Shown here: positions 1-64,000 of the stretch, piece by piece | Numbering within the stretch: the stretch's first letter is position 1 | How the letters are laid out: each line of letters starts with the position of its first letter | Assembly (NCBI RefSeq): GCF_023712425.1 | Contig: NZ_JAMAYG010000001.1 | Span: 558,001 to 622,000, forward strand | Direction of reading: 5' to 3' | Source: Rothia sp. P100 | GTDB lineage: Bacteria; Actinomycetota; Actinomycetes; Actinomycetales; Micrococcaceae | DNA: 64,000 bases | The notes under the pieces: generated by a model | What the model saw: only the letters and a program-made list of their open reading frames with translations | Databases searched by the model: none | What the model was told of the DNA's origin: nothing | Translations under genes and position numbers: made by a program

Positions 1-835
<835 letters not shown>

Positions 836-869
836 GGTGAAACCTTTGGTGTGATACGGGAAAGGGTAG

Positions 870-910
870 CCAAAAGTGCGCCTATCGGTGGGCTGATAGG
901 CGCGCTTTGG
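870..910 (-). terminator. Hairpin between gcvT and sdaA
   Basis: GCGCCTATC (878-886) pairs with GATAGGCGC (895-903) around an eight-base loop, with further pairing of CCAAA and TTTGG outside. On the minus strand the stem is followed by ACTTTTGG, a short T-rich tail. It probably terminates or attenuates the gcvP-gcvT transcript before sdaA. Confidence 0.65.
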
Positions 911-925
911 ATGGGGGTCTAGGGC

Positions 926-2044
926 TTATTTTTCGCGCTGGTAGAAGGGGGTCGGCACGATATCGAAGGGGGCTGCCTTGCCACGAATGTCAACATTTAC
1001 CGTGGTGCCCTGGTGCGCGTGCTCGGTGTTCATCAGAGCGAGCGCGATGGGGTAGCCCAGGGTGGGTGAGGGAATGCCAGAGGTAATTTCTCCGATGGAG
1101 TTGCCTGCTTCGTCGACAATCTTCGAACCAGCACGGGCGGGGCGCTTACCCTGGGCTTTGAGACCAATGAGGGTGCGGGCGGGGGCATTCTCTGCCTGTG
1201 CTGCTACTGCTTCTTTACCTACGAAGTCGGCGGTTTTCTTGCTGAGGGCGATTTCTACCAGTTTGCCCATGCCTGCTTCTGCGGGTGCGATGTCTAGGCC
1301 AAGTTCGTGGCCGTACAGGGGCATGCCGGCTTCAAGGCGCAGGGAGTCGCGGGCTGCCAGGCCGGCGGGAAGGGCGCCGTGGGCTTCACCGCGAGTGGCT
1401 GCCAGGTTCCAGAGGGCCTCGGCATCCTGGTTGGGTACGTAGATTTCGAAGCCGTCTTCGCCGGTGTAGCCGGTGCGGGCGACCAGGGTCTGAATGTTCC
1501 CGAAGAGTACGGGGGCTGCCGCGTAGTAGCCCATGGAGGTGATGGTTTCGGGAGAGTCCGGTGCCATGTCCAGCAGGATGGCTTCTGCTGCCGGGCCCTG
1601 TACTGCGACCAGTGAGGTATCAGCTGTTTCGTTGGTGAGAGTGACATCAAAATCGCCCAGACGTTCTTGGAAAGCCTCAAAGTCTACATCGACGTTGGCG
1701 GCATTGGGAACGACGAGGAATTCGTCGTCTGCCAGGCGGTAGGTGATGAGGTCATCGATGACCCCGCCATCTTCGTTGAGCAGCAAGGAGTACTTCGCCT
1801 TGCCAACTTTGAGGATGGACATGTTGGAGAGCAGGACGTAGTCCAGGTAAGCGCCGGCGTCGGCACCTTTGACGCGGAATTCACCCATGTGGGAGAGGTC
1901 GAAAAGACCGGCTGCGTTGCGTACGGTTTTGTGCTCTTCAACGTCGTTGGTGTATTTCAGGGGCATATCCCAGCCGCCGAAGTCGGTGAAGGAAGCACCA
2001 AGCTGTTCGTGGACGGTGTAGAGAGCTGTTTTTTTGGGAGTCAT
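926..2044 (-). CDS. gcvT: Glycine cleavage system T protein (aminomethyltransferase)
   Basis: Transfers the methylene group from the aminomethyl-lipoyl H protein to tetrahydrofolate, releasing ammonia. The 372-residue protein from MTPKKTALYTVHEQLGA matches the usual GcvT length and shows the typical N-terminal FGGWDMPL and SHMGEF stretches, LVAVQGP in the middle, and ARTGYTGEDGFEIY, the folate-binding segment. A longer open frame exists, but the ATG at 2042-2044 is preceded by GAAAGG, and family members start here. It lies downstream of gcvP, separated by about 200 bases holding a long palindromic element, so the two may not be simply cotranscribed. The usual third gene, gcvH, does not follow; sdaA does. 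Confidence 0.96.
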   Translation of the reverse strand: MTPKKTALYTVHEQLGASFTDFGGWDMPLKYTNDVEEHKTVRNAAGLFDLSHMGEFRVKGADAGAYLDYVLLSNMSILKVGKAKYSLLLNEDGGVIDDLITYRLADDEFLVVPNAANVDVDFEAFQERLGDFDVTLTNETADTSLVAVQGPAAEAILLDMAPDSPETITSMGYYAAAPVLFGNIQTLVARTGYTGEDGFEIYVPNQDAEALWNLAATRGEAHGALPAGLAARDSLRLEAGMPLYGHELGLDIAPAEAGMGKLVEIALSKKTADFVGKEAVAAQAENAPARTLIGLKAQGKRPARAGSKIVDEAGNSIGEITSGIPSPTLGYPIALALMNTEHAHQGTTVNVDIRGKAAPFDIVPTPFYQREK

Positions 2045-2095
2045 GATTGAACCTTTCGGGACTGAAGAATAATTGAGACGGTTCACCGGTGTGGG

Positions 2096-2207
2096 AGCTG
2101 ACAGAGAGGGCGGCGGCAAGCTGGTCGGGTCTGGCGCCAATCGTCTCATGAGCGTTAGCGAACCGGGCGAGAGGGCCTGGCTTGCCGCCGCTCTCTCTCT
2201 TTCAGCG
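2096..2207 (+). repeat. Long structured palindromic element, copy A (gcvP-gcvT gap)
   Basis: An inverted repeat of about 110 bases: the outer arms (GCTGA, GAGAG, GCGGCGGCAAGC at 2096-2121) pair with the arms at 2180-2207. Inside is an inner helix CTGGC (2131-2135) with GTTAG (2154-2158), and the stretch AGCGAACCGGGCGAGAGGG (2157-2175), identical to copy B at 36395-36413. The G-T pairs in the inner helix make sense only if the plus strand is the RNA, which is antisense to gcvP and gcvT. Function unknown; could be a structured RNA or a REP/MITE-like repeat. Confidence 0.75.
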
Positions 2208-2250
2208 AAGTATTAGTACCTGTGAAAAGCCATATCCAAGTGTTGGATAC

Positions 2251-5085
2251 CTAGTTAGCTTCGAGGTCGAAGGCTTCCATGGGCGGGCATTCGCAGACGA
2301 AGTTGCGGTCGCCGCCGGCACCGTCGATGCGGCCTACGCTGGTGAAGTACTTGTTCAGGCGTAGGGCGGGCACGGGGTAGGCCGCCTGAGAGCGGGGGTA
2401 GGGGCGGTCCCATTCGTCTGCGGTGACAACCTCGGCGGTGTGGGGCGCCTGGCGAAGAACTGATTCTTCAGCGGTAACAGTCCCATCGATGACTTCCTGG
2501 ATTTCCGCGTGGATGTGTTCCATTGCTTCAATGAAGCGGTCTAGCTCTGCCAGGGATTCTGACTCGGTGGGCTCGACCATGAGGGTGCCGGGTACGGGGA
2601 AGGATAGGGTGGGGGCGTGGAAGCCGTAGTCCATGAGGCGCTTGCAGACGTCCTCTGCGGTGATGCCTGAGTCCGCGGTAAGCTGGCGCAGGTCAAGGAT
2701 GCATTCGTGGGCTACCAGGCCGGTTTCACCTGCGTAGAGTACGGGGTAGAGGCCTCTTAGTTTCTTGGCGATGTAGTTGGCAGAGAGGATGGCGATTTCG
2801 GATGATTCGCGCAGACCTTCTGCACCGGTCATAGCGATGTACATCCAGGAGATGGGAAGTACACCGGCTGAGCCGAACATTGCCTGGGAGATGGGTAGGG
2901 GTGCTGCCAGGTTGCCCTCTGCATCGGCTTCGAAGCCGTTACCGGGCAGGTACTTCTCCAGATGGGCACCGACAGCTACGGGGCCGACGCCGGGGCCGCC
3001 GCCACCGTGGGGAATAGCGAAGGTCTTGTGCAGGTTCAGGTGGGATACGTCGCCACCGAACTTACCGGGCTGCGCCAGACCCATCTGGGCGTTGAGGTTA
3101 GCGCCGTCAACGTAGACCTGTCCACCGGCGTCGTGAACCAGCTGGCAAACCTCTACGACCTGCTCTTCGAAAACACCGTGAGTGGAGGGATAGGTGATCA
3201 TGATGCCGGCGATGGTGTCGCCGTACTTTTCGATCTTTGCCTTAAGATCCTCAACGTCAATGGAACCGTCGGGGGCGGTAGCAACGCCGGCAACTCCCAG
3301 TCCTGCTAGTGCAGCGGAGGCAGCATTGGTGCCGTGAGCCGAGTTGGGAATCAATACGACGGTGCGTTGGGTGTCCCCATTGGACTCGTGGTAGGCGCGA
3401 ATAGCGCGCAGACCGGCGTATTCGCCAGAGGCACCTGAGTTAGGCTGCAGGGAGATAGCATCGTAGCCGGTGATTTCAACCAGCCAGTTAGACAGCTCAT
3501 CAATGAGTGCCTTCCAGCCCTGAGCCTGATCAGCGGGTACATTGGGGTGGATACCGGCGAGTTCGGGCCAGGAAATGGGTTCCATCTCAGCTGCGGCGTT
3601 GAGTTTCATGGTGCAGGAACCTAGCGGAATCATGGTGCGGTCCAGCGCTAGGTCCTTGTCAGAGAGTGCACGCAGGTAGCGCATCATGGAGGTCTCTGAA
3701 CGGTAGAGGTGGAAGACCGGGTGACTCATGTAGTCATCGGTGCGCAACAGTTCGCTGGGCAGCTCGTAGCCTTCAGCCTCGTCCAGGGTTCCACCCAGGG
3801 CATTGACCAGGGCATCCAGAACCTCTTCGGAGTGGGATTCACCGATGGATAGGCAGATGCGGTCGGCGGAAAGCTTGCGGATGTTCACGCCAGCTTCTAG
3901 TGCTTTGGCGACCAGTTCGTCAGCGCGGCCGGGAGCCTCGAATGCAACGGTGTCAAAGAAGTTCTCGTGGACCAGGGTGAGACCAGTGGCGACCAGGGCA
4001 GTCGCCACGCGGGCTGCATTATCGTGCAGGCGGTTAGCGATAGCGCGCATACCTTCGGGGCCGTGGTAGACCGCGTAGGCGCCCGCTGCGATGGCTAGCA
4101 GTGCCTGGGCGGTACAGATGTTGGAGGTCGCCTTCTCACGGCGGATGTGCTGTTCGCGGGTCTGCAGCGCCAGACGGTAGGCGGGCTTACCTGCAGAGTC
4201 CTTAGAGACGCCGACCAGACGGCCAGGCAGGTTGCGTTCCATGCCCTTGGTGACCGCCATGTAAGCAGCGTGGGGGCCGCCGTACCAGAAAGGCAGGCCG
4301 AAACGCTGGGTGGAGCCCACAGCAATATCGGCACCCAGGGAACCGGGGCTGGTCAGCAGGGTGAGAGAAAGCAAATCAGCGGCAACAGTAACCAGTGCGC
4401 CGCGCTCCTTGGCTTCCTTAATCAGAGGTTCAATATCTCGCACTTCACCATCGTGACCGGGGGCTGCGAGGATGACGCCGTAGAGGTCGCCTTCGGGAAG
4501 CCCCTGGTTGAAGTCGGTGACTTCAAAAGGAATATCAAGAGCTTCAGCACGGCCTCGAACTACTGAGAGCGTCTGAGGCAGAGCGCGGGAGTCAATGGCG
4601 AAGAAACCGTTTTTGATTTTGCGGTTAGCCCGGTGCATGAGCACGGCAGCTTCAGCAGTGGCAGTAGCTTCATCGAGCAAGGAGGCATTGGCTACTGGCA
4701 GACCGGTCAGTTCCATGACGGTGTTCTGGAAGTTCAGCAGAGCCTCCAAGCGACCCTGAGAAATTTCTGGCTGGTAGGGGGTGTAGGAAGTATACCAACC
4801 GGGGTTCTCCAGAATGTTGCGGCGAATGACCGCAGGGGTGATGGTGTCATAGTAGCCGGCACCAATCATCTGGTGCTTCACCTGGTTCTGAGCGGCATAG
4901 CTAGCAATTTTCTTCTGAGCTTCCAACTCACTCAGGGGAGCTGGTAAATCTAGGTCGCCGTCTAAGCGAATGTTGGAGGGAATCACCTCGTCAATGAGGT
5001 TAGCCAATGAATCGTAGCCCAGGGTGCTGAGCATGGTTTCGGTCTCGCGCCCACGGGGGCCAAGGTGACGGTCGATGAATGACAT
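2251..5085 (-). CDS. gcvP: Glycine dehydrogenase (decarboxylating), P protein
   Basis: PLP enzyme that decarboxylates glycine and passes the aminomethyl group to the lipoylated H protein. At 944 residues it is the full-length homodimeric P protein with both halves fused. The PLP lysine is in NLHKTFAIPHGGGGPG in the C-terminal half; the N-terminal half has SPGSLGADIAVGSTQRFGLP. The start ATG at 5083-5085 opens MSFIDRHLGPRG, the usual N-terminus, with GGAGTG five bases upstream; the longer open frame runs into the riboswitch and is not coding. A tandem glycine riboswitch occupies the leader, so expression should rise with glycine. gcvT follows downstream; gcvH is not in the window. Confidence 0.97.
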   Translation of the reverse strand: MSFIDRHLGPRGRETETMLSTLGYDSLANLIDEVIPSNIRLDGDLDLPAPLSELEAQKKIASYAAQNQVKHQMIGAGYYDTITPAVIRRNILENPGWYTSYTPYQPEISQGRLEALLNFQNTVMELTGLPVANASLLDEATATAEAAVLMHRANRKIKNGFFAIDSRALPQTLSVVRGRAEALDIPFEVTDFNQGLPEGDLYGVILAAPGHDGEVRDIEPLIKEAKERGALVTVAADLLSLTLLTSPGSLGADIAVGSTQRFGLPFWYGGPHAAYMAVTKGMERNLPGRLVGVSKDSAGKPAYRLALQTREQHIRREKATSNICTAQALLAIAAGAYAVYHGPEGMRAIANRLHDNAARVATALVATGLTLVHENFFDTVAFEAPGRADELVAKALEAGVNIRKLSADRICLSIGESHSEEVLDALVNALGGTLDEAEGYELPSELLRTDDYMSHPVFHLYRSETSMMRYLRALSDKDLALDRTMIPLGSCTMKLNAAAEMEPISWPELAGIHPNVPADQAQGWKALIDELSNWLVEITGYDAISLQPNSGASGEYAGLRAIRAYHESNGDTQRTVVLIPNSAHGTNAASAALAGLGVAGVATAPDGSIDVEDLKAKIEKYGDTIAGIMITYPSTHGVFEEQVVEVCQLVHDAGGQVYVDGANLNAQMGLAQPGKFGGDVSHLNLHKTFAIPHGGGGPGVGPVAVGAHLEKYLPGNGFEADAEGNLAAPLPISQAMFGSAGVLPISWMYIAMTGAEGLRESSEIAILSANYIAKKLRGLYPVLYAGETGLVAHECILDLRQLTADSGITAEDVCKRLMDYGFHAPTLSFPVPGTLMVEPTESESLAELDRFIEAMEHIHAEIQEVIDGTVTAEESVLRQAPHTAEVVTADEWDRPYPRSQAAYPVPALRLNKYFTSVGRIDGAGGDRNFVCECPPMEAFDLEAN

Positions 5086-5137
5086 GGGACACTCCAAAGC
5101 GTTCTCGGTAAGCCTGCCTACCCTGCTTGGGTAGGTG

Positions 5138-5363
5138 GGTGTCCTCCCCGCTCTGTTAAAACCTGAGAGTTTTAGTCTGCGCACCACCCATCACGCGCGG
5201 GTGTGCAAGCAGATTTTGCCCCTTCGGTTGGCGCCAAACTAGCGCCGTCTCCAGAGTTGCCATATCTAAGCGGTACATTTGCCTGAGAGTTTCCCGGGGA
5301 GGGTTTGCTCCTTCGGCGCCGGGGCGCAGTCCCTCAACCACGACTCTTCCGGTCTCTCCCGCA
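5138..5363 (-). promoter_or_regulatory. Tandem glycine riboswitch in the gcvP leader
   Basis: On the minus strand two glycine aptamers follow each other. The first begins GCGGGAGAGACCGG and contains CGCCGAAGGAGCAAA and AAACTCTCAGGCAAA; the second begins ACTCTGGAGACGGC and contains CCGAAGGGGCAAA and AAACTCTCAGG, closing with ACAGAGCGGGGAGG. These are the conserved blocks of the gcvT-type glycine riboswitch. Downstream, a CCTACCC/GGGTAGG hairpin (about 5117-5135) lies before the gcvP start and may be part of the expression platform; it has no clear U-run, so control of translation is as likely as termination. Confidence 0.95.
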
Positions 5364-5504
5364 TTAGCATAACGGCTCTATTTGTTTCCCTCCTTATTGT
5401 GCCACATGTTACAGGCCCGCACCATACGGGGCGCCTTCCAAGGATTTTGCTCCAGGCAGGCTTATCCCCTTTTGGCTAAGCCACCTCAAAACCGCAACAA
5501 AAAG

Positions 5505-5566
5505 GAAAACAGAAAAGACAACGGGGTGCCGCTCCCCTACTGTAAAAGGGAGGTGACACCCCGCCG
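5505..5566 (-). terminator. Terminator after narK
   Basis: GGGGTG...CTCCC (5523-5535) pairs with GGGAG...CACCCC (5548-5562), and the minus strand continues into a T-rich run (about 5500-5520). It closes the narGHJIK transcript. Confidence 0.75.
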
Positions 5567-5597
5567 TCCTTTTCAGAACGAGCCGGGAAGCATCAGA

Positions 5598-6821
5598 TTA
5601 GGCGGCAAGTGCTGCCTTCTGGCGATCGTTTTCCATCCAGAGGGATACCAGTACAGAAACTACACAGGCTCCAACGAAGAACATAATGCCCCAGAAGTAG
5701 TCGCCGTAATCAGTAAAGACTGCGCCCATGATGAGCGGCGGGAAGTAACCACCCAGGCCACCAGCGGCCGAGACCAAACCGGAGATGGTACCGGTGTCCT
5801 GCGGGCGGCAGGCCTTACCCAACCAGCCGTACAGGGTACCGGTAGAGAAGCCTACGCAGAGTGCCAGCGCAATGAAAAGCACGGTGTTCACGGTGGTCGA
5901 AGCGGGAGCCTGAGCCACGAAGAAACCAAGGACAGCCATAGCGATGAAGACCAGGATGGTGGTGTTCTTGCCGCCAAACTTATCTGCTGCCACACCGCCG
6001 AAGGGGCGCGCAATCACAGCGCAGACAGCGAACATAGCCGCAAAGGTGCCACCAGCTACCGGGTCAAAATCGTAGATTTTCTGGGTGTAGGTGGAGAGGA
6101 AGTTAGAGAAAGCAACGAAAGCACCGAAGCCGACGGCGTAGATAAAGCAAAGCTGCCAGGTGATGAGCTTCTGAGAAACGTTGATAATCTTGGGCACTAC
6201 AGGCTCAGGGGTGCGAGCTTTCATGACCGGTGAGTCGCGGATAAAAATCCAGACGATGACGGCGTAGGTCAGAGCGACACAAGCCATGATGAGGTGGGTT
6301 GGGAAGTAGCCAAAAGCGTTGAGCATGCGGGGGTTGAAGAATGCAGCACAAGCAGTACCCACCATACCCATACCGAAGATACCGGTTGCAAGGCCCTTGC
6401 GATGGGGCTCAAACCATGCGGCAGAGAAGGGAATACCCACAGCGAAGATTGAGCCGCCGATACCAAGAAAGAAAGCAGCAATTAGCAGCAGGTTAAAGTT
6501 ACCCATCTGACCTACCAGACCGGTCACCAGCACCATGGAGCCTGTGAAGATCAGCATGATGGTGAACATGATGCGTCCGCCGTAGCGGTCAGTCAGGGCA
6601 CCTACCGGGATACGGGCGATAGAGCCTACGATAACGGGCATAGCGATGAGTAGGGAACGCTGCCCTTCGGTCAGGCCGTAGGTTTCGGTGTAGTACTTAG
6701 CCAGGGGGCCAATCATGGTCCACCCCCAGAAACCAATCATAGAAGCACAGGCTGCCATGATGACGTACTTCAGCTGACCTTTGAGCTGCGGGTCGCGTTC
6801 TGCGACTGCGGGAGTGCTCAT
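5598..6821 (-). CDS. narK: Nitrate/nitrite transporter, NarK type (MFS, NNP family)
   Basis: Moves nitrate in and/or nitrite out across the membrane to feed the nitrate reductase encoded just upstream. The 407-residue protein has about twelve hydrophobic segments and begins with a short hydrophilic stretch (MSTPAVAERDPQLKGQ). The first loop motif ALTDRYGGR is the MFS signature, and the glycine-rich stretches FLGIGGSIFAVGIPFSAAWF and GFGAFVAFSNFL are nitrate-signature-like segments of NNP carriers. It is the last gene of narGHJIK and ends before a strong terminator. AAGGA lies ten bases before the ATG. One NarK copy is present; whether it is a proton symporter or a nitrate/nitrite exchanger cannot be read from the sequence. 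Confidence 0.93.
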   Translation of the reverse strand: MSTPAVAERDPQLKGQLKYVIMAACASMIGFWGWTMIGPLAKYYTETYGLTEGQRSLLIAMPVIVGSIARIPVGALTDRYGGRIMFTIMLIFTGSMVLVTGLVGQMGNFNLLLIAAFFLGIGGSIFAVGIPFSAAWFEPHRKGLATGIFGMGMVGTACAAFFNPRMLNAFGYFPTHLIMACVALTYAVIVWIFIRDSPVMKARTPEPVVPKIINVSQKLITWQLCFIYAVGFGAFVAFSNFLSTYTQKIYDFDPVAGGTFAAMFAVCAVIARPFGGVAADKFGGKNTTILVFIAMAVLGFFVAQAPASTTVNTVLFIALALCVGFSTGTLYGWLGKACRPQDTGTISGLVSAAGGLGGYFPPLIMGAVFTDYGDYFWGIMFFVGACVVSVLVSLWMENDRQKAALAA

Positions 6822-6863
6822 AGTGTATAGATCCTTAGGAACAAATGGTGTGTATGAAATTTT

Positions 6864-7646
6864 TTAGGAGTGGTGATGCTGACGCTCAACACGCTTGGCG
6901 TCTTTGTTCACCGAATCCGCGGTGCCTACCGGTGACCAGCCGCGCTGGTGGTTGCGCTTGCCGCGGGAACGGTAAACGATGTAGGGGCGGAAGATGTAGT
7001 GGAGCGGCGCTGTGAAGGCATGCACCAGGCGGGTAAAGGGCCAGAGGCAGAAGAGTAGTAGGGCAACAATCACGTGAATGTGGAAGGAGGTGGTCGCGTT
7101 AGCCATCGCCTCAACATTGGGGTTGAAGTAGAAGATGGAACGGAACCAGACCGACACGGTCTCACGGTAGTTATGCTCACCCTCGATCTCCAGAGCGTTG
7201 AAGAGGGTTGCTACTGAACCCAGCACAATGGCGCTCGCCAGTGCCACGTACATCAACTTATCGTTCCAGGTGGTAGCCCGGAAAACGGTAGCTGAGGTGC
7301 GGCGGCGGTAAATCATGGCGAAGAGGCCAACGAGGGTAGCTACCGCTGCGACAGAGCCAAGCCACAGTGCGTTCAGGTGGTAGAAGTACTCGGAGATACC
7401 CACAGCGTCGGTCCAGGATTTAGGAATCACTAGACCAACGATGTGCCCTACCAGGACGACCAGGATGCCGTAGTGGAACATGGGCGAGGCGATACGCAGC
7501 AACTTGGATTCGTACATCTGCGATGAACGGGTGGTCCAACCAAACTGGTCTGTCTTGTAGCGCCAGATGGTGCCACCAATGACGATTGCTAGGGTGATGT
7601 AGGGGAAGATACCCCAGAGGAAGTAATCAAGGGGTGTTAGGTTCAC
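6864..7646 (-). CDS. narI: Respiratory nitrate reductase gamma subunit (cytochrome b)
   Basis: Membrane anchor that oxidises quinol and hands electrons through two b hemes to NarH. The 260-residue protein has five hydrophobic segments; the first follows MNLTPLDYFLWGIFPYITLA. Histidines likely to bind heme are in MFHYGILVVLVGHIVGL and in the fourth/fifth segments (SFHIHVIVALLLF, FTRLVHAFTAPLHY). It overlaps narJ by four bases (7643-7646), the usual translational coupling in narGHJI. The C-terminus is a basic, cytoplasmic tail ending in RVERQHHHS. Confidence 0.95.
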   Translation of the reverse strand: MNLTPLDYFLWGIFPYITLAIVIGGTIWRYKTDQFGWTTRSSQMYESKLLRIASPMFHYGILVVLVGHIVGLVIPKSWTDAVGISEYFYHLNALWLGSVAAVATLVGLFAMIYRRRTSATVFRATTWNDKLMYVALASAIVLGSVATLFNALEIEGEHNYRETVSVWFRSIFYFNPNVEAMANATTSFHIHVIVALLLFCLWPFTRLVHAFTAPLHYIFRPYIVYRSRGKRNHQRGWSPVGTADSVNKDAKRVERQHHHS

Positions 7647-8461
7647 TGGTGGGCTCCGTTCTGTGATCGCTGTGCGGCGAAGGGGGCTGTTTTATCGGCG
7701 CCCACCCGGGCACCGGGTCTCTGCTCATGTGGCAGAAGAAGGGGTAGGAGGCGCGGGTCGCTAGCAGGAAGCTGAGCTAGCCCGACATCCTCTTTGGGAG
7801 GTCCAACGTTGACCATATTTTGAACCTCAGCCTGGGTTTCGGGTGAAACCCCGGGCAAGCTCTGGCATACTGCCTCAACTAGCCCATAGTAGGGCAGCTC
7901 ATCATCGCGTAGCGCCAGACGCAGTAGCTCTAGGGATGGGCGGTAGGCTTGCAGGGCTGCTCGGCCAGCTCGGGCATCCACCAGTGCGGTGAATTCCAGC
8001 ACCATGGGCAGGTAGTCGGGCAGCTCCCCCTGCAGATTGGTAACCATACCTGAGTCACGGTACATCTGCTTGAAACGGGTCAGGGCTTCACCGCGACGGC
8101 GGGTATCGCCCTCAGTCCAGTAGGACAGATGGAAAGAATGGCGGCGGGAAAGGTCGTACTCCTGCACGTAGTGCGCCTGCATCTCTTCTAGGGATGAGGT
8201 AGCGTACCAATCTTGTACAGCGCGGACGCCGGTCAGGAACTGCTCGTTGCCGGTCTCTGCTGCCAGTTCTAGGAGTTCTGGTAGCAGCGCCCGGGTTTCT
8301 TCGCTGGGGTAGCGGAGCAGAACGGAGGTGACCTGGTAGGTCACCGCGTCCAGCTCTTGGCCGCTCCCCCAGTCCATGTCAAAGGGGTCGCCCGAGGCGG
8401 GCAACTGAGGTAGGGCCTCAACTGCATTCCGCTTCAGGAGTTGAGAGAAAAATCCAGCCAT
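7643..8461 (-). CDS. narJ: Nitrate reductase molybdenum cofactor assembly chaperone
   Basis: TorD/NarJ-family chaperone needed to insert molybdenum cofactor into NarG and dock the NarGH pair; it is not part of the final enzyme. The 272-residue protein is acidic and helical. The stretches YVQEYDLSRRHSFHLSYWTEGDTRRRGEAL (split here at the WTEGDTRRRG motif) and LPDYLPMVLEF are conserved in the family. It is longer than enteric NarJ (about 236 residues), mainly through a proline-rich C-terminal tail. It lies six bases after narH and overlaps narI by four bases. Confidence 0.93.
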   Translation of the reverse strand: MAGFFSQLLKRNAVEALPQLPASGDPFDMDWGSGQELDAVTYQVTSVLLRYPSEETRALLPELLELAAETGNEQFLTGVRAVQDWYATSSLEEMQAHYVQEYDLSRRHSFHLSYWTEGDTRRRGEALTRFKQMYRDSGMVTNLQGELPDYLPMVLEFTALVDARAGRAALQAYRPSLELLRLALRDDELPYYGLVEAVCQSLPGVSPETQAEVQNMVNVGPPKEDVGLAQLPASDPRLLPLLLPHEQRPGARVGADKTAPFAAQRSQNGAHQ

Positions 8462-8467
8462 GAAGAA

Positions 8468-10102
8468 CTAGACCCTCTTGCTGCCGCTGGTATCGGGGAA
8501 CATACCCTCAGGGTGTGTCTTACCATCCCACATGAAGATATTGACCTTGCCATCCTGGCGTGCCTGATTAGCGTAGCTACCTGCCGAGACGGGGACGGGG
8601 CGGTCACCAGGATCGTTGAAAGCGCTATCGTAGAGCATGCCGGGGCCACCGTCAGTATCGAGCGAGCAGCCGGTTTCTTCGAGGTTATGGGCATCTTCCA
8701 TGTGTGCAGGGGGGATGACGTAGCGCTCTTCGTACTTGGAGATCGCCATAAGGCGGTACATCTCGTACATTTCAGCGCCGGTCATACCTACCTGAGAAGC
8801 AATTTCTTCGTTGCCGGTGCCACCGAGGGTGATGTCACGCATGTAGGCACGCATGGCAGCCAGCTTCTTGAGCACATCGGTAATGATGGTGGTGTCGCCA
8901 GCGGTGAAGAGCTCTGCCAGGTATTCCACGGGAATACGCAGGGAGTCGATGGCACCAAAGAGGTTGGTTTGACTCTCAGCATCGTGGCCCTGTTCCTTGA
9001 GGAGGTCGATGATGGGTGAGAGCGGAGGAACGTACCAGACCATGGGCATGGTGCGGTATTCGGGGTGCAGAGGAAGGGCAATCTTCCATTCTTTAGCCAG
9101 CTTGTAGACCGGTGACTTCTGAGCTGCCTGAATCCAGGAATCAGGGATATCCTGCTCCTTGGCCGCACGAATGACCTCGGGGTCAAAAGGATCCAGCATG
9201 ATGTCTAGCTGGGCCTGGTAGAGCTGCTTTTCATCGGGCACTGAAGCAGCCTCGGTGATGCGGTCGGCGTCGTAGAGGAAGATACCGATGTAGCGCATAC
9301 GGCCAACACAGGTCTCAGCACAGACGGTGGGAATACCGTGCTCGATGCGGGGGTAGCAGAAAGTACATTTCTCTGCCTTGCCGCTCTTGTGGTTGAAGTA
9401 AATCTTCTTATAGGGGCAGCCGGTGATGCACTGACGCCAGCCGCGGCACTGGTTCTGGTCCACGAGAACGATGCCGTCCTCTTCGCGCTTGTAGATAGCG
9501 CCTGAAGGGCAGGATGCCATGCAGGAGGGGTTGAGGCAGTGCTCGCAGATACGGGGCAGGTAGAACATGAAGGTGCGTTCGAATTCGAACTTAATCTTCT
9601 CTTCTGACTGCTGGCGTACCTTCTCAACCAGCGGGTCAAGGTGACCGTTTTCGCTGGAGCCACCCAGGTTATCGTCCCAGTTGGGACCCCACTCAATCGA
9701 GGTGTCCTCGCCGGTAATCAGCGACTTAGGCCTAGCGGTGGGGAAATCGTCCCCCAGAGGTGCATTAATCAGGTTCTCGTAGTCATAGGTCCAGGGCTCA
9801 TAGTAGTCCGAGAGCTCGGGCTGAACCGGTGAGGCGAAGAGGGTAAAGAGCTTTTTGAAACGGTTACCGCTCTTGAGCTCCAGGCGTCCGCGCTTATTCA
9901 GCGTCCAGCCGCCCTTCCACTTCTCCTGGTCCTCGTAACGGCGAGGGTAGCCCTGACCCGGGCGGGTTTCAACATTGTTGAACCAGACGTATTCGGTGCC
10001 AGCACGGTTGGTCCATGCCTGCTTACAGGTCACAGAACAGGTGTGACAGCCCAGGCACTTGTCGAGTGCCATAATCATAGAAACTTGTGCCATGACGCGC
10101 AT
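8468..10102 (-). CDS. narH: Respiratory nitrate reductase beta subunit (iron-sulfur)
   Basis: Carries one [3Fe-4S] and three [4Fe-4S] clusters that pass electrons from NarI to NarG. All four cysteine groups are visible in the 544 residues: CLGCHTCSVTC near residue 18, CEHCLNPSCMASC, CRGWRQCITGC, and CTFCYPRI with CAETC. The tryptophan in CRGW replaces a cysteine, as expected for the [3Fe-4S] site of NarH. The start ATG (10100-10102) overlaps the narG stop as TAATG, and GGAGG lies ten bases upstream; a second in-frame ATG at 10093 is less well placed. Third from the end of the nar operon in transcription order G-H-J-I-K. Confidence 0.97.
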   Translation of the reverse strand: MRVMAQVSMIMALDKCLGCHTCSVTCKQAWTNRAGTEYVWFNNVETRPGQGYPRRYEDQEKWKGGWTLNKRGRLELKSGNRFKKLFTLFASPVQPELSDYYEPWTYDYENLINAPLGDDFPTARPKSLITGEDTSIEWGPNWDDNLGGSSENGHLDPLVEKVRQQSEEKIKFEFERTFMFYLPRICEHCLNPSCMASCPSGAIYKREEDGIVLVDQNQCRGWRQCITGCPYKKIYFNHKSGKAEKCTFCYPRIEHGIPTVCAETCVGRMRYIGIFLYDADRITEAASVPDEKQLYQAQLDIMLDPFDPEVIRAAKEQDIPDSWIQAAQKSPVYKLAKEWKIALPLHPEYRTMPMVWYVPPLSPIIDLLKEQGHDAESQTNLFGAIDSLRIPVEYLAELFTAGDTTIITDVLKKLAAMRAYMRDITLGGTGNEEIASQVGMTGAEMYEMYRLMAISKYEERYVIPPAHMEDAHNLEETGCSLDTDGGPGMLYDSAFNDPGDRPVPVSAGSYANQARQDGKVNIFMWDGKTHPEGMFPDTSGSKRV

Positions 10103-13100
10103 TAGTAGGTTACCTCCTGCTTGCGGCGGCGAATTCGGGAAACAATATCACGCTGGTTACCGGTGGGGCCCAGGTAGTTGAAGGCGTAGGAAAGGTGAGC
10201 GTAACCACCGATGAGGTGGGTGGGCTTGACCAGGATGCGGGTGACGGAGTTGTGAATACCGCCGCGGCGCCCGGTACGTTCTGCCTTGGGCACGTTGACC
10301 AGGCGTTCCTGGGCATGGTGCACGTAGACAACGCCTTCGGGCATTCGGTGGGAGACAACAGCGCGGCCAACGAAGACACCGTTGTTGTTCTCGCACTCGA
10401 TCCAGTCGTGGTCCTTGACGCCAATCTTCTCTGCATCCTGCGGGCTCATCCAGGCGTGGGTGCCACCGCGTGAAAGGGTCTGCATGTAGAGGTTGTCGTG
10501 GTAGGAGGAGTGGATAGCCCACTTATTATGAACCGTCACGTAACGAACAGCCACTGACAGGTCACCGGTTTCGCCCAGTTCGGGCTCACCGAAGAGGTTG
10601 TGCATATCCAGCGGCGGGCGGTAGAGCGGCATCTGCTCGCCCATCTCGCTCATCCAGTCGTGATCCAAGAAGAAGTGCATACGACCGGTGAGGGTGTGGA
10701 AGGGCTTGAGCTGCTCGATATTGAGGGTAAAGGGTGCGTAGCGGCGTCCGCCGGTTTCGCTACCTGACCACTCGGGTGAGGTAAAGACGGGAACGGGGCG
10801 GTCCTGGGTATCGCGGAAGCGGATGCGCTTCTCTTCGTTACCTTCTGCCAGGTGGTGCATCTTCTTGCCCACGCGCTTCTCCAGAGCCTTGAAACCCTTG
10901 ATGGCCACGGGGCCGTTGGATGTGCCGGAGAGAGCCAGGATGGTATCGGCCAGTTTGACGTCGGTATCCAGGGCAGGAAGACCTGCGCCCTTACCGGTGC
11001 CCATCACGCCGTGCTCTTCAGCCAGGGCTGCTAGCTCGTCGTTGACGTCCACGGTGACAGCCTTGGTAGTGGTGCCCAGCTTTGAGAGCAGAGGCCCTAC
11101 CGAGGTGTACATATCGTAGAGGGCACCGTAGTCACGCTCAACCACTGCAAAGACCGGCATGTTCTTACCGGGAATACCTTTAATCCCCTTGTTCTTCCAG
11201 TCGGGGGCATGGCCACCGGGCTGGGCAATCTGGCCGGGGGTATCGTGCTGCAGGGGCACCGAGACCAGGTCCTTGCGCACGCCCAGGTGCTTCTTAGCAA
11301 CCTTCGAGAAGACGTAAGCCAGTTCCTTGAAGACCTGGTGGTCAGTCTTGGTTTCCCAAGGCGGGTCGATGGCCGGTGAGAAGGCATGGATGTAGGGGTG
11401 CATGTCGGTCGAGGAAATATCGTGCTTCTCATACCAGGTGGCAGCGGGGAAAACGATGTCGGACGACAGGGTGGATGAGGTCATGCGGAAGTCGGTGGTA
11501 ACCAGCAGGTCCAGCTTGCCGACCGGGGCGTCCTCTTCCCAGCGCACCTCTGAGGGGCGGGTTTCAGCGTCCTCGGCGATATTGGAATTCTCATTGCCAA
11601 GCAGATGGCGCAAGAAGTACTGCTCACCCTTAGCTGATGAACCCAGCAGGTTGTTACGCCAGAGCATGAGGGTGCGGGGCCAGTTGGCCGGCGCATCGGG
11701 GTGCTCTACCGAGAATTCCAGGTCACCTGAGTTCAGACGCTGAGCAATGTAGTCAGCAGGTGATTCGGCTGTGCCAGCTGCAGCGGCAGCGGCGCCCTTT
11801 TCTGCCAGCTCCAGAGGGTTTTCGGGGAACTGGGGGTAGAAGGGAGTCCAGCCCATGCGTACGGCGCGGGCCAGAAGGTCAGCGGTGTGAACACCCTTGA
11901 GTTCGCCCTTAGCAAGTGGGGACTGCATGGCCTCGGATGAGTAGCCGTCCTGACGGAACTGATCGGTGTGCATGTACCAGAAACTGGTGCCAGCCTGGGT
12001 GCGGGGCGGGCGGCACCAGTCCAGTGCGTTAGCCATGTGAGCCCAGCCGGTGATGGGGCGAGCCTTTTCCTGGCCCACGTAGTGAGCCCAGCCGCCACCG
12101 TTACGCCCCTCAGCACCGCACATAATGAGCAGAGCAAGGATGGAGCGATAAGTGGCATCGCCGTGGTACCACTGGCAGATACCTGCACCCATGATGATCA
12201 TGGTGCGGCCCTTAGAGTCAATGGAGTTCTGGGCGAATTCGCGGGCGGTACGGATCGCAGCTTCGGCGGGAACCGAGGTGATTTCTGACTGCCAGGCAGG
12301 GGTGTACTGCACGCTGGCATCGTCAAAACCGGTAGCAAACTGGCCGGGGATGCCGGCGCGGCCCACACCGTACTGGGCGAGCATGAGGTCAAAGACAGTG
12401 GTGACCTCAAAACCCTCAACGGTGATAGTGGGGACTCCACGAGTCATTACCTTACCGCGCCCCGAGGGCTCATCGAAGGCGGGGAGCAGAATCTCAACGT
12501 TCTTTTCGCTGCCGCTGGGCAGGTCAAGGATGGACAGAGCAGGCTTGACGCCCTGCAGATCCAGGTTCCACTTGCCTTCGTCTTCCTTGTTGTAGCGGTA
12601 GCCCATTGAACCGTTGGGCACAACGACCTCGCCGGTTTCACGGTTGAGCAGGGCGGTCTTGAAGGCAGCATCTGCAACCTCTTTGTGCTCTACCAGGTTA
12701 GCTGCAGTTAGGAACTTGGAAGGCACCTTGGTGCCGTCTTCGCGGGTTTCCAAGGTCACCAGGAAGGGGAAATCGGTGTAGGTGCTGGTGTAGTCCTCGA
12801 AGAACTCCACACGGCGATCCACAAAGTTTTCCTTGAGGATGACGTGGCCCATAGCCATCGCTAGAGCGGCATCGGTACCGGGCTGGGCAGGCAACCATTC
12901 ATCGGCGAACTTAGTGTTATCGGCGTAGTCCGGGGAGACCGAGACGACCTTGGTACCGCGGTAGCGTACCTCAGCCATCCAGTGGGCGTCAGGGGTACGC
13001 GTGACGGGGATGTTGGAGCCCCACATCATCAGGTAGGTGGCATCCCACCAGTCACCTGATTCGCGCACGTCGGTCTGGTCACCGAAGACCTGGGGTGATG

Positions 13101-13821
13101 CGACGGGCAGGTCGGCGTACCAGTCGTAAAAGGAGGTCATAACGCCACCCATCAGCTCGATGTAACGAGCGCCAGAGGCGTGGGAGACCATGGACTTAGC
13201 GGGGATGGGCGAGAAGCCGATGTTACGGTCAGGCCCGTAGGTTTTGATGGTGTGGATCTGAGCTGCAACTACCATTTCAAGGGCTTCTGCCCAAGTGCCG
13301 CGCACCAGACCACCCTTACCGCGAGCTGAGGTGTAGCGGCGGCGCTTTTCAGGGTCAGAAACGATAGAGTGCCAGGCGTCCACGGGGTCGTTCAGGCGGG
13401 CGCGGGCTTCACGGTACATTTCGAGCAGGACACCGCGGACGTAGGGGTACTTCACGCGGGTCGGTGAGTAGGTGTACCAGGAGAAGGCTGCGCCACGGGG
13501 GCAGCCGCGGGGCTCATACTCAGGGCGGTCAGGGCCAATGGTCGGGTAGTCAGTTGCCTGGGCTTCCCAGGTGATGACGCCGTCCTTGACGAAGACCTGC
13601 CAGGAGCAGGAGCCTGTACAGTTCACGCCGTGGGTGGAGCGGACAACCTTGTCATAGCTCCAGCGGTTGCGATAGAAGATATCGCCCTGACGACCGCCCT
13701 GCAAGAAAGCTGCACGGCCGTCGTCGGTTTCGTCCCACTTAGTGAAGAACTTACCGAATTTAATCAGTTTGTCGGTGAGAGGGCCGTCAGGGCCCGCGGT
13801 GTGTGATGCCTGCTGAGTCAT
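10102..13821 (-). CDS. narG: Respiratory nitrate reductase alpha subunit (Mo-bisMGD)
   Basis: Catalytic subunit reducing nitrate to nitrite at a molybdenum bis-MGD centre. At about 1,240 residues it has the standard NarG length. STHGVNCTGSCSW near residue 50 is the FS0 iron-sulfur site (His plus Cys ligands), and SFYDWYADLP carries the aspartate region that binds molybdenum; MMWGSNIPVTRTPDAHW is the following cofactor-binding loop. No twin-arginine signal is present, so it faces the cytoplasm like other NarGHI enzymes. Three in-frame starts are possible (GTG 13830, ATG 13827, ATG 13821); I favour MTQQASHTAG at 13821 because AGAG sits eight bases upstream. Cofactor genes lie directly upstream, so assembly and enzyme are physically linked. 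Confidence 0.96.
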   Translation of the reverse strand: MTQQASHTAGPDGPLTDKLIKFGKFFTKWDETDDGRAAFLQGGRQGDIFYRNRWSYDKVVRSTHGVNCTGSCSWQVFVKDGVITWEAQATDYPTIGPDRPEYEPRGCPRGAAFSWYTYSPTRVKYPYVRGVLLEMYREARARLNDPVDAWHSIVSDPEKRRRYTSARGKGGLVRGTWAEALEMVVAAQIHTIKTYGPDRNIGFSPIPAKSMVSHASGARYIELMGGVMTSFYDWYADLPVASPQVFGDQTDVRESGDWWDATYLMMWGSNIPVTRTPDAHWMAEVRYRGTKVVSVSPDYADNTKFADEWLPAQPGTDAALAMAMGHVILKENFVDRRVEFFEDYTSTYTDFPFLVTLETREDGTKVPSKFLTAANLVEHKEVADAAFKTALLNRETGEVVVPNGSMGYRYNKEDEGKWNLDLQGVKPALSILDLPSGSEKNVEILLPAFDEPSGRGKVMTRGVPTITVEGFEVTTVFDLMLAQYGVGRAGIPGQFATGFDDASVQYTPAWQSEITSVPAEAAIRTAREFAQNSIDSKGRTMIIMGAGICQWYHGDATYRSILALLIMCGAEGRNGGGWAHYVGQEKARPITGWAHMANALDWCRPPRTQAGTSFWYMHTDQFRQDGYSSEAMQSPLAKGELKGVHTADLLARAVRMGWTPFYPQFPENPLELAEKGAAAAAAGTAESPADYIAQRLNSGDLEFSVEHPDAPANWPRTLMLWRNNLLGSSAKGEQYFLRHLLGNENSNIAEDAETRPSEVRWEEDAPVGKLDLLVTTDFRMTSSTLSSDIVFPAATWYEKHDISSTDMHPYIHAFSPAIDPPWETKTDHQVFKELAYVFSKVAKKHLGVRKDLVSVPLQHDTPGQIAQPGGHAPDWKNKGIKGIPGKNMPVFAVVERDYGALYDMYTSVGPLLSKLGTTTKAVTVDVNDELAALAEEHGVMGTGKGAGLPALDTDVKLADTILALSGTSNGPVAIKGFKALEKRVGKKMHHLAEGNEEKRIRFRDTQDRPVPVFTSPEWSGSETGGRRYAPFTLNIEQLKPFHTLTGRMHFFLDHDWMSEMGEQMPLYRPPLDMHNLFGEPELGETGDLSVAVRYVTVHNKWAIHSSYHDNLYMQTLSRGGTHAWMSPQDAEKIGVKDHDWIECENNNGVFVGRAVVSHRMPEGVVYVHHAQERLVNVPKAERTGRRGGIHNSVTRILVKPTHLIGGYAHLSYAFNYLGPTGNQRDIVSRIRRRKQEVTY

Positions 13822-13835
13822 GAACATCACTCTAC

Positions 13836-13883
13836 CGAAATATTCGCACAGAAAATACCGAATAAAAATCTATCCTAATTCGG
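13836..13883 (-). promoter_or_regulatory. Candidate promoter/operator region of narGHJIK
   Basis: The 110 bases between moeZ and narG are AT-rich compared with their neighbours. They hold the palindrome CGAAATATTCG (13836-13846) and the inverted repeat CCGAAT...ATTCGG (13858-13863 with 13878-13883), which share the half-site CGAAT/ATTCG. TAGGAT (minus strand, about 13870-13876) could be a -10 box between the arms. No perfect FNR/CRP-type TTGAT-N4-ATCAA box was seen. Operator identity is inference. Confidence 0.4.
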
Positions 13884-13931
13884 GAACAAAGGGGTGAATA
13901 TTTTACAGTTCAAGCTTTGGGAACCTCTCCC

Positions 13932-15173
13932 CTAACGGGCAAGCCAGGCTGAAATTCCTCCTTCGAGGCTATAGAGACTGCCATACCCCAGGGTGAGAAG
14001 TTTTTGTGCGGCAGTGCGCGAGCGGACGCCGGCAGCACAGTAGAGGGCGTAAGCAGCCTGTTTTTCCGGCAAAATCCGCTTTATTTCTTGGTCAATGCTG
14101 CGGTTTTCGCCCACCGACTCAATAACCGACAGGGGCAGATTGATGGCTCCCGGTATAGAAAGCGCTTCAAACTCATGCGGCTCACGGACGTCAATGAGAG
14201 GCACCCCCGCGAAGTCACCGCTGTCGAAATAGTCGTCAAAAGTAATATCTAGGCCATAAGGGCTGGCTTCACCCACCCTAAAAATATTGTCTATATCACT
14301 AAGGTTTTTTGGCTGCTGGGTGGCGATCTGAGATGCATCACGAACCAGGCCCTGAGTGGCGTTCTGAGGCTCACCAAGTGCCGGCTTTTCGTCCAGCATC
14401 GGCTCAGGTGCATTGGGGGCCTTAGCAGGCTCCCGAGGTAAAGCAACTAAGGGGATGTATTCCCACCTTCCAGTTAGTCCGGTGTAGTAGCCAACCTGCC
14501 CGGTGAGTGGCTGGCCCACGCCGGTGATGAGTTTGATGGTTTCCATCGCCATGGAGGTACCCACCACCCCGGCGAGCGCCCCGATGACGCCGGCAGTGGC
14601 GCAGTTGGGCACCGAGCCGGGGGCCGGCTCTACCGGGTAAAGATCTTCATAGACGGGTGCTTGATCGCGCCAAAAGACGCTCATCTGTGCGTCAAAGCCC
14701 AAAATTGCGCCCCAGACGTGAGGAATACCGGCGCGGGCGGCAGCTCGGGAGGCAGCGTATCGGGTGGCAAAGTTATCGCTACCGTCCATCAGCACGGTTG
14801 CTCCCTGTAGGAGGCTGTCTGCGTTAGCGTCGGTGAGACGTTCTTTGAACACCTGCACCGTAATGGTGGGGTTAAGTTCGCGCATGGTTTGAGCAGCCGA
14901 GTCTGCCTTGGCGGTTCCCACCCGGGCGAAGGAGTGAATAACCTGCCGGTGCAGATTGGAAATCTCTACTTCGTCATCATCGATTAGCACCACGGTGCCC
15001 ACCCCGGCACCTGCCAGGTAAAGCAGAGCAGGAGCACCCAGACCCCCTGCGCCGATGACTGCCACCTTGGCGTCCTTAAGTTTCTGCTGCCCAGACTGGC
15101 CTAGCTCGGGCAGAATCATTTGCCGCCCGTAGAGCTTGTATTCCAGGGGGCTGAAGTCAGCTGGTGCGGTCAT
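13932..15173 (-). CDS. moeZ: Molybdopterin-synthase adenylyltransferase with rhodanese domain (MoeZ/MoeBR)
   Basis: Activates the C-terminal Gly-Gly of MoaD by adenylation and then supplies sulfur. The 413 residues show an E1-like ThiF/MoeB domain (KVAVIGAGGLGAPALLYLAGAGVG, shown by VIGAGGLGAPALLYLAG, near residues 35-55; LIDDDEVEISNLHRQ is the ATP/arginine site) and, from about residue 300, a rhodanese domain with PLIDVREPHEFEALSIPGA and the cysteine loop CAAGVRSRTA. The CxxC zinc pairs of E. coli MoeB are not obvious. It is the last cofactor gene before narG in the same direction, about 20 bases after moaE. Its target MoaD is encoded in the divergent operon. Confidence 0.94.
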   Translation of the reverse strand: MTAPADFSPLEYKLYGRQMILPELGQSGQQKLKDAKVAVIGAGGLGAPALLYLAGAGVGTVVLIDDDEVEISNLHRQVIHSFARVGTAKADSAAQTMRELNPTITVQVFKERLTDANADSLLQGATVLMDGSDNFATRYAASRAAARAGIPHVWGAILGFDAQMSVFWRDQAPVYEDLYPVEPAPGSVPNCATAGVIGALAGVVGTSMAMETIKLITGVGQPLTGQVGYYTGLTGRWEYIPLVALPREPAKAPNAPEPMLDEKPALGEPQNATQGLVRDASQIATQQPKNLSDIDNIFRVGEASPYGLDITFDDYFDSGDFAGVPLIDVREPHEFEALSIPGAINLPLSVIESVGENRSIDQEIKRILPEKQAAYALYCAAGVRSRTAAQKLLTLGYGSLYSLEGGISAWLAR

Positions 15174-15194
15174 GGTGTCTTATCTCCGTGGTGG

Positions 15195-15692
15195 TTAGCG
15201 GGCGGCCGGTGGGGTGTCGATCCCCACCCATTCCACGGCGCCGTCGGTCAGTTCCTGTTCTTTCCAGATGGGCACATTTGCCTTAATGCGGTCAGCGACC
15301 ATCTCGCAGGCGGTGAATGCCAGTCCTCGGTGGGCGGCAGCCGCCACCACGGTGAGGGCTGATTCACCGATAGCAATGGGGCCCACGCGGTGCACAGCCC
15401 AAAGCCGCACACCTGCTAGCTGATCGGCAACACCTTGCACGGTGCGCTCCATAAAGTCTTGGGCTTGCGGGTGAGCAGAATAGCTGAGGGCAGCGACCGC
15501 TTGCCCGTGGTCGTGATTGCGCACAATACCGTCAAAGATCACCAGTGCACCCATCTGCTGGGTCATGGTCTGACGCTTGGCTGCAGCGAGTAGTGGCTCC
15601 AGGGGTTCTTCGGTGATAGCGGTGTGCACCACGGTTGAACCGTGAGGTTCAAGCGGGCTGTCCGCGTAGGGGTTGGCGTCTTTAGTGGTCAT
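15195..15692 (-). CDS. moaE: Molybdopterin synthase large subunit MoaE
   Basis: With thiocarboxylated MoaD it turns cyclic pyranopterin monophosphate into molybdopterin. The 165 residues carry GALVIFDGIVRNHDHGQAV near residue 48 and VHRVGPIAIGESALTV, both hallmarks of MoaE, and ANVPIWKEQELTDG with the catalytic lysine near the C-terminus. The start overlaps the end of mog by 11 bases. Part of the modAB-moeA-moaC-mog-moaE-moeZ run. Confidence 0.95.
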   Translation of the reverse strand: MTTKDANPYADSPLEPHGSTVVHTAITEEPLEPLLAAAKRQTMTQQMGALVIFDGIVRNHDHGQAVAALSYSAHPQAQDFMERTVQGVADQLAGVRLWAVHRVGPIAIGESALTVVAAAAHRGLAFTACEMVADRIKANVPIWKEQELTDGAVEWVGIDTPPAAR

Positions 15693-16185
15693 GGTAGTCC
15701 TCCATCTGGCGGCAAATATGGGTGACCAGGGGGTCTAATACGGTGCAGCCGTCCTTCACCCCACCCTTAGAGCCGGGTAGGGTCATGATGAAGCTACGCC
15801 CAATTACACCGGCAACGCCGCGCGAGAGCACGGCGGTGGGAGTGTGGTTCAGCCCCTGCGCCCAGAAAGCATGCATCATGCCCGGCACTTCTTTATCTAG
15901 GTGGGCACACACGGCCTCAACGGTCATGTCATCGGTGTTCAGCCCGGTTCCACCGCTAGTGAGAATGAAGGTAGGCAGGTTTCCTGCGGCAACCAGCCCA
16001 TCAAAGTAGGGGCCAAAATCAGCGTCAGCTACCACGACCGCTTCAGGGGTCTCAAAGCCTCGGGACCGCAACCATTCAACCGCCACAGGGCCGGATTCAT
16101 CGCGGTAGATTCCGCGGGCAGCTCGAGTTGAGGCAACGATGACTAAGCCGGTCAGCCCCTCGGGCAGTGTGTAATTTTTACCCAT
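15682..16185 (-). CDS. mog: Molybdopterin adenylyltransferase (Mog/MoaB family)
   Basis: Adenylates molybdopterin ahead of molybdate insertion by MoeA. The 167-residue protein shows the MPT-binding motif FILTSGGTGLNTDDMTVEA and TLPGSKGGVKDG near the C-terminus. I start it at the ATG 16185 (MGKNYTLPEG), five bases after the moaC stop with GGAG eight bases upstream; a longer frame beginning MVGGALI would run back into moaC. Mog and MoaB are hard to tell apart by sequence; the name is by family. Confidence 0.9.
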   Translation of the reverse strand: MGKNYTLPEGLTGLVIVASTRAARGIYRDESGPVAVEWLRSRGFETPEAVVVADADFGPYFDGLVAAGNLPTFILTSGGTGLNTDDMTVEAVCAHLDKEVPGMMHAFWAQGLNHTPTAVLSRGVAGVIGRSFIMTLPGSKGGVKDGCTVLDPLVTHICRQMEDYHDH

Positions 16186-16187
16186 GA

Positions 16188-16679
16188 TTAGCGCTCCACC
16201 GACCAATCGCCCGATTTTCCGCCGCTTTTTTCTAGCACTCGAAGACCTGTGATAGTGGCCTGCTTATCGACTGCCTTAATCATGTCAAAGACCGTGAGGG
16301 AGGCAGTAGATACAGCGGTGAGGGCTTCCATTTCTACACCGGTGACTCCGGTGGTCTTCACCAGCGCTTCAATACGTACCCGGTCCTCCATCCGCTGGAA
16401 GTCCACCGTAATTTTGCCCAGGGGCAGAGGGTGGCAGAGGGGGATAATTTCGGGGGTCTTTTTGGCCCCCATGATGCCGGCAACGCGGGCTACGGGCAGA
16501 GCGTCACCCTTAGGCAGGGTGGCGTCAAAGAGTTGTTCGATGACATCGGGCCTGGTGATCACATAACCTTCAGCAACAGCGGTGCGGGTGGTAATCGCCT
16601 TATCGGTGACATCCACCATGTGAGCGCTACCGTCAGTGCGGACGTGGGTAAGGTGTGCCTGAGGTTCTGGGGTAGTCAT
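16188..16679 (-). CDS. moaC: Cyclic pyranopterin monophosphate synthase MoaC
   Basis: Acts with MoaA in the first step of molybdenum cofactor synthesis, converting the 3',8-cyclo-GTP intermediate to cPMP. The 163-residue protein has HMVDVTDKAITTRTAVAEG at the N-terminus, the highly conserved IPLCHPLPL, and GVTGVEMEALTAVSTASLT followed by a catalytic aspartate/lysine segment FDMIKAVDK. The start at ATG 16677-16679 (MTTPEPQAHL) has AAGGA five bases upstream; the longer frame is unlikely. moaA itself is in the divergent operon about 3 kb away. Confidence 0.96.
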   Translation of the reverse strand: MTTPEPQAHLTHVRTDGSAHMVDVTDKAITTRTAVAEGYVITRPDVIEQLFDATLPKGDALPVARVAGIMGAKKTPEIIPLCHPLPLGKITVDFQRMEDRVRIEALVKTTGVTGVEMEALTAVSTASLTVFDMIKAVDKQATITGLRVLEKSGGKSGDWSVER

Positions 16680-16761
16680 GGAGTCCTTAGAGCAGATTGA
16701 GGTGGTCAGGCGGTGAAATTTAGTATCCATGATACTTCATTAAGGCAGAGGCGTTCCCGGG

Positions 16762-18117
16762 TCAGAGCGGAAGGTATAAGGCAACGTCCCCGCTACGGTA
16801 GGTGACCCCCGGGTCTAGCTGGACCAGCACCTGGGCGGTGGCTGCCCGGTGCAGCAGGTGGGAGCCAGTCAATGGATCAGGGGTCAGCAGAGTGCGCACC
16901 GTTCCGTCGCTCTCAAAGACCCGCTCAAGACGCGCTCGCCGGTACTGAGTTTTACCTTCCGGGGCTTGCAGCGCCTCCCCTTCCGCTAGTGCCAGGACGC
17001 CGTGACGGGGCTGGGGTGCTACCCTACCGGTGAGTTGGGCTAGAGCTGGGCGCACCAGCTCTACATAGGAGACAAGGGTACTGACCGGGTTGCCTGGCAA
17101 TGAAATCACCGGGACCAGGTGGGCACCGCCGTCCTGCTCCTGGGAAGTGGCCCGTAGCAGGGACACCCCCTGAGGGCCGCCAGGTTGCTGGGCAACGTGC
17201 CCAAACCAGGTGCGCTCTGCCTGCACCCGGGCGTCCTTAGTTTCCATCATGGCGGTGAGAGCTAGTCGTACCACCTCGTATTTGCCGTGGCTGATGCCGC
17301 CGCTAGTAATCATAAAGTCAGGGCGCCAGCTGAGCACTAGCCGGGTGAGAACTCCCACCAGCTGTTCAACAGAGTCTCCGATAGCCACCCGCTGAGTTTC
17401 AGCGCCATCAGCTCCGGCGAGTGCGCAGAGCATGGGGCCGTTGGCGTCCAGTATTTTGCCGCTTTCGGGGGCGGCTTCAGTATCCAAGGTGATTTCATCC
17501 CCACCGGTAATCAATACCACTCTGGGGCTGCTGCGCACCTTGAGGGAACCGATTCCTTGGGAGGCGAGTGCGCCAATCAGGGCCGAGGTGATCGGGGAGC
17601 CGGCTGTTGCCAGTAGCTCACCGGCTTCGATGTCCTCACCCACCCGGCGTACAAAGTCCCCAAAAGCTGCCCGCGGCAGGTCAATCTGCCCGCCCCGCTG
17701 AGCAAAGCCTGCGGCGTCCTGCTCCCCCGTCAAGACCCGGGAGCGTTCCACCGGGACCACAGCGTCATAACCCGCAGGTAGCGGCGCGCCGGTCATAATC
17801 GGGTAGGCAATATCGTCTCTGATGGGCAGGTCTCGAGCATCAGACCCTGCGGGTACGTCTGCGCCCACTATGAAGGTGCGGTCATCTCTGGCAGCGCCCA
17901 GGGCTGTGAGGGCATAACCGTCCATTTGGGAGTTATCGAAGTGCGGCACCGAGCGCAGCGCACGCAAATCTTGAGCTAGCACCCTACCGGAGGTCTCAAT
18001 CAGGGGGAGCTTTTCGCTCCTGCACTGCACGGTGGCAGCTAGGGTCGCTTCAATCAGGTGGCGGTAATCAGCAGGGCTCACCGTGCTCTGGCGGGGAAAG
18101 GTGGGTAGGGGGTTCAC
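16762..18117 (-). CDS. moeA: Molybdopterin molybdenumtransferase MoeA, copy 1
   Basis: Inserts molybdate into adenylated molybdopterin. The 451-residue protein shows VPHFDNSQMDGYAL, IMTGAPLPAGYDAVVPVE, the C-terminal MPT-binding signature FMITSGGISHGKYEV, and SLPGNPVSTLVSY. All are standard MoeA features and the length is slightly above average. It overlaps modB by four bases (ATGA), so molybdate import and insertion are translationally coupled. A second, shorter MoeA paralogue is encoded at 21946-23178. Confidence 0.94.
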   Translation of the reverse strand: MNPLPTFPRQSTVSPADYRHLIEATLAATVQCRSEKLPLIETSGRVLAQDLRALRSVPHFDNSQMDGYALTALGAARDDRTFIVGADVPAGSDARDLPIRDDIAYPIMTGAPLPAGYDAVVPVERSRVLTGEQDAAGFAQRGGQIDLPRAAFGDFVRRVGEDIEAGELLATAGSPITSALIGALASQGIGSLKVRSSPRVVLITGGDEITLDTEAAPESGKILDANGPMLCALAGADGAETQRVAIGDSVEQLVGVLTRLVLSWRPDFMITSGGISHGKYEVVRLALTAMMETKDARVQAERTWFGHVAQQPGGPQGVSLLRATSQEQDGGAHLVPVISLPGNPVSTLVSYVELVRPALAQLTGRVAPQPRHGVLALAEGEALQAPEGKTQYRRARLERVFESDGTVRTLLTPDPLTGSHLLHRAATAQVLVQLDPGVTYRSGDVALYLPL

Positions 18118-18944
18118 AGGCTAACTCCTTTCAGACGGCGCAGCCAGGCGGCAAGCGCCAGGATGCCAAGAATAAGGATGTAGAGACTAATCAGCATCAG
18201 AGCGGAGCCAAGCGCGGCGTCCATGTGGTTAGAGCTGAGTGCCAACTCAATATTGAGCGGGATGGTGCGGGTAGCACCGGCAACATTGCCGGCAAAGGTG
18301 ACGGTGGCTCCGTACTCGCCCAGCGCCCTGGCGAAGGAGAGCAAAAAAGCGGTGAGCAAACCGGGGGCGGCCAGCGGTAGCAGAACCTTGCGCGTCACCT
18401 CAGCGGGGCTGGCGCCCTCCACCAGAGCTATTTCCTCATAGCTGACCGGCAGGGCACGCAAGGTGGTGACGGCAGTTGCTACGAAGAAAGGCAGGGCAAC
18501 AAAAACCTGGGCCAGGATAACCGCAAGGGGGCTGAAGGCCACCGAGATTCCCATTTCGGTCAGCCAAGAACCCAGCACCCCGCGCCGGCCCCAAAAGAAG
18601 ATAAGCGCCAGACCAGAAACCACCGGGGAGAAAATCACCGGCGCATAAATCAGGCAATAAAGGGGGAAGGTGAAGGAGGCAAAGCGGCTACGCGCCAGTA
18701 CCTTAGTCAGAATCAAGGCAGTGGGTGCTCCCAGGAGACCGCAGATAAGGGTTGAGACGGTGGCAGTCACAATGGATAACCGGGCTGCCTGCAGCATGGC
18801 CGGTTCAGCGAACAAAGCCGGGACGTCCGCCCAGGGTATACGGGTGAACAGACCCAGCATGGGCCCCAGCACTACAAGAAAGGCAAGGAGTGATGGGGCT
18901 AGCAGGAATCCTGGTACGGATCTAAAGGCGCTGGTTTTGCTCAC
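18114..18944 (-). CDS. modB: Molybdate ABC transporter permease
   Basis: Inner-membrane channel of the molybdate importer. The 276-residue protein has about six hydrophobic segments, and the ABC-permease EAA-type loop is visible as EEIALVEGASPAEVTRKVLLPLAAPG. SFARALGEYGATVTFAGNV is typical of ModB/CysTW permeases. It follows modA with a nine-base gap and overlaps moeA by four bases. The ATPase subunit gene modC, normally next, is absent. Confidence 0.93.
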   Translation of the reverse strand: MSKTSAFRSVPGFLLAPSLLAFLVVLGPMLGLFTRIPWADVPALFAEPAMLQAARLSIVTATVSTLICGLLGAPTALILTKVLARSRFASFTFPLYCLIYAPVIFSPVVSGLALIFFWGRRGVLGSWLTEMGISVAFSPLAVILAQVFVALPFFVATAVTTLRALPVSYEEIALVEGASPAEVTRKVLLPLAAPGLLTAFLLSFARALGEYGATVTFAGNVAGATRTIPLNIELALSSNHMDAALGSALMLISLYILILGILALAAWLRRLKGVSL

Positions 18945-18953
18945 GTTTCTAGC

Positions 18954-19757
18954 TTAGGCGGTGGTGAATCCGTAGTCGGTCATGATTACAGAAGCCTCGT
19001 CAGAGTGCGCCAACCAGTCAGCAAAGCTCTTGGCGGCATCATTGACAGAACCGCTCTTGGTTACTGCCAGGGGGTAGGCGTTGCGTTCCAAGGCGGGTAG
19101 CTCAAGCACGGTGATGTCCTGGCCCTGCATCTTGATGGAGGCGGCATCGGTGGTGTAGATGAAGCCGGCATCTGCTTCACCGGTGGCGACCTTGGTGGAC
19201 ACATCGGTCACGTTTGCCTCTTCGGTTACGGTAGCAGGCACAATATTTTTGCCCTTTAGCTCCTGGTGAGCAAGTTTGCCACAGGGCACCTCAGCAGCGC
19301 AGAGGGCGGTGATGACTCCCTGGCGGGTGAGATCATCCAGAGCGCTGATGTCTGCAGGGTTACCGTGAGCAGTGGCAAGGACCAGAGCGTTGGTGGCGAT
19401 GACTTCGGTGCTGACCCCCTTCAGTTCCTCGGTCTTCTCGATGGCGCCGCTCATGGTGGGAGCATCAGCGGTAATCAGCATATCGGGGGTGGCACCTTCT
19501 TGAATCTGCTGTACCAGCTTGGAGGAACCGGCAAAGTTAAAGATGATATCAACCCCGGGGTTGGCGTTCTCATAGGTGGCTTCAAGATCGGCACCGGCGT
19601 TGTTGAGGGAGGCCGCGGCAAAAACCTCTACCGTCGCGCTCTGCTGTGCGCCGGCACCCTGGTCCGCTGAGCTGTTGCAGGCTGAAAGTCCCAGTACGGT
19701 GACGGCGACAGCGCCGGCGAGCAGACGCGAATTTTTGAGCAGGGCGGAGGTTTCGAT
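18954..19757 (-). CDS. modA: Molybdate-binding lipoprotein ModA, apparent ATC start
   Basis: Extracellular solute-binding lipoprotein that captures molybdate for ModB. The frame is open and in register from 19757 to the stop, 267 residues. Its N-terminus reads as a lipoprotein signal: a lysine and an arginine, a hydrophobic core (LLAGAVAVTVLGLSAC), and a lipobox LSAC; then VEVFAAASLNNAG and FAGSSKLVQQIQEGATPDML, both typical of ModA. No ATG, GTG or TTG exists in frame upstream of the lipobox. The best-placed codon is ATC (19755-19757), seven bases after AAGGA. The first ATG (19481) would delete the signal and about a third of the protein. Either a rare non-AUG start, a damaged start, or a sequence error. 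Confidence 0.88.
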   Translation of the reverse strand: METSALLKNSRLLAGAVAVTVLGLSACNSSADQGAGAQQSATVEVFAAASLNNAGADLEATYENANPGVDIIFNFAGSSKLVQQIQEGATPDMLITADAPTMSGAIEKTEELKGVSTEVIATNALVLATAHGNPADISALDDLTRQGVITALCAAEVPCGKLAHQELKGKNIVPATVTEEANVTDVSTKVATGEADAGFIYTTDAASIKMQGQDITVLELPALERNAYPLAVTKSGSVNDAAKSFADWLAHSDEASVIMTDYGFTTA

Positions 19758-19890
19758 GGTTCTATCCTTGAAAGATTATCTTGCGCCGGAACTGGGCATC
19801 CGCGGTAGGGTGGTATGAAGTGGTGTTGCGGCACTAGTTTAGCTAGGCTTTATTTTACATTCTCAATACCAGATTTATGAAAGCGCAGGT

Positions 19891-21054
19891 ATGGCACACT
19901 TATCCAATGCTTCTACCGGGTCTGTCCCCCTGGGGGCCAGCATCCCGGTTGTTAGGCGGGGATCCTCTACTCCGGGCGCGCCCACCCGCGGAGGGTTAGC
20001 TGACCGCTGGGGCAGAGTTGCTAGTGACCTACGTATCTCACTGTTAGATAAGTGCAATCTGCGCTGTCAATACTGCATGCCCGCAGAGGGTCTAGACTGG
20101 TTGCCTCGTGCCAGCCTCATGAGTGCCGAGGAAATCTTCCGTATTGCTGATGTTGGCGTTCGGCTACTTGGCGTTGAAGAGGTACGTTTTACCGGTGGTG
20201 AGCCGCTGGTACGTGCAGATCTGGTCGATATTATTTCGCGGATCCACCGTGCCCACCCCAACCTGCCGATTTCTATGACAACCAACGGTATTGGGTTGGA
20301 AAAGAAGGTGGGTGCCCTTAAAGAAGCCGGCCTTTCCCGTATCAACGTTTCTCTCGATACCATTTGCCCTCAGACCTTTGCCGAGCTGACCCGCAGGGAC
20401 AAACTGGCGGAGGTACTGACGGGTGTGGATGCCGCAGCGGCAGCAGGCGTGCACCCCATTAAAATTAACGCTGTACTCATGCCCGGTATCAATGACAGCC
20501 AAGGTGGGGAGCTTCTAGCATGGGCTCTTGCCGGTAACTACCAGTTGCGCTTCATTGAGCAGATGCCTCTGGATGCTGACCACCAGTGGACCCGCGAGGG
20601 CACGATTACTGCCGGTGAGATTCGTGAGAAGTTGCTGGCTGACGTTGATTTGGCACCCTTTGAGAAGCCGCGGGGTTCGTCTCCAGCCCAGTTATGGAAT
20701 GTGTACCCCAAGGGCACCTTTACCGATACCCAGGCCGCGCTTGAAGGCAGCGAGACAACAGATGCACCGGCACTAGGCCAGGTGGGGATTATCGCCTCGG
20801 TGACCGAGCCTTTCTGCTCCGCTTGCACCCGCACTCGCATTACCGCAGACGGTAAGATTCGATCCTGCCTCTTCTCGCTGACAGAAACCGATTTTCTGTC
20901 AGCGCTCAGAGCCGGCATCACCGATGAGGAGTTTGCACAGATCTGGCGCGATGCCATGTGGGGCAAGCCCAAGGCTCACGGCAAAGACTCAGCCGGTTTT
21001 GAGTCAGCAGATTTTCAGCAACCCGCTCGCAGTATGAGCGCTATCGGAGGCTAA
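19891..21054 (+). CDS. moaA: GTP 3',8-cyclase MoaA (radical SAM)
   Basis: Starts molybdenum cofactor synthesis by rearranging GTP with two [4Fe-4S] clusters. The 387-residue protein has the radical-SAM triad in SLLDKCNLRCQYCMP near residue 55, EVRFTGGEPLVRADL after it, and the second cluster in CSACTRTRITADGKIRSC. It ends in SAIGG, the C-terminal GG pair of active MoaA. The N-terminal ~35 residues before the core (MAHLSNASTG...) are a low-complexity extension. It opens the plus-strand moaA-moaD-mobA-moeA run, divergent from modA with about 130 bases between. moaD starts two bases after its stop. Confidence 0.96.
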   Translation: MAHLSNASTGSVPLGASIPVVRRGSSTPGAPTRGGLADRWGRVASDLRISLLDKCNLRCQYCMPAEGLDWLPRASLMSAEEIFRIADVGVRLLGVEEVRFTGGEPLVRADLVDIISRIHRAHPNLPISMTTNGIGLEKKVGALKEAGLSRINVSLDTICPQTFAELTRRDKLAEVLTGVDAAAAAGVHPIKINAVLMPGINDSQGGELLAWALAGNYQLRFIEQMPLDADHQWTREGTITAGEIREKLLADVDLAPFEKPRGSSPAQLWNVYPKGTFTDTQAALEGSETTDAPALGQVGIIASVTEPFCSACTRTRITADGKIRSCLFSLTETDFLSALRAGITDEEFAQIWRDAMWGKPKAHGKDSAGFESADFQQPARSMSAIGG

Positions 21055-21055
21055 A

Positions 21056-21322
21056 ATGCAGATTCATTTTTTTGCAGCGGCACGCGCTGCTGCCGGTGCG
21101 GCAGAAACCCAGTGCCAGATTTCTCAGTTACCTGAACCCACGCTGGCAGCCCTGCTCGATCACCTGAGACAAACATTGACCGGCACCACCCCCTCAGGCC
21201 AGAGTCTGGCAGATATTCTGCCCCAGTGCTCTTTCTTGCTCGACGGGCAGGCTTCCCCGGCAGATGCATCGCTGGAGGACGTCCAGCGTCTTGACGTTCT
21301 GCCTCCTTTTGCCGGCGGGTAA
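21056..21322 (+). CDS. moaD: Molybdopterin synthase small subunit MoaD (sulfur carrier)
   Basis: Ubiquitin-like protein carrying the sulfur used by MoaE. The 88 residues begin IHFFAAARAAAGAAE after MQ, as in MoaD, and end LPPFAGG; the terminal Gly-Gly is the site activated by MoeZ. It is nested between moaA and mobA with gaps of one to two bases, so translation is probably coupled. Confidence 0.93.
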   Translation: MQIHFFAAARAAAGAAETQCQISQLPEPTLAALLDHLRQTLTGTTPSGQSLADILPQCSFLLDGQASPADASLEDVQRLDVLPPFAGG

Positions 21323-21324
21323 AC

Positions 21325-21921
21325 GTGCTCGTTTTTAACGCTCTGATTGTTGCAGGTGGGCGTTCCTCCCGCTTGGGCGGTGTACCCAAAGCCCTGCTCT
21401 CCAACGGGCAACAGACCTTGCTGGCGTCCACTCTGGACGCTGCCGGTACGGCTGCTGCACGTGTGGTCGTTGGCCCCTCAGACTTACCCCTGCCATCAGG
21501 TGTGTTACTGACCCGCGAAGAGCCGGCCTTCTCTGGCCCCGCTGCCGCTATTAGCGCGGGTTTAGACGCCCTGGCACAGCATCGCGCACCCTGGACGCTC
21601 TTACTGTCGGTGGATGTTCCCGGGGTCGCAGGTGCCGTTGAACAACTGACTGAGGCGGCGACCTCAGCTACCCCCGAGACCCTGGGGTTCTGGGGGGTTG
21701 CCGATGGAACCTTCCAGCCCCTGCTGGGTATCTACCGCACCGACCAGCTGGCGCAGGCTTTTGCCGGTGATACCGCCAACGCATCAGTGCGCCGCTTTCT
21801 AGCACCCCTGTCCCCCCAGCCGGTGCAGCTCACCTCAGAGCTAACTGCCGATGTGGACACTTGGCAACAGGCCCAGGCCAGTGGCTACACCCGCGATACG
21901 TCCACCGCACCGTCCGCCTAA
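21325..21921 (+). CDS. mobA: Molybdenum cofactor guanylyltransferase MobA-type
   Basis: Adds GMP to molybdopterin to give the MGD form needed by NarG. The 198-residue protein begins ALIVAGGRSSRLGGVPKALL, the nucleotide-binding signature, followed by the metal-site region LLLSVDVPGVAG (usual form LxxD.P). The start is GTG (21325), two bases after the moaD stop. The rest of the chain is short and the C-terminus is weakly conserved. A MobA role fits the island best; other nucleotidyltransferases share the N-terminal motif. Confidence 0.88.
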   Translation: MLVFNALIVAGGRSSRLGGVPKALLSNGQQTLLASTLDAAGTAAARVVVGPSDLPLPSGVLLTREEPAFSGPAAAISAGLDALAQHRAPWTLLLSVDVPGVAGAVEQLTEAATSATPETLGFWGVADGTFQPLLGIYRTDQLAQAFAGDTANASVRRFLAPLSPQPVQLTSELTADVDTWQQAQASGYTRDTSTAPSA

Positions 21922-21945
21922 CTTCTCCCACTCTTAAGGAACCCT

Positions 21946-23178
21946 ATGCAGCATGTTTCCTGGTTCGATGCCCGCACCCTTTTGCACGCTGAAGGTAGCC
22001 TGCATGCAGCTGCCACAGAGCGGGTAGCGCTGTCTTCAGCCATCGGCAGGGTTCTAGCGGAGCCCCTGAAGAGTCCGCTACCGGTGCCCCACTATAATTC
22101 CTCTGCTATGGACGGCTATGCTCTGGCCGGCCGGGGCCCCTGGCAACTGCTTGCAAGCCAAGAATCCCAACCCGGCGAGAACGTCCACCGTAAAACCGTG
22201 CCACTTGAGGCAGGGCAGGCCACCCCTATTCTGACCGGTGGGCTCCTGCCACCCGGTGCGGACGCCGTGCTCAGGCTAGAACATGCCCGGCTGTCCAATG
22301 ACGGCGACCTGGCTATGATTGAAGCCCTCCCCCACTTCTTTGAAAGATCCCCTCACCAGCAACCAGCAGTTGGCGACGATATTCGCCGCGCCGGTGAAGA
22401 ACTAGCAGCCGGAGCCACGGTGCTAGCAGCCGGTATCCGCCTGGGTGCCCGCCATATCGGTTCACTGGCAACTCTGGGTTTCGATAGCCTGCCGGTCTAT
22501 ACCCAACCCACCGTGGCGCTAGCTTACACCGGCAACGAAATCATCACCGGTGGTCTGCCAGGCCCGGGCGAAGTACGCGACGCCTTCTCGCCCCAGTTCC
22601 CATTCATCATTGAATCTTTCGGGGCCAGAGTAACCTCTACGGTTCGTCTGCAGGACAGCGCCCCAAACTTCCACCACTGGCTGGACCACACAGCCGCCGA
22701 TATCCTCATGCTCACCGGCGGTTCCAGCACCTCAGACGTAGACTGGGTACGCCGCGTCCTAACAGAACTAGGTGCTACCTACATCTTCGAATCAGTAGCT
22801 ATCCGCCCCGGCCACCCGGCGCTCGCCGCCCTCCTACCGGACGGACGCCTGGTGTTAGGCTTGCCTGGGAACCCCCTAGCAGCCCACGTCGCCCTTTACT
22901 CTTACCTGCCCGCCGTCCTTGCCGGTATCTTCGGTCAACCACTAGCGCAGTTACCCACCGGAACCCTCACCGCAGCGGTCCCCGGTTACAGCACAAAAGA
23001 TCTGCGTCTGATACCCGTGACCATCGAGGTAACACCGGGGGGCGTCCGTCTCACTCCACAAGATAAAACCCGCTCCCACATGCTGACCGGCTTCGCTTCA
23101 GCTGATGCGCTGGCACTGCTTCCTCCTGAAGGCGCAGAGGCAGAAAAAAACTGCCAATTTTTGGGACTACCCGTCTAA
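21946..23178 (+). CDS. moeA2: MoeA-family molybdopterin molybdenumtransferase, copy 2
   Basis: A second MoeA paralogue of 410 residues, clearly divergent from copy 1. It has VPHYNSSAMDGYAL, ILTGGLLPPGADAVLRLEHA, the ITGGLPGPGEVRDAFS stretch, ILMLTGGSSTSDVDWV in place of the usual TSGG.S.GD, and LGLPGNPLAAHVAL. The serine/threonine-rich loop variant is similar to MoeA-like proteins in actinobacteria. It follows mobA by 24 bases. It might act on a different cofactor form or be a partial backup; the sequence does not say which. Confidence 0.87.
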   Translation: MQHVSWFDARTLLHAEGSLHAAATERVALSSAIGRVLAEPLKSPLPVPHYNSSAMDGYALAGRGPWQLLASQESQPGENVHRKTVPLEAGQATPILTGGLLPPGADAVLRLEHARLSNDGDLAMIEALPHFFERSPHQQPAVGDDIRRAGEELAAGATVLAAGIRLGARHIGSLATLGFDSLPVYTQPTVALAYTGNEIITGGLPGPGEVRDAFSPQFPFIIESFGARVTSTVRLQDSAPNFHHWLDHTAADILMLTGGSSTSDVDWVRRVLTELGATYIFESVAIRPGHPALAALLPDGRLVLGLPGNPLAAHVALYSYLPAVLAGIFGQPLAQLPTGTLTAAVPGYSTKDLRLIPVTIEVTPGGVRLTPQDKTRSHMLTGFASADALALLPPEGAEAEKNCQFLGLPV

Positions 23179-23267
23179 GCAGATGAAGGTGCCGCCATAC
23201 TCCCGTACGCTCTCGGCACGCCCCTATACTGAAGAAGTACATTTTTTATCTATCAGCCAAGGGACAC

Positions 23268-24278
23268 ATGTCTCAGCCCAAACTCAGTGATGTTGCTGCA
23301 CTTGCGGGGGTTTCTCCCACCACGGTGTCCCGTGTGCTCAATAACCGCGGCTACCTCTCAGAAAAAACCCGTTCCAACGTCTTCGAAGCAATGAAAACCC
23401 TGGGCTACCGGCCCAACGCGATCGCCCGTTCTTTGCAAGGCCGCAAGAGCCAGCTCATCGGTTTGGTTTTTCCTTCGGTTGCCCACCCCTTCTACGGTGA
23501 AATGGCCTACCGTCTGGAGTCCCACCTCGCGGATGCCGGCTACAAAACCATCCTTTGTAACAGTGGGGACCGACCAGAAGCTGAACAGCGCTACCTTGAC
23601 ATGCTACTAGCCAACCAGGTGGACGGCGTCATCACCGGCGCTCATTCCCAGCTGGTGGCCCAGTTCCCGCTCATGGGTGCACCCCTGGTCACCATCGATC
23701 GTGCTGAAACGGGCAAGGCTCCTAACGTGCGCTGCGATAACTACGACGGCGGTTACCGGGCTACTTCTCTACTGCTAGAACGCGGTGCGAAAGAGCCGGT
23801 ACACATCACTTCAACTGCGTCTGAGGTTAACCTGCGACTGCGAGGCTACCGTGATGCCCTGGCTGAACACGGCATTACAGGCCGCACTCTCGAACTGGGG
23901 TTTGATACTCCCCACGCCCACAAAATGGAAATGATTGCCAGCTATCTCGACCAATACCCCACCCTCGATGCGGTCTTTGCGTCTAACGATATATACGCGG
24001 CAATGGTACTCAGCTGTGCCCAGAGGCTGGGCCTAGAAGTTCCCACGGACCTACAGGTGATTGGTTTTGACGGGGCTCCTTATACCCGCGCTATGCTCCC
24101 CCATCTAGCCACCGTGATGCAACCTATCGATGAGATTGCCCAGCGCGCAGTTGCGCGCCTACTCCACGCTATTGCAGGGAAGGAGGATGATCTGGACGGG
24201 GCTGACGTCCTACCGGTCAACGTATACGAGGGGAGCACACTGCGCCAGAAACAGCCCGACCGGGTCTCTTTAGACTAG
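23268..24278 (+). CDS. LacI-family transcriptional regulator, probably of sucrose use
   Basis: A 336-residue repressor-type protein. The N-terminal helix-turn-helix is SDVAALAGVSPTTVSRVLNN; the remainder is a periplasmic-binding-like sugar domain (LIGLVFPSVAHPFYGEM, DGVITGAHS, VIGFDGAPYTRAMLPHLATV). ATG at 23268 follows AAGGGACAC. Two LacI-type operators sharing TGTCAAACGATTG lie before the PTS permease and the sucrose hydrolase 3-6 kb away. It is the only LacI-family gene in the window, so I infer it controls them. No matching site was seen before its own gene. Confidence 0.9.
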   Translation: MSQPKLSDVAALAGVSPTTVSRVLNNRGYLSEKTRSNVFEAMKTLGYRPNAIARSLQGRKSQLIGLVFPSVAHPFYGEMAYRLESHLADAGYKTILCNSGDRPEAEQRYLDMLLANQVDGVITGAHSQLVAQFPLMGAPLVTIDRAETGKAPNVRCDNYDGGYRATSLLLERGAKEPVHITSTASEVNLRLRGYRDALAEHGITGRTLELGFDTPHAHKMEMIASYLDQYPTLDAVFASNDIYAAMVLSCAQRLGLEVPTDLQVIGFDGAPYTRAMLPHLATVMQPIDEIAQRAVARLLHAIAGKEDDLDGADVLPVNVYEGSTLRQKQPDRVSLD

Positions 24279-24282
24279 CTTT

Positions 24283-24927
24283 CTAGCGCCCGGCAAGGTT
24301 ATTTTTGGAGACCTGGGTGACCGGCGCCGGGTGCAACATCCCCAGAACCGGCTTACCACTCTTGAAGCGGAAGAGCTCCACAAAACCGTGCTGGGCGTAA
24401 AGTTTGGCGCTGCGATAAGTGGATGCTTCTAGGTAGGCAGGTAGCTCACCCAGCTGAGAGCGGCGGAAATCGAGCAAATGAGAACCGATGGAGTGCCCAC
24501 GAGCGTCCTCATGCACACCGATGGTGTAAAGGAGCCAGTGAGGGAACTTGGGCCGCGCGGCGAGAAGTTTTAAATCGACAATAGCGGCTCGTAGTAGACC
24601 CGGCCCTAGAATCTTTGCATATTCGGGCAGTGACCTGATCTCATCCATCAAGCCGCCTTTCTGCCCCTCCGCAGAGAGCCAGAGAGCTGCGCCCAAGATC
24701 TTGCCTTCCTCGGTCACTGCCACATCAATGGTGCCCTTAGGGCCATAGGTGTGATGGATTTGGAAGCCGAAGAGGTCCCGCACCTTCTGGCTTTTGCCAC
24801 CACCTCCCATGACGTTGTTCATCACCGGGTCATGCTCAAAAGCACTCGTGAGAGCGTCGATGACGCCTGGCCAGTCATCTTCGGTTGCCTGACGGACGGT
24901 AAAGGTATAGCGGTTTTCTTCTGCCAT
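24283..24927 (-). CDS. GNAT-family N-acetyltransferase
   Basis: A 214-residue acetyltransferase. The acetyl-CoA site is seen as IGVHEDARGHSIGSHLLDF (usual form VxPxxRGxGxGxxLL), followed by YLEASTYRSAKLYAQHGF, a typical beta-bulge/helix ending of GNAT proteins. Substrate unknown. It lies convergent to the LacI-type regulator, four bases from its stop, and is a single gene on the minus strand behind the terminator of the PTS permease. Confidence 0.88.
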   Translation of the reverse strand: MAEENRYTFTVRQATEDDWPGVIDALTSAFEHDPVMNNVMGGGGKSQKVRDLFGFQIHHTYGPKGTIDVAVTEEGKILGAALWLSAEGQKGGLMDEIRSLPEYAKILGPGLLRAAIVDLKLLAARPKFPHWLLYTIGVHEDARGHSIGSHLLDFRRSQLGELPAYLEASTYRSAKLYAQHGFVELFRFKSGKPVLGMLHPAPVTQVSKNNLAGR

Positions 24928-25014
24928 GGTTCTTTCCTCTGGTTCTCAAGGTGCACGTAATCCTGTAAATATTTCTAATTATCCACCGAGAGACCGTGCT
25001 AGGGGCATGACGCG

Positions 25015-25059
25015 CAAAAAACAAACTGGGCCCGGCTTGTAGTACAGCCGGGCCCAGTT
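25015..25059 (-). terminator. Terminator after the sucrose PTS permease
   Basis: AACTGGGCCCGGCT (25024-25037) pairs perfectly with AGCCGGGCCCAGTT (25046-25059) and the minus strand continues TTGTTTTTT. Confidence 0.92.
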
Positions 25060-25094
25060 CTTTACCGGTAAATAAGTAATTCTGGCGGTGAAAT

Positions 25095-27041
25095 CTAGGA
25101 GGCAGGAACCCGCTTGGGGGCAGTTACTGCGACCAAAATGTCATCTAATACAACAGTGCTACTGGGAGCAACCGCCAGTTCTACTGAACCAATAGACTTC
25201 TTGGCATTGGTAATGACCAAAGGAGTCGTCAGAGGGTAACCTGCAGCGGCGATGGCGTCCATGTCGAACTCCACCAGCACATCCCCGCGCTTGACCTCAG
25301 CACCCTTTTCTACCTTGGGGGTAAAGAACTTGCCGTCGAGCTCCACGGTATCAAAGCCGATATGCATGAGCAGTTCAACGCCCTGTTCAGTGCGCATACC
25401 GATAGCGTGACCGGTGGGGAAAGCGACAGTAACTGTACCGTCTGCAGGTGCGTAGAGCTTGCCTTCAGTGGGCTCAACAGCTACGCCGGGCCCTAGCGCG
25501 CCAGAGGCAAAGGTCTGGTCAGAGACAGAGGCCAGGGGCAGGGCAGATCCCTTCATATGGGAGGTCAGCTCGTAACCGGGGGTGCTACTCGCAAGCACAG
25601 GAGCGGCGGTGGTATCAACGGTAGCCTTAGCAGCTACCCGCTTGCCGTAGATGAAGGTGGCAGCGGTTGCCAGAACGGTTGAAACTGCTACGGCCAGGAA
25701 GAAGCCAGGCCAGCCAGCACCATACTGAGTACCGATGGAAACAAAGCCAATCCAACCAGCAGCGCCGGGAGCCACCGCTTTAACACCCAGCAAGGCGATG
25801 ATAGTTGAGCCAATTGCAGAAGAAACCATCGCGATGTAGAAGGGCCAGCGCAAACGCAGGTTAATGCCGAAGATAGCAGGTTCGGTAATACCCAAGAATG
25901 CTGAAGGCGCTGAGGCGCCTGCGATACCTTTGAGCTTTTCATCGCGAGTTGAAAGGTAAACGCCCAGTGCTGCACCGCCCTGGGCTACGTTAGCAACTGC
26001 AGCAGTCGCGAAGATAAAGGAGCCGCCGTTATCGAAGAGCATGAGCTCGATGGGCGGGAAGGACTGGTGCAGGCCGGTAATCACGATAGGTGAGTAAATA
26101 AGACCAAAGAGGAAACCGCCAACAGGGCCAGCGGTAGTGTACAGCCAGTTGATGCCGTCACCCAGCATAGTACCGGCTTTGAACATCACGGGACCAACAG
26201 CTAGGAAGGTAATAAAGCCGGTGATGAGCAAGGTGAGAGTGGGGGTAAAGATAAAGTCGATAACGCCCTTGAGAATCTTGTGGAAGAACTTCTCGACGTT
26301 AGCAAGAATGTACGCTACGAAAAGAATAGGAAGAACGGTGCCCTGGTAGCCTGCTTGTTGCACCTGGAGGCCGAAAACATCCCAGTAGGTCATGGTGCCA
26401 TTTTCGAGGGCAGCGGCCACGTTGTAACCGTTGACCAGGGATGGGAAGACCATGGCTGCTCCCATGGTGAGGCCCAGGTAGGGGTTACCGCCAAAGACCT
26501 TGGTAGCCGAGTAGCCTACCAGCACAGGCAGGAAGGCGAAAGCCGCTGCCGAAAGTAGGTTAACGATTTCTGCGAAGCCAGCCCAAGAGGGGAACTGTTC
26601 AACCAGAGGAGCTGCGCCTTCACCCCAGAAGAGATCCTTTGAGGTTAACACGTTGTTCAGCGCCATGAGCATACCCGCGCCTACCAGCACGGGGATGATG
26701 GGCAAGAAGATATCGGAGACGGTTTTGAGGAAACGGGTGCCCAGGTTACCCTTAGACGCCGCCACGCTCTTAAGCTCATCCTTGGATGCCTGCTTCATCC
26801 CCTTGTTTACAAGGTGCTTATAGACCTCATTGACGTCGCCGGGGCCCACAATGATTTGGAACTGGCCAGCGTTTTGGAAGGTGCCCTTAATATCGTCATC
26901 GTTATCCAACGCAGTTTGATTGATTGCTTTAGGGTCTTTGAGCACGAGGCGCAGGCGGGTGGCGCAGTGGGCGCCTGCCTGGATGTTATGAACGCCGCCG
27001 ACGTTGGCCAGCACGCGTTCAGCCACGGATTGATGATCCAT
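25095..27041 (-). CDS. scrA: PTS sucrose-type permease, EIIBCA fusion
   Basis: Transports and phosphorylates sugar in one step. The 648 residues are EIIB (about 1-90, phosphocysteine C26 in [12 protein letters not shown]), EIIC (about 105-460, with [18 protein letters not shown]) and EIIA (about 500-640, phosphohistidine in [17 protein letters not shown]). The domain order is that of the sucrose/trehalose group. Sucrose is inferred from the neighbouring GH32 hydrolase. A LacI-type operator lies about 70 bases upstream (27111-27128). The EIIA part is very like the separate EIIA gene next door, even across the linker ([13 protein letters not shown]). Confidence 0.92.
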
Positions 27042-27110
27042 GCCGTCTCCTTGGTGTATGAGCCACCGAGGTCAACCTGGTGGCAGGTGTGGTGATGTGA
27101 GCCAGATAAT

Positions 27111-27128
27111 ATGCCAATCGTTTGACAT
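27111..27128. promoter_or_regulatory. LacI-type operator before the PTS permease
   Basis: ATGCCAATCGTTTGACAT; its reverse complement ATGTCAAACGATTGGCAT has two half-sites agreeing at seven of nine positions around a central CG, the LacI/GalR form. It matches the site at 29498-29515 at 14 of 18 positions. Confidence 0.8.
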
Positions 27129-27171
27129 ACTAGCATCTTTAGCGCGGTTCAGGCAGTGTTATGACAGAAAC

Positions 27172-27215
27172 GAAAAAGCGCCGCTCCCTTCTATTTCTGA
27201 GAAGGGTGCGGCGCT
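27172..27215 (-). terminator. Terminator after the EIIA gene
   Basis: AAGCGCCGC, a T bulge, then CCCTTCT pairs with AGAAGGG and GCGGCGCTT (27177-27215). On the minus strand the stem is followed by TTTCGTTTC. Confidence 0.9.
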
Positions 27216-27253
27216 TATGTGCAGGTTATATATCCCTATAACTAGTGATGGGG

Positions 27254-27814
27254 TTATCCCTTAGGTTCTACGGCGAGGAAAGCATCGCCTGCGGCTACCT
27301 GGCTGCCCACGTTGAGCGCCTGCACCGATGAGATGGCGGCCTTAGCGTTGGTAATAACCAGCGGGGTGGTAACAGGGTATCCCGCTGTCTTGACCTCTTC
27401 TAAGTCAAACTCCACCAGCACGTCTCCACGCTTGACGGTGGCTCCCTTTTCAACCTTAGCGTTGAAGAACTTACCATCGAGCTCAACGGTGTCAAAGCCT
27501 ACGTGAATCAAGATTTCTAGACCGTCAGTGGTACGGATGCCGAAGGCGTGACCGGTGGGGAAAGCGACCGTTACAATGCCATCGGCAGGTGCTACTACGG
27601 TGCCGCTGACCGGTTCGATTGCCGCACCGGGGCCCAAGGCACCGGAAGCAAACATCTGGTCAGATACGCCCGACAGCTCTACCACGGTGCCTCCCAGGGG
27701 AGCACTGAGATCATTAGGAGCTACGGTCTGCACCGCAGGGGTTTCAGCCGGTAGTACTGGCGCAGGCTCTGCCTGCTCGTTACCGCCAAAGAGTTTTTTG
27801 AAAAAGCCTGCCAC
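27254..27814 (-). CDS. crr: PTS glucose-type EIIA protein (Crr-like)
   Basis: Soluble phosphocarrier EIIA, 186 residues from the GTG at 27814, where GAGG lies six bases upstream; the ATG 12 bases earlier has no ribosome site. After a linker rich in alanine and proline it matches the EIIA domain of the PTS permease closely: [37 protein letters not shown], the phosphohistidine in [17 protein letters not shown], and [18 protein letters not shown]. It may serve other EIICB permeases or act as a regulator. No LacI-type operator was seen upstream, unlike scrA and scrB. Confidence 0.92.
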   Translation of the reverse strand: MAGFFKKLFGGNEQAEPAPVLPAETPAVQTVAPNDLSAPLGGTVVELSGVSDQMFASGALGPGAAIEPVSGTVVAPADGIVTVAFPTGHAFGIRTTDGLEILIHVGFDTVELDGKFFNAKVEKGATVKRGDVLVEFDLEEVKTAGYPVTTPLVITNAKAAISSVQALNVGSQVAAGDAFLAVEPKG

Positions 27815-27961
27815 GGTGCACCTCATTTTCTATGGTTTGTGAGCTACCGCCTATGCGGTATCTTCTGTCACACTATCATTACTGATAAAAGGATTGCAGT
27901 TTTTTACCCGGCAACACTTGCCATAAAGTAACAAAAGTTTCGCCTGGCATCCACGAGGGGT

Positions 27962-29437
27962 TTACTCCGCGCGTCGAGCGAATTCTAACGAGAGCACCGC
28001 CCCCTGCACCCGGACGGTTCGCTTGCTACCGGTGAAATAAACCCGGGATGCAAAGGCAGCGGTCCCTCCGTCAACAAAAAACTCAGTAGCTGAGGCGTCA
28101 ATGAGTAAATCGAAGGTACGTTCTGCGGCTTCTCCCAAGGTTCGGCGGCGGTCAGTGCCCCCCACCGTGTAGCGGGAACCTGCCCGGGAAAGGGCGGCAC
28201 CGGTAGCATCTAGGGTGATGTCTAGAGCCTGCCCGGCGGCGTCTTCCACCGTGATATGGGCAGGGCTCTCTGCAACCCTCACGGTACCCCGTAGCCTAAA
28301 GACACGAGCATCCTTAGCTTCAACAATTTCTCCACCGGGCGCCGGGGTCACAGGCGCTGGATCCAGTATGCTATCAAGCTGGCGCACAGGGTTTTGCAGT
28401 AGCTGCCCACCGCGCAGGGTCAGGGTGCGAGGGTAGGTCTGCATGTGTACCCAGTGGTTTTCCCAGGAGGGCTGATCATCCTGGTCAGCATTACCCAGCC
28501 AGCCCTGCAAAACTGCGTGAGAACCGTCTGCTCCTACCCCGTGGAAGCACTGCGGGGCATAGAATTCGGTGCCAGAATCCAGCTCGGTGAAGGGAGTCTC
28601 GACTGTGAAGAGCAGAGTATCAAAGTTGAGGGTGCCCACCAGGTAGCCGGTCTGGAAGATATTGTTGTATTTCTCCCCGTCTGCTTCCATGCCCTGAGGG
28701 CTGAAGATGAGAACGTCCTTGAGCTGACCGTCGGTGTCACGCAGCTGAATCAGCCCCGGACACTCGTACATGTAGCCCATATCTGCCAGAGCAGGGTCGG
28801 TAAAGGAAATTTCGCCGGCGAAGACCCAGGTGCGGCGGTCGGTGGAGCGGTAAAGCACTACGGCACCGGTTTCATCCTCCCGCTGAGCACCGATAACGGC
28901 GTAGAAGTGTCCATCGCGTTCAAAGACATGGGGGTCACGGTAGTGAGCGGTGTAGCCAGCCTCTGGGCCATCAATCAGCACCTGCTGCTTGGTGAAGGTG
29001 GCGCCATCATCCTCTGAGGTAAACAGCACCTGGTAGGCTTCACGGTTACCCTGCTCATCTTTGACGTTGCCGGTGTAGAAGAATTCGAGGGTTCCGCCCT
29101 CGCCCACAAAACCGGAACCGGAATAGCAGCCGTTCTTGTCGAACCAGTCCGTGGGGGCGATGGTGGTGCCACGATCTTCCCAGTGAGTGAGGTCAGTGCT
29201 GGTGGCCTGACGCCAGAAGACGGCGCGGGTGGGGTGTACCGGTGAGTACTGGTAGAAGGCGTAGTAGACCCCGTCTTTATAGATCAGCCCATTAGGGTCA
29301 TTGAGGCGGCCTACCGGGGGTGCAAGGTGTAGTGCCGGGTAGTCAGGGTCAGCAAGAACGGTTGCGTGGTGGTCTTGGTAGGCTTCTTCCGCCGCTGCCA
29401 GTAGGTCGGCGGCGTCAGGACGTCCGGGCTTTGTCAC
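27962..29437 (-). CDS. scrB: Sucrose-6-phosphate hydrolase (GH32)
   Basis: Splits sucrose-6-phosphate made by the PTS into glucose-6-phosphate and fructose. The 491 residues show the GH32 blocks in order: RLNDPNG with the nucleophile aspartate (about residue 47), FYQYSPVHP, CYSGSG, YRDPHVF and YECPGL with the acid/base glutamate, then a C-terminal beta-sandwich from about residue 340. No signal peptide, so it acts in the cytoplasm. A LacI-type operator lies about 60 bases upstream. It could also accept other fructosides, but the PTS context favours the phosphate form. Confidence 0.94.
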   Translation of the reverse strand: MTKPGRPDAADLLAAAEEAYQDHHATVLADPDYPALHLAPPVGRLNDPNGLIYKDGVYYAFYQYSPVHPTRAVFWRQATSTDLTHWEDRGTTIAPTDWFDKNGCYSGSGFVGEGGTLEFFYTGNVKDEQGNREAYQVLFTSEDDGATFTKQQVLIDGPEAGYTAHYRDPHVFERDGHFYAVIGAQREDETGAVVLYRSTDRRTWVFAGEISFTDPALADMGYMYECPGLIQLRDTDGQLKDVLIFSPQGMEADGEKYNNIFQTGYLVGTLNFDTLLFTVETPFTELDSGTEFYAPQCFHGVGADGSHAVLQGWLGNADQDDQPSWENHWVHMQTYPRTLTLRGGQLLQNPVRQLDSILDPAPVTPAPGGEIVEAKDARVFRLRGTVRVAESPAHITVEDAAGQALDITLDATGAALSRAGSRYTVGGTDRRRTLGEAAERTFDLLIDASATEFFVDGGTAAFASRVYFTGSKRTVRVQGAVLSLEFARRAE

Positions 29438-29497
29438 GGGACTGGTCTCCTTGGTGCGGGCCAGGCTCTTTCAAAGAAAAGAAAAAGTGGCCCGTAT

Positions 29498-29515
29498 CTG
29501 TCAAACGATTGTTAC
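29498..29515. promoter_or_regulatory. LacI-type operator before scrB
   Basis: CTGTCAAACGATTGTTAC contains the 13-base string TGTCAAACGATTG found (on the opposite strand) in the operator before the PTS permease. The right arm is less symmetric than in the other site. Confidence 0.72.
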
Positions 29516-29580
29516 AACCTAGCCTACAGCGCGCCCCCTCTAGCTCAGCCCTAGCCAGTGGCCACATTTTGCCTTAAATG

Positions 29581-29620
29581 CCGCAGGGGCGGCACTCCGA
29601 AAGGAGTGCCGCCCCTGCGC
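29581..29620 (-). terminator. Terminator after rplL
   Basis: GCAGGGGCGGCACTCC (29583-29598) pairs with GGAGTGCCGCCCCTGC (29603-29618) around GAAA. The downstream T-run on the minus strand is weak (CATTTAAGG), but the 16-base stem is strong. Confidence 0.85.
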
Positions 29621-29644
29621 CAAAGATAAGAAAAGTTAGAAACT

Positions 29645-30022
29645 TTACTTGAGGGTAACGGTTGCGCCTGCGCCCTCGAGAGCTTCCTTAGCCTTCTCAG
29701 CGTCTTCCTTGGAAGCGCCTTCGAGGACAGCCTTGGGAGCTGAGTCAACGAGGTCCTTAGCTTCCTTCAGGCCGAGTGAAGTCAGTGCACGAACTTCCTT
29801 GATAACGCCGATCTTCTTATCGCCAGCTGATTCGAGGATAACGTCGAATTCGGTCTGCTCTTCAGCATCAGCAGCTTCGCCGCCAGCGGCACCAGCAACA
29901 GCAACGGGAGCTGCAGCGGTTACGTCGAATTCTTCTTCAAATGCCTTGACGAATTCTGAAACCTCAACGAGTGATAGTTCCTTGAATGCTTCAATGAGTT
30001 CTTCGATTGAAAGCTTAGCCAT
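29645..30022 (-). CDS. rplL: Ribosomal protein bL12 (L7/L12)
   Basis: Stalk protein that recruits translation GTPases. The 125 residues have the N-terminal dimerisation part ([20 protein letters not shown]), an alanine/glycine hinge and the C-terminal domain with [28 protein letters not shown] (marked here by [16 protein letters not shown]) and ATVTLK at the end. It follows rplJ by about 120 bases and ends before a strong hairpin. Confidence 0.98.
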
Positions 30023-30141
30023 GAGATTGGCTCCTTCTTTTAATTCAGTTGCAAGCCTAAATTTTTCAGCCTGCGAGCTTGAAAATTATGCTGACCCATA
30101 TGGGGCCAAAAGTCTATAAAAAGTGACAGACAACCGGGTGA

Positions 30142-30651
30142 TTACTCAGCCTCGGGTGCAGCACCTTCCTGCTCTTCGAGCTTGATACGCAGAGCGTCAA
30201 CGGTGCGAGCAACCTTAGCGATTGCACCCTTCGCGCCGCCTGCGACCTTTGCAAGAAGTACCTCGCGTGATTCGAGGCTTGCAAACTTGTTGATACCAGC
30301 TTCGTCGAGGGATTCGCCCTCGAAGTAACCGCTCTTAACGATCAGCTGGGGGTTAGCCTTGGCAAAGTCACGCAGACCCTTCGCAGCATCAATGAAGTCT
30401 CCCTTGATGAATGCGATTGCGCTAGGGCCGTGGAGCTGGCCATCGAATGCGTCGATGCCAACTTCCTTGGCCGCGATAGCGGTCAGAGTGTTCTTTACCA
30501 CGGCGTACTCGGTCTCAGTGCCCAGCGCGCGACGAAGATCCTTCATCTGCGCAACGGTGAGACCACGGTACTCGGTGAGAATTACGCCGTTTGAAGCTTC
30601 AAGGAGTTCCTTGAGCTCGGAAACAGCAGCAATCTTTTCCTGTGTTGCCAT
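30142..30651 (-). CDS. rplJ: Ribosomal protein uL10
   Basis: Stalk base protein binding 23S rRNA and L12 dimers. 169 residues: LTEYRGLTVAQMKDLRRALG and YAVVKNTLTAIAA at the N-terminus are the standard L10 features; the C-terminus ends in an acidic L12-binding tail (EEQEGAAPEAE). An L10 leader and an intrinsic attenuator lie upstream. Confidence 0.98.
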   Translation of the reverse strand: MATQEKIAAVSELKELLEASNGVILTEYRGLTVAQMKDLRRALGTETEYAVVKNTLTAIAAKEVGIDAFDGQLHGPSAIAFIKGDFIDAAKGLRDFAKANPQLIVKSGYFEGESLDEAGINKFASLESREVLLAKVAGGAKGAIAKVARTVDALRIKLEEQEGAAPEAE

Positions 30652-30683
30652 GGTGTTCCTTCCAGTTCTTATCCCGCCGGGCT

Positions 30684-30720
30684 AACAAAAAATGCCCCGA
30701 CGCGCAGGCATCGAGGCATA
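30684..30720 (-). terminator. Attenuator hairpin in the rplJ leader
   Basis: On the minus strand TGCCTCGA pairs with GTCGGGGCA and is followed by TTTTTTG, all upstream of the rplJ ribosome site. It resembles an intrinsic terminator used to set L10/L12 output together with the leader upstream. Confidence 0.75.
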
Positions 30721-30754
30721 ATACAGACCAGAAAATTTCCTAGTAAGTATTGTT

Positions 30755-30862
30755 TTATCGGCACCTACGCAGGTGGCTCCTTGTGAGCCCTTACCGTGTT
30801 CTTCCGTGAAGAAGGCACAGACCGGCGGTCTTTGGTTACTCCATCTAACCACGGATTACGGC
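30755..30862 (-). promoter_or_regulatory. L10 autoregulatory leader RNA
   Basis: On the minus strand, GACCGCCGGTC, then GGGCTCACAAGGAGCC and CACCTGCGTAGGTGCC lie in that order. They match the kink-turn and helix elements of the ribosomal protein L10 leader, which mimics the rRNA site so that excess L10 represses rplJ-rplL. Boundaries are approximate. No other gene lies in the 260-base gap. Confidence 0.8.
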
Positions 30863-30914
30863 GGCTAGGCAAGCTGTTTTTATCCTTAAGCGGGCTTAAT
30901 CACGTTCTTTAACC

Positions 30915-31922
30915 TTATGCCGAGAAGAGATGAAGGCCAGCGGGGTCTATTTCCCCATTAAGGCGATGCCCCGTCTCCACATGCCGGCTTCCGGTGAGCA
31001 GGGCTGTCAGTACGGTGCCCTCAGGGATAGTAAGTTCTCCTGCATCAGTAGTGACCAGAGCATCCTGAACAACCTCTATTTCTACCCGTAGGCCAGCTGT
31101 ATGCTGCCAGCTGCTGCGGACTACAGCGGTGAGGCTCCCCAGCTGATGACCGGGTGAAAAAGCAAAGGCGTTCAGTCCCGCGCGGACGGCCCGCCCCGCT
31201 AGCAGCGCATCAAACGAGTTGTAAAGAGGGAACACCAGGTGAGCTACTTCCGCAGAGGCAGGAGACGCCAGAAGCTGCTCTGGGGTGCCCACCTGGGCTA
31301 GACGTCCGCCCGATAAAACCGCTACCCGTTGGCCCATCTGGAGGGCTTCATTCTGGTCGTGGGTGACGTAAATACCGGTAAAACCTAGTTGCGTATGCAA
31401 AAGCTGCACATCAGAGCGAATACTGGCGCTGCTTGTTTCATCGACACTTGAAAGCGGCTCATCGAAGAGGACCACCGGTGTGAGCCGCACCAAAGCGCGG
31501 GCGATACCTGCCCGCTGTGCCTGCCCGCCCGATAGCTGAGTGGGTTTCTTCTTCAGATGGTCTCCCAACCCCAGGGTGTGCACCAGAGAGCTGTAATGCT
31601 CCCTGTCTAAAGGTGCAGACTTTTTGAGGCGAAAGGCAAAAAGGATATTCTCTTCAATACTCAGGTGGGGGTAGAGCACGGGTTTCTGAAAGACCAGGGC
31701 AGTTTGGCCCGGCTCTATAGCCTGCCCAGCGAAGCTGACGACGCCTGAATCTGGCTCTTCCAGCCCTGCAATAAGACGAAGCAGAGTAGATTTACCGGCT
31801 CCAGAAGCCCCCAGCAGGGCTAGCATCTGACCGGCAGGCAAAGATAGGTTAAGACCGCCTAGAACGATGGTGCCATCGTAGTTTTTACTGATACCGGTTA
31901 GGTGCAGTCCTGGTTGATTCAT
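30915..31922 (-). CDS. ABC transporter ATP-binding protein (MalK/PotA/ModC-like), orphan
   Basis: A 335-residue ATPase with all ABC motifs: Walker A LLGASGAGKSTLLRL, Q-loop LVFQKPVLYPHL, signature QLSGGQAQRAGIARALVR, Walker B VVLFDEPLSSVD and the H-loop YVTHDQNEALQM. A C-terminal TOBE-like region follows (about 240-335). This build is shared by sugar, polyamine, iron and molybdate importers. No permease or binding protein is adjacent; it sits between rplA and the L10 leader. It might power an importer encoded elsewhere, including the ModAB system that lacks an ATPase gene, but nothing here proves that. The start at ATG 31922 (MNQPGLHLTG) is preferred to the longer frame. Confidence 0.88.
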   Translation of the reverse strand: MNQPGLHLTGISKNYDGTIVLGGLNLSLPAGQMLALLGASGAGKSTLLRLIAGLEEPDSGVVSFAGQAIEPGQTALVFQKPVLYPHLSIEENILFAFRLKKSAPLDREHYSSLVHTLGLGDHLKKKPTQLSGGQAQRAGIARALVRLTPVVLFDEPLSSVDETSSASIRSDVQLLHTQLGFTGIYVTHDQNEALQMGQRVAVLSGGRLAQVGTPEQLLASPASAEVAHLVFPLYNSFDALLAGRAVRAGLNAFAFSPGHQLGSLTAVVRSSWQHTAGLRVEIEVVQDALVTTDAGELTIPEGTVLTALLTGSRHVETGHRLNGEIDPAGLHLFSA

Positions 31923-32013
31923 GGTCTCTATTATCCCCGAGCATGTGCACCTTATTGACGACTGTGCAGCCCTAAGAGGCACGTTGGGCGGCAAGGTGCA
32001 CGATGACTAGCTC

Positions 32014-32058
32014 AAAACAAAGGCAGGCCCCCGCCTGAGCGGAAAGCCTGCCTCAAAG
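32014..32058 (-). terminator. Terminator after rplA
   Basis: AGGCAGGC (32021-32028) pairs with GCCTGCCT (32046-32053); minus-strand tail TTTGTTTTGAG. It separates rplKA from the ABC gene. Confidence 0.82.
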
Positions 32059-32079
32059 GCTAAGACTAGAAAACTAGAC

Positions 32080-32775
32080 TTATGCAGCTACGGTCGCGGG
32101 GTCAACGGGGATGCCGGGGCCGAAGGTGGTTGCAACGGTAACCTTTGAGATGTAGCGACCCTTAGACGAAGAGGGCTTCAGGCGGTTGATCTCTTCAAGA
32201 GCTGCTTCGAAGTTCTCGGTCAGCTGCTGCTCGGTGAAGGAAGCCTTACCGATGATGAAGTGCAGGTTGGAGTTACGGTCAACGCGGAAGTCAATCTTGC
32301 CGCCCTTGATGTCGTTAACAGCCTTGGTGACGTCCATGGTCACGGTGCCAGTCTTGGGGTTAGGCATGAGGTTACGGGGACCAAGTACTTTACCCAGGCG
32401 GCCTACCTTGCCCATAAGGTTGGGGGTAGCAACCGCTGCGTCGAAGTCAACCCAGCCGCCAGCGATCTTTGCGATGAGGTCATCTGAACCAACGAAGTCT
32501 GCACCAGCTGCTTCAGCTTCTGCAGCCTTCTCGCCCTCAGCCAGAACAACCACGCGAGCGGTCTTACCGGTGCCGTTGGGCAGGTTTACGGTGCCGCGGA
32601 CCATCTGGTCTGCCTTGCGGGGGTCAACACTCAGACGCAGTGCAACCTCAACGGTTGAATGGGGCTTCTCTGCTGCGATTTCCTTTGCAACTGCAATAGC
32701 CTCTGCGGGTGCGTAAAGCTTCTCCGCGTCGATTTTTGCTACAGCTGCCTGGTACGCTTTGCTGCGCTTTGCCAT
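32080..32775 (-). CDS. rplA: Ribosomal protein uL1
   Basis: Stalk protein of the 50S E-site and translational repressor of its own operon. 231 residues with [38 protein letters not shown] (one continuous L1 signature region) and [19 protein letters not shown]. Downstream of rplK with about 135 bases between them and followed by a terminator. Confidence 0.98.
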
Positions 32776-32893
32776 CTGCTTTTCTCCTTTGCAGGTGTGG
32801 TCTCTTATGAGCCGCGCTCGGCTCTGCCACTTGCCTTCCCCGTGGCCGGGGTTAGGCTTCTAATAATTTGTCTTGGGTGAGGCGGTAGCCTCG

Positions 32894-32912
32894 TCTCAGC
32901 GAGAGGCTGAGA
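32894..32912 (-). other. Hairpin between rplK and rplA
   Basis: TCTCAGC and GCTGAGA pair around GAGAG directly after the rplK stop. No T-run follows, so it is more likely an RNA-processing or stability element, or part of an L1 control site, than a terminator. Confidence 0.5.
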
Positions 32913-33341
32913 TTAGTCGATGGTGATACCCATTGAACGTGCGGTGCCCATGATGATCTTTGATGCTGCATCAAGGTCGTTAGCGTTCAGGTCATCCATC
33001 TTGGTCTGTGCGATTTCGCGCACCTGGTCCATGTTGAGTGAACCGACCTTCTGGGTGTGGGGAACACCGGAGCCCTTAGGAACGCCAGCTGCCTTCTTGA
33101 TGAGCTGCGCTGCGGGAGGGGTCTTGGTGATGAAGGTGAAGGAACGATCCTCGTAAACGGTGATTTCTACGGGGATGATGTTGCCGCGCTGTGATTCAGT
33201 TGCAGCGTTGTATGCCTTGCAGAATTCCATGATGTTGACGCCGTGCGCACCGAGTGCGGGGCCAACGGGAGGAGCCGGGTTAGCAGCGCCTGCCTGGATC
33301 TGCAGCTTAATGAGGCCTGAGACCTTCTTCTTGGGAGCCAT
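32913..33341 (-). CDS. rplK: Ribosomal protein uL11
   Basis: Part of the GTPase-associated centre. The 142-residue form begins [18 protein letters not shown] at the ATG 33339-33341, after AAAGGACC; a longer open frame is not coding. [26 protein letters not shown] is the L11 signature (shown by [17 protein letters not shown]). First gene of rplK-rplA, downstream of nusG with a terminator between. Confidence 0.98.
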
Positions 33342-33529
33342 TCTTGGTCCTTTTCTTAGCTGGTGTACCGGCGCACAGGAGTATGCGTCGGCCGGTGGCG
33401 GCCGTGGCGCGGTCGCCTGTGTGGAGGCACCAAGCGTAGGTGCACACACAAACTTATATCTTAGTAGTTTTGCCGGCCTTAAGCTAGGTGGTCGCGGACG
33501 GCCAGGGCTAGCTCTTGCTCACAGCGGGA

Positions 33530-33568
33530 GCAAAAGAGCCGCTCCCCCAAACAGGGAAAGCGGCTCTT
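33530..33568 (-). terminator. Terminator after nusG
   Basis: AAGAGCCGCT (33534-33543) pairs with AGCGGCTCTT (33559-33568); the minus strand continues TTTTGC. It separates secE-nusG from rplK-rplA. Confidence 0.82.
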
Positions 33569-33586
33569 AAGCTACACCGAAAGGTC

Positions 33587-34333
33587 TTAGACCTTGGTGA
33601 CCTGAGCGAAGTTCAGGGTCACAGGGGTTTCACGCTCGAAGACAGAGATGAGAACCACCAGCTGCTGTGAAGCAGCGTTGATTTCTGAAATGCTTGCGGG
33701 CATACCCTCGAAAGGGCCGTCCTTGACGGTAACTGCCTCGCCGATCTCGAAACCGGTTTCGACAACAGGCACAGCTGCCGGCGCAACACCGGCTTCAGCC
33801 TGCTCAGCTTCAAAGACAGGAGCCAGCATCTCAACAACTTCATCAAGGCGCAGGGGGACGGGGTTGTAGGCGTCCTGACCTACGAAGCCGGTCACACCGG
33901 GGGTATGGCGTACAACGCCCCAGCTTTCGTCAGTAAGGTTCATGCGCACCAGTGCGTAGCCGGGAATACGAACGCGGCGGACCATCTTCTTAGAAGTGTT
34001 CTTGACCTCCATGACCTCTTCCATGGGCACCTGAACTTCGAAGATATCTTCATCAGCGTTCAGAGTCTGCACACGGGATTCGAGGTTAGCTTTAACCTTG
34101 TTCTCGTAGCCGGCGTAGGTGTGAATAACAAACCATTCGCCTTCCTGGCGACGAAGCTTGGACTTGAATTCTTCAAGGGGATCAACGGTGGGCTCGTCGT
34201 TAGCCTCAGCGGCTTCAACTTCTTCAACCACTTCTGCTGCTGCAACTTCTACAGCTTCGTGGCCCTCTTCGGTTGCCTGCTGGGCAGGTTCTACAACCTC
34301 ATCGGCTTCGTGCTGCATTTCCTGCTCGGACAC
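33587..34333 (-). CDS. nusG: Transcription termination/antitermination factor NusG
   Basis: Binds RNA polymerase and couples it to Rho or the ribosome. The 248 residues include a long acidic N-terminal extension of about 60 residues ([19 protein letters not shown]...), common in actinobacterial NusG, then the NGN domain with [20 protein letters not shown] (start) and [28 protein letters not shown], and a C-terminal KOW domain with [20 protein letters not shown]. It follows secE by about 100 bases. Confidence 0.97.
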
Positions 34334-34433
34334 GCTTTCCTGCTTTCATCTGTTGTCTATCGCGCACGTGCGCGTTCGTCTTGGTAAATGATTTTACGGG
34401 GTTAAGGCTGCTTTAGCCCAACTAAGCGGACCC

Positions 34434-34697
34434 TTAGGCTACGCCGTTACCGAAAATCCAGAAGGCTCCCTGACCGAAAAGGTAGTCAAGACCTGAAATC
34501 AGTAGGAGCATAAAGGCCACAAAGAGAAGAACGATGATCACGTACTGCACCAGTTCTTTACCGGTGGGTGTGGTTACTTTTTTGAGTTCGGCGATAACTT
34601 CGCGGAGGAACTGGAAGATGCGACCAAAGAAACCGGGGGTCTTTTCTACGCCATTTTCGTCAGAATCGGCGGTCCGAGCGGCGATTGATTTAGCCAT
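34434..34697 (-). CDS. secE: Preprotein translocase subunit SecE
   Basis: Small essential clamp of the SecYEG channel. 87 residues: a hydrophilic N-terminus, FLREVIAELKKVTTPTGKEL, and one membrane helix (YVIIVLLFVAFMLLLISGL). Standard position between tRNA-Trp and nusG. Confidence 0.97.
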   Translation of the reverse strand: MAKSIAARTADSDENGVEKTPGFFGRIFQFLREVIAELKKVTTPTGKELVQYVIIVLLFVAFMLLLISGLDYLFGQGAFWIFGNGVA

Positions 34698-34772
34698 ATG
34701 GGGCCCGCCCCTTTCTACTTCTTACCTATGAACAGATATGTTCGGTTGAAAGAAAACCTGTGAGGCTTGAGC

Positions 34773-34844
34773 AGGGCGGACAGGACTCGAACCTGCAACC
34801 TGCGGTTTTGGAGACCGCTGCTCTACCAATTGAGCCACCGCCCT
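34773..34844 (-). tRNA. tRNA-Trp (CCA)
   Basis: Minus strand folds as a 72-base cloverleaf: acceptor AGGGCGG/CCGCCCT, anticodon arm GCGGT-CTCCAAA-ACCGC with anticodon CCA, T arm GCAGG-TTCGAGT-CCTGT. The 3' CCA is not encoded. It lies directly upstream of secE. Confidence 0.97.
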
Positions 34845-34894
34845 TTGAAAACATCTGTCTTCAAAGCGTCTGTACTTCTTAGGGCACAAACCAG

Positions 34895-34916
34895 CGTTGT
34901 TCGGTTGCGAACAACG
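34895..34916. repeat. Perfect palindrome upstream of tRNA-Trp
   Basis: CGTTGTTCG and CGAACAACG, nine bases each, around GTTG. It lies 50 bases upstream of the tRNA-Trp 5' end, in the gap before the divergent aminotransferase. Could be an operator or a small hairpin; no T-run on either side. Confidence 0.5.
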
Positions 34917-35110
34917 GTACCTACTGTACATCATCTTTTCTTGCTTTGGCAAAACCTGGCTAGCAGGGTCATAAGTTCGGTGTTTATTAGCCAAAGCCCC
35001 CTATAAAGATGTACTCACCCGCTGGAACTCCTATGCTAGAGGTAAAGCCCCTCAGGCAAGCGACCACACCCCCGAGCCACCCTTTTATGGGATGAAAGCG
35101 AGATTCCCCA

Positions 35111-36313
35111 ATGTCTGCCCGCGTTTCACGCCGTATTGGCGCAATCGCCCCCTCAGCCACTCTAGCCGTTGACGCCAAAGCCAAGGCGCTCAAAGCCCAG
35201 GGCCGCCCCGTCATCGGTTTCGGCGCCGGTGAGCCAGACTTCCCCACCCCGGCCTACATTGTTGACGCGGCTCGCGAGGCCCTGAACGACCCCGCAAACT
35301 TCCGCTACACCCAGGCAGCCGGCCTACCCGCCCTTAAGCAGGCCATTGTCGAAAAGACCAAGCGCGATTCCGGCATCGACATCGACGCTTCTCAGGTCAT
35401 TGTGACCAATGGTGGCAAGCAGGCTGTCTACCAGGCTTTCGCTACCGTCATTGACGAAGGCGACGAGGTCCTACTCCCCGCCCCCTACTGGACCACCTAC
35501 CCCGAGGCTATCCGCCTAGCTGGTGGCAACCCCGTGGAAGTTTTTGCGGGCAGCGACCTGGAGTACAAGGTCACCCCGGACATGCTTGAGGCTGCCTACA
35601 CCGAAAAGACCAAGGCACTGATCTTTGTCTCCCCCTCCAACCCCACCGGTGCGGTCTATACCCCCGAGGAAACCAAGGCTATCGGTGAGTGGGCGCTGGA
35701 AAAGGGAATCATCGTACTGACCGATGAGATTTACGAGCACCTGACCTACGATGGCGTGCCCTTTACCTCCATTGTTGCTGCTGTTCCTGCTCTTGCCGAG
35801 AACACCGTCATCCTCAACGGTGTTGCAAAGACCTACGCTATGACCGGATGGCGCGTGGGCTGGATGATTGCCCCTACCGATATCACCAAGGCAGCGACCA
35901 ACCTGCAGTCCCATATGACCTCCAACGTTAACAACGTAGCCCAGATGGCAGCTCTCACTGCCGTTTCTGGTTCCCTGGATGCCGTCCATGAAATGCACAC
36001 TGCATTTGACCGCCGCCGCAAGGCTATTGTTGAAGGTCTGAACGCCATTGAAGGTGTGCACTGCCCCACCCCCAAGGGTGCCTTCTATGTCTACGCGGAC
36101 GTCACCGGGCTGCTGGGCAAAGAAATTGCGGGCAAGCGCCCTGAAACTTCCGCTGAGCTGGCTGAAATCATTCTTGAAGAAGCCGAAGTTGCGGTAGTTC
36201 CCGGTGAGGCTTTTGGCCCTTCAGGCTACCTGCGCCTGTCCTACGCCCTGGGCGATGAGGACCTGACTGAGGGTGTAGCGCGTATTCAAAAGCTGCTGGG
36301 CACCGCCAAGTAG
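35111..36313 (+). CDS. aspB: Pyridoxal-phosphate aminotransferase, aspartate type (AspB/AspC, class I)
   Basis: Probably transfers amino groups between aspartate or a related amino acid and 2-oxoglutarate. The 400 residues match subgroup Ib aspartate aminotransferases: [41 protein letters not shown], the PLP-lysine motif [16 protein letters not shown], and LRLSYALG at the C-terminus. Position after tRNA-Trp and near secE is common in actinobacteria. The exact substrate (aspartate, or another such as prephenate) cannot be fixed from motifs alone. Confidence 0.9.
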
Positions 36314-36330
36314 GAGACAGAGGTCCAAGA

Positions 36331-36443
36331 CCGCTGATCAGCACAGCAAAAAAGCAAGCTGGCTGGGGCTGGCGTAAATCGCCTCGTGAGTGCCAGCGAA
36401 CCGGGCGAGAGGGTCAGCTTGCTCTTGCTGTGCTGGTTAGCGG
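36331..36443 (+). repeat. Long structured palindromic element, copy B (downstream of aspB)
   Basis: CCGCT, then CAGCACAGCAA (36339-36349) pair with TTGCTGTGCTG and AGCGG (36425-36443); then GCAAGCTG pairs with CAGCTTGC. Inside, CTGGC (36369-36373) pairs with GCCAG (36392-36396), followed by AGCGAACCGGGCGAGAGGG (36395-36413), identical to copy A. The outer stem has a different sequence from copy A yet pairs fully. It starts 18 bases after the aspB stop and has no T-run. Confidence 0.78.
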
Positions 36444-36490
36444 TCGAACTATTTAAATCTTGTTGGGGTGAGGTGCCAGCCTGCTTTTCA

Positions 36491-36536
36491 GCCTTAGCTC
36501 GCGACTTGCCAATAAAGTCGCTTTTGACCCTAAGGC
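36491..36536 (+). terminator. Terminator in the aspB-pfkA gap
   Basis: GCGACTT (36501-36507) pairs with AAGTCGC (36515-36521), followed by TTTTG; an outer GCCTTAG/CTAAGGC pair (36491-36497 with 36530-36536) could form an alternative structure. The rest of the 400-base gap, up to pfkA, holds only a possible -10 box (TAGAAT near 36598). Confidence 0.6.
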
Positions 36537-36711
36537 AGAGGTTAGAAACATACAACCCAACCCAGCCCACAGCTACCCACTCAAGACCAAATTTACTAGA
36601 ATAGAAACCAACAAAGACCAACATGTTTGAGGCAGGTTAACTGACTCGCCCCGATGCGTTGGTTATAGAAACCATCATTCCCTTTTCAGGAATATTTTAG
36701 GAGATCCTCCC

Positions 36712-37743
36712 ATGAAGATCGGTCTGCTCACTTCCGGCGGCGACTGCCCCGGCCTCAACGCTGTTATTCGCGGTGCGGTGCTCAATGGTATCAAAACCTA
36801 CGGTGACGAATTCGTTGGCTTCCGCGATGGCTGGCGTGGTGTTGTCGAGGGTGATTTCATGGACCTTCCCCGCACCAAGGTGCGCGGTCTGGCTCGTGTG
36901 GGTGGCACCATTCTGGGCACCTCCCGCACCAACCCCTTTGACGGCCCCAAGGGTGGTGCTGAAAAGATCGAAATTATGATGGAACGCAACGGCATTGACG
37001 CTATTGTTGCCATCGGCGGCGAAGGCACCCTGGCTGGCGCTAAGCGTCTGGCTGACGCTGGCCTCCCCGTGGTAGGCGTCCCCAAGACCATTGATAATGA
37101 CCTGCAGGCCACCGACTACACCTTCGGTTTTGACACTGCGGTTTCTATCGCAACTGATGCTCTAGATCGTCTGCGCACCACCGGTGAATCTCACCACCGT
37201 GCCATGGTTGCAGAGGTCATGGGCCGCCACGTGGGTTGGATTGCTCTGCACTCAGGTATGTCCGGTGGCGCCCACGCCATTCTGATCCCTGAGGTCAAGG
37301 TTCCTATGGAAGAGGTAGCTGTCTGGGTTAAGGAAGTTCACGACCGCGGACGCTCCCCCCTGGTTGTAGTCGCTGAGGGCTTCATCCCCGAAGGCTTCGA
37401 TGATGTTCTTGCCGGCAAGGGTGAAGAGAAGGACGGACGGCCCCGTCTAGGCGGTATTGGTGAGTACGTCACTCAGGAGATTGAGCGAATCACCGGTATC
37501 GAAACCCGTAACACCACTCTGGGCCACATCCAGCGCGGTGGTGCACCTACCGGCTTTGACCGTGTGCTCTCCACCCGCCTGGGCATTCAGGTCGTGGATA
37601 TGATTCACGATAAGGAGTGGGGCAAGATGGTTGCTATGCAGGGCACCGATATCAAACGCGTTGATTTCTCAGAGGCACTGGACGGTCTCAAGACCGTTCC
37701 CGCCTACCGTTACGAAGAAGCTAAGGTGCTCTTCGGCCGCTAA
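36712..37743 (+). CDS. pfkA: 6-phosphofructokinase
   Basis: Phosphorylates fructose-6-phosphate in glycolysis. 343 residues: GGDCPGLNAVIRG at the start, AIGGEGTLAGAKRL, and PKTIDNDLQATDYTFGFDTA. The glycine after GGE (the position that is Asp in pyrophosphate enzymes) with a lysine in PKTIDND is the mixed pattern seen in ATP-dependent actinobacterial PFKs, so ATP is likely, but the pair is not decisive. GGAGATCC lies before the ATG. Confidence 0.95.
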   Translation: MKIGLLTSGGDCPGLNAVIRGAVLNGIKTYGDEFVGFRDGWRGVVEGDFMDLPRTKVRGLARVGGTILGTSRTNPFDGPKGGAEKIEIMMERNGIDAIVAIGGEGTLAGAKRLADAGLPVVGVPKTIDNDLQATDYTFGFDTAVSIATDALDRLRTTGESHHRAMVAEVMGRHVGWIALHSGMSGGAHAILIPEVKVPMEEVAVWVKEVHDRGRSPLVVVAEGFIPEGFDDVLAGKGEEKDGRPRLGGIGEYVTQEIERITGIETRNTTLGHIQRGGAPTGFDRVLSTRLGIQVVDMIHDKEWGKMVAMQGTDIKRVDFSEALDGLKTVPAYRYEEAKVLFGR

Positions 37744-37765
37744 GTAGCAAAACTAAGCAGAGAGA

Positions 37766-37803
37766 GAAGCCGTCTGCCCCCAAAGGGGCAGGCGGCTTTT
37801 CTA
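37766..37803 (+). terminator. Terminator after pfkA
   Basis: AGCCGTCTGCCCC (37768-37780) pairs with GGGGCAGGCGGCT (37785-37797) around CAAA and is followed by TTTTCT. Confidence 0.9.
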
Positions 37804-37850
37804 AAGCTGATAACTGTTTGAGAATGCTTCAAGCTCTCCGATTCAGGCAG

Positions 37851-39002
37851 TTAACCTCGGAAGAAGTCTCCCATGTTGCGACGGCCAGCCACCTGGCCGG
37901 CATCCGGAGCAACGATAACTGTCTGGGAGCAGGCGTAGTGGGTGGCGGGTGCCGGGTTGCCGTCCCCATCAAAATCACCGTCATCGATAGCGCGTAGCTC
38001 TGAGGCCGGGTCAACCGACCGCTTGAGCAGAGCCAGTGCAATGGGGCCAGCCTCATGATGCAGGGCAACCGAACTGATATAGCCCACCTTCTTCTCACCG
38101 GCGAAAACTGGGGTGCCCACCCGGGGCAGGGTGTGTTCAGAGCCGTCAAGATCGAGGAAGGTCATGCGGCGAGGCGGGTGGCCCAGGTTGTGCACGCGAG
38201 CCACGGTTTCCTGCCCCTTATAGCAGCCCTTGTTCATATGAACGGCTGTGCGCATCAAATCCAGTTCGTGAGGGATGGTGCGCTCATCAACTTCATTGCC
38301 TAACCGTGGCCGCCACGCCTCAATACGCAGAGCATCGGCAGCCCAGGAACCGGCGAGAGCCACCCCTTCGGTGGCATCCAGCAGCTGGTGAGAGGGCACG
38401 ACAGTCAGGTACCAGCTGTAGCCAGAGCCGGGGTGCTCTACCCCTGCCTGTGTATAGGTGTAGCCGCCATCCGCCACACCGTTAGCCCATGGATCCTGCC
38501 AGACGATACCCTCGCGCAGGACAGCCGGCGCACTCTCAACGGTACGGGTGTCAAGGGTGCTGCCCAGTACCGCGTGGGTATCGGTGCGGTTAGTCACCTC
38601 AACCCGCAGCATAAACTTCATGCGCTCCAGGTAGGCGGTGAGCTCCGCGGCAGCCGACCTCTCAGTGATAAGCCAGACCGCGCCGTCGTTCTCCACCGCC
38701 GCAGCCCAGAAGTCAATGCGCCCCTGGGGCGACAGCAGTAGTAACTCAGCGCTCTGCGCCTCGTCTAGGTTGGTCAGCACTTGGCTAGAGAGGGTAGTGA
38801 GCCAGGATAGTCGGTCGGGCCCTTCCACCGTCACTACACCCAACTGGGAATAGTCCACCAGAGTCAGGTGCACCTTACGTGCCAGGGCGCGCTGTTCGGC
38901 GTTGGGATCCCCGTAATGGGCAGCGACGCCCGCGTCCGGCCCCAGGGCGCCAAAAGCACCCTTTCGGCTGAGCAGGGGGCTGCGGTAATCAGTCTTAGTC
39001 AT
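37851..39002 (-). CDS. ygfZ: YgfZ/GcvT-domain folate-binding protein (iron-sulfur repair/assembly)
   Basis: Tetrahydrofolate-dependent protein that supports assembly or repair of certain iron-sulfur enzymes. The 383 residues have the GcvT-like fold and the family signature KGCYKGQETVARVHNLGHPP with its conserved cysteine (about residue 260). It is downstream of the nitrobindin-like gene by 23 bases, a pairing seen in many actinobacteria. Unlike true GcvT, it lacks the full T-protein motifs; a real gcvT is at 926-2044. Confidence 0.9.
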   Translation of the reverse strand: MTKTDYRSPLLSRKGAFGALGPDAGVAAHYGDPNAEQRALARKVHLTLVDYSQLGVVTVEGPDRLSWLTTLSSQVLTNLDEAQSAELLLLSPQGRIDFWAAAVENDGAVWLITERSAAAELTAYLERMKFMLRVEVTNRTDTHAVLGSTLDTRTVESAPAVLREGIVWQDPWANGVADGGYTYTQAGVEHPGSGYSWYLTVVPSHQLLDATEGVALAGSWAADALRIEAWRPRLGNEVDERTIPHELDLMRTAVHMNKGCYKGQETVARVHNLGHPPRRMTFLDLDGSEHTLPRVGTPVFAGEKKVGYISSVALHHEAGPIALALLKRSVDPASELRAIDDGDFDGDGNPAPATHYACSQTVIVAPDAGQVAGRRNMGDFFRG

Positions 39003-39025
39003 GTTTTTACTTTTCCAGCCGGGTT

Positions 39026-39703
39026 TTACTTGGACTCGCCGTCGCCGGGTTCATCATCCAGGCTGCCAAACATGGTTGCACCCAAATCATCACCGGTCAT
39101 GGACGAGGTCTTACGAAGCTCAGCCGAAGCGTGCTTCTCCAGCTTGCGGGTAACGGGGTTAGCTGTTTCCCAGTCCCACATGAGATTGCCGTTGACTAGA
39201 CCCCAAAGACGCACCGAACCGGCGTACTCCTTGGTGATGTCATCCTGCAACATGTTGCCGGTCTGCAGGCGCACCACCGGCCCCTTGATCATACCCACGT
39301 AGTTCTCGGTGAGACCGCCAGGGTGGGCGATGGTGGCAAGGATGTTGAAGCCGTCATCCTCATTGCGCAGAGTTTCAACGGAATCTGCGTCCTTGTGGAC
39401 GGGCACCACGTCAGCGGGTACAAGGCCCGGACCGACGTCCCCATCGACCTGGGGGCGGTCAATCTGCCAGAACCCAGTCTCGACGGTCAGCGGGCGCAGC
39501 TTTTGCCCCTGATCATCGAGTAAGAAGGACTCAGCACGGTACTCCACAAAAGGAAGGCCGTCTTGGGTGAAGGTAATAATCTGCCCGAAGGGGGTTTCCT
39601 CAGCTCCCTCATACCAGAGAGAACCGGTGCCTTCCCAGGTGCCCAGCAGCCAGGAGAGGGGCACGAGTTCAGGGGTGAGATTTGAAGGAATTTCAATAGC
39701 CAT
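39026..39703 (-). CDS. Nitrobindin-like FABP-family heme protein (DUF1794)
   Basis: Ten-stranded beta barrel that binds ferric heme in characterised relatives and isomerises peroxynitrite. The 225-residue chain (start MAIEIPSN at 39703) has the barrel entry motif LSWLLGTWEGTG and the C-terminal KLEKHASAELRK, in which the histidine is in the place of the heme ligand. Heme binding and a role in reactive nitrogen defence are inferred; they would suit a nitrate-reducing cell that makes nitrite and NO. ygfZ follows in the same direction. Confidence 0.85.
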   Translation of the reverse strand: MAIEIPSNLTPELVPLSWLLGTWEGTGSLWYEGAEETPFGQIITFTQDGLPFVEYRAESFLLDDQGQKLRPLTVETGFWQIDRPQVDGDVGPGLVPADVVPVHKDADSVETLRNEDDGFNILATIAHPGGLTENYVGMIKGPVVRLQTGNMLQDDITKEYAGSVRLWGLVNGNLMWDWETANPVTRKLEKHASAELRKTSSMTGDDLGATMFGSLDDEPGDGESK

Positions 39704-39795
39704 AGCCACCAGTTTAGCCCGGGGTGGGGCGCTGGTCAGCGGCTTAGGCGGCGGGCGAAACAGGGCTCAGGCTTCAAAAGCCGTTTACGGGTACG

Positions 39796-39830
39796 CACAA
39801 GACCCCGCGCAACGGTGCACGGGGTCTTGC
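39796..39830 (-). terminator. Hairpin downstream of the 37-residue ORF
   Basis: CAAGACCCCG (39798-39807) pairs with CGGGGTCTTG (39820-39829). The minus-strand tail is not T-rich, so terminator function is likely but not certain. Confidence 0.6.
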
Positions 39831-39843
39831 GGTAAAGGGCTTG

Positions 39844-39957
39844 TTACTTCTGGCCGCGGAACAATCCGGTCAGCACAAAGCCGATGCAGGTGAAAATTGC
39901 TAGACCTGCCAGGCCCAAGAGGGTCAGAAAGAAGATTTCAAGTGCAAGAATACTCAT
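39844..39957 (-). CDS. 37-residue single-pass membrane peptide
   Basis: Reads MSILALEIFFLTLLGLAGLA then IFTCIGFVLTGLFRGQK. Almost the whole chain is one long hydrophobic helix ending in a short basic tail, so a single-pass membrane peptide with the C-terminus in the cytoplasm is likely. It begins four bases after the stop of the membrane protein gene at 39962, with GGTAG just upstream inside that gene's end, so translation is probably coupled. A hairpin follows. Family not recognised; a real gene is inferred from start context, coupling and composition. Confidence 0.65.
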   Translation of the reverse strand: MSILALEIFFLTLLGLAGLAIFTCIGFVLTGLFRGQK

Positions 39958-39961
39958 ACGG

Positions 39962-40759
39962 CTACCCTACCATGCGAGTGAGGAATGTCGCACATACGTA
40001 ACCGATAACGCCAATAAATGCCACCGGTGTTACGCCCAGCGTAATAGCCCCGCGACGGGGGCCTTCTTTGGGGCCGGCAGAGATAACGCGTACCCCGATG
40101 AGGCCCAACAGCACACCAACGATGATGCCAATGGAAACCACAGGCAGGCTACTGTTTTCAAGACGGGTCAGGGCAGCAAGCCCTACCCACCCCGCGACTG
40201 ATACCGACGCCAGCACCCCGGTAACACAGCTAATCACTGACTCTAGGCGTCCCACTGCCCCTTCACCGCGCATCAGCTCTACCAGGAAGCTGGCAACAAC
40301 ACCCACAGCTGCGATGGCTGGTAGGGCCTCAAGGGGAAGGGGACCTTCAGTGAGCCAGGAATATAGCACAGAGGTGGTGCCTGCCAATAAAACAATGACC
40401 GAGTGAGAGGTAATACGGGTACGGCCTCGCAGCTCGGCAATACCCGTTGCCGCTGGCCACCCGCCAGCGATAAAGAGAACGGCGATAAAGCCCACGAGAG
40501 CAGCAGCCCAGGGCGCGATGGAGGCGGCAAGTACTAACCCCACCAGGGTTACCACCGCAGAAATGGCAACCAGCAGGTAGCGCGAACGCGGTGTAGCCCC
40601 AATTTTCCCCAGGGGACCCTCATAAACCGTTTTTTGACGGGCTCGGCGTAGCCTACTCAACTCTGGCACGAAAGTGCGCATGGCTCGGGTGGAGGTGGGT
40701 TCTTTGGTAGACACAGGGGCCGTTCTTCTTACGTAGTGGGGTGCGCGTTCAGTATTCAT
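39962..40759 (-). CDS. Multi-pass membrane protein of unknown function
   Basis: A 265-residue protein from the ATG 40757-40759 (MNTERAPHYVRR), with GGGAAG upstream. The first ~75 residues are basic and hydrophilic; then about six hydrophobic segments follow (for example YLLVAISAVVTLVGLVLAA and VVSIGIIVGVLLGLIGV). A longer frame starting at 40990 overlaps glnR on the other strand and is rejected. It shares a divergent promoter region with glnR and is coupled to the 37-residue membrane peptide. I do not recognise the family. Confidence 0.8.
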   Translation of the reverse strand: MNTERAPHYVRRTAPVSTKEPTSTRAMRTFVPELSRLRRARQKTVYEGPLGKIGATPRSRYLLVAISAVVTLVGLVLAASIAPWAAALVGFIAVLFIAGGWPAATGIAELRGRTRITSHSVIVLLAGTTSVLYSWLTEGPLPLEALPAIAAVGVVASFLVELMRGEGAVGRLESVISCVTGVLASVSVAGWVGLAALTRLENSSLPVVSIGIIVGVLLGLIGVRVISAGPKEGPRRGAITLGVTPVAFIGVIGYVCATFLTRMVG

Positions 40760-40857
40760 ATCATCTTCCCGTATACCGAACCTTTTTATCAATGTTTGGG
40801 TGAGGCGTTTTATACTTACTGTTGGAGCGTTGAGCGCGCAGAAAGGCTGTGAGCGGT

Positions 40858-41544
40858 ATGGTGCAGATTGTTCTGTTGAGCGATTCGGCGGTTGAGGGCA
40901 GCGATGTCGCCCCGTCCCTAGGTCTACTAACTCACGGTCTGACCGTCTTGCCGCTGAACGCAGCAGCGCCAGTGGTGAGCTCGCATTCACCCGATGTGGT
41001 GATGGTGGACGCCCGCGAGCAGCTGGTAGCTGCCCGCAACTGCGCCCAGTTGCTCAAAGGTACCGGTTTAACGACTCCCTTGATGATGGTACTCACCGAA
41101 GGCGGTCTAGCCGCTGTCTCAGCACAGTGGATGGTAGATGACATCATGCTGGCCAGTGCTGGGCCAGCGGAGTTAGAAGCCAGGCTACGTTTACTGGTGA
41201 CACACAGCGCACCGGCAGAAACCCCGAATGAAACCGTGATTCGTGCCGGCGGCGTCACGGTGGATGAAGCCTCTTATTCCGCGCGTTTGCAGGGTTCCCC
41301 TCTCAACCTGACCTATAAAGAGTTCGAGCTTCTGAAGTTCTTGGTGCAGCATCAAGGGCGTGTTTTCACCAGGGCCCAGTTGCTCTCCGAGGTGTGGGGG
41401 TATGACTACTACGGTGGCACCCGCACCGTGGACGTCCACATTCGTCGTCTGCGATCCAAGTTGGGCCCTGATCATGAGCAGCTCATCACCACGGTCCGCA
41501 ATGTGGGTTACAGCTTCAATTCCCCCCGACTCACTGATCGTTAG
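40858..41544 (+). CDS. glnR: GlnR-type orphan response regulator (nitrogen control)
   Basis: OmpR/PhoB-type regulator of nitrogen genes in actinobacteria. The ~228 residues begin MVQIVLLSDSAVEG, with a receiver-like domain holding VMVDAREQLVAARNCAQLL (the conserved Asp region) and VLTEGGLAAVSAQWMVDD, then the winged helix LNLTYKEFELLKFLVQHQG, FTRAQLLSEVWGYDYYGGTR and TVDVHIRRLRSKLGP. No histidine kinase gene adjoins, as for GlnR. Starts possible at 40849 (GTG), 40858 (ATG) and 40861 (GTG); I use 40858. The adjoining mshD is the same neighbour as in mycobacteria. Confidence 0.88.
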   Translation: MVQIVLLSDSAVEGSDVAPSLGLLTHGLTVLPLNAAAPVVSSHSPDVVMVDAREQLVAARNCAQLLKGTGLTTPLMMVLTEGGLAAVSAQWMVDDIMLASAGPAELEARLRLLVTHSAPAETPNETVIRAGGVTVDEASYSARLQGSPLNLTYKEFELLKFLVQHQGRVFTRAQLLSEVWGYDYYGGTRTVDVHIRRLRSKLGPDHEQLITTVRNVGYSFNSPRLTDR

Positions 41545-41653
41545 ACGGGGTTCGCGATAAATCTTTGACCTATTTTAGGCAAACCCACCTCGTAAGCGGG
41601 GGGCCGCTGCTAGTAGAGTGGTTTTAGGTAAAGAAGTGCAGGAGGACACACCA

Positions 41654-42628
41654 GTGAGTTCAATAGATTTTATATGGCAAGAACCGAGCAGTGAGACTGT
41701 CGAGCGGCTTGAAGCCCTAGCCCAACGAGCCTTTAGCATTGATGAGGCTCAGCCCTTCTCGGAACAGACCCTGGTTGAAGCCCGCAAGTGGTCTCGCGGG
41801 GAGAGTAGCGCAGTGCGCATTCTCGAAGTGTGTGAGGCTGGCGAAACCAGAGGTTTTGCCGCTCTGGTCACCGATGGTGATAGCTGTCTTCTTGAGGCCG
41901 CAGTGGATCCCTCAGCCCGCGAGCGCGGCCTGGGCACAGCCCTCATTACCGAAGCCTTGACGCGGGTGGATGGAGAGGTAGCCGCCTGGGTGCACGGTGG
42001 ACCTGATGCTTCAAGTTCTGCAATGATTTCAGCCCAAAAGCTGGCTAAGAGCCAGGGATTCGTGGCTCAGCGTGAGCTTTTCAAGATGGGGCTTGCCTTG
42101 ACTGATGAGACACGTGCGAGCATCCTCGCTGCAGCTGAGGCTGCTCCTCTACCTGCTGACATCACCTTGGAGACCTACACCGAGAAGGACGCCGGCGGCT
42201 GGGTAGAGGCTAATGCAACGGCTTTTGCTGACCACCCAGAGCAGGGAAAGCTGACCCTCAAAGATCTTGAGGAACGTACCGGTTCTGATTGGTTCAGAGC
42301 CGAGGGTTTCTTCTTAGCCAAAGATGGTACGGGGAGCATTGCCGGTTCCCACTGGACCAAGATTCCGCACCACCAGACCGGGGTGCTAGAGGGGGAGGTC
42401 TATGCCGTGGGTGTTACTCCTGACTGGCAAGGCAAGGGGCTAGGACGGTCGCTGACTCTAGCCGGTATGGCATATCTAGCGCAGACTGACTATGCCCCGG
42501 GTAAGAAACTCGACCGGATCGTGCTTTACGTGGATGCAGAGAACTCCCCTGCTGTTACCCTTTACCGCTCTCTCGGTTTCTCACCGCTGACGATTGATCG
42601 CCAATATCTGGCTACCACAGAACGCTAA
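41654..42628 (+). CDS. mshD: Mycothiol synthase
   Basis: Acetylates Cys-GlcN-Ins with acetyl-CoA in the last step of mycothiol synthesis, the main low-molecular-weight thiol of actinobacteria. The 324 residues contain two GNAT domains: the N-terminal one with AVDPSARERGLGTALI, the C-terminal one with VYAVGVTPDWQGKGLGRSL and VTLYRSLGFSPL. NATAFADHPEQGKLTLKDLE is typical of MshD. The start GTG 41654 has GGAGG eight bases upstream; the longer frame is rejected. Confidence 0.93.
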   Translation: MSSIDFIWQEPSSETVERLEALAQRAFSIDEAQPFSEQTLVEARKWSRGESSAVRILEVCEAGETRGFAALVTDGDSCLLEAAVDPSARERGLGTALITEALTRVDGEVAAWVHGGPDASSSAMISAQKLAKSQGFVAQRELFKMGLALTDETRASILAAAEAAPLPADITLETYTEKDAGGWVEANATAFADHPEQGKLTLKDLEERTGSDWFRAEGFFLAKDGTGSIAGSHWTKIPHHQTGVLEGEVYAVGVTPDWQGKGLGRSLTLAGMAYLAQTDYAPGKKLDRIVLYVDAENSPAVTLYRSLGFSPLTIDRQYLATTER

Positions 42629-42664
42629 ACTTCATTCAATCCCACACAGTAGGAAAAGGACTCC

Positions 42665-44887
42665 ATGACTACTCAACCTGATACTCGGGTTCAGACCAGC
42701 AACCATATCGGCGGTGACATCAACAAGATCGAACGTGCAGAGACCCGCGTAGACCGCATCGATATCGGCGAAAAGATTAAGCTACCTAACCTTGCCGGTG
42801 ACTTTGGCAGTGACCGTTTTTTGGACCGTGAAACCAGCTGGATTGAGTTCAATACCCGCGTTCTGGAATTGGCAGAGGACCCCCATCTCTTCTTGCTAGA
42901 GCGCCTCAACTTCCTTTCAATTGTGACCAGCAACCTCGACGAGTTCTTCATGGTGCGTGTGGCAGGGTTGAAGCGTCGTATCGCTACCGGTATCGCGGTA
43001 CCTGCGCCCTCAGGGTTGACTCCTGAAGAGCAGATGGAAGAAATTGCTGAGGCAGCCCACGCTCTGCAGGAGCGCCAGGCCCGTGTCTTTCACGAGCAGG
43101 TTTACCCCGAGCTGGAAAAAGAGAAAATCCGTATTGTGGGCTGGGATGACCTTGAAGATGCTGCCAAGGAGAAACTCACCCGCTTCTTCCGCGCTGAGCT
43201 CTTCCCCATCCTCACTCCCCTGGCCGTGGACCCGGCACACCCCTTCCCCTACATCTCTGGACTGTCTCTGAATCTAGCCGTTATCGTGCGTAACCCACAA
43301 ACCGGCAAAGAGCTCTTCGCCCGTCTCAAGGTACCCGAGACCATCGACCGCATGATCTCTATCGACGGCTCCCGCGCCGTTAACTCTTCCTCATCAGAGG
43401 CACGCTTCATCCCTCTGGAAGCTATTATCGCCCAGCATCTGGATGTCCTCTTTCCCGGCATGGAGGTCGTAGAGCATCATGCCTTCCGCGTGACCCGTAA
43501 CGAAGACTTGGAGGTGGAAGAGGACGACGCTGAGAACCTGCTCAAAGCTCTAGAAAAGGAGTTGCTACGCCGCCGCTTTGGCCCGCCCGTGCGTCTTGAG
43601 GTCGAAGACACCATCAACCCCAATATCCTTGATCTTCTCGTCTCTGAACTGGGGATCGACGGTCACGAAATCTACAAGCTGCCCGCTCCCCTGGATATGC
43701 GCGGCTTTGCTGCTATTGCCAAGGCAAATCGCCCAGCTCTGCACTATCCCAAGCACGTGGCGCATACGTCCCGCTGGCTCAACGCTAACGAAACGTCCAA
43801 GGCTGCTGACGTCTTTGGGGCAGCACGTGAACACGATGTACTGTTGCATCACCCCTACGATTCCTTTGCTACCAGTGTGCAGGCCTTTTTGGAGCAGGCG
43901 GCAGCTGACCCCAACGTCCAGGCCATCAAGCAGACCCTCTACCGCACCTCGGGTGACTCCCCCATTGTGGACGCTCTCATTGAGGCAGCAGAGTCAGGCA
44001 AGCAGGTGCTAGCGCTGGTTGAGATTAAGGCGCGCTTTGACGAGCAGGCCAACATCGAATGGGCCCGCAAACTCGAACGCGCAGGCGTGCATGTAGTCTA
44101 CGGTATCGTGGGTCTGAAAACCCACTGTAAGCTCTCACTGGTGGTGCGCAAAGAGGCTGACGGTCTGCGCCGCTACTGCCACATTGGTACCGGCAATTAC
44201 CACCCCTCCACTGCTCGTTTCTACGAGGATTTGGGTCTGATTACCTGTGATCAGCAGATTGGGGAGGACGTTTCTCGTCTCTTCAACCAGCTATCCGGCT
44301 ACGCCCCCAAGACCACTTACAAGCAGCTCTTGGTGGCTCCGCGTTCCCTGCGCTCAGGTCTAATTGACAACATCAATAAGGAGATTGAGCACAAGCTGGC
44401 AGGTCAAAAAGCCAAAATTCAGATTAAGTGCAACTCCATGGTGGATGAAGCTATCATTGATTCCCTCTACCGCGCTTCCCAGGCAGGGGTTGAGGTCAAC
44501 GTGATTGTTCGCGGTATCTGTGCTCTGCGCCCCGGAGTCCCTGGCCTTTCTGAGAATATCAAGGTGCGTTCTGTGCTGGGCAGGTTCCTGGAGCACTCCC
44601 GTGTCTTCACCTTTGAGAACGGCGGATCGCCTAAGACCTACATTGGTTCAGCCGATATGATGCACCGTAACCTGGACCGCCGTGTCGAGGCACTGGTTCA
44701 GGTCAAGGCACCCGCCCACGTGAAGTATCTCCTGGATATGTTTGATAATTACCTCTCTCCCAAGACCAGCAACTGGCACTTGGACGCCAATGGTAAATGG
44801 GAAAGGCACCACCTTAACAAGGACGGTCAGCCGCTCCTCGACGTCCAGGCTTCCTACCTATCAAGTAGGGATAAGAAGAAGAAGTAG
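42665..44887 (+). CDS. ppk: Polyphosphate kinase 1
   Basis: Makes inorganic polyphosphate from ATP. The 740-residue protein has the N-terminal [20 protein letters not shown], the phospholipase-D-like C-terminal domains with the autophosphorylated histidine in [20 protein letters not shown], and [20 protein letters not shown] at 42665 lies 36 bases after mshD. The next gene is a MutT1-type NUDIX/phosphatase, the same order as in mycobacteria. Confidence 0.96.
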
Positions 44888-44926
44888 ACAGAAGGCGTAC
44901 CGCCCTTACTCCGACAGATAGAATGT

Positions 44927-44955
44927 CCTTGGGTTAACGCAGGGTTAGCCCAAGG
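44927..44955 (+). repeat. Inverted repeat between ppk and mutT1
   Basis: CCTTGGG (44927-44933) pairs with CCCAAGG (44949-44955), with further pairing of TTAAC and GGTTA. The downstream plus strand is not T-rich. It ends two bases before one possible ATG of the next gene, which favours the later start at 44991. Confidence 0.5.
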
Positions 44956-44990
44956 GCATGGCCCTGCCCGTCACACAGAGAGCTCAGCTT

Positions 44991-45995
44991 ATGCCCAAAG
45001 CAACCACAGAATTCGTCTATGCAGCGCACAGCGCAGACGAGTCCCTCAGTATTCAACGTGGAGCCGGCAACAGTGCAGAGATTAATGCAGCTGGCGCCCT
45101 GATCTGGCGTTACCGCCGTGATCAACTGCAGGTTTTAGTCATTCACCGCCCCAACTATGATGACTGGTCGTGGCCCAAGGGCAAACAGGACCCGGGAGAG
45201 ACGCTGCCTGAGGTTGCGGTGCGAGAGGTCAGGGAAGAGGTAGGGCTGCAGATCACCCTGGGTGTACCGCTGGCTGTCACTGCCTACCGCGTTAAGAAAC
45301 GCTCCAAAGAGGTCTTTTACTGGGCGGCAGAGCTGCCCCACGGTGCCAAGGCTAAAGCAGATGAGGGTGAAGTGGATGAACTGCGGTGGGTTAGCCCCCA
45401 GCAGGCCCGAGAGATGCTCACCAACCCTACCGATTGTGAGCCCCTGGATGCCCTGATCAGCCTCTACAAAAAAGGCCTCTTGCGCACCCGCCCCGTGATT
45501 GTCATCCGCCATGCAAAAGCGAAGCCTCGTTCTACCTGGGCTGGAGCCGAAGGCGAACGAAGCCTCGCTGCAACCGGTAAACGTCAGGCACTTGCCGCTG
45601 GTCGTCTCATGGAAGCCTGGGGGCCTGAGAAACTTATCTCCTCACCCTGGGTGCGTTGCATGCAGACCCTTTACCCCTATGCTAAGAACCAAGGGCTACC
45701 TATCAAAGAAAAGCGTGCCTTAACAGAGGCAGCTAACGAGCGTTCACCTAAAGCAGCTGCCAAGATAGTAGAATCCCTTTTTGACAAGTACGATAAGCCG
45801 GTAGCTCTCTGCACCCACAGACCTGTACTACCCACTATTCTGGGGGTTCTTACCCCGCGTCTGCCCCTCTCTCTTTCTCGGCACCTCCCCACCGAAGATC
45901 CCTACCTGAAACCCGGTGAAATGTGGGTGTTACAGGTAACTGGCCAGGAAAAGACCGTGGTGAGCCTAGAGCAGATTAAACCCTTCGACGACTAG
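44991..45995 (+). CDS. mutT1: MutT1-type NUDIX hydrolase fused to a histidine phosphatase domain
   Basis: N-terminal NUDIX domain with the full box GKQDPGETLPEVAVREVREEVGL (shown by GETLPEVAVREVREEVGL) about residues 65-87, and C-terminal histidine phosphatase domain with VIVIRHAKAKPRSTW near residue 165 and CTHRPVLPT later. This fusion in mycobacteria cleans 8-oxo-dGTP/GTP and can split diadenosine polyphosphates. Start taken at ATG 44991 (MPKATTEFVY), with GAGAG eight bases upstream; an earlier ATG (44958) stands against a hairpin. 334 residues. ppk lies just upstream. Confidence 0.9.
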   Translation: MPKATTEFVYAAHSADESLSIQRGAGNSAEINAAGALIWRYRRDQLQVLVIHRPNYDDWSWPKGKQDPGETLPEVAVREVREEVGLQITLGVPLAVTAYRVKKRSKEVFYWAAELPHGAKAKADEGEVDELRWVSPQQAREMLTNPTDCEPLDALISLYKKGLLRTRPVIVIRHAKAKPRSTWAGAEGERSLAATGKRQALAAGRLMEAWGPEKLISSPWVRCMQTLYPYAKNQGLPIKEKRALTEAANERSPKAAAKIVESLFDKYDKPVALCTHRPVLPTILGVLTPRLPLSLSRHLPTEDPYLKPGEMWVLQVTGQEKTVVSLEQIKPFDD

Positions 45996-46088
45996 CTCTT
46001 CCTCTGCGGGCGCCCTAGGGGCCCCCAATGAATACTGAGTTAGGTTCAGACATCCCTACCTTGACCGCCGTTTGATTGAAAGATTGCC

Positions 46089-46910
46089 ATGAGCACCATC
46101 CCCACCCCCTATGAAGACCTGTTGCGCGAGATTATGGACAGCGGGGACGAAAAAGGCGACCGCACCGGCACCGGCACCAAGAGTGTTTTTGGGCGCCAGA
46201 TGCGCTTTGACCTCTCCGAGTCCTTCCCTCTCATCACCACTAAGCGGGTGCATTTTAAATCGGTTGCTATTGAGCTGCTCTGGTTTTTGCGCGGTGAATC
46301 GAATGTGCGCTGGCTACAGGAGCGCGGTGTGAGTATCTGGGATGAATGGGCTGATGAAGACGGTGAACTGGGGCCGGTCTACGGCGTGCAGTGGCGTTCC
46401 TGGCCTGCTGGCCACGGGGAAACAATCGACCAGATTGCTAGGGTCATCGACTCCTTGAAAACTAATCCAGATTCCCGCCGGCACATCGTCAGCGCCTGGA
46501 ACCCGGCTGAGGTTGATGACATGGCACTACCGCCCTGCCATGCCCTCTTTCAGTTTTACGTCAAAACTCGCCAGGACGGGGTCCAGGAGCTTTCCTGCCA
46601 GCTCTACCAGCGAAGCGCCGATATGTTCCTTGGCGTACCTTTCAACATCGCCTCCTACGCTCTACTCACCCAGCTCATCGCCCAAGAAGTGGGCATGGAA
46701 CCCGGCGAATTTGTATGGACCGGGGGTGACTGCCACATCTATTCCAACCATTACGAACAGGTTGGAGAGCAGCTCTCCCGGGAACCTTATCCCTACCCTC
46801 AGCTGCGCATTAAGAATAAGAAGGCCTCTATCTTTGACTACGAATTTGAGGACTTCGAGCTGGTGGATTACCGCCACCACCCCACCATCAAAGCGCCCAT
46901 AGCTGTTTAG
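46089..46910 (+). CDS. thyA: Thymidylate synthase
   Basis: Methylates dUMP with methylene-tetrahydrofolate, giving dTMP and dihydrofolate. 273 residues: [17 protein letters not shown], the nucleophile cysteine in [13 protein letters not shown], and [20 protein letters not shown]. folA follows directly, recycling the dihydrofolate produced. Confidence 0.97.
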
Positions 46911-46918
46911 GGGTGGAT

Positions 46919-47500
46919 ATGAGCAAGCCGGTATTGGGTGCAATCTGGGCACAAAGCCTCAACGGGGTCATCGGTCGGGGCGGAGATATGCCCTGGTATG
47001 CCCCCGAGGATTTAGCACACTTCAAAACGGTGACTCTGGGTGCGCCGGTCATCATGGGCCGGAGGACCTGGGAGTCCTTCCCACCCCGCTTCCGCCCCCT
47101 GCCCGGGCGCACCAATATTGTGATTACCTCTTCTGCAGCCTCTCAGGTAGAGAAAGATGGGGCTCTCTGGGTGCCCTCCTTCGATGATGCCCTTAGGGCG
47201 GCCGTTGCTGAGCAACCCCAGACTATTTGGGTCATTGGGGGTGGCTCAGTCTACGCTGAAGCCTTAGACAGGGCTGATGTGCCCGTGATTGACGGTGGGC
47301 GCATACAGCGGGTGGAGCGCACCGTCTTTGATCTTGAGCTCACCGGGGACACCCACGCTCCTGCCCTCGATAACTCCTGGCAGCTGGTAACTGAGGGCGA
47401 GCGCGTCCTCTCAGAAAAAGGGTACGGCCTTTCAGCAGATGGCACCAAGCTACCGCTAGTTATGCGTTTCCAGACCCTGAAGCATACCTCAGCACCATAA
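46919..47500 (+). CDS. folA: Dihydrofolate reductase
   Basis: Reduces dihydrofolate with NADPH. 193 residues from the ATG 46919, with AGGGG about six bases upstream (a GTG six bases earlier is also possible). IWAQSLNGVIGRGGDMPWYAPEDLAHF holds the substrate-site motif GRGGDMPWYAPED, in which Asp takes the catalytic acid place near residue 30; VIMGRRTWESFP and IWVIGGGSVYAEAL are the NADPH sites. It starts eight bases after thyA. Confidence 0.95.
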   Translation: MSKPVLGAIWAQSLNGVIGRGGDMPWYAPEDLAHFKTVTLGAPVIMGRRTWESFPPRFRPLPGRTNIVITSSAASQVEKDGALWVPSFDDALRAAVAEQPQTIWVIGGGSVYAEALDRADVPVIDGGRIQRVERTVFDLELTGDTHAPALDNSWQLVTEGERVLSEKGYGLSADGTKLPLVMRFQTLKHTSAP

Positions 47501-47602
47501 TTTTTTCTCCGCTGCCTACGAGAGATATCGCGCATCAGATTTTGTGTTTCGAACAGTGAACGCCCCCATCTCATTTTGAGGCAGGCACGTTAGACTGGGA
47601 GC

Positions 47603-48742
47603 ATGACTTTTACACCCGGTGACTCAGTTGGTTTTGTAGGATATCGCGGCATGGTCGGCTCCGTGCTCATGCAACGCATGGTCGATGAGGGAGACTTTGA
47701 GGGCATTACCCCCGTCTTTTTCTCCACTTCTCAGGCAGGCTCACCAGCTCCCACCCTGGGCGGCGTTCTGGAAGAAAGCACCCTCAAGGACGCCCACGAT
47801 ATTGATGAGCTGGTCAAGCTACCTGTCATCGTCACTGCCCAGGGCGGGGACTACACCAAAGCTGTGCACAGCTCACTGCGTGAACGCGGCTGGGACGGCA
47901 TCTGGATTGATGCTGCCTCCACCCTACGCATGAACGATGACGCCGTCATCGTGCTAGATCCCATCAACCGTGATGTCATTGACCGTGGCCTGGATTCCGG
48001 CATCAAAGACTTCGTGGGCGGCAACTGCACTGTCTCCTGCCTGCTCATGGGTCTAGGCGGCCTATGGAAGCAGGGTCTGGTCGAGTGGGGAACCTCCATG
48101 ACCTACCAGGCTGCATCCGGCGGCGGTGCCCGCCACATGCGTGAGGTTCTCGCCCAGTTCGGCGAGCTCAACGGCACCGTTGCGGGTGAACTGGCTGACC
48201 CGGCATCCGCTATCCTTGAAATCGACCGTAAGATTCTTGAGAAGCAGCGCTCCGGCGATCTGGATACCACCCAGTTTGGTGTGCCCCTGGCCGGCTCCCT
48301 CATTCCCTGGATTGACTCAGATTTGGGCAATGGTCAAAGCCGCGAGGAATGGAAGGCAGAGGCAGAAAGCAATAAGATTCTTGGTCTTGACGGTGACGAA
48401 CGCGTAGCCCTCGACGGTCTTTGCGTCCGCATTGCCACCATGCGCTCCCACTCCCAGGCACTGACCCTCAAGCTCACCGAAGACTTGACCGTTGAAGAAA
48501 TCGAAAAGATTATTGATAACGACAACGAGTGGTCAAAGGTCGTGCCCAACGAACGCGAAGCCACCATGCGCGATCTCACCCCCGTGGCGGCATCCGGCAC
48601 CCTGGATATCCCCGTAGGCCGCATCCGCAAGCTCAGCATGGGCCCTCAGTACATCAGTGCTTTCACTGTAGGCGACCAGCTACTCTGGGGTGCCGCAGAG
48701 CCCGTGCGCAGAATGCTTAGAATTGCCACCGGCACTCTGTAA
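47603..48742 (+). CDS. asd: Aspartate-semialdehyde dehydrogenase, Gram-negative (enterobacterial) type
   Basis: Reduces aspartyl phosphate to aspartate semialdehyde for lysine, threonine, methionine and diaminopimelate synthesis. The 379 residues follow the E. coli Asd sequence closely: [69 protein letters not shown] with the catalytic cysteine, [19 protein letters not shown] and [20 protein letters not shown]. Most actinobacteria carry a different, ~345-residue Asd form. lysC (aspartokinase), a frequent neighbour, is not here. Ancestry by transfer is inferred. Confidence 0.95.
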
Positions 48743-48751
48743 ACTGGAGCC

Positions 48752-49213
48752 ATGACTTCACACGAGATGCCTCTAGCACACGGTCCCCATGAGGAGTTGT
48801 GCGGGGGCATCTGTGCTTTAAATTTCAAGGTTGATAAGGAGTCGGACGTCCCGCCCTACTCCCAGCTACGCCGCGCTATTATTGCCGCTCGTTCTGACGG
48901 GACGCTCGCCGCCGGCGACCGTCTGCCCCCCATGCGCACACTGGCCACGCAAACCGGGCTAGCCGTGAACACGGTGGCAAAAGCCTATAAGGAGCTCGAA
49001 GCAGCTGGTGCTATCGAAACTCATGGGCGCGCCGGCTCCTTCGTGACTGCCCTCGATGCAACCTCTCACAAGGCACAGCTTCTGACCGAAAAGTTCATTG
49101 TAGCTATGCGCAAGCTGGGCTACGAAGACCAGCAGATCCACGATACCGTAGACCACATGCTGGGGCTAGACCGCGAGCTGTCAAGCAAAGCGCAAAGCCC
49201 GGGGTCAAGCTAG
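48752..49213 (+). CDS. GntR-family regulator, YtrA type
   Basis: A 153-residue regulator. The DNA-binding domain is FKVDKESDVPPYSQLRRAI (start) to LPPMRTLATQTGLAVNTVAKAYKELEAAGAIETHG; the short C-terminal part (about 50 residues) lacks a large ligand domain, as in YtrA members that control ABC transporters. It is nine bases after asd in the same direction; its target is unknown. The N-terminal 25 residues before the fold are poorly conserved-looking, so a later start is possible. Confidence 0.85.
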   Translation: MTSHEMPLAHGPHEELCGGICALNFKVDKESDVPPYSQLRRAIIAARSDGTLAAGDRLPPMRTLATQTGLAVNTVAKAYKELEAAGAIETHGRAGSFVTALDATSHKAQLLTEKFIVAMRKLGYEDQQIHDTVDHMLGLDRELSSKAQSPGSS

Positions 49214-49250
49214 ATAGTATCTGTCTGCTAGCTCTTAGGTTAAGGCTGGG

Positions 49251-49646
49251 CTACAGATGGTAGTGACAGTTCGAGGGGCAGTAATGCTGTTTATTGGGCC
49301 TGTGTGCCCAACGGGCAGTTTGCCGAGCACGGCCCCGGCGATGCCTGCGGCGTTCCAGCGTACGCCAAGCTGCTAGGACCTTCGCCTTGGCCCAGAGATT
49401 CAGGCGGTGCGCCCAGTGGAATTCGGTACCCCAGAGGCTCATGCCCATAAAAATGAAAAGCCAGCCAGGGCCAGGTGTTACCAGCATGACGAGCCCCGCA
49501 ACAATGCAGATAAAGCCTAGTGCAATAACCAGGGTGCGGTAAACCCACAGCAGAATGAGGTGCCGGCCCATGAAGGCCCGGTGGCGTTGCATGGCGCGGT
49601 GCAGGGGGCCGCCCTGCCCCGAGGCAATTTCTTTATCTAGACCCAA
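49251..49646 (-). CDS. PGPGW-family membrane protein
   Basis: A 131-residue protein with two hydrophobic segments (YRTLVIALGFICIVAGLVML, then WLFIFMGMSLWG) and the family motif VTPGPGW between them. The C-terminal half is strongly basic. Function unknown. It follows murB by 18 bases in the same direction. Confidence 0.82.
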   Translation of the reverse strand: MGLDKEIASGQGGPLHRAMQRHRAFMGRHLILLWVYRTLVIALGFICIVAGLVMLVTPGPGWLFIFMGMSLWGTEFHWAHRLNLWAKAKVLAAWRTLERRRHRRGRARQTARWAHRPNKQHYCPSNCHYHL

Positions 49647-49664
49647 GAGCTCAGCCCAGCAGTG

Positions 49665-50756
49665 TTAGAGTTCGAACCCAACAGTGACCGGCTCAGCAAC
49701 CAGGCGCACCCCGAAGCTCTCTTCTACTCCAGCGCGCACAGCGCGTGCGATAGCGGCGACATCAGCGGTGGAGGCTCCGCCGCGGTTGGTGATAGCCAGA
49801 GTGTGCTTGGTGGAGAGGGAGGCCCGTCCACCGGCGATATTACGGCTTTCGCCTTCTAACCCGAAGCCCTTATCGAAACCTGCGTGCTGAATCAGCCAGG
49901 CAGCGCTCAGCTTGACCATACCTTCAATGGGTTGGCCGGTGGCTGTGGTAGCGGGGAAGCGCGGGGCGTCCTGGGGTAGCTGCGCTGCAGCCTGTTCGCT
50001 GACAATAGGGTTGGTGAAGAAAGAGCCGGTGGAGTAGGTGTCGCGGTCTGCAGCATCCAGTACCATGCCCTTACCGGCACGCAGTCGCAGCACGGTTTCA
50101 CGAAGGAGCGTCATCTCTACACGATTACCGGCCTCAGCACCCAGCTGGCGTGCCAGTTCAGCGTAGCGAATGGGGGCTGAAAGGGTGCCATGAGGTAGTT
50201 GGAAGTCAACGGTCAGCACCACATAGCGGGGGCTGCCATCCACGGTGGACTGTTTAAGCACCGAATCACGGTAGGAGAACTGGAGGTCTGCGTTGGCGAA
50301 GGTCTTGTAGCCTCCGGTTTCACGGTCCCAGGTGCGTACCGAAGAGATGGTTTGTGCAACTTCAGCGCCGTAGGCACCCACGTTTTGCACCGGGGTGGCG
50401 CCAACGGTGCCGGGGATGCCCGAGAGTGCCTCAATGCCCGAAAAACCCTGCTGTACCGCATAGGCAACGAGAGCATCCCAGCTATGGCCTGCCTGCACAC
50501 GCAGGTTAGCGCCACCGCAGGAGTAGTTCCCGATATTCTCGATGCCCTGAGAGGCTACATGCACTACGGTTCCGTCAAAACCCTCATCGGCAATCAGCAG
50601 GTTTGACCCGCCACCAACGATCAGCACCCGGTCACCGGCCTCGTCGGCAGCGCGCACGGCGGCAATAATCTCTTGCTCGCTCGTCGCTTTCACGTAGGTG
50701 CGGGCGGGGCCACCAATCTGGGCGGTGGTTAGTTCACTCAAAAGCATGTCAGTCAC
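49665..50756 (-). CDS. murB: UDP-N-acetylenolpyruvoylglucosamine reductase
   Basis: NADPH- and FAD-dependent reduction giving UDP-MurNAc for peptidoglycan. The 363 residues have LIVGGGSNLLIADEGFDGTV, GIPGTVGATPVQNVGAYGAE, the active-site serine in TYSTGSFFTNPIV, and a C-terminal ISNRGGASTADVA-like stretch read as AITNRGGASTADVAAIARAV. The PGPGW gene follows. Confidence 0.95.
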   Translation of the reverse strand: MTDMLLSELTTAQIGGPARTYVKATSEQEIIAAVRAADEAGDRVLIVGGGSNLLIADEGFDGTVVHVASQGIENIGNYSCGGANLRVQAGHSWDALVAYAVQQGFSGIEALSGIPGTVGATPVQNVGAYGAEVAQTISSVRTWDRETGGYKTFANADLQFSYRDSVLKQSTVDGSPRYVVLTVDFQLPHGTLSAPIRYAELARQLGAEAGNRVEMTLLRETVLRLRAGKGMVLDAADRDTYSTGSFFTNPIVSEQAAAQLPQDAPRFPATTATGQPIEGMVKLSAAWLIQHAGFDKGFGLEGESRNIAGGRASLSTKHTLAITNRGGASTADVAAIARAVRAGVEESFGVRLVAEPVTVGFEL

Positions 50757-50843
50757 GCCCCTAAGTTTACAGGGTGAGGCTGACTATTGACTGTGCAGTA
50801 GCTCTACCTTCTACCGGTGAAGCAAGCACGGATGACGGGATGG

Positions 50844-52094
50844 CTAGTCCTGGGTGCGAATATCGCGGATGACGGGCAGGGACTCCGTGTAGACCGCAGG
50901 TTTTTTGCGGGGTTCAAGGTAGCGGGTGAGGTAGAGAGAAACGGCAACGAAGATAAGTACCGCCAGTAGACCATTGCGAATGCCGAAGTGTTCACCCAGC
51001 AAGCCCAGCAGAGGCGGGCCGCCCAAGAAGGCTGCATAGCCGATGGTGGAGACTACCGAGACCCGCACCGCTGATTTGAGGGGGTCATCGGAGGCAGCTG
51101 ACATACCGGTGGGGAACCCTAGGGAAGCTCCTAGGCCCCAGATGAGGAGCCCAGCAAAGCCCAAGGGCACATTGGGTGCAAAGATAAAGAGGGTGAGGCC
51201 ACCTAAGGCAAGAGTACAGGTTACCCGCAGTACTTTGACGCGGCCGTACCGGTTAAGGAAGGCAGTGCCGGCTAAACGGCCCACCATCATCGCTGCCACA
51301 AAGGTGAAGTAGCCAGCGGATCCCACTGAACTGCTGGTCCCGTAGTCGTGAGTGAGCGCCAGGGCGACCCAGTCGTTGGCTGATCCTTCAGCCAGTGCCA
51401 TGCCCATGACAAAGAGACCAATCAGCAGTGTGTGCTTATCGCGCCAGGCATCCCGCACCCGGTAGGTGCCCACGGTCGCCAGTGCTCTGGTGTCGTCCTG
51501 CCCGTAGCTTTCGCTGTGACACTTCCGCAACGAAAAGAAGACGATAAAAGCAACGGCAGCAGCGAAGTAGAACATGTGCACCATGAAAGGAACACCCAGG
51601 GCGGTATCCAAGGTGCCAATAGCGGCACCCACTACGGTACCGATGGAAAAGAAGCCGTGCATGATGGGTGTGACGTAGCGGCCCAGGGCACGCTCGTTGG
51701 AAACTCCCTGGACGTTGGAGGCAACGTTAGAAATAGCACTGCTGAGGCCCTGAAAAATCAGGCCGACAAGGACAAGAGGGAAGCTCGAAAGATGCACACC
51801 CACACCGATGAGCACCATGCCTACGATGGTTACTGCATAGGCGGCTGCGATACAGGTGCGGGAGCCAAATTTTGCCACTGCAGCACCCGAGAAACTGACG
51901 GCGGTGAAGGACCCCAAGGTCATGCCCAAAAGCAACATACCCATGGGTCCGGAGCTTAATCCCAAACCGTGCGCGACATCCGGAAGGCGAGTCAGCAGAG
52001 CTGCGATGACGAGCCCACTGGAGAAGAAGAGCCCCAGCACAGCGCGATACCAGACAGTTATTTCACGTTCAGAGAGCTGAAGGCGCTGTGCCAT
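50844..52094 (-). CDS. MFS permease
   Basis: A 416-residue carrier with about twelve hydrophobic segments. The first repeat has GMLLLGMTLGSFTAVSFSGA and AKFGSRTCIAAAY; the second begins near residue 215 (LIGLFVMGMALAEGSANDW). The stretch LAEGSANDWVAL is like FucP/YbjJ-type transporters. Substrate not readable. It is a lone gene preceded by a 460-base gap. Confidence 0.85.
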   Translation of the reverse strand: MAQRLQLSEREITVWYRAVLGLFFSSGLVIAALLTRLPDVAHGLGLSSGPMGMLLLGMTLGSFTAVSFSGAAVAKFGSRTCIAAAYAVTIVGMVLIGVGVHLSSFPLVLVGLIFQGLSSAISNVASNVQGVSNERALGRYVTPIMHGFFSIGTVVGAAIGTLDTALGVPFMVHMFYFAAAVAFIVFFSLRKCHSESYGQDDTRALATVGTYRVRDAWRDKHTLLIGLFVMGMALAEGSANDWVALALTHDYGTSSSVGSAGYFTFVAAMMVGRLAGTAFLNRYGRVKVLRVTCTLALGGLTLFIFAPNVPLGFAGLLIWGLGASLGFPTGMSAASDDPLKSAVRVSVVSTIGYAAFLGGPPLLGLLGEHFGIRNGLLAVLIFVAVSLYLTRYLEPRKKPAVYTESLPVIRDIRTQD

Positions 52095-52558
52095 AAAAGA
52101 TGAGGCCCCTTAGAGAGAATGTTGAGAGATAGCGGTGTGCTTCCCTCTGTATTCTAGTCAGCAAATATAGCCGCCGACCACCTTACTTCTTGACGCACCA
52201 CTATCTGAAAGAGGAAAGTCCCCTGTGAACCTGCCGCTATACTGAAAAGGTGTCTCTGCTCATACGCCCAAAGGTTACCCCGAGCTGGAAGGTTCACCGC
52301 CGCCCGTCGGTACCTTAATAAATTTCTGTTGAGCTTAGACGAGACTGAACTCAGTATTGTGGGGGGTCAGGTGCCACCCCTTGCCCCAGGCATCCCCCTT
52401 ATTCTCGCGATCAAGACGGGCGGGTTGGGCCAGTTGGGTGATGGATTATAAAATCTGCTCATCGCTTACCCGTTTAATTTTTTCATTCTGACCAAAGAAC
52501 TTTCTACCCCTTACAATAAACACCCCGTACCTGGGGCGGTACGGGGTATTTATATTCT
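52095..52558. other. 460-base intergenic stretch without a recognised gene
   Basis: Between the MFS gene and the MaoC-type gene. I see a terminator at its left-hand end from the MaoC operon (52515-52548) and a possible minus-strand -10 (TAGAAT, near 52155) for the MFS gene. No open frame longer than a few codons with a ribosome site, and no RNA family, was recognised; 52209-52222 resembles an RNase P block by chance. Confidence 0.5.
52515..52548 (-). terminator. Terminator after the MaoC-type genes
   Basis: ACCCCGTAC (52522-52530) pairs with GTACGGGGT (52539-52547); minus-strand tail GTTTATTG. Confidence 0.8.
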
Positions 52559-53014
52559 CTAGAGTTTGACCAGCGCTTGTGCCTTCATCAGCACCTTCTG
52601 ATCCTTGCCGTCCGTGTCAGGGGCGGTAACCGTCAGGTCAATTCGGGCGGTCTGACTTTCTTCGTGCAGGGCGCCTACCTTACCGGCAACCGTGATGACG
52701 TTGCCCCCGGTTGCCGGGCTGGCTGCGTCCTGAGCGTCAGGGACAGGGACGGGCTTGGAGAAGCGGGTCTGGTAGTCCACGATGGCACCGGCGTCACCGA
52801 CCCAATCGGTCACCAGCTGCACCGCCGCCCCCATCGTGAACATACCGTGGGCAATAACACCCGGCAGTCCGACCTCGGTAGCAAAGCGTTCGTTCCAGTG
52901 AATGGGGTTGAAGTCCCCGGACGCGCCCGCGTAGGCAACAAGGTCAGCACGGGTTACAGGAATCTGGCGGGACCCGATTTCGGCGCCCTTTTCAAGATCG
53001 GCAAAAGTAGGCAT
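52559..53014 (-). CDS. MaoC-type hydratase, hot-dog fold (HadB-like)
   Basis: A 151-residue hydratase domain, starting MPTFADLEKGAEIGS at 53014. GDFNPIHWNERFATEVGLPGVIAHGMFTMG holds the R-hydratase motif with the Asp/His pair (GDFNPIHW) and HGM. It starts two bases after the stop of the upstream gene with GAGG inside its end, so the two are coupled and probably form a heterodimer, as HadAB does in mycobacteria. Substrate is a 3-hydroxyacyl thioester, chain length unknown. Confidence 0.86.
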   Translation of the reverse strand: MPTFADLEKGAEIGSRQIPVTRADLVAYAGASGDFNPIHWNERFATEVGLPGVIAHGMFTMGAAVQLVTDWVGDAGAIVDYQTRFSKPVPVPDAQDAASPATGGNVITVAGKVGALHEESQTARIDLTVTAPDTDGKDQKVLMKAQALVKL

Positions 53015-53015
53015 T

Positions 53016-53462
53016 CTAGTCCTCAGCTCGTACAAGAAGCGACGAGATGCAGGTAGCTACCGCTTCGCCGTTTAGGGTCATAATTTCTTCGCGGGTGGTC
53101 AGCATGGCACCGGCGCCCATGACACGCACGGAGTCAACGTGCAGCTCAGTCAGCAGCTCATCCCCTGCCACAATGGGTCGATGGTGGGTAAAACGCTGCT
53201 CAGCGTGCACCACGCGGGAGAAGTCAATGCCAGCTTCAGAGTCTTGAATGAGGGCGGCATCAGCCTTCTGCGCAAGAATAATAGCGAAAGTAGGTGGAGC
53301 AATCAGGTCAGCGTAGCCCGCTGCCTGAGCTGCCTCCACGTCAAAATGCAGAGCGGACTCAGCTTTAACAGCTGCCGCAAATTCACGAATTTTCTCTCGC
53401 CCTACCGTATAGGTGCCAGCGGGCGGGTAGATACGCCCCACAATGTCTTGGTTAATAGCCAT
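53016..53462 (-). CDS. MaoC-like N-terminal dehydratase subunit (HadA/FAS1-like)
   Basis: A 148-residue hot-dog protein that lacks the catalytic Asp/His pair, beginning MAINQDIVGRIYPPAGTYTVGREKI and containing APPTFAIILAQ and HAEQRFTHHRPIVAGDELLTE. This matches the non-catalytic HadA/HadC-type partner. Coupled to the catalytic subunit that follows. Together they probably dehydrate 3-hydroxyacyl groups; whether this serves fatty acid synthesis here is inferred. Confidence 0.85.
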   Translation of the reverse strand: MAINQDIVGRIYPPAGTYTVGREKIREFAAAVKAESALHFDVEAAQAAGYADLIAPPTFAIILAQKADAALIQDSEAGIDFSRVVHAEQRFTHHRPIVAGDELLTELHVDSVRVMGAGAMLTTREEIMTLNGEAVATCISSLLVRAED

Positions 53463-53544
53463 GACACCACTCTAGAGCCAGCCAAGGTCTTATTTGAAAT
53501 TATGGGCACCTTTGACCAAAATGTGCGACCGACCAAGCATACAG

Positions 53545-53577
53545 AAAACCCCTCCAACATAATGTTGAAGGGGTTTT
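53545..53577 (-). terminator. Terminator after the tRNA cluster
   Basis: AAAACCCCT pairs with AGGGGTTTT, with AACAT/ATGTT inside, giving a long stem; the minus strand ends in TTTTCTG. It ends the Thr-Met-Thr transcript before the MaoC-type genes. Confidence 0.9.
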
Positions 53578-53585
53578 AATGCTGA

Positions 53586-53656
53586 GCCCCGACCGGGAAT
53601 CGATCCCGGGACCTCCATCTTACCAAGATGGCGCTCTACCACTGAGCTATCGGGGC
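53586..53656 (-). tRNA. tRNA-Thr (GGT), copy 1
   Basis: Minus strand GCCCCGA acceptor pairing TCGGGGC, D arm GCTCAGTGGTAGAGC, anticodon arm CCATC-TTGGTAA-GATGG with anticodon GGT, T arm CCGGG. Identical to the copy at 53779-53849. CCA is not encoded. Confidence 0.96.
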
Positions 53657-53657
53657 G

Positions 53658-53731
53658 TAGCGGTGGACGGGCTCGATCCGTCGACCTCACGATTATGAGT
53701 CGTGCGCTCTAACCAGCTGAGCTACACCGCC
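53658..53731 (-). tRNA. tRNA-Met (CAT)
   Basis: Minus strand GGCGGTG acceptor with CACCGCT (one G-T pair), D arm GCTCAGCTGGTTAGAGC, anticodon arm CACGA-CTCATAA-TCGTG with anticodon CAT. No run of three G-C pairs in the anticodon stem, so it is an elongator tRNA-Met, or less likely tRNA-Ile2. Confidence 0.94.
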
Positions 53732-53778
53732 ATGCAATCGCCATGAACATATTTATTTATTTATGAGCTCTTGCGAGA

Positions 53779-53849
53779 GCCCCGACCGGGAATCGATCCC
53801 GGGACCTCCATCTTACCAAGATGGCGCTCTACCACTGAGCTATCGGGGC
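53779..53849 (-). tRNA. tRNA-Thr (GGT), copy 2
   Basis: Identical over its full 71 bases to the copy at 53586-53656. First gene of the Thr-Met-Thr cluster in the direction of transcription. Confidence 0.96.
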
Positions 53850-54030
53850 AACAGATAATACTCTACGATACTTCTGCCGCGAGGCGCAAATTTTGCTAGC
53901 ACCTTTTACAGGTGTTCTGACCCACAGCTTTCTGTGTTGAGATAACACAGGAAGCCGGTCACCTCTGCGCCTTGCTCCATGGAAGTGGGCTGCCCACCGG
54001 TTACCCCGGCAGCAGCCCACTCATTAAGCT

Positions 54031-56055
54031 TTAGTAGCTCTTGCGGCCGCCAAATTTCCTGCCGCCGAAGTCGCGTCCACCGCGGTCGCGGTCGCCGTAG
54101 CCGCCGCGTCCACCACGGTCACTGTAACCGCCACGACCACCGCGGTCGCCGCCACCGTCGCCGCCGCGTCCACCACGGTCACCGTAGCCACCACGACCAC
54201 CACGGTCGCCACCGCGATCACGATCGCCATAGCCGCCGCGCCCGCCGCCGAAACTGCGACCACCGCGTCCGCCGCCACCCTTGGGGCCGCGATCGCGCTT
54301 GATGTTGATGAATTCACCGTTAATCTGGGTATTTTCTAAGCGGTCAAAGAAGTCGCCGGGTAGATCTTCAGGCAGACCAACAATGGAGAAGTGGTCACGG
54401 ATATCGATAGAACCAACCTGCTTGCCGTTAAGGCCACCTTCGTTGGTCAGTGCGCCTACGATCATGCCGGGGTTTACGCGGGAAGAGCGACCAACGTTGA
54501 GCTTGTAGTCAACCATGCCTTCTTCCTGGCCACGACGCCCGCCGCGGGGCTTATCGTCACGGTCAGAGTCACGATCGAAGTCGCGGTCGCGGCTCTTGCG
54601 CTTGGGCTCGGGCAGGTCCTCAATGAGGAAGGATCGGCCTTCCTGGGCGATAAAGGCCAGAGCTGCTGCGATTTCTTCACCTTCAACATCATGTTCCAAG
54701 GCGTAAGCGTTAATGAGCTCACGGAACAAGCTGAGGTCTTCGGTTTCGATGGTGTCAGTGATCTGCTGAGCAAAGTTCTGCTTGCGGTTTTCGTTCACAT
54801 CATCTACTGAAGGCATGTGCATCTGCTCGACCGGCTGGCGGGTTGCCTTTTCGATCTGGCGCAGCATGTACTTTTCGCGGGGAGTCATGAACAGAATCGC
54901 TTCACCGGTACGGCCTGCGCGGCCGGTACGGCCAATGCGGTGCACGTAGGATTCGGTGTCGTGAGGGATGTCGTAATTAACGACCAGGGAGATACGTTCA
55001 ACGTCAAGACCGCGGGCCGCGACGTCGGTTGCTACCAGGATGTCAATGCGGCCATCGCGCAGGGACTCAACCGTGCGCTCACGCTGGTTCTGGGGGATGT
55101 CGCCGTTGATGGCAGCAGCCTGGAAACCGCGGGCCTTGAGCTTGTCTGCGAGCTCTTCGGTTTCGCGCTTGGTGCGAACGAAGACGATGATGCCGTCGTA
55201 ATCTTCAACCTCAAGCACGCGGGTCATTGCCTCCAGCTTGTGGGAGTGCATGACCTGCATGTAGCGCTGGCGGATGCTGGAGCTAGTGGTGGTCTTTGAC
55301 TTAACGCGAACTTCTTCGGGGTCATTGAGGTACTGCTCAGCGATTTTGCGGATGCTCTTGGGCATGGTCGCCGAGAAGAGGGCTACCTGCTTGGTAGCAG
55401 GGGTCTGCTCGAAGATTTCTTCAACGGCTTCCTGGAAGCCCATGCGTAGCATTTCGTCGGCTTCATCGAGCACCAGGTACTGCAGGTTAGAGAGGTCTAG
55501 TGAACCCTTTTTGAGGTGGTCAATGACGCGGCCGGGGGTACCTACGACAACCTGTGCACCGCGCTTGAGGCCGGACAGCTGGGGACCGTAGGGTGAGCCA
55601 CCGTAGACGGGTAGCACAGTGAAGTCGTCCATTTCGGTGGCGTAGGAGCCAAAGGCTTCTGCTACCTGCAGGGCGAGTTCGCGGGTGGGTGCAAGAACAA
55701 GCACCTGGGTGTCCTTGGTGTGACCATTGACGTCGGCCAGTTCTGCCAGACGTGAGAGAGCAGGTACAGCGAAGGCAGCGGTCTTACCGGTACCGGTCTG
55801 CGCCAGACCCACAACGTCGCGGCCGTCAAGCAACAGGGGGATGGTCTGTTCCTGGATGGGTGAGGGCTTCTCGTAGCCAACCTTTTCAAGGGCCGCTAGG
55901 ACGCGGGCGTCCAGGCCCAGGTCGGTGAAGCGTATGCCTGCTTCTTCAGCGGGTGCTTCGGTGTTTTCTGAAACATGAGTGGTGGTGTCTGCAACCGGTT
56001 CTTTGAATAGGTCGTTGGTTGCGGTTTCTGCGTTAACAGCAGTATTTTCAGTCAA
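54031..56055 (-). CDS. deaD: DEAD-box ATP-dependent RNA helicase with C-terminal RGG tail (DeaD/CsdA)
   Basis: Unwinds structured RNA in ribosome assembly and cold adaptation. The 674-residue protein has FTDLGLDARVLAALEKVGYEKPSPIQEQ (Q motif region, PSPIQEQTIP), AQTGTGKTAAF, LVLDEADEML, LFSATMP, VATDVAARGLDV and HRIGRTGRAGR. An RNA-binding DbpA-type domain follows (about 540-610), then a ~75-residue tail of RGG/GGYGDR repeats. The in-frame ATG at 56067 has no ribosome site; a TTG at 56055 has GAGG six bases upstream and is preferred. A ~350-base leader with a short upstream frame precedes it. Confidence 0.94.
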   Translation of the reverse strand: MTENTAVNAETATNDLFKEPVADTTTHVSENTEAPAEEAGIRFTDLGLDARVLAALEKVGYEKPSPIQEQTIPLLLDGRDVVGLAQTGTGKTAAFAVPALSRLAELADVNGHTKDTQVLVLAPTRELALQVAEAFGSYATEMDDFTVLPVYGGSPYGPQLSGLKRGAQVVVGTPGRVIDHLKKGSLDLSNLQYLVLDEADEMLRMGFQEAVEEIFEQTPATKQVALFSATMPKSIRKIAEQYLNDPEEVRVKSKTTTSSSIRQRYMQVMHSHKLEAMTRVLEVEDYDGIIVFVRTKRETEELADKLKARGFQAAAINGDIPQNQRERTVESLRDGRIDILVATDVAARGLDVERISLVVNYDIPHDTESYVHRIGRTGRAGRTGEAILFMTPREKYMLRQIEKATRQPVEQMHMPSVDDVNENRKQNFAQQITDTIETEDLSLFRELINAYALEHDVEGEEIAAALAFIAQEGRSFLIEDLPEPKRKSRDRDFDRDSDRDDKPRGGRRGQEEGMVDYKLNVGRSSRVNPGMIVGALTNEGGLNGKQVGSIDIRDHFSIVGLPEDLPGDFFDRLENTQINGEFINIKRDRGPKGGGGRGGRSFGGGRGGYGDRDRGGDRGGRGGYGDRGGRGGDGGGDRGGRGGYSDRGGRGGYGDRDRGGRDFGGRKFGGRKSY
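54060..54290 (-). repeat. Internal RGG/GGYGDR repeats encoding the helicase tail
   Basis: Imperfect tandem repeats, near-identical in blocks of about 24-36 bases, code for GGRGGYGDRGG-type units at the helicase C-terminus. Such arrays expand and contract easily, and the protein tail is likely flexible and RNA-binding. Confidence 0.85.
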
Positions 56056-56067
56056 TGTTTTCCTCAT

Positions 56068-56529
56068 CGAGTGGGGGTTCAGCGCTGTTGTCGTTGGTTG
56101 CGCTGCACGGGTTGTTCCCCTGGTTGCTCGCGAGGGGCCTCAGGTGAGGTCTTCATCGTGGGCGCTTATTCTTCGTCTGTTTCGGTAGCCGTGTGAACGG
56201 CTGCAACCGGTCTAACTTCTAGAAGCCAGTGACAGGTGGGTTAGATCTCGTGGCAACGGAGCTAACGTGTCTCTGCACGTGTGTGCAGGTGAAGGAGGCG
56301 CGCTTGGGCGAGCTGATACTTATCAGTTTCTCTATCGGTGGCTCAACCGTCTCACCTGTGCCATGGGGTGAAAGTTGAACGCGCGTAGCCCTGTCTGTGC
56401 CAGAAAATGGGCATGGGCGCTAAGAGAATCGTCGGGGGTTCCCGATACTTACGGTCTCAACTGTACAGGAGGTTTTGTTGTTTAAGGTGCTGTGGTGATG
56501 GAAGGTACAGCACACCTTATCTACCTCTT
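56068..56529 (-). promoter_or_regulatory. Long leader/intergenic region upstream of deaD with a small upstream ORF
   Basis: About 460 bases separate the helicase from the DUF2079 gene. Near its downstream end a 25-codon frame (56079-56156, minus) reads MKTSPEAPREQPGEQ and on, rich in Gln, Arg and Pro, and ends 24 bases before the TTG start, but it lacks a good ribosome site. Elsewhere there are several short inverted repeats. Long leaders on cold-shock helicases often control translation; here that is inference. Confidence 0.4.
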
Positions 56530-58107
56530 CTAGTCACTGATTTTGCACACAACATCGATAGTACCGACGCTGTGGTGGGGCAGGTAGGTAGCTTGGTAGC
56601 GCTCTGAGGCGTAAGCGGCGATGTCGGTGGGAGCTTTGCCGTTCCAGGCGCTTCCCAGCCTGTCAATGACCACATAGTCGGGGGCAGGTTTACCCTCGTG
56701 CCCAATCCAGTAGACGGTGTTCGGCTCGACCAGGTAGGTAAGCACCGAGAGGTCAGCAGCAACGGTGGTACCTTCCGGAATAGAGGCCAGTACCTTGTAT
56801 TTAGCGGCGTCCGATGCTGAGAGCTGGGAGGTAGCAAAACTAGGGTCTGTTAGTTGCCAGAGGGGCTGCTGCGGGGTGAGTGCCACCGCTACGGCTAGTG
56901 CTAGCGCGGGCAGACCCTGGGGTGCTAGGCGGCGGTAAGACTGCCGGAAGCGAGCGCTCCTGCCCGTTCCCCCACCTTCAGTTCGCTGGGGCCGCGCACA
57001 GACATCCAGTAGCGCTAGAAAAACAATGGGCATGAGCACCAGGGAGTAGTGCCAGGTCGAAAGCCAATAGCCCTCCTGCGGGGAGAGGAAACGCCAAAGG
57101 AGGGTGGGGAGGGCAATGAGGGCTAGAGGACTAGCTACCCAGGCGAGGACGCCGACCAGCAGAATGAGCCCCAGGGAGGCTGATTTTTGCCAGGGGTAGA
57201 AGAACTGGGCCAGAGCACCCAGTGGGTTACCGATAGCAGCTCCCACATCCAGTTTATCGGAGTAGTCGAAGATTCCCCCGGTGTTGAAGTAGGGCAGAAT
57301 CAGCCCTACAGCGAGCAGGGACCAGGTGAGGCCCCACAGCGCCAGCACGCTTGTTTCCGCAACAGCAGGGGTACTGATCCAGGATGAAAGAGCGGTGCGC
57401 AGACGCTGACGCACAGTGGTGGGGTCTTTACTCGCTGAGGGGAACACTAGGTCAGTAGCTTGCCTCAACCAGCCGGTACGAAGCAGGGCGACCAGCCCTA
57501 TAGCGGTGACCGTAATACCGATATCCTCTTTGACAAAGACAAGCGGGGCGGCCCAGTAGACGGCCCTCCGCAGCGCTTTTGCAGGCTGATCAGTCACCCT
57601 TGAAATTACCAGGTAGCCCAGGGACATGACCAGCAGAGGCAAAGCAAAAGCCACCTCGTGGAACTGCACGGAAACGGCCTGTTGCACCCCAAAGCTGAGT
57701 GCATACGCAACGCCCAGGCAGAGAGCTGAGACGGTAGGTAGCACCTGCTGAGCAAACCGCACCAGCAGGTAGACCGATAACGCAATCAGAGCATTTTGCA
57801 CGTAGAGCAAGGTTGCTGGACTGGGCCACACATAGTAGAAGGGCGTCAGGAGAAGTGTGATGGGGTGAAAGTGGTCCCCCAGCAGATTAAAGCCCTCACC
57901 CTTAATAGGGACGATGGGGGCTTGGCTGTTGGCATAAGCCTTGGCCAGCTGAGCAAAGATTCCCAAGTCCCAAGAGGGGATGACAAAATGGCGCCATTGA
58001 AACCAGGAGTAAAGGCTATAGAGCGCAAAAACGACCAACGCAAGGGCAGCAGCGAGCGCCCGCGCGCGGGTGCGGTGTGTCTCCGGGAGTAAAGCTAACG
58101 GTGCCAT
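56530..58107 (-). CDS. DUF2079 multi-pass membrane protein
   Basis: A 525-residue membrane protein with roughly nine to eleven hydrophobic segments and the DUF2079 motif SWDLGIFAQLAKAYANSQAP near residue 45, followed by GDHFHPITLLLTPFYYVWP. The soluble C-terminal part (about 425-525) is likely extracellular. DUF2079 proteins resemble membrane glycosyltransferase-like proteins, but activity is unknown. A divergent glycosylase gene starts 80 bases away. Confidence 0.85.
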   Translation of the reverse strand: MAPLALLPETHRTRARALAAALALVVFALYSLYSWFQWRHFVIPSWDLGIFAQLAKAYANSQAPIVPIKGEGFNLLGDHFHPITLLLTPFYYVWPSPATLLYVQNALIALSVYLLVRFAQQVLPTVSALCLGVAYALSFGVQQAVSVQFHEVAFALPLLVMSLGYLVISRVTDQPAKALRRAVYWAAPLVFVKEDIGITVTAIGLVALLRTGWLRQATDLVFPSASKDPTTVRQRLRTALSSWISTPAVAETSVLALWGLTWSLLAVGLILPYFNTGGIFDYSDKLDVGAAIGNPLGALAQFFYPWQKSASLGLILLVGVLAWVASPLALIALPTLLWRFLSPQEGYWLSTWHYSLVLMPIVFLALLDVCARPQRTEGGGTGRSARFRQSYRRLAPQGLPALALAVAVALTPQQPLWQLTDPSFATSQLSASDAAKYKVLASIPEGTTVAADLSVLTYLVEPNTVYWIGHEGKPAPDYVVIDRLGSAWNGKAPTDIAAYASERYQATYLPHHSVGTIDVVCKISD

Positions 58108-58190
58108 GAGCCTCTTAGATGCGGCTAAAATCTGTCCGTCCCAGTATAGAGGAGGCTCTCTTCAACTTATCCATTGGTAGTCATGAGAAA

Positions 58191-59189
58191 ATGGTGACCA
58201 TGTTGCGGGCGTCCTTCACCCTTGAGCCAAGCCACAGGTTGCACCTGGGGCAGACCTTTGCTCCCCTGCAGCGTGGCACTTTTGACCCGCTCTTCAGATC
58301 GGTGAAGGATGTTCGCGGACAGGCTTACTGGGCTACAGCCCGCGAGGGCAGCACCGGTCTTCTGGTTCGCTTTCGCCGGGAAGCCGGGGGAGGTTTAGAA
58401 GCTCCAGTGGCGGTCACCCTCTGGTCTGAGGCTACTGGCGCCCAGGCCGTTGCTGATTTTGAGTCTTTTGCCCGCAGGGTTCCCGCCTGGCTGGGTGAAG
58501 ATGACCACTGGTCTGCTTTCTACGGGTCGGATACCTGGGAGCTCCTCCCCCAGCGCCTACAAATTACTCGTGCGCACAATCCGGGTTTACGGTTACCTGC
58601 CATCGGTCTGCTCAGCCAGAACCTGATTCAGGCGATTACCGAGCAAAGGGTGACAGGTATCGAGGCGATGGGCGGCATGCGTGCCCTGCTGCGTCAGTAT
58701 GGTCAGCCGGTGCCTGCCACCGGTGAGCCGGACCAGCCTGCCGGTATGCTCATCTTCCCTGAAGCCTCAGTATTTACAAGTATCCCCTCGTGGACCTGGC
58801 ATCGGGCCGGTTACGACCGTGCCCGGTCTGATGCCATTGTGCAGTACGCGCGAACCGCAAATTCTTTTGAACGCCTGGCATCAGCAGGTGATGTGGCACC
58901 CCTAGCGCGGGCCTTGGCGTCCTTACCCGGTGTAGGGCCATGGACGATCTCTGAGACTCTACAGCGTTTCTGCGGGCACCCCGATGCGGTATCGGTGGGT
59001 GACTACCACCTGGCACACCATGTAACCTATGCCTTTGACGGCAGGCGCGGGGACGATGCGCGCATGGTTGAGCTATTAGCCCCCTATCGAGGGCATCGGC
59101 AACGGGTCGTTAGCCTAATTAAGGCTGCGGGCATTTCTGAGCCACGCCGCGCAGCTCGTCTAGCTCCAGAAGATCACCGGTCCTTCTAA
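58191..59189 (+). CDS. DNA-3-methyladenine glycosylase II (AlkA-like, HhH-GPD)
   Basis: Removes alkylated bases from DNA. The ~332-residue chain has the helix-hairpin-helix LASLPGVGPWTISETLQRF and the catalytic aspartate in SVGDYHLAHH. The N-terminal domain (about 1-150) matches no motif I can name. The start at ATG 58191 (MVTMLRASF) or 58200 is preferred to an earlier in-frame ATG at 58119. It may act on other lesions than 3-methyladenine. Confidence 0.86.
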   Translation: MVTMLRASFTLEPSHRLHLGQTFAPLQRGTFDPLFRSVKDVRGQAYWATAREGSTGLLVRFRREAGGGLEAPVAVTLWSEATGAQAVADFESFARRVPAWLGEDDHWSAFYGSDTWELLPQRLQITRAHNPGLRLPAIGLLSQNLIQAITEQRVTGIEAMGGMRALLRQYGQPVPATGEPDQPAGMLIFPEASVFTSIPSWTWHRAGYDRARSDAIVQYARTANSFERLASAGDVAPLARALASLPGVGPWTISETLQRFCGHPDAVSVGDYHLAHHVTYAFDGRRGDDARMVELLAPYRGHRQRVVSLIKAAGISEPRRAARLAPEDHRSF

Positions 59190-59199
59190 CTTTCCCCAT

Positions 59200-59234
59200 A
59201 GAAAAACCGCCACCGGGTAGCACCCGGTGGCGGC
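59200..59234 (-). terminator. Terminator after trxA
   Basis: CCGCCACCGGGT (59207-59218) pairs perfectly with ACCCGGTGGCGG (59222-59233); minus-strand tail TTTTTC. Confidence 0.93.
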
Positions 59235-59253
59235 CAGAAAACTTGTTGAAAGC

Positions 59254-59637
59254 TTATTCGGCGTTTTCTTGCTGAGCCTTTTCGGCGTCAGCGACCTGCT
59301 GGTGAACTTCAGCCATATCGAGGCCCTGAACGGCTTCGATAACCTGATCGAACTGCTGAGCGTTCAACGCGCCGGGTTGAGAGAAAACGAGCACTCCTTC
59401 ACGGAAGCCCATAATGGTGGGGATAGAGGTGATGCCCGCAGCGGCTGCGAGCTGCTGCTGGTCCTCGGTATCTACTTTGCCGAAGGTGATGTTCTCGTGC
59501 TTCTGCGAAGCCTCTTCGTAGATAGGAGCGAACTGCTTACAGGGGCCGCACCAGTCGGCCCAGAAGTCGAGAAAGAGAATGTCTGATGATTCGACGTTCT
59601 GGGTGAGGTTTTCTTGCGTGATTTCAATGGTTGCCAT
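59254..59637 (-). CDS. trxA: Thioredoxin
   Basis: Disulfide reductase with the active site FWADWCGPCKQFAP at about residue 28-41, and IPTIMGF with the cis-proline. 127 residues from ATG 59637 (MATIEITQ). The C-terminus has an extra ~25-residue acidic helix (MAEVHQQVADAEKAQQENAE), unlike short thioredoxins. It lies about 120 bases downstream of the catalase, with a terminator between. Confidence 0.94.
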   Translation of the reverse strand: MATIEITQENLTQNVESSDILFLDFWADWCGPCKQFAPIYEEASQKHENITFGKVDTEDQQQLAAAAGITSIPTIMGFREGVLVFSQPGALNAQQFDQVIEAVQGLDMAEVHQQVADAEKAQQENAE

Positions 59638-59707
59638 GAAAAACACGCTACAGGTTTAGCGGTGTTTTTCCAAGCGGTTTCACTTTGAAAGAACTCTCAA
59701 CGACCAG

Positions 59708-59746
59708 CAAGAAGCCCACCTTCTCCCTGAGAAGGTGGGCTTCTGA
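59708..59746 (-). terminator. Terminator after katA
   Basis: AGAAGCCCACCTTCTC (59710-59725) pairs perfectly with GAGAAGGTGGGCTTCT (59729-59744) around CCT; no long T-run on the minus strand. Confidence 0.85.
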
Positions 59747-59763
59747 GCTAGCAAGGGTGAAGC

Positions 59764-61254
59764 TTATGCTTCGCCGGCACCAACGGGGTCATCCCCACCC
59801 TGGCCATCGCGGCCGCGGGCTTCGAGCTTGGCGCCGAAGTCAGCATCCACGTTCTTCCAGTACTGGATGAAGCGGGGGTAGATGATGTCGTCCAGGTCAG
59901 GTGCTTGACCTGCCAGGGTGTCCAGCATACGCTCGCGCTGCTCTTCGGTGTAAACCTCGCGCAGCAAGGTGCGTGCCTGACCGAAGTCATCGTCCTCAGC
60001 GTGCAGGGTGTAAGCTGCGCGCACCAGGGCGCCATCTGCTTCCCAGCCGTTATCTACAACAGCGTTGTCATCGCTCTGATGACCGCGGCCGTAGGAGTTG
60101 GGTGCATAAACGGGAGCATCGCCGCTGTGGAAGTATTGCATGTGGCCTTCCTTGTCGTACGAGTTTACCGCGTTGATGGGAGCGTTCACTGGCAGCTGGT
60201 TGTAGTTAGTGCCAATGCGGTGACGCTGAGCATCGGGGTATGAGAAAACACGGCCGATGAGCATCTTGTCGGGGCTGATGCCGGTACCTGGAACGGTGTT
60301 GGAGGGCGAGAATGCAGCCTGTTCAATCTGTGCAAAGTGGTTGACGGGGTTCTCGTTCAGAGTGAAACGTCCAACCTTGATGCGTGGATAGTCCTTCTTT
60401 GACCAGGTCTTGGTCAGGTCGAAGGGATTGAAGCGGTACTTCTTGGCGTCCTCGTAAGGCATGATCTGAACGTACATGGTCCAGCTGGGGAAGTCGCCCT
60501 TCTTGATGGAGTCAAAGAGGTCACGACGGTGATAGTCGGCATCTTTACCAGCGAGCGCTTCAGCTTCTTCGTTAGTGAAGTTCTCTACGCCCTGGTCGGT
60601 AAGGAAGTGGTACTTGACCCAGAACTTCTCGCCACTCTCGTTGACCCACATGTAGGTGTGGGATGAGTAACCGTTCATGTGGCGCCAGCTAATAGGCAGA
60701 CCGCGGTCGCCCATCAGGTAGGTGACCTGGTGAGCGGACTCGGGTGAACGAGTCCAAAAGTCCCACTGCATGTTGCCATCGCGCAGTCCTGAATCGGGCA
60801 AACGCTTCTGGGAGTGGATGAAGTCGGGGAACTTCATGGGATCACGCACGAAGAAGATGGGGGTATTGTTACCCACCATGTCGAAGTTACCCTCTTCGGT
60901 GTAGAACTTCAGCGAGAAACCGCGCACATCGCGCCAGGTATCGGGTGAGCCGAGCTCACCTGCAACGGTGGAGAAGCGTGCCAGCATGCGGGTCTTCTGA
61001 CCGGGCTGCAGGAAGTCTGCCTTGGTGTACTGGGAAACGTCTTCGGTGACTTCCAGTTCACCGAAGGCGCCGGAGCCCTTAGCGTGGGGGCTGCGCTCGG
61101 GCACACGCTCACGGTCGAAGCGTGCTAGCTTCTGTACCAGAGCTACGTCGTGCAGCAGCAGGGGGCCGTCATTGCCCACAGATAGTGAGTGAGCATCTGA
61201 CTGACGACGCTCACCGGTTTCGGTCGTCGAGGGGATGGTGGGGTCGAACTTCAA
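59764..61254 (-). CDS. katA: Monofunctional heme catalase
   Basis: Breaks hydrogen peroxide into water and oxygen. The 496 residues have [20 protein letters not shown] (catalytic histidine), [37 protein letters not shown], and [20 protein letters not shown] with the heme tyrosine. The start is TTG (61252-61254), with AAGGAG seven bases upstream; the longer frame runs into furA. It follows the Fur-family gene by 19 bases, the furA-kat arrangement of actinobacteria. Small-subunit (clade 3) type by length. Confidence 0.95.
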
Positions 61255-61273
61255 GGTCGTTCTCCTTCTTGTG

Positions 61274-61693
61274 TTAAGGGGTTTGACAATCGGCACACAC
61301 TCCCCGAAAGAGCACTTCAGCGATTTTTATATCGAAGCCTGTGCCCTTTGGCGGGTGCATGCAGGGTGTCGCCTGCTCGAAGCAGGGAATGTCCTCCAGT
61401 CGCCCGCACACGGTGCAGACAATATGGTGGTGGTTATCCCCTGAATCCAATTCGAACCGCGATGTCCTTCCGTCCACTGCGGCCCGTCGCAGAATCCCAG
61501 CGCTTGTGAGGGCGTTGAGAATGTCGTAAATAGCCTGCGTCGAGACTGAACCCAGCCGCTTGCGCACCTCCGCTGCGATGGCATCAGCCTGCAGATGGGG
61601 TTGCTCAGCGACCACGCCAATCGTCGTTACGCGAGGGGCAGTTACGCGCAAGCCGGCACCCCTGAGGGCCTCCGTAATTTGCTTGCTTTCCAT
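61274..61693 (-). CDS. furA: Fur-family peroxide regulator (FurA/CatR-like)
   Basis: Probable metal- and peroxide-sensing repressor of the catalase that follows. The 139 residues show the winged helix [20 protein letters not shown], the histidine-rich [18 protein letters not shown] metal region and the C-terminal CADCQTP; CxxC pairs (CTVC, CADC) form the structural zinc site. ATG at 61691-61693. A palindromic site of PerR/CatR type lies 22 bases upstream. Confidence 0.9.
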
Positions 61694-61714
61694 ACTCCCA
61701 TTCTAAATCAGTTT

Positions 61715-61731
61715 TCTGGAATCATTCAAGA
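61715..61731. promoter_or_regulatory. Fur/PerR-type operator of furA-katA
   Basis: TCTGGAAT-C-ATTCAAGA: the two arms agree at seven of eight positions around a central C, and the GAATCATTC core is that of PerR and CatR operators. Located 22 bases before the furA start, so autoregulation is likely. Confidence 0.78.
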
Positions 61732-61827
61732 TTACGGAGGGTTCTGTCTAAATTAACTTTGAGTAAACGTCTGAGATCCTGGTGTAGCACCGGTAGCCCT
61801 TACCCGGTGAGTAAAGGGAAGTTTAAA

Positions 61828-61858
61828 CAAAAAATCCCGGTTCATAAGAACCGGGATT
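61828..61858 (-). terminator. Terminator after tRNA-Tyr
   Basis: AATCCCGGTTC (61833-61843) pairs with GAACCGGGATT (61848-61858); minus-strand tail TTTTTTGTTT. Confidence 0.93.
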
Positions 61859-61863
61859 GTTTG

Positions 61864-61945
61864 TGGCAGATGAGGGATTTGAACCCCCGTAGGCAATGCC
61901 AGCTGATTTACAGTCAGCCCCCTTTGGCCGCTCGGGTAATCTGCC
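61864..61945 (-). tRNA. tRNA-Tyr (GTA)
   Basis: Minus strand, 82 bases, class II with a long variable arm: acceptor GGCAGAT/ATCTGCC, anticodon arm CTGACTGTAAATCAG with anticodon GTA, T arm GGGGGTTCAAATCCCTC. A terminator lies just downstream. Confidence 0.96.
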
Positions 61946-62071
61946 GTGTTCAATTTCTTGAACCGTTCGTTTGAGCGAACAGTAGAATACTTTACACGCC
62001 TTTGCAGAGTTTGCAAACTCTAGGTGGTATCTGTGACTAAGCCTACGAAACCAGAGGCTTGGGCGACTGTT

Positions 62072-62428
62072 TTAGGAGGTAACCGTGAGGGACAGCTCCT
62101 GCTCTAGCAAGAGCGAAATCTCCATGTTTTCAAGATAGGTATAAGCCTGCTCCACGGTGCACATACCGCTGAGAATTTCACGACCGAGATTTTCTTTGAC
62201 GCCCTCAAAGCGTGCGCGGAGGGCTTCAACATAGAGTGTTGAGCCAAGATTAGGCGCAAAATCTAGAGGTTCAGTCTCTTGAGAGAAACTCTCCTGGTCA
62301 AGTTCAGCAATCAGGTTTTTGTAGTCGCGTTGAACCTGTTCTTCGCTCACCTTCATTTCAGCGAGCGGGTCAGATGACAGTGCATTGCCCCCGTGGGGTG
62401 CCCGTATCTCTTTTCTGTTTTCGAACAT
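62072..62428 (-). CDS. Small hypothetical protein
   Basis: A 118-residue acidic protein starting MFENRKEIRAPHGGNALSS. It is mostly helical by pattern, with no membrane segment or cysteine except one in SGMCTVEQA; the C-terminal half (ENMEISLLLEQELSL) is amphipathic. No family recognised. It is a lone minus-strand gene between tRNA-Tyr and the divergent YajQ gene. The frame is well defined, but expression is unproven. Confidence 0.65.
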   Translation of the reverse strand: MFENRKEIRAPHGGNALSSDPLAEMKVSEEQVQRDYKNLIAELDQESFSQETEPLDFAPNLGSTLYVEALRARFEGVKENLGREILSGMCTVEQAYTYLENMEISLLLEQELSLTVTS

Positions 62429-62600
62429 ACCCCCTATTCTCGTCCATCAAGGTTAATCCTTCCTGAGAATTTAGTGACAGTTTCATAACGATTTATATTC
62501 TGAGCGAGAAGGCCCTAAGACAAGGTACCGTTATAGGTAACACCACCCCGCACCCGTGGGGCCTATACCGCTCTATCTATCCACGAAAGAAGGCGCGCTC

Positions 62601-63092
62601 ATGGCTAGCGATTCATCATTCGACGTTGTCTCTAAGGTTGATAAACAAGAGATTTCTAACGCGCTCAACCAAGCTCAAAAAGAAGTAGCGCAGCGCTACG
62701 ACTTCCGCGGCGTTGGCGCTGAGATTGATTTCTCGGGCGAGAAAATTCTCATTAAGGCTAATTCAGAGGAGCGAGCTCTAGCTGTGCTCGATGTTTTCCA
62801 GTCCAAACTGGTTAAACGTGGCATCTCGCTCAAATCTCTGGACGCCGGTGACCCCTATGCATCTGGTAAGGAATACCGTATCGAATCTTCTATCAAAGAA
62901 GGTATCGCCCAAGACCAGGCTAAAAAAATCACGAAACTTATCCGAGATGAAGGCCCCAAGAGCGTTAAGGCAACCATTCAGGGTGATGAGTTGCGCGTTA
63001 CCTCAAAATCTCGCGACGATCTGCAGGACGTTATCGCACTGCTAAAGGGTGCTGACCTTGAGGTAGATCTTCAGTTTATGAACTACCGCTAA
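62601..63092 (+). CDS. yajQ: YajQ-family cyclic-di-GMP/nucleotide-binding protein
   Basis: A 163-residue two-domain ferredoxin-like protein. It starts [20 protein letters not shown], the standard YajQ N-terminus, and has [18 protein letters not shown] and [11 protein letters not shown] at the end. Some relatives bind cyclic-di-GMP; in actinobacteria the ligand is not established. The start ATG 62601 is preceded by AAGAAGG; a longer frame is rejected. Confidence 0.93.
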
Positions 63093-63124
63093 AGGCCAAT
63101 TGGCCTAGCCTCGCAGAACCTCAC

Positions 63125-63163
63125 AACCCCTACCGGGTTTACCCGGTAGGGGTTGGTTTTATT
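63125..63163 (+). terminator. Terminator after yajQ
   Basis: AACCCCTACCGGGT (63125-63138) pairs perfectly with ACCCGGTAGGGGTT (63141-63154), followed by GGTTTTATT. It may also serve htpX on the other strand. Confidence 0.92.
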
Positions 63164-63183
63164 AGACGTAGAGTGCCGAGAGC

Positions 63184-64000
63184 TTAGAGCTGACCGTTCC
63201 CCCGAGCCATCGCTTCAAGACGAGCAATGCGGTCAGCCATGGGCGGGTGAGTGGACATCATGTTCTTCACACTACCCCCACGAAAGGGATTGGCAATCAT
63301 CATGGAGGCAGTTCCCGCCACCTGCCGGTTATTGGGGTTCATGGGATAGCGTGAAATGCCGTTTTCAAGTTTGTGCAGAGCAGAAGCCAGCCCCAGCGGG
63401 TCACCGGTCAGCTGCGCGCCGTCCTCATCAGCATCATATTCACGGGTACGGCTAATAGCCATTTGCATGATACCAGCAGCGAGAGGTGCAAAGAGGGCAA
63501 TCAGCAGTGAGAAGAGAAGACCACCACCACGGTTTTCGTTATTGCCGCCGCCACCAAACATCATGCCAAATGAAGCAAAATTGGCTACCGTACCAATCAC
63601 CGAGGCAACCGCTGCTGCGATAGAACCGGTCAAAATATCACGGTTATAAACATGCATCAGTTCATGCCCTAACACCCCTCGCATTTCGCGCTCATCTAAA
63701 AGCTGGAGGATGCCCTCGGTGCAGCACACAGCAGCATTCTGCGGGTTACGGCCGGTAGCGAAGGCATTAGGGGTCATTGTGGGGGCCACGTAGAGGCGTG
63801 GCATAGGCTGGCCGGCTTTAGCTGAAAGTTCCTCAACAATGGAGTAAAGACCTGGTACCTGTTCACGGGTAACGGGGTAGGCCTTCATCGACTTAATAGC
63901 CAGTTTATCGGAGTTCCAGTAGGTGTAGGCAACGGTAATCACACCCAGCAAACCGAACAGCAGAATCCAAATTGAACTACGGGTAAAGGCCGCGAGACCA
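63184..64000 (-). CDS. htpX: Zinc metalloprotease HtpX, 5' end cut off by the window
   Basis: Membrane protease for misfolded membrane proteins. About 272 C-terminal residues are visible. The frame continues open past 63951 to the window edge (reading TRSSIWILLFGLLGVITVAY), so the start and the first membrane helix lie outside. GVLGHELMHVYNRD holds the zinc site HELMH; ISRTREYDADEDGAQLTGDP gives the third ligand (Glu in REYDAD). LLFSLLIALFAPLAAGIM is a membrane segment. Confidence 0.94.
   Translation of the reverse strand, partial: GLAAFTRSSIWILLFGLLGVITVAYTYWNSDKLAIKSMKAYPVTREQVPGLYSIVEELSAKAGQPMPRLYVAPTMTPNAFATGRNPQNAAVCCTEGILQLLDEREMRGVLGHELMHVYNRDILTGSIAAAVASVIGTVANFASFGMMFGGGGNNENRGGGLLFSLLIALFAPLAAGIMQMAISRTREYDADEDGAQLTGDPLGLASALHKLENGISRYPMNPNNRQVAGTASMMIANPFRGGSVKNMMSTHPPMADRIARLEAMARGNGQL

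Follow-up and report, generated by a model that had tools for sequence, protein, structure and literature searches.

A probable MITE-type mobile repeat of Rothia with a covarying pseudoknot in its predicted RNA fold

What kind of element is the palindrome of about 110 bases that separates gcvP from gcvT in Rothia sp. P100, and is it shaped by its life as DNA or by a function as RNA? The 64,000-nucleotide stretch analysed here, referred to as the window, holds two copies, A and B. A sequence-only reading of this DNA had described the palindrome between the two genes, a core identical to that of a second element, and arms that differ between the two elements yet stay paired, and all three descriptions hold. 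Copy A occupies 2097-2206 on the plus strand, and the genes on either side were identified with Pfam as gcvT and gcvP, both located on the strand opposite its plus-strand fold. Folding of 2090-2212 gave -70.4 kcal/mol for the plus strand (z -4.8) and -59 kcal/mol for the minus strand (z -5.2), with 0 of 200 shuffles as stable on either strand. The core 19-mer AGCGAACCGGGCGAGAGGG is exact at 2157-2175 in copy A and at 36395-36413 in copy B, and two core matches with up to three mismatches appeared in 0 of 100 shuffles, whereas the outer arms of the two copies are unlike in sequence and paired in both. The two G-T pairs reported for the inner helix are likewise present, in CTGGCG (2131-2136) with CGTTAG (2153-2158). 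The earlier reading had missed a pseudoknot, formed in copy A by TCGTCT (2141-2146) with GGGCGA (2165-2170), as well as many more copies of the element and degraded terminal repeats lying outside the palindrome. The parts of copy A are the following:

2075-2091, plus strand: degraded left terminal inverted repeat (by eye; compare GAGGCTTATTCATAAGG)
2097-2124, plus strand: 5' arm of stem P1
2131-2136, plus strand: 5' strand of helix P2 (CTGGCG)
2141-2146, plus strand: 5' strand of the pseudoknot (TCGTCT), with covariation
2153-2158, plus strand: 3' strand of helix P2 (CGTTAG)
2157-2175, plus strand: conserved core 19-mer
2165-2170, plus strand: 3' strand of the pseudoknot (GGGCGA)
2177-2206, plus strand: 3' arm of stem P1
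2218-2233, plus strand: degraded right terminal inverted repeat (by eye; CTTATGAATAAGCCCC in the R. endophytica orthologue, L033)

By eye, the left terminal repeat of copy A reads GAGACGGTTCACCGGTG in the window and GAGGCGGTTCACAGG in the R. endophytica orthologue; the site A cluster scores one recognisable terminal repeat, and no target duplication was recognisable at copy A. The element is found in the gcvP-gcvT spacer at 2 of 30 loci, copy A being common to R. endophytica alone, with no model match in the 28 other loci of the genus. Comparison by eye of site A in the window and in R. endophytica revealed five differences in the 5' arm, three of them adjacent, all of which are mirrored in the 3' arm; further differences at the outer end of the 3' arm are unmirrored. 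The mirrored differences look like a template-switch or conversion event. Elsewhere in the window, two Rfam matches on the minus strand (5143-5372) correspond to a tandem glycine riboswitch upstream of gcvP.

Copy B, at 36329-36445, lies behind an aminotransferase-like ORF (35111-36313, named by eye) and comprises these parts:

36329-36362, plus strand: 5' arm of stem P1
36369-36374, plus strand: 5' strand of helix P2 (CTGGCG)
36379-36384, plus strand: 5' strand of the pseudoknot (TCGCCT)
36391-36396, plus strand: 3' strand of helix P2 (TGCCAG)
36395-36413, plus strand: conserved core 19-mer
36403-36408, plus strand: 3' strand of the pseudoknot (GGGCGA)
36414-36445, plus strand: 3' arm of stem P1

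The same element is present at site B in R. endophytica. R. nasimurium and its relatives carry other family members there, single or paired in opposite orientation (L302, L306), and in two loci (L301, L303) a plain hairpin stands where the element would be. This spacer (window 36320-36450, L297-L306) is a hot spot that holds different family members across Rothia. Because the arms differ between copies, it was considered whether a constant core had inserted into palindromes that were already present and unrelated to one another; this was rejected, the arms of different copies sharing lengths and motifs by eye, and insertion of such a core into a plain hairpin is still conceivable at L301, where a plain hairpin replaces the element.

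The two copies belong to a larger family that appears to be confined to Rothia. Sixty copies were used to build a covariance model (R1), which gave 13 matches in this 2.4-Mb genome, and the core with up to three mismatches gave ten, compared with three for a reversed control pattern. Across a host-family sample of 295 genomes, 25 of them shown as Rothia, the model search detected the element in 15, all Rothia (1 of 32 genera); with 16 candidates scored per genome, a count of 16 is a minimum. When one mismatch was allowed, a degenerate core was present in 20 of 35 genomes of the genus, with none for the control, although a few single matches look like chance. The exact core pattern, searched over 84,980 species genomes, returned 86 stretches, and the 80 listed are all from Rothia, including R. 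nasimurium, R. endophytica, R. nasisuis, Candidatus R. avicola and MAGs. The GC content of the element matches ranges from 0.55 to 0.72. Carriage by a phage or virus was considered and rejected, since the exact core pattern occurred in 0 of the viral contigs scanned and no phage match was obtained.

How such a family could have spread is suggested by its ends. Copies with intact ends carry GAGGCTTATTCA(A/T)AAG terminal repeats, and among 62 distinct sites 21 have both repeats, 17 have one and 24 have none. Shuffled flanks given the same treatment for 50 rounds yielded means of 0.26 two-ended, 9.8 one-ended and 52.0 end-less sites, with at most 2 two-ended; at least one repeat is therefore found at 38 of 62 sites compared with about 10 of 62 in shuffles. 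When each site cluster was represented by its first member alone, 20 of 62 sites were two-ended and 34 of 62 had at least one end. In a separate control, set against best-of-cluster counts, shuffles of one member per site gave 54 with none, 8 with one and 0 with two. A 3-bp target duplication flanks 8 of the 21 sites with both ends, where a chance of 1 in 64 per site would give about 0.3, a perfect one being absent from the other 13, and 18 of the 21 two-ended copies measure 144-162 bp. The end pattern GAGGCTTATTCANAAG occurs in 19 of 35 genomes of the genus, where it bounds insertion sequences of 0.9 kb. One insertion sequence with the same ends was read in this genome (G000:C11:731639-732530, with an ATT/ATT duplication), and a second pair of ends is known there from coordinates alone (842586-843487); of four insertion sequences compared, two have 3-bp duplications. 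Both transposases scanned match PF13359 (DDE_Tnp_4) and PF13613 (HTH_Tnp_4) above the cut-off and score 60.2 and 68.7 of the 140 bits required by NCBIfam IS5_4, which is below its cut-off. The terminal repeats common to the element and the IS5-like sequence span 16 bp, and through them a resident IS5-like transposase may move the element in trans, a transposition route proposed here from these shared ends.

Presence and absence at one spacer were also compared. In the L254 spacer the model matches at 2 of 12 loci (L254/L380 and L382); L384 and L386 appear empty, and by eye degenerate pieces are present in L383, L387, L390 and L391. The right-hand gene of this spacer is 79-91% identical across genomes, the left-hand side of R. 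endophytica is only weakly similar to that of the others, and inspection by eye reveals no clear duplication at the occupied site L382. Because of the terminal repeats, the 3-bp duplications and a spacer where some Rothia carry the element and others do not, the element is very probably a MITE-type mobile repeat of Rothia. At the level of the family, terminal repeats, target duplication, an autonomous partner that carries these ends and resides in this genome, and presence/absence polymorphism are all found. Among the three roles offered in the sequence-only reading, that of a REP/MITE-type repeat is thus the one borne out, by the terminal repeats, the duplications, the dispersed copies and the polymorphic site.

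Covariation was counted over a 12-pair section of stem P1, the 7-pair helix P2 and the 6-pair pseudoknot (TCGCCT with RGGCGA), in which the loop of P2 pairs with the strand on its 3' side. Two alignments were used. For A3, 87 copies were extracted, 70 passed an upstream-motif filter and 10 were left out for long inserts or lost arms; its search pattern included the 3' strand of the knot and not the 5' strand. A4 consists of 60 rows hand-picked from model matches, some of them orthologous to A3 rows. In A3 (57 distinct rows) 97.1% of the pseudoknot cells are paired and both sides have changed at 5 of 6 pairs. In A4 (52 distinct rows) 95.4% are paired, compared with 88.1% in shuffles, there are 18 double-change cells compared with 2.7, both sides have again changed at 5 of 6 pairs, and 0 of 500 shuffles reach any of five covariation measures, a statistic that ignores phylogenetic non-independence. 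The pair variants include TCACC/GGTGA, TCGTC/GACGA, TCGCA/TGCGA, TTGCC/GGCAA and TTGTC/GACAA, and at A4 pair 38-59 the base is absent from both strands in 13 of 52 rows and from one strand in 7. The pseudoknot helix covaries as a specific conserved fold does. No pair of helix P2 has changed on both sides in either alignment, and the four outermost columns of P1 are paired in fewer than half of the rows, partly as a result of differing arm registers. The further copies and the covariation whose joint absence would have told against a structured element were thus both found.

Most copies had been found with the core pattern, and the search itself therefore accounts for part of the core's constancy. 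Over 10 clusters of orthologous copies the core was more conserved than its flanks by a mean of +0.064 (p 0.037), with 2 of the clusters, that of copy A included, showing the reverse; this test is given little weight because both copies of each pair came from the core pattern. The state of the pseudoknot was also counted in relation to the ends, one site being skipped because its 5' strand could not be located. All five inner pairs form at 20 of the 21 sites with two ends, at 15 of the 16 with one and at 21 of the 24 with none, and the end-less copies hold more pseudoknot pair variants. Pairing in the end-less copies supports selection on resident copies, although these were derived from the core pattern and may represent a subfamily moved otherwise. 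The compensatory changes in the pseudoknot indicate selection on the RNA fold itself, even in copies without recognisable ends, and it is probable that RNA-level selection acts on the fold.

The strand that would be transcribed had been called from the G-T pairs, said to fit the plus strand only. Over the whole structure G-T cells exceed A-C cells by 145:17 and 127:12 in two samples, most of this excess sitting in a few pairs in which the wobble itself is conserved. Among pairs dominated by Watson-Crick states the ratios are 21:13 (p 0.23) and 26:11 (p 0.02), and the long arms of 71 copies, a set that includes orthologues, give 46:27. The call is moderately supported: once the conserved wobbles are set aside, the G-T pairs moderately favour the plus strand, which is preferred rather than proven, and transcription of the element from this strand is putative.

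The surroundings of the copies bear on what such a transcript might do. Genes, taken as ORFs of at least 150 aa and not from annotation, allowed 59 of the 62 sites to be classed (2 have no gene on one side and 1 lies inside an ORF), giving 24 convergent, 19 tandem antisense, 11 tandem sense and 5 divergent sites. In 54 of the 59, by raw count, one or both neighbouring genes have their 3' end facing the element, at distances that range between less than 20 and over 1000 bases. Sense copies are not in excess among the 59 sites, and a role restricted to sense 3' UTRs was rejected on this ground.

On balance, the explanation that we favour regards copy A as an old member of a non-autonomous, MITE-type family with a selected plus-strand RNA fold and a role at transcript ends. 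Its interior would encode a long hairpin (P1) with arms that are variable yet largely paired, the inner helix P2 and a pseudoknot cap, and the element would most likely be read within transcripts running past the ends of neighbouring genes. The knotted hairpin could then serve as a transcript-end structure, that is, a barrier to 3'-5' decay or to read-through; this role is put forward tentatively, and it would account for the element's being tolerated and retained next to the 3' ends of genes. In the leading alternative the element is a neutral MITE, a palindrome of DNA without any RNA role: template switching within the hairpin keeps the arms paired, and the core is alike as the copies are recent. 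The mirrored arm differences at site A, which look like a single event, speak for such a switch. In the orthologous pairs B, L004/L077, L008/L088 and L209/L248, by contrast, the arm changes are by eye mostly unmatched, as in decay without selection, which also suits a neutral element; template switching could also copy the pseudoknot strands, these being an inverted repeat. However, the pseudoknot pairs vary independently, G-T states included, pairing persists in copies without terminal repeats, and G-T exceeds A-C, which a DNA process would not favour, so that the neutral account appears rather unlikely. A similarly low probability is given to a self-standing functional RNA that gained transposon ends, spread with them, and has a fold that selection now preserves in resident copies after the decay of those ends; such an RNA might be a ribozyme, bind a protein or form a cap that resists exonucleases.

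The remaining candidates fare worse against the same evidence. That copies adjoin gene 3' ends, and that a plain hairpin replaces the element at site B in L301 and L303, would suit an ordinary intrinsic transcription terminator at each site, a role also contemplated in the earlier reading, but the pattern scan (loops of 3-8) found 0 terminator-like sites at A or B, no T run is visible by eye beside the stems on either strand, a conserved pseudoknot and core would be out of place in a simple terminator, and copy A stands between two genes that are both on the opposite strand; a terminator is accordingly judged very unlikely. A trans-acting or antisense small RNA gene, with copy A acting on gcv, agrees with the plus-strand fold and with the antisense position of copy A to gcvP and gcvT. 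Yet the genes next to the copies are many and varied, with the copies in every orientation to them, the 59 classed sites showing every flanking-gene arrangement, and a pattern scan for sigma-70-like promoters, the one promoter type that it covered, found none at A or B, which leaves the suggested antisense role highly improbable. Rothia-sucC is a structured RNA of the same genus, presumably with a model in the Rfam version scanned, and the earlier reading had raised it as a candidate for copy A. Permissive Rfam scans of copy A (E up to 10), copy B (E up to 1) and six other copies (E up to 0.1) contained no Rothia-sucC match, and the microRNA and snoRNA hairpins that they returned, far below their gathering scores, were taken as chance. 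At L411, the sucC-family (PF08442) locus of this genome, there was neither an Rfam match at the gathering score nor an element-model match, and Rothia-sucC was not encountered in the literature searched, which lay mostly outside subscription journals. Identity of the element with Rothia-sucC is unsupported and judged extremely unlikely.

Bacterial MITEs are usually described as DNA parasites with hairpin-forming transcripts, and an RNA-level fold is an unusual feature for an element of this type. BOX and other MITEs are the closest known kind. The pneumococcal BOX, RUP and SPRITE elements are, according to the main text of their description (PMC3049150), small dispersed MITE-type repeats with predicted tightly folded RNAs near gene ends, like the Rothia element, and BOX is modular, as are the long Rothia variants; in BOX and RUP the terminal repeats are described as paired to each other. 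They differ in genus and in their terminal repeats, and the words pseudoknot and compensatory are absent from that main text, whereas the Rothia fold has a covarying pseudoknot. Bacterial MITEs such as Correia/NEMIS, ERIC and QMITE2 have, in the main text of a review (PMC10969869), terminal repeats, target duplications, a partner insertion sequence and stable hairpin transcripts, as the Rothia element does. The same text reports that Correia transcripts are cut by RNase III and that mRNA levels are affected by ERIC copies located at the 3' ends of genes; it describes MITEs as typically AT-rich, in contrast to the GC content given above for the Rothia element, and does not contain the word pseudoknot. 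REP/REPIN sequences (compare PMC3116915) share with the Rothia element the form of dispersed extragenic palindromes, but the Rothia ends match an IS5-like DDE transposon. The family itself was found neither in Rfam nor in the literature searched, and that literature, again mostly without subscription journals, gave no paper naming both MITEs and Rothia and none that answered in full to a combined query on MITEs and pseudoknots. It is a further family to annotate in Rothia, and with the 13 matches and the covariance model one can now test whether many unrelated genes receive functional RNA ends from a mobile repeat. If the functional-RNA reading is true, the element would be a mobile structured RNA domain in bacteria.

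Several copies illustrate the variety of the family. A truncated element that keeps its left terminal repeat is found on plasmid pSD9660c (NZ_CP125945.1, 3.4 kb; L412, 2354-2427), from a Rothia of a dog nasal swab, and another copy (L001) has lost its 5' arm. L393 and L392 share, by eye, the same insertion, which in one of the two genomes has been reduced to a plain hairpin by an internal deletion. The sole model match in genome G029 (L159) is a clean copy with an AAT duplication beside an apparent partial tRNA gene, again by eye. Long variants in R. nasimurium, R. nasisuis and R. endophytica (L116, L117, L098, L013 and L014) contain extra hairpin modules inside, such as ...GAGCGAACGGAATC..., and one extra module lies within 260 nt of a core in 15 of its 17 occurrences, in loci chosen for holding a core.
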